From a virus, in the IMG/VR virus record IMGVR_UViG_3300033148_003940, positions 1-21,729 of that record: 21,729 bases of DNA; one strand, written 5' to 3'. The notes beneath the pieces were generated by a model. It had not been told where the DNA came from. It ran no database searches and worked only from the letters and a program-made list of their open reading frames with translations. The position numbers were made by a program, and so were the translations under genes. Position 1 is the stretch's first letter; the number at the start of each line of letters is the position of its first letter. Positions 1-21,729 of the stretch are shown in pieces.

Positions 1-495
1 TGCTAGGTTTCAGTCAACTGCAGAAGCTGGTCAAACTACATCTCAACCTCAAGCGATAAATACATAGTTTCATTCTTCATTTAAAAAGTCTGTTGCAGCT
101 CATCAATCTGAAAGAGTTACTCAATTTACAGTAGCGTTTGTGATTGTTTCTCAGTCTTTGTTAGCTTTTAAGTCTAATGCTGTTTGTGTTGCTGTAGAAA
201 CTGGTTTATCTGCATCTGCTGTATTATCTACATTAGATAGTCCAATATCAGTTTTATCAAGCACTACAGCTCAAGTATCTCAGTTTACTGAGTCTACTGC
301 ATTTACTTCTGCACCTGGGTTAATTCAAGCAAGCTTAGATTTCTCTGCATCTGTGTAATCGTTTTCTGATAGTCATTTTCAAGCAACTTTATCTTCTTTG
401 GTTGCTAGTTCAGCTACTGTATCAAGTGGAAGGTTTGAATCTTCTAGTTTAGCTCCTCCGATGATTGTGCTGAATGGTATTCTTTCTAGTGACAT
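1..495 (-). CDS. Tail fibre / appendage protein, N-terminal part (3' end outside window)
   Basis: The frame is open for 165 codons from ATG to the left edge, so the C-terminus is missing. The N-terminal half carries text typical of phage tail fibres: LSENDYTDAEKSKLAGI, then GAEVNAV and GDTGAVVLDK, then LSNVDNTADADKPVSTATQ followed by ALDLKANKD. Near the edge, VVGPASAVDGNLA resembles the start of a receptor-binding or chaperone-type fibre module. All these motifs contain glycine only if TGA is read as Gly. It is the last gene seen in the virion operon, after the ejection-type protein. The leader contains AAATAAATAAATAATC and no Shine-Dalgarno sequence. It probably forms the adhesin contacting the host surface. 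The family assignment is good; the receptor is unknown. Confidence 0.8.
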
Positions 496-509
496 AGTTG
501 ATTATTTAT

Positions 510-644
510 TTATTTGGTGTAGGGTTTTTGTATGAATATAATGTCTTGGATAATATTAATCGGTATTTCAATTATACTTCCAACAATTTGAGCTATATTT
601 TTTTCTTTGGTTATTTTGTATTTAATATTAAAGTAATTATTCAG
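510..644 (-). other. Open frame without ATG between ejection protein and tail fibre
   Basis: The 141-base spacer between the two flanking genes holds an uninterrupted frame of about 44 codons from a CTG, in a different frame from the end of the upstream gene. It would read YLNNYFNIKYKI, then KEKNIAQIVGSII and IPINIIQDIIF, a Lys- and Ile-rich, partly amphipathic peptide. It has no ATG or GTG start and contains no TGA codon. It could be a frameshifted extension of the 603-residue protein, a gene with a non-canonical start, or simply AT-rich spacer. I do not recognise it. Confidence 0.2.
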
Positions 645-2448
645 ATAACTCTGCTGTTACTCATCAAACTATTCATCAAATTCACGTAGTAGGGATTGCT
701 CAAGGCAATTGTCTTGCTATTCATCTTGCAACAACTTCAGGTTTAGCCACAACTCTTGCTGCAGCTTCTCAAGCTCTTTCTATTAATCATAAAGCTCACG
801 CAGTTCTAGCTCTCTCAATCATTTGTCGAAGTACTCAAACAGCTTCATCAGATCATAAAGTTTCAGTAGCAAATTTAGCAAATACAGCATCTTCAAATAA
901 ATCTATTCAAGTTCTTTCTGCTATATCATCAAATAGTTCTTTTAATGCTACATCTCTTTCTGAAAGTACTCTTTTCAATATTGTTTCTGATTTTTCAGCT
1001 TCTCATCAAGCAGTTTTAAATATCTTTTTTTGAAGTGTAACCACTTTAGAAAACTCTTCGTTTACTTTTCAAAGTTCTGGACTGACAGCTCTCTGTTCAG
1101 CGTTAATATTTCATCTTATTTGTTCAATTGTTTTTTCAAGTTTATCTTTCTTTAAGATAGCTTTCTCAAAATCTATTTTATCATCAATTATTGCCTTAAT
1201 ATCATCAACCTTATTTATTGTTACTTTTCACTTGGTAAGCTTATTAATTTCATTAGATATTTCTAATAATCTTTTCTTATCTACGTCTCACAGTTTAATT
1301 TCTCTACCAGGTATTGCTTTGATTTCTCATTTTGTTGTTATTTTAGCATTAAATCTTTCTTTAATAAGTTTATTGAATTTATTAACAATGTTATTTGTTT
1401 TTGATTTTGGGACTAATTTATTTCATATAGCCTTCTTTATTTCTCATACTTTCTTTCAAGCATCTCGTACTTGTTTTGCAATTATTGATTGAGCTTCTTT
1501 AACATTAGCTTTTACACTTCCTAATGCTGAAATCTCTCTAGGGTTAAGTGCATTAGCATCTGCTTGTTTTAAGAAATTATCTAATTTAATAGCTCTTTGT
1601 GGTTGTGTAATTCAAGATTTAATAAATTTAGCTTGTTCAGCAGCAGATAATCAAGTTGTAGGATTAATTACGCTTTCAAGTCATTCATCAATTCAAGCAA
1701 ATTTCTTTTGAAGATTCCCAAATACTTTTCAAGCACTAGCTAATCATTTGCCAAGAAGTCATCAAGCTAATCAACCAATTGCTGTTTCTACTGGAGTTGC
1801 AAGTTCTCATCTTGCTGAGATTGCAGCAGCTTGTGTTCAAAGTGCAGCTTGTGCAGCTCACGCAATGAAAGGAGCTTTAGCAGCCAGAGCTGGAGCAGCT
1901 CAAGGAATTGCAACAGCAGGTGCTGTTTCAGCAGCAATTTCTCATAATGCAGTTAAAGGTCATTCTTTAATTTCTAATTGCTCTTGTAGCTTTTGTTTAA
2001 CCAGAGTTCAAGCTTCTTTTATTTTAGCTCAAGTTTCCTCATCTACTAATCAAGAAACAAATCCTAATATATTTCAAATAACTTCTGGTGATTTAGAAAC
2101 AAATCAAGGTCAAAACTCTCATACTCAAGGTATTTGAGATAACAATGCAGCTCAAGGTCAAGTAGCAAATTGTGCAGCTGTTTTTATTCAAGTTTGAATA
2201 GCAGGTTCAATTATTTCAGTAGGCTCTGCTTCAACTTTAGTTAATTCTTCTATCTTTCATTGGAAGATTTCAGGATAAAACTTAGCATCTTGCTCTTGAG
2301 GCATTCAGTTTGATACATCAGCTTGATATTGAGAGAATATTTTTTTCTCTTCTGTAAGTTCTGGATAAAACTTATCAAATTGATCAGAAGGCATTCACCC
2401 TCTAATATCTAATGCAGCTTGTCCTCTAATAGTATTTAAATCTATCAT
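637..2448 (-). CDS. Gly/Ala-rich internal virion (DNA-ejection-type) protein
   Basis: This is a 603-residue protein under code 25. Two related 14-residue units lie near the N-terminus, GMPSDQFDKFYPEL (about 18-31) and GMPQEQDAKFYPEI (about 48-61). Residues 85-230 are a Gly/Ala-rich hydrophobic stretch with many GxxxG-like steps (for example GGLAGGLLGKGLASAGK), plausible for membrane insertion. The middle (about 290-480) is Lys/Glu-rich and helical, and the C-terminus is again Gly-rich (GIGGIVGGVTAELSE). Its place after the peptidase-bearing virion protein and before the fibre, with no tail-tube genes, fits a podovirus ejection protein that crosses the cell envelope. The start overlaps the upstream stop by 7 bases, suggesting translational coupling. 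The function is inferred from composition and position only. Confidence 0.6.
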
Positions 2449-4796
2449 TCTTTTTTATTATTTGATTGTTGCCATCTACCAGATGTGTTATTAGTCCATC
2501 TTCAAGGATTTATTACTTTTTCAGCAGTTTCTCAAAATGCTTCTTCCCATTGTCTTTGTCAAGAAGGTCACATTTTAACAAATTTACCTTTAGTTGCTGT
2601 TTCTCTAGCTTTTTTCTTATCTTGTAAAGATTTTTCATCATCTCAAGCTCTAGGAAAGTTTGCAGTACCTTTGTTTAAATATTCTCAAACATTAATTGCT
2701 GCTCAAGATTCTTCTCTTAGTGCTGCCTCAATCCATCTAACTTCACTTAATATTGCCCTTCTAACTTCTACATTTTCAGTAGCTCTATTGATAATTTCTT
2801 GTGTCATCGGAGATTCAGTATCTTTAATTTTTTGAGAAATATAATTAATTGCATCTGCAAAATCTTCTGTGTCAGTTACTCAAGAAATAATACTATCAAA
2901 TAATTTATTTTCTTCATTCATTGTAGTAAATGCGTTAAATGCTTTACCTTGAAAATCTGTTAATCATTTAAATGTCTCATCAAATCTTTTTTCTGCAAAT
3001 GCTATTGCTGCATCTTTAGACAATCATTGTTCTCTAGCTAAATTAAGTGCAGCTTTATAAGTTCACTGTTTAGTTCATTTATCAACTTGAGTAAGTCAAA
3101 CAAATTCAAAGTGTCAAGCATCTCAAACTGGAAGTGTTTGTTTCCATCAAGCATCTTCTAAGAATGGCTTAACTTTTGCAATGTATTCTTGGTCTGGGAA
3201 AATATCTAAAGCTAATCAGTTCTCGTGTTTACTCGAACCTACATTGGCAACTGCTATTCATCTAGCTCTTAATGCTGCTGCTGAGTTATTAGGAGTAGAC
3301 TGATCAAATTCAATTTGATCTTCTGGATGTTGTCAATTCCATCTACTAATCATTCAAGCAATAGTTGCTGATTGATCTCTGGTAGATGAAGTAGCAACGC
3401 CTCAAATCTTAATTTCTCAAATTCCTCATTCAGTAGCTAAATTATTAGCCAATGAAAATGCAGTCATAGCTCAAGAATCAAGAGTTACTTTTCTTCAAGC
3501 AAAAGTTTTTGAAATTATTTCTCAAGTGGGTTGAACACTTCTAGTTTGTCAAGGAACAAAATCATCGAAATCTATCTTTTCTAATTCTACTTTTGTCTTA
3601 GCTTCTATTCAAGAAATCTCAGCATTATACTTCCTTTTCTTTTCAGCCAGAAGAGGATCATCATCTTTCATATTCATTATTTCCTCTTTTTGTTTAGCTA
3701 AAAGAGATAGTTCTCAAGGTGTGTAAGAACTTCATTCTGCAAAACTAGTAAGTTGTTCAGAAGTCCATCAAGTAAGCAATCAAGTATTTAATGCGTCTGT
3801 AACTTTAGTATCTGATGCTTTAGTAGTTGCAATCTTAGTTTTAGCTTCTGCTGTCTTATCAGCTAACTGTAACTTCTCTTGTTGTAATTTAAGTAGTCAA
3901 AGGTCTATATTTTGGTCTAGTGCAATTTGAGCTAATTCATCTTCAGATTTACCTAGAAGAGTGTCTCACATTGTTTCTATTACATCTGTAGTAGCTTGTG
4001 CCTTAAGATTAAGCTCTTGTTTACGAAGATCTAGCATAGCTCATCTAGCTTGTCTTACTAGTTCTACTCTTCAAGTTCTTAATGCTTCATCAAGTGCAGT
4101 TTGTTGTTCTGTAATAGCTTGTTGATTAGCAGTAAACTCTTCGTGGATAATCGCAGCCCTTTCAGTTAAGATTCATTCTACTCATCTTGCTAATGCAACA
4201 GTAGGAGCTTCTGCACCTCTTTCAATTCAAGGTCAAGCTGCTTCTATAGCTTTTTTCTTTAATTCTAACTTTCTTCTAGCATCAGCCTTAGTTTTTTCAA
4301 GCTTCTTTTCTAGTTCTGTTTTTTCTTCTTCTTGTTTTCTAGCTCAAGCAAGTGTAGATAAAAGAGCTGTTGGGTCTTCAATTCAAGAAATATCCATTCA
4401 TTCTACTTGTTCAATATCTCATCTAGCAATTAGATTTAAAGCTTCTTGTTCTTTAGAAACTCTTTGTCACCTAAAAGAAACAGATTCTGCTAAATCTTCT
4501 TGTATTCACATTGAACACTGCTCAGTAACTGTGTTAAAAGTTCAACCTTTTGCCTCACAAGCTTGTCTTAGTTTAAATATCCTTTGTTGTTCTTTAAAAG
4601 CAGCATCAGCTTGTTTTTCCTTAATTCAGGTTTTAAATACTTGTTTTCAAGCTAAACTTCAAGTCCCAAGAGGGTCTCAAGTAACTTGTTGTCTTTTCTT
4701 TTGCTCTAAGCTTAATTTAGCTAAGTCTGGTGTAGCTTTCTTAGCTCTTTTTCTAGCTAGGTCTTGTCTTGCCTTTTGTGATTGTGTTAGTGGCAT
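2442..4796 (-). CDS. Virion protein with coiled coils and M15-type peptidase domain
   Basis: This 784-residue protein has a two-part architecture. The first ~420 residues are Lys/Glu/Gln-rich and strongly helical (long runs such as EEEKTELEKKLEKTKADAR), suggesting coiled coil. A D-Ala-D-Ala carboxypeptidase/endopeptidase-like domain follows at about 460-570. It shows the M15 signature SxHxxGxAxD (S522, H524, G527, A529, D531) and the downstream HFEF with H562, so the zinc ligands H524, D531 and H562 are present. Two residues around this site (G527 and the G after D558) are TGA codons. The family cleaves peptide cross-links in peptidoglycan, so this is probably a virion-borne wall-opening enzyme used during entry. 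The C-terminus is a helical segment. The stop is a tandem TGA-TAG, with TGA read as Gly, and overlaps the next start. Confidence 0.75.
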
Positions 4797-4806
4797 TTAG
4801 TTTTGT

Positions 4807-7800
4807 TTAAGTATAAGGTGTTCTAAATTTATTTTCTTGAATAGTTTTAATTCAAGCTAATAAATAAGTTATTTTATGTTGGTCTGTTGTGTTACATTTT
4901 ATTGTAACAATCAGCCTTGTTAGACTCGTTATTAGTGTACTAAAACTGTTGAATCCTTGCAAGTTTGCATTTATAATTTTGACTCCTGGTTTTAATACTC
5001 CTCTATTATCATAAGTATCAAGGGTTATTTCAAAATCATCTCAAACAAATTCCCCTTTTGCTATTAATTCTTCTAAAGAGAAGATAGTTTTTAATTTTAA
5101 AGGAATTTCAAATTTAAACTCAGTAGAAATTGCTGTTCAATCGTCATCAGTTCACTCAAATAAAGTATAGGCTTTTGGAATTTTAGATGAAGAACCATAA
5201 ATAGTCCCAGAATCCTTTAGGAAGCGTTCTATATTTAATCAGGTGTATTTAGCCCAAGACCTGTTTTTAAGATTGTAAACAAGGATTAAATCGTTATAAC
5301 CTGTGACTTTTAATCCACAAGTTACTAAGATGTTTCTTTTTTTAATATCGTTTACAATATCACAATTAGTCCAGTCTATTGAATCAACTAAATCTTGTCC
5401 TAAATCTTCTGATATGTTAGTTTCTTGAGGTCATCAAGTTACATCTGTTCACATTGCAAGCATTTGCCAAACTCAGGCTTCATTTGTGTAAAATAGTCAG
5501 TCTTGTGTTAAGAGTGGGTTTCTTTCTCATCAGAAATCTTGCCTTTCTCTTGAAACAATCTTTTGTACTTGTATAGCCACTCAGGATTCTTCTACGGTGT
5601 TTATTTCTATGTGAAAAGCTTTCTTTCAGTTTTCAAACAAGCCTACCACTTCACTATTTAAGATTCATAAATCTTTAAGTTCTCAAAGATTGGAATTTGT
5701 AAAACCTCAAGCATCTGTTCTTAACAGTGGCTCATTTGAACTTGTCCAGGTTTCAAAGGCTACTTGTCAAATATCTTTTACTTGGTCTAAAGCTGAATAT
5801 TTAATCGCTGTATTATCAAGTCCGATATTTCAAGCATAAAGCCTAGCTCAATCTGTGTCAGCAAAAACTAAAAGTCTTTTTGTTTTTTCTGGTGAATTGG
5901 AAAGCTCTCAATCTGTTAAATTTTCTGGGTCTTGTTTGTAAATATCATATTTTTGAATTTCTAAATAAGCATAGTCACTATCAGCTGTTCAAGTGTTATT
6001 ATACCAATATGGTTCAGCGTAAGTTCAATTTACATAATCTATCCTACTAATTATAGTTCATCAAAAATCTCTGTATTGCAAAGTTGAATCTCAAAATCAA
6101 GCTAAAAAAGAATCTGCATCATTTGCCGTTGATTCTCAAGAACTTTTTAAAGAAACATCTATTTTATATACAGCAGATGAATCTAACGACAAAGGCGTTT
6201 CAAATTCCCATCAGTAAGTTGCATTTAGATTTGACCTATATAGTATTTTAGCTGTCCTGTTAGTTTCTTCATCAAAGCAAATTGAATACAAAACTAAATT
6301 TTCATTTCAAGTAAAGGTGGTTCATCTTTTAAATGAAATGAAAATCTGTTCATCACCTCATCAGTGGTCTGCATAACTAGTAATTTGTCAGATGGTTTCA
6401 TCTGGATCTGTACGATCACCTCAAGAAGCCATTACAAAATATCACACATAGTTTGCTTCATAGGTATTTACTTGATACCATCAACTTCATTCATCTCAAT
6501 AAAGTTGGATTGTATGTGAAGAGCTATCTTCAACATAGTTACCATTTTTAGGCACTAACACATTACCTACATCGTCATTTTGTATTTCATAATTAAATGT
6601 AAGATATTGAATTTTTCAAGTTCAATTTGTAAAATACAAATAATCTCAATATTTAACTCACACAAAGTCAGTATCAGTTGACTCTCAATAACTTCAAACT
6701 GTTGTAATTGTATCAGTTGAAATTGTATAATAATAAATAGTATTTTCAGCAGAAAAAACAAAAATATTATCACTAAATTTTTCCAACATTCAAATTTTTC
6801 AGCTTACATCAAATAAAATATTCATAACTCTGACTCAATCATCTTCAATAAGTACAGATGAAGTAAGTTCATCATCAGACATTGTTAAAAAGATGTTTGA
6901 TTCAGAAGGGTTAGAAAATGGTGGGGTTGGTTTTCATAAAGCTGTCCAGTTAACTCAATCTGTCGTATAAATAACTTGTCAAGTCACAAATCAACTTCAA
7001 GTGTGTTTAGAAACTGCAAACATTTTACTCCCAACAACTATTGGAGAATATATATCTTTATCGGTAATCATAAAGACTCCCCCAAAGGCATTATCTGTTT
7101 GTATATAATCTCAATCTTCTTTGCTAGATATAACTATGTTTCAATTTGTACTACAATCACAATATATACTGCCAGTATACCAATGCTTTTTAACAAATGC
7201 ACTTGTAGAAAAATTTAATTGATAAATTCAAGTGTTGGTTCATTCAAGCTTACTAGCATATCAATAGGCTCAATTTCAACTAACTGCTACTCAATGCCAA
7301 GAGTCAGAACTAGAAACTGAAGAAAAACTTGCTCAAGTGTTAGTGCTTTTTAATAAACTTCAAGATGTAGTTCAGTCAAAAAATCAAGCTAAAATTTCTC
7401 CTCAATCATCGCTACAATCAATACTCTCTCAGTAATAAGTGCTTGTGCTTGAAGAGGTGTAAACAGTGGAAAAATTTGCTCCTGAGTCGGTGGACTTAAG
7501 AATTGCTGGATAAGAAGTTTCTCAATAACATATTACATAAACAATAGCTCAATCGCTTGAACAGCAAACATCATTTGGGTTTGAATTAGCTGGTAATGTA
7601 GAATCATTCCAATTTTCTCAGCTATCGGAACTATATTTTACTTTTCTTACACTAGATTCTTCAGCTACAGCAAATATCTTCTCACCAGTAGAAGATGCAA
7701 CCAATCAATGTATTTGTCATACTCAAGTTAATTTACTCTCATAATCAAGATTAAATCAAATAAATTCAGTAATTCACTTTCTTGACTCTAAATTTCAATT

Positions 7801-7953
7801 AGCGTTTAGATTGTAGTTTTCAGAGTTTATTACATTATTACCAGATTGTAGTTCTAGAGCATCTAATAAATTAATACCTCAAGGGCTTCAGGTGTTAGTA
7901 GTGACTGTTGTAGTTTGAGGTGTTGCCGATTCTACTTGTACTAAAGTATACAT
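4807..7953 (-). CDS. Large tail protein with Asp-box beta-propeller repeats
   Basis: This 1048-residue structural protein is the longest gene in the window. The N-terminal third contains Asp-box/BNR-like turns (SxDxGxxW): SSDSGENW at 108-115, STDSGANF at 154-161, STNTGASF at 203-210 and TTDGVNW at about 330-336. These mark beta-propeller blades as in sialidase-like and some podovirus tail-hub or nozzle proteins. The rest is rich in aromatic and Asp residues with many short strands and no obvious enzyme motif. The Asp boxes work only if TGA is Gly; Trp is TGG within the same motifs. The ATG shares one base with the upstream stop (TAATG), so the two genes are probably translationally coupled. 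By position it could be a tail hub/nozzle or a receptor-binding protein. Confidence 0.65.
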
Positions 7954-8780
7954 TAAGAATAAATATCATAATTTAAGTCAGGATTGGTTGAATCCTTAGC
8001 TGTTTTTAATACCAATTTAGCAATATCTTGAAGATACTTTTGGCTCTCTCTTACTTCTAAAGAGTTATTGTTAGCCCATCAGTGATAAAGCATAGAAATA
8101 AGATTTCTAACTATAGGGTTGTTTCTAGCTTTATTATCAATAAGAGTTGCTTCAGTTGTTGTAGAAAGAGTAATAGGTTCGTCAAAGTATCTTACTTCAA
8201 TAGTTTGACCAGGAAATCCTCTAACAATAATATTTCAATCTTCGTAGTAATATCAGTAGTCTCAAGTTAAATGAATACTAGAGAGCTGCTCTTGTTGGAT
8301 TCAATTAGAATCTACTGTGTACACTCATTCAATGTTTTGAATGTCTGTAGGTAGTGCAGTACTGTAATTTGTACTATCAGTAGTGATTGAAGTTGAAAGA
8401 ATATAATCTCAAGGATTGATCTCTACATATTTATCGTAATAATCTAGGTTTAAATCGTTGGCAAAATCAATAAAGTTATCGTCTGAAACATCTGTAAAAT
8501 CATTGTTTTGTTGATATCTTTCCCATAAAGTTCTAAGCTCAGAAACTAGAAACTTACCACTAGGTGGATTAGTTTCAGGTGTATCGTAATAATCTCAAAA
8601 TATAGAAAGAGTTGGAGCATCTACTAATAATATTGTATAAGTTCAAGTAACTGTAAAGTTAATATAAATAGCTCAATCTACCCATAAGTCATCAAATTGA
8701 AAAATAGGTTTAGAAAAAGTATAAATTTTATTTATTCAATCTATTGCTCAAGTTGGTACTTCATTTGGTATAAATGCCAT
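7953..8780 (-). CDS. Probable head-tail connector / neck protein
   Basis: This is a 275-residue protein. The N-terminal domain (about 1-70) reads as a beta-sandwich: VPTGAIDGINKIYTF, then LWVDGAIYINFTVTGTY, then LVDAPTLSIFGDYYD. This pattern, 'what is shown, then a value to be displayed', is common in small phage head- and tail-appended proteins. The C-terminal 60 residues (RNNPIVRNLISMLYHGW to KTAKDS) look alpha-helical, as in adaptor proteins. It sits directly after the capsid gene and overlaps the beta-propeller tail gene by one base. A connector or tail-completion role is inferred from position; a decoration protein is the main alternative. Confidence 0.45.
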
Positions 8781-8803
8781 AATCTTTTTTAATAATCTAA
8801 ATT

Positions 8804-8830
8804 GAAAAGCCTAGCTAGGCTAAGCTTTTC
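8804..8830 (-). terminator. Hairpin after capsid gene, weak terminator candidate
   Basis: An inverted repeat lies 10 bases after the capsid stop. On the minus strand the arms are GAAAAGC and GCTTTTC, with a second nested option AGCCTAGCTAGGCT. Only four U residues follow the stem before CAAUUUAG, so termination would be inefficient. It could lower expression of the tail genes relative to the capsid protein, or act as an RNA processing or stabilising hairpin. Confidence 0.4.
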
Positions 8831-8840
8831 TAGTAGGTTA

Positions 8841-10031
8841 CTAAGCTACAGTTGTTCAGTTAGTGATGTCGTAAGTAGCAATTCTTTTATCATTGCTTCA
8901 TAAAACAGCTCATCCCCAAGCATTTTCCCAAAGTAGGTTTTTAGAGAAAGATTTTTCTCAATCTGTTGTTTTCATTCCAATCATTTGGAAAGGAACATTA
9001 ACAGCATTAGTTTCCATTGCGAACATTACTCTAGATGCAGTTCAAAGTGCTAAGTTGTCAGCAGACTCTGAAATAACAATGTATCTTCAAGCAGTAAATG
9101 CTCAGATGTCAGAAGTGAAAGCTCAAAGATTAACATAAGCTTGTCTTAGTAATTGTCTATCAGCAGCAGAAACATCTATATAAGTTGTAGCTGAAGGAGT
9201 TCAAGTTCAATTAACAGCAGCAATTAAATTTGCTTGTGTCGCAGCAGCATCAGCTCAGATAGAAATATCTCAAGCAGCAGCAGCAGATCAAGCAGTTTGG
9301 AAAGTAAATACTACTCAGTTAATTGTAATTGTATCAGCATCAGTTGGTAAACCATCAAGAGTGATTTTTTGTTTGTAAGGAAGGTTATTTGTAGAAATAA
9401 CATTCATTCAAGCAAGCATTCAAGCAAAACCTTTAAGTCTAGCATTTAATCATTTGTCAAATCAGATGTTTAAATCAGAGTTGTTGATAAGTGCTCTTAC
9501 TGCTGGGTTAATGAATAGGTAAACATTTCAAGCGTCTACATCTACATTAGCTTCTTCAAGCTTTTGAGCTATAGCATTTACTTCGTCAACTACGTCAGTT
9601 TTAACTAAAGTTCAAGGAGCAAGATCTTTAATCTTGTTAGTATCGTTAACTCATTTCACTGCAGTAACTGCTGTAAATTGATCGTTAACTACTCTAATTG
9701 ATTGTGCAATCCTTGCAGCTAAACCATTTTCAAGAGAAAGATTTGATCTAATAAGTTCAATGTCTTTAATCTTTAGGTTTTTCTTAGCTGATTGATCAAT
9801 AGTTAAATTGTGATCAGCGATAGCCCAATCTGATGAAGTGATGTCTTCTCAAAGTGTAGTTCAAAGCTCCATTTCAAATGAAGGATATTCTTGTACTGTG
9901 ATGATTTGTCACATTCTTCTTAGCTCACCTTCGTAAGCTCTGTTAGCTAGTGGGAAGATAGAAGCTTTTTTATCAAGCTTTCTAATTACTTCAGCCATTA
10001 GCTGTGGTGTTGTTATGATAGTATTTGCCAT
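8841..10031 (-). CDS. Major capsid protein
   Basis: This 396-residue protein has the order typical of P22/HK97-fold coat proteins. The N-terminal helix segment (MANTIITTPQLMAEVIRKL) is followed by a conserved core (SIFPLANRAYEGEL, VQEYPSFEMELG, IKDIELIRSNLSL), then YLFINPAVRALIN at about 171-183. An inserted Ala/Gly-rich beta domain at about 223-295 reads ITLDGLPTDADTITINGVVF, then AAATQANLIAAVNGTG and DVSAADRQLL, similar to insertion domains of other podovirus coats. I count 30 glycines, of which 24 are TGA, 4 GGT and 2 GGA; the three Trp are TGG. The stop is TAG, one of the few in the window. It follows the scaffold-like gene after a 26-base gap with no Shine-Dalgarno sequence. Confidence 0.85.
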
Positions 10032-10057
10032 TTTTAATAGGTTAGTTGGTTAATAGG

Positions 10058-10774
10058 TTATTTAAGCGTCATTTTACCTTCGTCAACTAGATCCATTACT
10101 CTATTATATTCTGCTTGATTCTTGCTTGCAGCAATTTTATCAAGTTCGTCATAAGTAATAATGTTTCAAGTAAAGTTAGGAACTTGTCACGCTTGTGGCA
10201 TTACTCAAACTGGTTTAGTCTTTGTAGTATTAAGTACAAAGTTTTCAGCCTCTTGTAGTGCAACTAAATTATCATTAACTCAAATAGATTTAAGTTGTTG
10301 AAATTTGTCTTTAATTGCTACTTTGTCTTCTGCAGAAATATCTTCAGAAGCTACTAGTCAGTCTAGTTTTTGTTTGAAATAGATTCTGTTCTCTATTTCT
10401 TGTACATCCACTGTTTGATTAGATTTAGGCGTTTCCTGTTCTTGTAAGTACCTGTCTCTAATACCTGTCTCAGTCCATTTAAGGTCGTGAGGTAAATTGT
10501 CAAAGCTAAAACTTCAATCTTCTTGAAGAACATATTTTTCAAACATACTGTCTTCAATCTGTTTTTGGTTTCTTGCTTTTTCAATTTTTTTGTTTTCTGC
10601 TTTTTCAGTGTCTTCTTTCGAAGGCTCTGGTGATTCTGATCAAAAATCATTTGCAGAAATAGTTGGTTGCTCAGCTGTTGGCTGTCAGTCTGGTGTAGAC
10701 TCACCTGGCTCAACTGGATCAGTGTCTGGAGTTGCATTTTCCAGCTCATCAATTTGGTTGTCGGTAGTGTTCAT
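10058..10774 (-). CDS. Scaffolding-like capsid assembly protein
   Basis: This is a 238-residue acidic protein directly before the coat gene. The N-terminal ~50 residues are low-complexity and rich in Pro, Glu, Thr and Asp (for example DTDPVEPGESTPD), followed by a charged helical segment (SKEDTEKAENKKIEKARNQK). The C-terminus, YDELDKIAASKNQAEYNRVM then DEGKMTLK, resembles the basic coat-binding end of phage scaffold proteins. The length and composition fit a scaffold, and no protease signature is visible. It is the first gene after an intrinsic terminator. The leader (AATACCTAAACCGT) lacks a Shine-Dalgarno sequence. Confidence 0.65.
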
Positions 10775-10796
10775 ACGGTTTAGGTATTAAATTAAT

Positions 10797-10821
10797 AAAA
10801 AAGACACATTACTGTGTCCTT
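10797..10821 (-). terminator. Rho-independent terminator before the capsid operon
   Basis: On the minus strand AAGGACACA, loop GTAA, TGTGTCTTT forms a nine-pair stem with one G-U pair, running into six consecutive U residues. This is a textbook intrinsic terminator. It lies 23 bases upstream of the scaffold start, so complete termination would leave no room for a new promoter before that gene. It may be a partial or regulated terminator. Confidence 0.75.
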
Positions 10822-10835
10822 AGTTAGATACAAGC

Positions 10836-10877
10836 CACGACAACTTGCACCCAATTAAGGATACATTAAGTGTCGTG
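10836..10877 (-). other. Stable bulged hairpin in the leader of the capsid operon
   Basis: The minus-strand arms CACGACACTT and AAGTTGTCGTG pair over ten base pairs with a single bulged U, around a 21-base loop. The hairpin lies 15 bases upstream of the intrinsic terminator, and the loop strand (TATCCTTAATTG) resembles the segment just before the terminator (TATCTAACTAAGG). A mutually exclusive fold, hence attenuation or antitermination, is conceivable. No known riboswitch class is recognised. Confidence 0.45.
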
Positions 10878-10896
10878 TGTCGATGCTGTTAATGTT

Positions 10897-11205
10897 CTAT
10901 AAAGTTTCTTCAGGTTTTTCCTTTAGAAAGTCTTTATCATCTATATTTTGTAGGTTTTCTTCTAACTTGTCAAATAGTACCTGTGGAAAGTAAGCAAATC
11001 ACTTTTTCATTTCATCTCAAGGTAACAAATCTGGGTGAGTATTGTAGAAAAACATTATTCTATCAAACAAAGCCTGAAGCTTTACTCAACCTTTCTTGTA
11101 ATATTCATAAAAGAACTGTTCATCTCATTGGAAGAAATCAACTTGTCAGTTTTCTGAAAACTCTTTTGTGTTCTTTAAAACTCTATTTAAGTCTTTTTCT
11201 CTCAT
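10897..11205 (-). CDS. Unknown 102-residue protein after portal
   Basis: A small, charged, mostly helical protein (MREKDLNRVLKNTKEFSENG, then DEQFFYEYYKKGGVKLQALF) with an acidic C-terminus (DDKDFLKEKPEETL). The ATG lies inside the end of the preceding gene, giving a 19-base overlap and likely translational coupling. The stop is TAG. It is the last gene before the structured spacer and terminator, so it closes the packaging operon. The family is not recognised. By position it may take part in head assembly. Confidence 0.75.
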
Positions 11206-11441
11206 TCTAAGTGTTTAGTTAATGAATCGTAACATCTAAGCATTGCAGATGATAAATCTGTTTTAATATTTCTTCAATCAACTTCTATTCAAGTAAGCTT
11301 TAAAAGTTTTTGTACATTATTCTTTTCAGAAACAAAATGTAGATAAGAAGTTTCTGGTCACCAGTACAACCTAAAATCTCTATCAATCTTAATCTTAGGT
11401 TTCATTTCCTTAAGGAACTTAGGTAATTTAGATAGTTGCAT
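11187..11441 (-). CDS. Unknown 84-residue protein after portal
   Basis: A small basic protein beginning MQLSKLPKFLKEMKPKIKID and containing LYWGPETSYLHFVSEKNN and LKLTGIEVDGRNIKTDLSSA. It starts 2 bases after the portal stop (leader CTTAAAATATAAAT) and overlaps the following gene by 19 bases, so it belongs to the packaging operon. Four TGA codons are read as Gly. No domain is recognised. Confidence 0.75.
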
Positions 11442-11443
11442 AT

Positions 11444-13228
11444 TTATATTTTAAGTGCTTTTCATTCTAGCAAAGGTTCTAATTCTCAAACTGGACTTTC
11501 TCCAGGTTCTTCTATCTCTCAAGCTTTTGGAGCTTGTGGTTGTGGAGCTTGTGCTTGAATATCTATTCAGAAGGCATTAGCAGATTCTGTCATCAATTGT
11601 TCAGCTACATCTGTTCTTCAAATATTCATAAAGTTATTTATGAATCTAGTCTTAATTCTTTCTTCAAATAATGGAGAAGGATAAACACCAGTCTTGGAAT
11701 CAGTTATAATATCAAAGTCATATTTCTTAAATATTTCTAGCATTTCTCATCTAGTGATCTTAACAGGCTTTCATTCTTCTTCAATTAAAACTTTTTGTCA
11801 GTCAATAAGAGCTTCTGGTTTAAATTTAAATGGAGTCTTATCTCATTTCTTGATGTTCTTCTTAAAGATTTCTATGGCATATCTTCAAGCCATTTCATAA
11901 GTCTTTGCATTAACTTCGTGGAATTGTTGAATAGCTAGTGAAAGGTTTTGTTCTTCTATTGCTACAGCAGTTGCACTCTTAGAAGCTTCTGAGGCAAATA
12001 TATCAATATTAATTCAAAAGTTAGCTGCTTCTTGTTTGATGTCTTGTACAATTTGATTGTACTCTGCAATAACAGAATCAGTCTTCATTGATTGAAGTTG
12101 AATACTTCATTCTAATCAAGTTCAAACTTCATTGATCACAATAGGAGGTTTTCAATTAGCTCTTAGTGTTTCTGCATCTCTTAACTTTCTTTCTAAGTAA
12201 GCTTTCTTATTAGTAGGAGTGTTAAGTAGCATTGTAGGCTCTGCATTCTTACTTGTAACCTTAACAAATTTATTTCTCACAGAAGCAAGAACTTTAGTTG
12301 GTTTGTAAAATAAGTGTCAAAGACCTTTGTTTAAGATTCATTTCCCATAAGGTTTACAGATAAAGTGAAGCACTGGAAGATAAGGTTCATAACTAGTGCT
12401 ATTCCATTTACCAAAAAAGTGTTCGTAATCTTTACCTTCTTTTTCTGTTCAAGGTATCTTACTTGCTCAAGGTCAAGCAATAGTTACTGTCTTAGGATTC
12501 TTAGCATCTGAGATGTCAAAACATATTCAAACTTCTACAAGCCTTGATTGCTTAGATTTTTGCTCTGAATTAAAATCTTCATCATTTGATTCATCATCTG
12601 ATACATTAGAAGGTAGTCTTCAAGTTGTAGCCACTTTTTCAATTCAAGGAAAAACAGACATTGCGTGTGTCAACTCATATTCAGAAACTATCACACATCT
12701 TACAACCTTAGTTCAAGATTTAGTTAATAGTTTGTTTCAATAAACATCAAAGAAGATTTGTTTAATGTTCCCTTCTCTAAATTCTGGCATTCAGCTTGTA
12801 GCATTTGCACTCATTAAAGAAAAGAAATCTCAGAAAGCTAATTTCTTAAAGAAACCTCACTTAGGTCAAGAAAGCATTTCAGTAAATCACGAGTCTTTTA
12901 TAATCTCTCTGAAAGCCATTGTAGCAAGGTGATTAATAGCAGGATCTGCTGCATTGTCTACTAGTCTCATATCAATAGGCTTACTCTTTGCAAGCACTAT
13001 ATCCATTATTTGTCCTAAGAATGTAGGACTTAGTTCTTTCTTGTTAATGTCATAAATATCAAGAAGCAAGTCATCAATCTTATCAATGTCTCAGTATTCA
13101 GATTGGTATGTATTGTAGTAATCCTGGATAGTATTTAAGAAAGTTCTTACAAGTGGATCTTCTAAATCACTTTTAAAGGCAACTGGTGCTTTTTCTAGTG
13201 TAGTTCATTGTTCTAGTTCTTTAGGCAT
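11444..13228 (-). CDS. Probable portal protein
   Basis: This 594-residue protein follows the large terminase gene directly, where portal genes almost always sit, and its length fits podovirus-type portals. The N-terminal third is helical and acidic. A central mixed region (about 180-340) contains VVRCVIVSEYELTHAMSVF and PVLHFICKPYGKGILNKG. Next comes a long helical part (KLRDAETLRANGKPPIVINE, then DIKQEAANFGINIDIF and EQNLSLAIQQFHEVN) that fits a portal stem and wing. The tail is Gln/Pro/Glu-rich (IQAQAPQPQAPKAG). An internal piece without TGA spans 12887-13069 and belongs to this gene. No catalytic motif is expected. The call rests mainly on position, size and fold-like pattern. Confidence 0.65.
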
Positions 13229-13286
13229 AATGTTTGTTGAGTTGTCAAGTGTATTTTATATAATCCTAAAACTTAAAGCAAGTTAC

Positions 13287-14735
13287 TTATAGTATTCAGT
13301 CTAAATCTGCTACTTCTGAGTTATCATCAAAGTAATATTCATCATCATCTCAAAGGTTATTAACTTCTGTTAGCCTTATTGCAGAACAAAGTGAATCTAA
13401 TAGATCATCGTGTTTTCAATTAGGAAACTTAAGTAATTCTGTTTCAAGCTCTCAAATATTCTCTGTAGATCTACTGTGTAAGATAGTCCTTGCAGAATAT
13501 CTAGGCTGTAAGATTGATTTAATCCTAGCTTCTTTCTCTCACTGTGGATTTACTTCTTCCATTACAAAGAACTTATCTCTGAGTCTCATTTGCTTTCTGA
13601 TCTCTAAGGCTAACATCTTTTGATATTGTACCACCTCTACTCATAACCTGTAAGAAGCTCAAGCGTGCTTAAACTTATCACTGGTTGCAAATACTGCATC
13701 TATGATTGCATCTGGTTCTTCCTTAAGCTGTTTTACTTCTAAAACATAGATTAGGTTAGATTTAGGATCTATTCAGATAGTTACTAATCAAGTAAAGTCA
13801 GCTTCTTGTTTCTTACTAATTGCAGGATCTAAAAAACTAATAATATTGAGTCTTTTGATTACTCACATTTGTTCTGAACTGTTGTAGTATTCAAAGTATT
13901 CTTTAATAAATGTTCAGCCTCACTCATTAATTGGATCTCACATATAAAGTGATTGGTAATCTCTTTCTCACATAACATTTCTTTTTCATTGTATAAAATC
14001 TAAAGGGAATTTCTCAGGGAATATTGTAGTATCTCCTAATTCCACTGGTATGTTAATAATTTCCCATTCTTTTCATTCCAATTCCATTATCTTACCAAAT
14101 AAATCATCTTCTCACCATCTAGTCATTACTAGAACTTGAGCTGAGTCTTTATGAAGTCTTGATAGGAATACTGAAGTGTACCAATCCCACACAGCATTTC
14201 TTACTGTTAAACTTTCATATTCTTGTCTGTCTTTATGCACATCATCAATTATTCAAAGATCTACTGGTTTTCAAGTTAAACTTCAACCAACTCAAACTGC
14301 ATTAAAAGTTCATCATTCTTTAAGCTCGTAACTAGTTGCTGTGTTTGATAGCAAATTTATTTCTCATAGGTGTTGAAGTTTTTCCGAATCTACTAATTGT
14401 CTAATTTTAGACAAGTGTGATTTAGATAAATCTTGAGAGTAGCTAGCAAGAGCAATATTTAAAGAGTTATCTTTTAAGTGTGCAAATAGAGGAAATCTTT
14501 GAGAACTTATAGTGGACTTTCAGTGTTGTGGTGGAACAGAGATCATTAATTTTTTAATCTCTCATTTTAACACTCTTTCTAATCAATCTGTTATTTGTTT
14601 ATGAAAAGGTTTGAATAAATATCATTTAGTGGGGTGTCAAGAAAAAGGGTCAACATAAGTTGTGAAGTTTTCTAATCTTCTTCTTGCTAACTCTCTTTTT
14701 GCTAATTCAATTTTAGCTTCATCTTTAGTTATCAT
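13287..14735 (-). CDS. terL: Terminase large subunit (packaging ATPase/nuclease)
   Basis: This 482-residue protein is the motor that cuts and pumps phage DNA into the capsid. The ATPase domain shows Walker A VPPQHGKST (67-75), the box AVGVGGSLTGKPVDL (146-160) with Walker B GIIDD (161-165) and DVHKDR, then MTRWGEDDLFGK matching the family's TRWxEDDL. The nuclease domain has FLDPA with D303, ADFTG, and KHDDLLDSL with D443, D444 and D447, the usual acidic metal ligands. Several invariant glycines (G72 of Walker A, G155, G161) are TGA codons, which makes this gene the clearest proof of UGA=Gly. The ATG overlaps the end of the small-subunit gene by 11 bases. Confidence 0.95.
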
Positions 14736-15135
14736 TTCAGATAAGATTTATCAGTTCGTTATCACTCAGTTGAGTTATTGTATTTTTAAGTCCTCAGTCT
14801 TTATCAGTAACATTTCATCTGAATAAAGTATATCTCTTAACAGCCGTTTCTTCCCACCTGTTGATGTCTGAATTATTTAGCTTACCTTTCTCTTCTTCTA
14901 TCCTCCTAAACTTCTCAGACTGAATTAAAGCCATCATATCGAAGTCTCTGTCGGTTAAAGAGATGATACGGTCGTCTTTGGTCGCATTAGGAAGCTCTTT
15001 TAAATGTTCTTGAACAGTAGTTTTTCATATTCAAACATTATCTGCTATCTCTCTTTGAGATGCTAAAGGATTAGATAAAACTTCTTTTATTATCTTCCCT
15101 CTATTTTTCTGTGCATCATTTCTTTTCTTTATCAT
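14725..15135 (-). CDS. terS: Terminase small subunit
   Basis: This is a 136-residue protein directly upstream of, and overlapping, the large subunit. A helix-turn-helix lies at about 26-48 (SQREIADNVGIGKTTVQEHL), as expected for a pac/cos-binding small terminase. A helical middle (about 62-100) could give oligomerisation, and the C-terminal peptide (TQLSDNELINLIGNDN) could contact TerL. The leader TTAATTTATAACT precedes the ATG. The role follows from HTH plus position; a transcriptional regulator is less likely here. Confidence 0.8.
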
Positions 15136-15137
15136 AG

Positions 15138-15557
15138 TTATAAATTAAATGCTTTTTCAATACTCATTCACCTGTAAATCCTAGAGGCTAGGGTATTATA
15201 TTTTATTCATAATTCTCTACTCCAGTTGGAGAGAGTATTTGTAATTCAATTGTGTGTTATTAACCTATTGTTTCTTTTATTGTTTTGTTGTTCTAAGTTA
15301 GTTGCCCACCTACAGTTCTCTTTGCAGTAATTTCAATTTACATCTATTCTATCTATTGTAAGTCATTCTTTATAGCTGTTTCATATATCTCTGTGAAACT
15401 CTTCAAAAGTTTTCCATTCACACTCAATTCAACGACCTCAATAAATATTAAATCTTTTATTATTTTTGTTCTCACATCTTTCTTTTATATGGTAATATTT
15501 CATATAAATCTTTTCTCTGCTTAATCAGTGTTTTATTCTCCAATCATTCTTAGTCAT
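15138..15557 (-). CDS. HNH-type homing endonuclease-like protein
   Basis: This 139-residue protein is of a family often seen beside phage terminases. It shows RCENKNNKRFNIYGGRGIEC, EWKTFEEFHRDIG, LTIDRIDVNGNY and KENCRWATNLEQQNNKRNN, then a helical DNA-binding tail ITNTLSNWSRELGIKYNTLA and RGMSIEKAF. The residue in the usual first His position reads R (TIDRID), and the ENCRWA core is intact, so nuclease activity is probable but not certain. HNH proteins next to terminase can help cut cos ends in some phages; others are selfish homing genes. The leader is a perfect TAACTAAATAA box. Only 2 bases separate it from the small terminase gene. Confidence 0.75.
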
Positions 15558-15561
15558 TTTG

Positions 15562-15572
15562 TTATTTAGTTA
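15562..15572 (-). promoter_or_regulatory. Three-frame stop leader box TAACTAAATAA
   Basis: On the minus strand TAACTAAATAA ends 4 bases before the ATG of the HNH-type gene. It carries TAA in each of the three frames. Identical or near-identical boxes precede other genes in this window. A G-rich Shine-Dalgarno sequence is missing, so this may be the translation-initiation signal. Confidence 0.5.
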
Positions 15573-15647
15573 TTAGTGACTGTGCAAAGGTTTTGTTAGA
15601 TAAGTAGAGAGCGAATCATCTTCATAAGTCTTATTTGTCCTTTACCT

Positions 15648-15674
15648 CAACGAGTTAGTCAATTCTCGTCGTTG
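15648..15674 (-). other. Hairpin in 120-base spacer
   Basis: Minus-strand arms CAACGA and TCGTTG enclose a 15-base loop, with an alternative CGAG/CTCG pairing. It lies just after the stop of the 83-residue protein. No U-tract follows, so it is not a standard terminator. The rest of the spacer to 15558 holds no recognisable gene. Confidence 0.35.
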
Positions 15675-15677
15675 TTT

Positions 15678-15929
15678 TTATAGTTTCTGGAAAGTAATAT
15701 TGTCAGATACTTTTATTTGGAATCCACAATATTGGTTTCCTATTTCTGGTAATCAAAATTTAATTGGTACAATAAATGGTATTCAGATTGTATCTCAAGG
15801 TCAAATTCACTTAACTTGTTTTAATTGATTAAATACTTCTTTAAATACTGGGATTAATTTCTTAATCATTGCCCTAGTAGCTGTCCATCATTCTTTAGCC
15901 AATAGTTCTTTAGTATCTTTGAAAGTCAT
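15678..15929 (-). CDS. Unknown 83-residue protein
   Basis: A small protein with a helical first half (TATRAMIKKLIPVFKEVFNQ) and a Gly/Pro/Ile-rich second half (GIGPGDTIGIPFIVPIKFG, then NQYCGFQIKVSDN), which reads like a small beta-domain. A single Cys is present. The TGA-coded Gly cluster GIGPGDTIG would be four stops in the standard code. The leader is a perfect TAACTAAATAA box overlapping the stop of the preceding gene. The family is not recognised; position between the early genes and terminase gives no strong hint. Confidence 0.75.
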
Positions 15930-15932
15930 TTG

Positions 15933-15943
15933 TTATTTAGTTA
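15933..15943 (-). promoter_or_regulatory. Three-frame stop leader box TAACTAAATAA
   Basis: This box supplies the stop codon of the upstream 119-residue gene (its middle TAA) and lies 3 bases before the ATG of the next gene. The arrangement suits termination followed by reinitiation. Confidence 0.5.
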
Positions 15944-16296
15944 TTTTTATTGGTTTTTCATTCAATGATTACAATAGCGTTTTTCATACCTTGTAAGTAT
16001 AAATCTGGATTTATATCTCCTGTTTTATAAGCAGCTATAAATCAACCTGTAAACCTTTCTAAACGAATCTCATCCAGTTCAGATAGTTGTTGTTTTTTTT
16101 CTTCACTCATCTCTATTTTGTTATTTTCTTTAATAAGTTCTCTATATACATTTGTAAATGCATAATTTCAATGTTCTTCATTCAAGAGTTCTACAATTTC
16201 TAAAATATTATCAGCTTCTACTCATAAACTTAATTGCTCTCTTCCTTTTCTAAAAGAAACTACATAATAGTATTTTTCCTTAGTCATATTTTTCAT
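15937..16296 (-). CDS. Unknown 119-residue protein downstream of paired RNA hairpins
   Basis: A Glu/Lys-rich helical protein: MKNMTKEKYYYVVSFRKGRE at the N-terminus, EADNILEIVELLNEEHG, KENNKIEMSEEKKQQLSELD, then GGFIAAYKTGDINPDLYLQG. I chose the ATG at 16296 because TTTAATAAA lies directly before it; the internal ATG at 16287 would shorten it by three residues. The gene begins 13 bases after a pair of structured RNA hairpins, so it could be regulated by them. The family is not recognised. Confidence 0.7.
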
Positions 16297-16308
16297 TTTA
16301 TTAAATTT

Positions 16309-16342
16309 CTAACAGCCCCCAGGACCTCCTAGTGACTGTTAG
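16309..16342 (-). ncRNA. Structured RNA hairpin 2 of a paralogous pair
   Basis: Minus strand: arms CTAACAGTCACTAGG and CCTGGGGGCTGTTAG form 15 positions with one A-G mismatch and several G-U pairs, loop AGGT. The wobble pairs exist only in the minus-strand transcript, pointing to an RNA made in the direction of the genes. It shares sequence and shape with the hairpin at 16383-16411, and their outer pairs differ by compensatory changes. Confidence 0.65.
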
Positions 16343-16384
16343 ATGTAATTACTTACCTCATTTATTGGGAGGTGTAATTACTTA
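16341..16384 (-). repeat. Direct repeat pair flanking a small hairpin
   Basis: The plus-strand words AGATGTAATTACTTA (16341-16355) and AGGTGTAATTACTTA (16370-16384) differ at one position. Each holds the palindrome GTAATTAC. Between them ACCTC (16355-16359) and GAGGT (16369-16373) form a small stem. The unit is bracketed by the two larger hairpins, giving the order hairpin, repeat, stem, repeat, hairpin. Confidence 0.65.
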
Positions 16385-16411
16385 TAGCCACCAGGTACCC
16401 CAGTAACTATA
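16383..16411 (-). ncRNA. Structured RNA hairpin 1 of a paralogous pair
   Basis: Minus strand: arms TATAGTTACTGGG and CCTGGTGGCTATA pair over all 13 positions, with four G-U pairs and a three-base loop GTA. The element starts 12 bases after the stop of the 40-residue gene. It shares AGTYACT, CCTGG and GGCT with hairpin 2. No known RNA family is recognised. Confidence 0.65.
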
Positions 16412-16423
16412 AACATCTATATC

Positions 16424-16546
16424 TTACTCTATAAGTTCTAATAATCATAGTTTTCTTTGTTGTTCTCTTCTCCTCTCTTTAGCTAGTTTTAATCTTTCTC
16501 TCTCGTCTTTCTTCTGTGAGTTTATTTTTTCGTAATCTTTTTGCAT
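16424..16546 (-). CDS. Small basic helical protein, 40 residues
   Basis: A short, highly charged peptide with KKDERERLKLAKERRREQQR and ending KLGLLELIE, predicted to be one long amphipathic or coiled-coil helix. It starts 4 bases after the preceding stop and contains one TGA (Gly). Such peptides may bind nucleic acid, but no function can be assigned. The leader is AAGAAATAATTAT. Confidence 0.55.
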
Positions 16547-16550
16547 ATAA

Positions 16551-16757
16551 TTATTTCTTTAGCTTTAAAAATTCTAATAACTCGTTCTTGTAATATCTTT
16601 CCATTACTGATCTCCATTTATCAATCAGTGTTATTCTAGCTGAACATTGTCTCTCTGTAAACTGTATATTTCTATTTAGTGATAATTCTATAGCTCTGTC
16701 TACAGCTTCTCTATATACTTTTTTTAATTCCTTTTTTGGTATAAAATATAGTTTCAT
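16551..16757 (-). CDS. Unknown 68-residue basic protein
   Basis: A helical protein with KKELKKVYREAVDRAIEL and ERQCSARITLIDKWRSVMER, ending LLEFLKLKK. It contains no TGA codon, so it reads the same under the standard code. It lies in a tight series between the HNH-YopX gene (5-base gap) and the 40-residue gene. The leader ACTAATTAAATAA is of the stop-rich type. A regulatory or DNA-binding role is conceivable from its charge but is not shown. Confidence 0.75.
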   Translation of the reverse strand: MKLYFIPKKELKKVYREAVDRAIELSLNRNIQFTERQCSARITLIDKWRSVMERYYKNELLEFLKLKK

Positions 16758-16762
16758 TAGAT

Positions 16763-17503
16763 TTATTTAATTAGTCCTGGGTTTTCGTAAATGTTTCAGA
16801 TTACTTCAAATTCAGTTGCTTTATATGTTCACTCCATTCATCAATCGAAGTAAAATCATAGCACCTTCTTTTCTTTTACCTCAACTCTATAATCTCAATA
16901 AATCTCACCACTCATTCAAGTGTAGCCATTATAAGCCTTATTTACTTGTAATATGTCTCAAGTGTAAATATCCTTTCAGTTCTTGTCTTTTAGTCAGACA
17001 TATTTACCTCTGTGTTCAAATGTATTAGGTTGAAACTTAGTATTTATAAGCCTAGACAATGTGTAAATTTCTGTAGTTCACAACCTTTTATTGTACAATC
17101 TGTATTTTTCTTCCTCAAGTTTTACATCTCATTTAATGTATCATTTACTATCCTGCCTTTCTATATTTTCTGCGTGTAATTTAGCGTGCTCTTTTTGATT
17201 TGTATAAATTTCAAGATTATCAATATCATTATTCATTTTATCTTCATCTTTATGATGTACTATTTCAGCTTTTAATAGAAGTCTTCATAGCTTTTCTTCC
17301 ATTATAAGTCTGTGCTCTCTTACATATCATCTACTATCAGCGTTTGGGTGTCATTCTACTAATCTAATCCAGTATCAACCGTTGTTTTGTCTTCATTTAA
17401 AGTTATGTGCTCACCTTCAATCTCTTGGCTTATCTATAGTTTTAATTTCATACTCTTTTCAAGTTTCTATGCATTTTGCAGTAAATTTTATTTCTCTGTT
17501 CAT
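16763..17503 (-). CDS. HNH endonuclease fused to a YopX-type domain
   Basis: This is a 246-residue, two-domain protein. The HNH part at about 59-115 reads GYVREHRLIMEEKLGRLLL, then EIVHHKDEDKMNND, IDNLEIYTNQKEHAKLH. The family's HH pair (H83, H84), the Asn-Leu of DNL and the closing ExHAxLH are all present, so a nicking or cleaving activity is plausible. After a linker, residues 157-243 match the YopX family of phage proteins: YVGLKDKNGKDIYTGDIL near its start and EFEVIGNIYENPGLI at its end. YopX-domain function is unknown. The gene starts 1 base after the previous stop. It follows the anti-defence genes in the same run. Confidence 0.8.
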
Positions 17504-17504
17504 A

Positions 17505-17657
17505 TTATCTTATTAGTTTATAAAACTTCTTTGCATCTTTTAAACTTGATCCTGTATAGATAGTCTTCCACCAAAGCATAAAATATTTTATTTGTACTTT
17601 AAACTTTAATTTACTAGCTGTTAGTCTATGTGTTTTGGTTTGTTTAATTGTTTGCAT
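17505..17657 (-). CDS. Unknown 50-residue basic protein
   Basis: A small Lys-rich protein (MQTIKQTKTHRLTASKLKF, then YFMLWWKTIYTG and SLKDAKKFYKLI). The WWKT and SLKDAKKFY parts resemble a short beta-hairpin plus helix found in several tiny phage proteins. It contains no TGA. It follows the Tad2-like gene by 13 bases, so it belongs to the anti-defence run. No function assigned. Confidence 0.65.
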   Translation of the reverse strand: MQTIKQTKTHRLTASKLKFKVQIKYFMLWWKTIYTGSSLKDAKKFYKLIR

Positions 17658-17670
17658 TATTTATTATTTC

Positions 17671-17925
17671 TTAAACTTCTTTCCAGTCTTCTGCAAGTAA
17701 ATCTGATTGAGAAGCTAGCCATCAAGGTTGCATATCTCAAGTAGCTGTTTTCATTCAAATACAATCTTGCATTGGATAGCTTCATTCTTGATTTTTATAT
17801 AAAGCGTTTCAAGCCTTAATTAATACTAACCACATTCCTTTTCAATTCCAACCTTCTCTAGCAACGCTTTTTCATTCTTTAAGCCTTTTTAAAGCTTCTC
17901 CAAAGTTTAAGTTTGTAGTTTCCAT
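17671..17925 (-). CDS. tad2: Tad2-type anti-Thoeris sponge protein (DUF2829)
   Basis: This 84-residue protein covers the whole DUF2829 family: NFGEALKRLKEGKSVAREGW, then NGKGMWLVL, then a central PMQDCIGMKTATGDM and the closing WLASQSDLLAEDWKEV. Known Tad2 proteins bind the cyclic ADP-ribose signal of Thoeris, and some bind other cyclic nucleotides, and so block the host's NAD-depleting response. The Gly residues of EGW-NG-KG, ATGD and QPGW are partly TGA-coded, so the gene is invisible under the standard code. Tad2 proteins form tetramers; nothing here contradicts that. It shares its leader with the Acb2/Tad1-like gene two places upstream. Family call is strong; ligand specificity is not known. 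Confidence 0.85.
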
Positions 17926-17943
17926 AATATTTAAAATTAGTTA
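17926..17943 (-). promoter_or_regulatory. Leader shared with the Acb2/Tad1-like gene
   Basis: On the minus strand TAACTAATTTTAAATATT lies directly before the ATG of the Tad2-like gene. The same 18 bases lie directly before the ATG of the Acb2/Tad1-like gene (18417-18434). The gene in between has a related leader, CTAATTAATAAATATT. Confidence 0.55.
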
Positions 17944-17952
17944 ATTGTTTAT

Positions 17953-18108
17953 TTAAATTAAGTTGTGTAGTAATCTACAAATAAATTTTGGCATTCTTAT
18001 TTGAATAGCGTTACTCCAGGGGGCTTGTCTTCAAAATGACAAGTAGTGCCTATCACAATCTGCGTCAATGCACTCAATCCAGTGAATTAATTTTGTTTTG
18101 TTTTTCAT
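17953..18108 (-). CDS. Unknown 51-residue protein between two sponge genes
   Basis: A small basic protein (MKNKTKLIHWIECIDADCDR, then HYLSFGRQAPWSNAIQI and CRLLHNLI) with three Cys and three His residues. It lies between the Acb2/Tad1-like and Tad2-like genes and shares their leader type, so it may be another small counter-defence protein. One TGA codon is read as Gly in SFGRQ. No family is recognised; the context is the only hint. Confidence 0.65.
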
Positions 18109-18116
18109 AATATTTA

Positions 18117-18416
18117 TTAATTAGAGTAACCTGCTATGGTTTTGGTTTCTTTATCTTCTTGCACAGGTGGCTTGTCGTAGATGCTCACTCCTCAATCAAG
18201 AGCTTGAAAAACTTTTCAAAGTCTCATAATTGAATCCTCTAAATGCCTGTAAGACAAAGTAAGATTTGCGATAACTTCTCATTTATCAGCATCTTCATTG
18301 TGTGCTACTCAGTATCAGTTTTCTATAACTGCATCCTTTGTAATCTTAATTTTTTCTCACAACTTTTTTAAAACTGCTCTGTATTCAGTAATTGTGGTTT
18401 CTAATGATGGTCACAT
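18117..18416 (-). CDS. Acb2/Tad1-family cyclic-nucleotide sponge
   Basis: A 99-residue protein with a helical N-terminal half (ETTITEYRAVLKKLGEKIK) and a conserved segment at 50-82: ANLTLSYRHLEDSIMRLGK, then VFQALDGGVSIYDK. This YRHLEDxxMRLGK...GGVSxYD pattern is the signature of the Acb2/Tad1 hairpin domain. Acb2 proteins sequester CBASS cyclic di- and trinucleotides, and Tad1 proteins bind Thoeris cyclic ADP-ribose signals; the fold is a small helical-hairpin hexamer. Conserved Gly residues in RLGK and DGG are TGA codons. Start chosen at the ATG directly after the AT-rich leader shared with the Tad2-like gene. I cannot decide from sequence alone which signal it binds. Confidence 0.75.
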
Positions 18417-18434
18417 AATATTTAAAATTAGTTA
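18417..18434 (-). promoter_or_regulatory. Leader shared with the Tad2-like gene
   Basis: The 18 bases before the ATG (TAACTAATTTTAAATATT) are identical to those before the Tad2-like gene at 17926-17943. No G-rich ribosome site is present. Confidence 0.55.
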
Positions 18435-18874
18435 TTAATTATTTTTAGAGGCTTACGCTTAACACCTCGTATGCTTAGACTCTCTTCCTAAGACAATGTT
18501 AAGTCGGTTTACAGCCCTGTTTAAATAGATAAGTGTAATGTGCAGGATTTTTCCAAGTGTCTAGCACTATCTTTCTCCACTAGAGTTAAAATTTAACTTT
18601 TATGATTGTTTATTTTTGTAAACAATTCTCTCATTGGGGTGAGGTAGAAATCATACTACCATATTTGTTGCACACTACACACAGCTATTTAAATTTTCTA
18701 TTTTATTCCCTAAAAATGTAAGTTGTGAAGATTTATTTACAGATCTTTAGGCTATTCTGTTGGTTTGTCCGTCGACTGGTGTTTGTCTCGCCAAGATTAT
18801 CACTACCATAAATCCAACCAGTAAGCTTAAAGCTATTCACAACCTACAGTTTTAAGAAACAAATTTAATCACTT
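18435..18874 (-). other. Long gene-free region, candidate regulatory or ncRNA segment
   Basis: No convincing protein gene is present on either strand. The content is less AT-rich than elsewhere, especially around 18740-18830. Structures on the minus strand include a perfect 8-bp hairpin at 18605-18626 (ATTGTTTA, loop CAAAAA, TAAACAAT) and a near-perfect stem GCATACG/CGTAAGC at about 18443-18467. The word TATGGTAGT occurs twice, at the start of two 20-codon frames (18600-18662 and 18747-18809). A GTG-started 23-codon frame begins near 18566. None is recognised. It separates the recombination genes from the anti-defence run, so it could hold a promoter or a small RNA. No clear -35/-10 pair is seen. 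Confidence 0.5.
18605..18626 (-). other. Perfect 8-bp hairpin
   Basis: Arms ATTGTTTA and TAAACAAT with a six-base loop, within the gene-free region. The minus-strand 3' side continues CATAAAAG, without a U-tract, so it is not an intrinsic terminator in that direction. It may be an operator or an RNA stem. Confidence 0.45.
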
Positions 18875-19192
18875 TTATTTAAAATTAATGTAATGTGTAA
18901 ATAAATACTTTAGCAATTTTATTGTGTCGTAGTTTCCTCAGTCTAAGTAAACTAAACCTTTTTTATTCCTTAATTTAACTCAAGCTCCTTGCTTAGTGAT
19001 TCAGTTCTTTTTTGAAAACTCTTGCACACTTGTATTTCCTTCTGGTTTATTTTCCTTTATCTTTAAAACAATAGATACTATGTAAATTATTATCTCTCTA
19101 TTATTGTAAATTCATTTGTCAAAATGGATTCAAGTTTTTGATTTAAACTCTTCTAGCTCTTTGTACATTTCTCTGTATTTTTCTTTGAACAT
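18875..19192 (-). CDS. Unknown 105-residue protein
   Basis: A Lys/Ile-rich protein (MFKEKYREMYKELEEFKSKT, then NNREIIIYIVSIVLKIKE) followed by QEFSKKNGITKQGAGVKLRN and KKGLVYLDGGNYDTIKLL. The second half could be a small winged-helix or beta-rich fold. It is the last gene of the recombination module before the gene-free region. The leader AACTAAATAAACA is of the stop-rich type. TGA codons occur at six Gly sites. The family is not recognised. Confidence 0.7.
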
Positions 19193-19257
19193 TGTTTATT
19201 TAGTTGTTAATTACTTTTATACTAGTTATTTAATTTGTTTTGTAAAGTGTTTTTTTC

Positions 19258-19686
19258 TTAAATTAGGTTGTAAATATATTCAATACATTCTTCTTGCTGA
19301 GATTCTATCGGGAGTCTTTTTTTCTTCCAAAGCTCTAAAATAATATCTTCTGGTGAACTGTATGAAGTATCGTGAGGTGGACATATTACATCTGGATGCT
19401 GAGGATAACTATATTTTCAATCTCAATATTCCAATACATCTCAAATCATTACTAGGTGTCAGATTATTTTACCTGTTGAAGTAAAGTAATTTCTATCTTG
19501 AACATCTTCTCAAGTTGACCCATAAGATGTTTTGTAATAAATATGTCAATCATACTCTCTTGTAAATATTTTTCTTTGACAATCTGAATAATCTCAGTTA
19601 TTTGGATTTATAAACAAACAACCAAAGCTCAATTCCTTATTTGCTATCTTTTCATAAATAGCATTTATCATTTCTTGTTTAGTCAT
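19258..19686 (-). CDS. Conserved phage protein of unknown function, 142 residues
   Basis: The protein begins MTKQEMINAIYEKIANKELS and includes GKIIGHLVMIGDVLEYGDG and a C-terminal ILELWKKKRLPIESQQEECI. The same pattern (start with an IANK helix, the box IGHxVMIGDVL, and a closing ELWKxKRxPIExQ) is familiar from hypothetical proteins in many phages, but I know no function for it. It starts 2 bases after the RusA stop, so the two are co-translated. Nine or so Gly positions are TGA, including both in the MIGDVLEYGDG segment. Confidence 0.75.
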
Positions 19687-19688
19687 AG

Positions 19689-20063
19689 TTATTTAATTTC
19701 TTTAATATTAATTTCTACATATCACTCTCATTCATAATGTATTTTCTCTAATCTTGTGATTTTGATGTGATGGTCTTCGAATCAAGGTATAACAGTTGCT
19801 AGGAAATCATTTAATCACTTAAGGTAGTTATCTACATCTTTAATCTTCTTAGTTCAGTTTTTATTGTAGATTTTAGTGTAGTAAGTGTATTTTGCTTCCA
19901 TCCAGCTGTCTCCACTTATAGAATATTCTTCTCATTGTCTGTAGTACTCTTGGCTAGCTAATTCAATCCATTCTTTGTATTTCTCGCTCTTGTATCTTCT
20001 TCTTCAGTTCCCAGCGTAGAGTTGATTTAGAGTTACTGGCATTGGTAGTGTTAGTTTAATCAT
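19689..20063 (-). CDS. rusA: RusA-family Holliday junction resolvase
   Basis: This 124-residue protein has the usual RusA length (about 120). The N-terminus LTLPMPVTLNQLYAGNGRRR is followed by YKSEKYKEW. The active-site segment KDVDNYLKGLNDFL gives D76, D78 and K82, and D97 follows in FEDHHI. These have the same spacing as D70, D72, K76 and D91 of E. coli RusA. The C-terminal strand EGYVEINIKEIK completes the dimer fold. RusA cuts four-way DNA junctions, resolving recombination or replication intermediates before packaging. Glycines at YAGNG, YLKGLND and IPGFED are TGA codons. It pairs functionally with the Rad52-like protein upstream. One base separates it from the preceding zinc-ribbon gene. 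Confidence 0.92.
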
Positions 20064-20279
20064 TTATTTATAAATTTTCTTAATATCATCAAAGTTTTCG
20101 TGAAAATTCGAATCTACATTTTTACACTTTCTGCATTGACTTATAACTACACATTGCATTTGATGAATTAATGTAAGTTCTTCATTACAATCTTCACATT
20201 TCATAAGACTAGGCTTATCATTTACAATAAGAGTATTTAATAACTTTATTATTTTATCTATTATTTTATTTTCCCCCAT
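20064..20279 (-). CDS. Zinc-ribbon small protein, 71 residues
   Basis: A small protein with two CxxC knuckles 23 residues apart: CEDC and CRKC in KCEDCNEELTLIHQM and VVISQCRKCKNVDSN. This suggests one zinc-ribbon site. A helical N-terminus (NKIIDKIIKLLNTLI) precedes it. No TGA codon occurs, so it reads identically under the standard code. The leader (AAACTAAGCTAAAAAAT) is shared with the gene at 20421-20570 because of a duplication. It could be a transcription or recombination accessory factor; the function is not known. Confidence 0.75.
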   Translation of the reverse strand: MGENKIIDKIIKLLNTLIVNDKPSLMKCEDCNEELTLIHQMQCVVISQCRKCKNVDSNFHENFDDIKKIYK

Positions 20280-20284
20280 ATTTT

Positions 20285-20376
20285 TTAGCTTAGTTTATCT
20301 TTAAAATGATTAATTAATTCCTCTAGTTTTGAATTGTAATACATTGTGAAGGTTTTAAACTCTTCCTTCGCACCTA
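20285..20376 (-). pseudogene. Decayed duplicate of the C-terminus of the 102-residue gene
   Basis: The frame KEEFKTFTMYYNSKLEELIN, then HFKDKLS and stop, matches the end of the gene at 20576-20884, which reads KEDFKTFTMFYNHILEQLIN then MYKDKLS. Over about 92 bases (including the spacer and next ATG) the two copies align without gaps at roughly three-quarters identity by eye. An in-frame stop lies upstream and there is no proper start, so only the 3' end survives; an internal ATG at 20344 could give a 19-residue peptide. It is most likely a relic of a local duplication. Confidence 0.55.
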
Positions 20377-20420
20377 TATTTTAATTTAGTACATACTAAA
20401 GTAAATTAACTTATGTTAGT

Positions 20421-20570
20421 TTAATCATTTTGCTTGGTTAATAACTTTTCTAACTTTTTTAATAAAATATTAAATTTCTTAATATGTTCTTTACATTTTT
20501 TAATTGCAGGAACAGATTTTGCAAAAAACTTTCTCTCAATCTCTTCTATTTCTCACATTTCTTTATTCAT
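20421..20570 (-). CDS. Unknown 49-residue charged protein
   Basis: A short helical protein (MNKEMGEIEEIERKFFAKSV, then KKCKEHIKKFNILLKKLEKL) rich in Lys and Glu, probably a coiled coil. It begins 5 bases after the stop of the 102-residue gene. It contains one TGA. No function can be assigned. Confidence 0.6.
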
Positions 20571-20575
20571 ATTTT

Positions 20576-20884
20576 TTAACTAAGTTTATCTTTATACATA
20601 TTTATCAACTGCTCTAAAATGTGATTGTAGAACATCGTAAAGGTTTTAAAATCTTCCTTGTGTGATTGTTCCCAAACTTTAAATAAAACTCACCTCAAGC
20701 GTTGTGATGGTGTTTTTTGATCGCTTACATCTTCTGGTATATCTACACTTACAATCTCTTGGTTTATACTAGTAAATAATTGTGCTAAATCTTCTGTAGG
20801 TAATTCTCTAGTAACTAAAGTGATTTTAAGACTTCCGTCCTTCATTGTGCGAATTTGGTCTAATATACTATTTTTTAAGTTCAT
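20576..20884 (-). CDS. Unknown 102-residue protein, C-terminus duplicated downstream
   Basis: The protein begins MNLKNSILDQIRTMKDGSLK and continues VTRELPTEDLAQLFTSINQE and IVSVDIPEDVSDQKT. A TGA at 20690-20692 is read as Gly after SQRLR, joining the C-terminal half (VWEQSHKEDFKTFTMFYN to YKDKLS). The first half has an alternating strand pattern; the second is helical. It follows the Rad52-like gene by 10 bases and may be an accessory to it, but this is only positional. The C-terminal 28 residues recur in a decayed copy at 20285-20376. Confidence 0.75.
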
Positions 20885-20894
20885 TGTTATTTAA

Positions 20895-21419
20895 TTAGTT
20901 TTTTGGTGGTAATTCCACATACTTCTCGTGAGCCTTTAACTTAGTTATTTGCTCATTACTTATGTTTTTCTTTTCTCAATTAATATAAACAGATTTCCCA
21001 TAAATCTTACCTTGCCAGTTGTCTACATCTTTTTGAGTCATTGTGTAAACTTCTTGTGGACTAGTAGATTGTGTAGTTGTTGATGTAGATTTAGTAGGTT
21101 TTAAACTATAAAGGAATCTTCAAATCCCCCAGCAAACACAGGCTCTTTTAAATGAATCACTTATAAGACCTTTTTCTTTCTCAATTTGAGATTCTGTTCC
21201 TCAATCCCATTTAGTGATCCATTCCTCTCATACCTTGATAGATACTCAAGCAAATAAACCATTCATAATGTCTCTGTATTCAACTTTCCAGTTTTCTGGT
21301 CAGCAAACTTCATCAAGTAAGTCTTGAGCTTGTCTGGCATCGATATAGGCTAATTGCATACCTCAAGGTCAAACTCTCATCTTGTAGTCCATTGTTTTTG
21401 TTAAATCTTTTAAGTTCAT
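20895..21419 (-). CDS. Rad52/22-like single-strand annealing protein
   Basis: A 174-residue protein with the conserved core of phage Rad52-type annealing proteins: GGMQLAYIDARQAQDLLDEV, CGPENWKVEYRD, EEWITKWDGGTESQIEKEKG, then ISDSFKRACVCWGIGRFLYS. The SDSFKRA and GIGRFLY boxes are the family's hallmarks. Annealing proteins bind single-stranded DNA and drive recombination and replication. The C-terminal part from about 110 is a Ser/Thr-rich linker followed by a small charged domain. Gly codons at GIG, WDGG and CGP are TGA. RusA, three genes later, would resolve the junctions this protein makes. Leader box TAACTAAATAA stands 1 base before the ATG. Confidence 0.88.
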
Positions 21420-21420
21420 T

Positions 21421-21431
21421 TTATTTAGTTA
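21421..21431 (-). promoter_or_regulatory. Three-frame stop leader box TAACTAAATAA
   Basis: TAACTAAATAA lies one base before the ATG of the Rad52-like gene and directly after the stop of the 37-residue gene. It holds a TAA in each frame, as at 15562-15572 and 15933-15943. Confidence 0.5.
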
Positions 21432-21545
21432 TTAGTAAATGTAAGTTAACTTATAGCCTAATTGAGTAAGTTCAACAATTTTGTTATTTCCGATGTTAGT
21501 AAAGCGAATGTCTCATTTGCCAGCTTTTTGTGCGAGGATAATCAT
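21432..21545 (-). CDS. Small protein, 37 residues
   Basis: The short frame MIILAQKAGKGDIRFTNIGN, then KIVELTQLGYKLTYIY, uses one TGA (Gly). It resembles a tiny beta-hairpin protein with a KGxxRF/IGxxxI rhythm. It is preceded by the AT-rich leader ACTAATTTTACACT. The family is not recognised, but the fit into the run of genes, with the stop meeting the next leader box, supports it being real. Confidence 0.6.
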
Positions 21546-21569
21546 AGTGTAAAATTAGTTTGTAAATTT

Positions 21570-21729
21570 TTAAAGTTTTCATTCTTTCTTAAGTAGGGCT
21601 ATGAAATCATTAGTTATATCAAAAGCTAATCAAGTAATTTCTGCTTTAGATTGTTTTTGTACCCATTCTGAAGAACATAAGCCTCAAGCAACTTCCTTAA
21701 ATAGTTCTAGGAAGTATTGGTTTTCGTTA
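21570..21729 (-). CDS. Unknown protein, C-terminal part (5' end outside window)
   Basis: The last 52 residues of a gene entering from the right edge: NQYFLELFKEVAGGLCSSEW, then QKQSKAEITGLAFDITNDFI and ALLKKEGKL. Helical, amphipathic text. Three TGA codons are read as Gly. Nothing more can be said about its function. Confidence 0.7.

Follow-up and report, generated by a model that had tools for sequence, protein, structure and literature searches.

Gene Layout and Genetic Code

The window, by which we mean the whole 21,729-nucleotide stretch that was analyzed, corresponds to bases 1-21,729 of a 23,778-base IMG/VR virus record. All of its large genes are carried on the minus strand, and the late genes are followed by a run of small genes and then by a RusA match and an Erf/Rad52-type annealing protein. 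The features discussed below are these, with the basis of each identification:

8841-10031, minus strand: major head protein match, among the late genes
13287-14735, minus strand: terminase large subunit, among the late genes
17671-17925, minus strand: tad2 gene, 84 aa, seven TGA(Gly) codons (PF11195 profile, PDB sequence matches, conserved columns, fold)
17923-17933, minus strand: leader TAAATATTATG at the tad2 start codon (exact 11-mer)
17953-18108, minus strand: 51-aa ORF between tad2 and the hairpin gene, one TGA codon (leader common with its neighbors)
18106-18116, minus strand: leader TAAATATTATG at the start codon of the 51-aa ORF (exact 11-mer)
18117-18416, minus strand: gene for a 99-aa predicted two-helix hairpin protein of the YRHLED family, seven TGA(Gly) codons (motif, family alignment, PF24729 in relatives, model)
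18414-18424, minus strand: leader TAAATATTATG at the hairpin-gene start codon (exact 11-mer)

Two other minus-strand genes are recorded in passing: 16763-17503 is a single gene in which HNH_3 endonuclease and YopX domains are joined, and 15678-15929 encodes an 83-aa protein that has no family match and is 76% conserved in a code-25 relative, L213.

The use of genetic code 25 (TGA read as glycine) in this phage, as originally predicted, is well supported by three kinds of evidence. Frames of at least 100 aa cover 0.86 of the window when translated with table 25 and 0.15 with table 11; a codon count over six large genes gives 267 TGA and 63 GGN glycine codons; and TGA encodes glycine 67 of the hairpin protein, a position invariant in 51 of 51 family members. 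TGA likewise encodes the invariant G18 and G28 of Tad2. A search for tRNAs, suppressor tRNAs included, found none in the window and none in the 2 kb of the record that lie beyond it.

A Tad2 Family Member

The 84-aa protein is, on profile and modeled structure together, certainly a member of the Tad2 family, and the prediction of a DUF2829 gene is confirmed. It matches PF11195 (formerly DUF2829) at an E-value of 2.4e-25 and 89.3 bits, against a cut-off of 25, over positions 1-73 of the 73-position profile, and it matches the sequences of solved Tad2 chains in the PDB at 1e-12 to 1e-15. All 16 columns that are invariant in an alignment of 31 sequences are present. The AlphaFold2 model (pLDDT 90.3) recovers ModTad2, SptTad2 and SPO1 Tad2 by Foldseek at E-values of 5e-8 to 1e-5, and every one of the 24 PDB chains reached at E ≤ 0.001 is a Tad2 or an AcrIIA7.

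Its ligands can be narrowed by analogy. Cyclic-dinucleotide binding by Tad2 has been ascribed to an insertion between strands (PMC12043709), and SPO1 Tad2 does not bind 3'3'-cGAMP (PMC11722364). In our alignment the long insertion in the beta-strand region that marks the cyclic-dinucleotide-binding subtype is absent from the window protein. Given that the window protein shares the short form with SPO1 Tad2, cyclic dinucleotides are probably not among its ligands, which would be ADP-ribose-derived signals only.

The Cassette and Its Shared Leader

One small gene had been said to separate the two sponge-type genes, and the 51-aa ORF is indeed the only one between them; no homologue of it was found. 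The 11-mer TAAATATTATG, which includes the start codon, occurs three times in the window against 0.04 expected in shuffles, and all three copies lie at start codons, those of tad2, the 51-aa ORF and the hairpin gene, and nowhere else in the window. For the hairpin gene and tad2 the match extends further upstream (AACTAATTTTAAATATTATG). The recurrence of the leader at three genes is thus more than chance. A 37-kb syntenic code-25 relative (L215) has proteins that are 78%-87% identical across much of the late module, yet it carries no Tad2 and no member of the YRHLED family, so the cassette is accessory.

The 433-nt non-coding stretch 5' of the hairpin gene (18438-18870, minus strand) is a candidate unannotated structured RNA. 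Its minus strand folds at -111.2 kcal/mol, compared with -82.7 kcal/mol for dinucleotide shuffles (z = -5.3; plus strand, z = -3.5). No Rfam family scored over threshold within it, a sub-threshold SAM-II match lies nearby at 18900-18945, and a comparison with GenBank phages gave no match.

The YRHLED Family

The second gene had been described as encoding an Acb2/Tad1-type protein. The window protein by itself has no match to PF24729 (Acb2_Tad1_hairpin) at an E-value of 10, it has no sponge-family match in Pfam, PHROGs, PADLOC, NCBIfam or the PDB sequences, and a single-protein scan of IMG/VR returned no relatives. Its family is marked by an invariant YRHLED..MR.GK helix, and the back-translated pattern YRHLED..MRLGK was found in 88 IMG/VR stretches, all of which encode one kind of short protein (or the ends of longer frames). 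The alignment of 51 members has 13 invariant columns (R13, E47, N51, YRHLED, M64, R65, G67 and K68). Three members used as tblastn queries against 50,697 GenBank phages found none, and GTDB genomes gave seven matches, the best to a Patescibacteria MAG and the other six to Verrucomicrobia, Bacteroidetes, Gemmatimonadetes, Kiritimatiellia, Fibrobacter and one unassigned bacterium. In these data the family is confined to phages from metagenomes and to the genomes of uncultured bacteria.

It is through its relatives that the window protein can be connected to the known sponges. PF24729 is matched by 44 of the 51 members, mostly weakly and with counts that are not independent, the members being mutually related; each other Pfam family is matched by at most three. 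Scores range from 13 to 27.9 bits, with many at 20-27, against a cut-off of 27, so that one member, the best of those tested, passes the curated threshold at 27.9; the canonical T4 Vs.4 and PaP2 p26 reach 71 and 66 bits. When a profile built from about 100 ordinary hairpins was run against 22,615 ORFs, 96 YRHLED ORFs took up most of the places just beneath the true hairpins (best E-value 0.18), and in the converse search, with the YRHLED profile, ordinary hairpins ranked first. A profile-profile comparison with the wider hairpin set scored 22.2 (the highest of 100 column shuffles reached 15.2), at a probability of only 15%, and hhalign of the family against nine canonical Acb2 proteins gave nothing (0.3% probability).

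The modeled structure of the window protein (pLDDT 83.5) has helices at 5-33 and 45-73 and no strand. A fold search with it retrieves T4 Vs.4 (Z 8.0, rmsd 4.5, 71 residues aligned), at a score that many unrelated hairpins equal, and a PDB search with the family profile returned only syntaxin-like and other unrelated helices. The modeled fold thus agrees with the superfamily, but helical hairpins are so common that it does not discriminate. We judge it quite probable that the hairpin protein is a true, remote branch of the Acb2/Tad1 hairpin superfamily, a placement that comes from the family members and not from the window protein. The earlier assignment to an Acb2/Tad1 type is supported only indirectly, through the family, 44 of 51 relatives matching PF24729 and one exceeding its cut-off; for the window protein itself the profile check on PF24729 was negative.

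Recurrence of Paired Sponges

No Tad2 was found in 50 contigs carrying the YRHLED family and no YRHLED member in 50 contigs carrying Tad2, and the combination of YRHLED with Tad2 is a single case. These 50 + 50 contigs first suggested that a Tad2-hairpin pairing was unique, an idea that was dropped once ordinary hairpins were tested. An ordinary hairpin and Tad2 are immediate neighbors in four phage contigs (L092, L235, L323 and L240), so that two sponges side by side is a recurring arrangement. Pfam confirms the pairs in L235, L323 and L240; these are the only three of 120 ordinary-hairpin loci in which Tad2 was found, each time adjacent, and the order of the two genes is reversed in L240. 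This phage stands apart in its YRHLED partner and in its use of code 25.

In L092 (6001-6446) the ordinary hairpin frame that adjoins Tad2 is broken by a TGA stop. Six other contigs (L006, L003, L073, L067, L002 and L080) encode, besides a YRHLED member, a second hairpin protein of the ordinary or near-ordinary Acb2/Tad1 kind. A single phage with two sponges has a precedent in SPO1, where Tad2 and Acb4 bind different ligands (PMC11722364).

Hosts and Nucleotide-Signaling Immunity

Phages that use code 25 are assigned mainly to Absconditabacteria, code-25 prophages are known in Absconditabacteria and Gracilibacteria, and some Gracilibacteria have a type III-A CRISPR system (PMC10746230). The original prediction described CPR bacteria as not usually credited with rich defenses. 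That premise is dated, a groundwater survey having reported high defense density and diversity in CPR, with fewer systems per genome (PMC12259885). Our own host-side sample comprised 380 CPR genomes, none of them identified as code-25. In 23 of the 380, a CD-NTase SMODS domain scores above the cut-off, which supports the view that CPR bacteria can carry nucleotide-signaling immunity. In L180-L189, several CPR CD-NTase genes precede genes for small proteins predicted to lie in the membrane, an arrangement like that of CBASS operons (judged by eye; MAG contamination is possible). Tad2 was found in 1 of 380 CPR genomes and PF24729 in 2 of 323. The Thoeris ThsA (STALD) domain exceeded the cut-off in none of the 380, which is weak evidence, as the control genomes also gave none. 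A search for the host through the terminase gave no match dense in in-frame TGA among the 380 genomes, and one with a single TGA.

It had also been suggested that the sponges might act in the organism on which the host lives. This is disfavored by the coding of the genes: each of the two carries seven in-frame TGA codons read as glycine, and with no tRNA in the 23.8-kb record, Tad2 and the hairpin protein should act in the code-25 cell and not in a partner organism.

Interpretation

The explanation that we favor, with moderate confidence, is a small accessory anti-defense cassette in which Tad2 and a second, putative nucleotide sponge block two arms of immunity. It draws on the homology and fold of Tad2, the PF24729 matches within the YRHLED family, the adjacency of ordinary pairs, the common leader, the SPO1 precedent and the absence of both genes from L215. 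Most likely, a Tad2 tetramer would sequester ADP-ribose-derived Thoeris signals, and the YRHLED hairpin protein would be a second nucleotide sponge that packs as an oligomer. The latter may take a signal not bound by Tad2, perhaps one of the cyclic di- or trinucleotides used by CBASS or by type III CRISPR, so that the pair would block two arms of nucleotide-signaled immunity within a host whose TGA codons are read as glycine. The ligand of the hairpin protein is not readable from sequence, and its predicted sponge function is probable. Of the claim that two different sponge families lie side by side, the Tad2 half thus stands by homology and fold, and the hairpin half is probable, its product being a putative sponge.

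It is rather unlikely, in our estimation, that Tad2 alone is anti-defense and that the hairpin protein is a chance neighbor with another role, such as morphogenesis or regulation. Such a role would fit the lack of a direct profile match for the window protein, the weak profile-profile results (probabilities of 0.3% and 15%), the failure of the YRHLED family and Tad2 to occur together in any of 100 other contigs, and the fact that in several phages YRHLED relatives lie close to late genes, those for terminase and portal among them (identities by eye). Late-gene location, however, is shared by canonical Acb2, which in Vibrio phage XM1 lies beside a tail assembly chaperone gene and in JBD67 adjoins a PF07030 gene. 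Furthermore, the curated PF24729 cut-off is reached within the family, the adjacency of ordinary hairpins and Tad2 recurs, and the common leader ties the hairpin gene to Tad2. A different objection is that both proteins bind the same class of Thoeris signal, the hairpin protein being a Tad1-like back-up for Tad2 and not its complement. PF24729 unites the Tad1 and Acb2 hairpins, so there are anti-Thoeris members in the superfamily, and gcADPR is bound by Tad2 and Tad1 alike (PMC12043709). The hairpin model nevertheless lacks the N-terminal beta-sheet of Tad1, which adjoins the loops that form the Tad1 pocket (PMC12043709), and we consider redundancy of this kind improbable.

A stronger form of the two-sponge reading can be put forward only tentatively. 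The YRHLED family may be a distinct sponge class with its own pocket (the invariant Y56, R57, H58, E60, D61, R65 and K68) for an unknown signal, which together with Tad2 would disable two signaling systems in CPR hosts with a recoded TGA and an as yet undescribed nucleotide immunity.

If the two-sponge cassette is real, code-25 phages face nucleotide-signaled immunity inside code-25 hosts, and the direct prediction is that Thoeris, CBASS and type III effectors will be found in Absconditabacteria and Gracilibacteria. The YRHLED family would then be an uncharacterized branch of the Acb2/Tad1 hairpins, apparently in no isolated GenBank phage. The recurring Tad2-hairpin neighborhood offers a simple handle for finding anti-defense genes beside either.

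Comparison with Known Systems

The window Tad2 resembles SPO1 Tad2, ModTad2, SptTad2 and HgmTad2 in profile, predicted fold and invariant residues, including GWNG and W..SQ.D.L..DW. It differs from known Tad2 proteins in being 84 aa long with seven glycines encoded by TGA, and from SptTad2 in being about 18 residues shorter between strands, where it is without the long insertion of that protein.

The hairpin protein, as modeled, shares the two long helices of the PF24729 superfamily, and in the second of these SLALTKLEEAVMWANASI aligns without gaps with LTLSYRHLEDSIMRLGKVF (by eye and by profile-profile comparison). The tryptophan of the MW motif is replaced by arginine in the YRHLED family, which has invariant residues of its own, and the window protein is itself unrecognized by the profile. 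With canonical Acb2 (PaP2/PaMx33 p26, T4 Vs.4) it has in common the predicted hairpin core, the size and a frequent late-gene location. The N-terminal GY motif and a downstream lysine (Y11 and K26, PaP2 numbering), which we take to be ligand contacts, are invariant in the canonical Acb2 alignment and absent from the YRHLED family, as they are from the window protein; the known Acb2 dinucleotide pocket is thus not conserved. Together with the 0.3% profile-profile probability, this rules out a canonical Acb2. A canonical Tad1, in which an N-terminal antiparallel beta-sheet precedes the two helices, is likewise ruled out, the window model having no beta-sheet domain.

A parallel to the pair as a whole is SPO1, a phage with two sponges, one of them a short Tad2. 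The SPO1 partner, Acb4, binds 3'3'-cGAMP (PMC11722364), and its fold is unrelated to that of the window hairpin protein.
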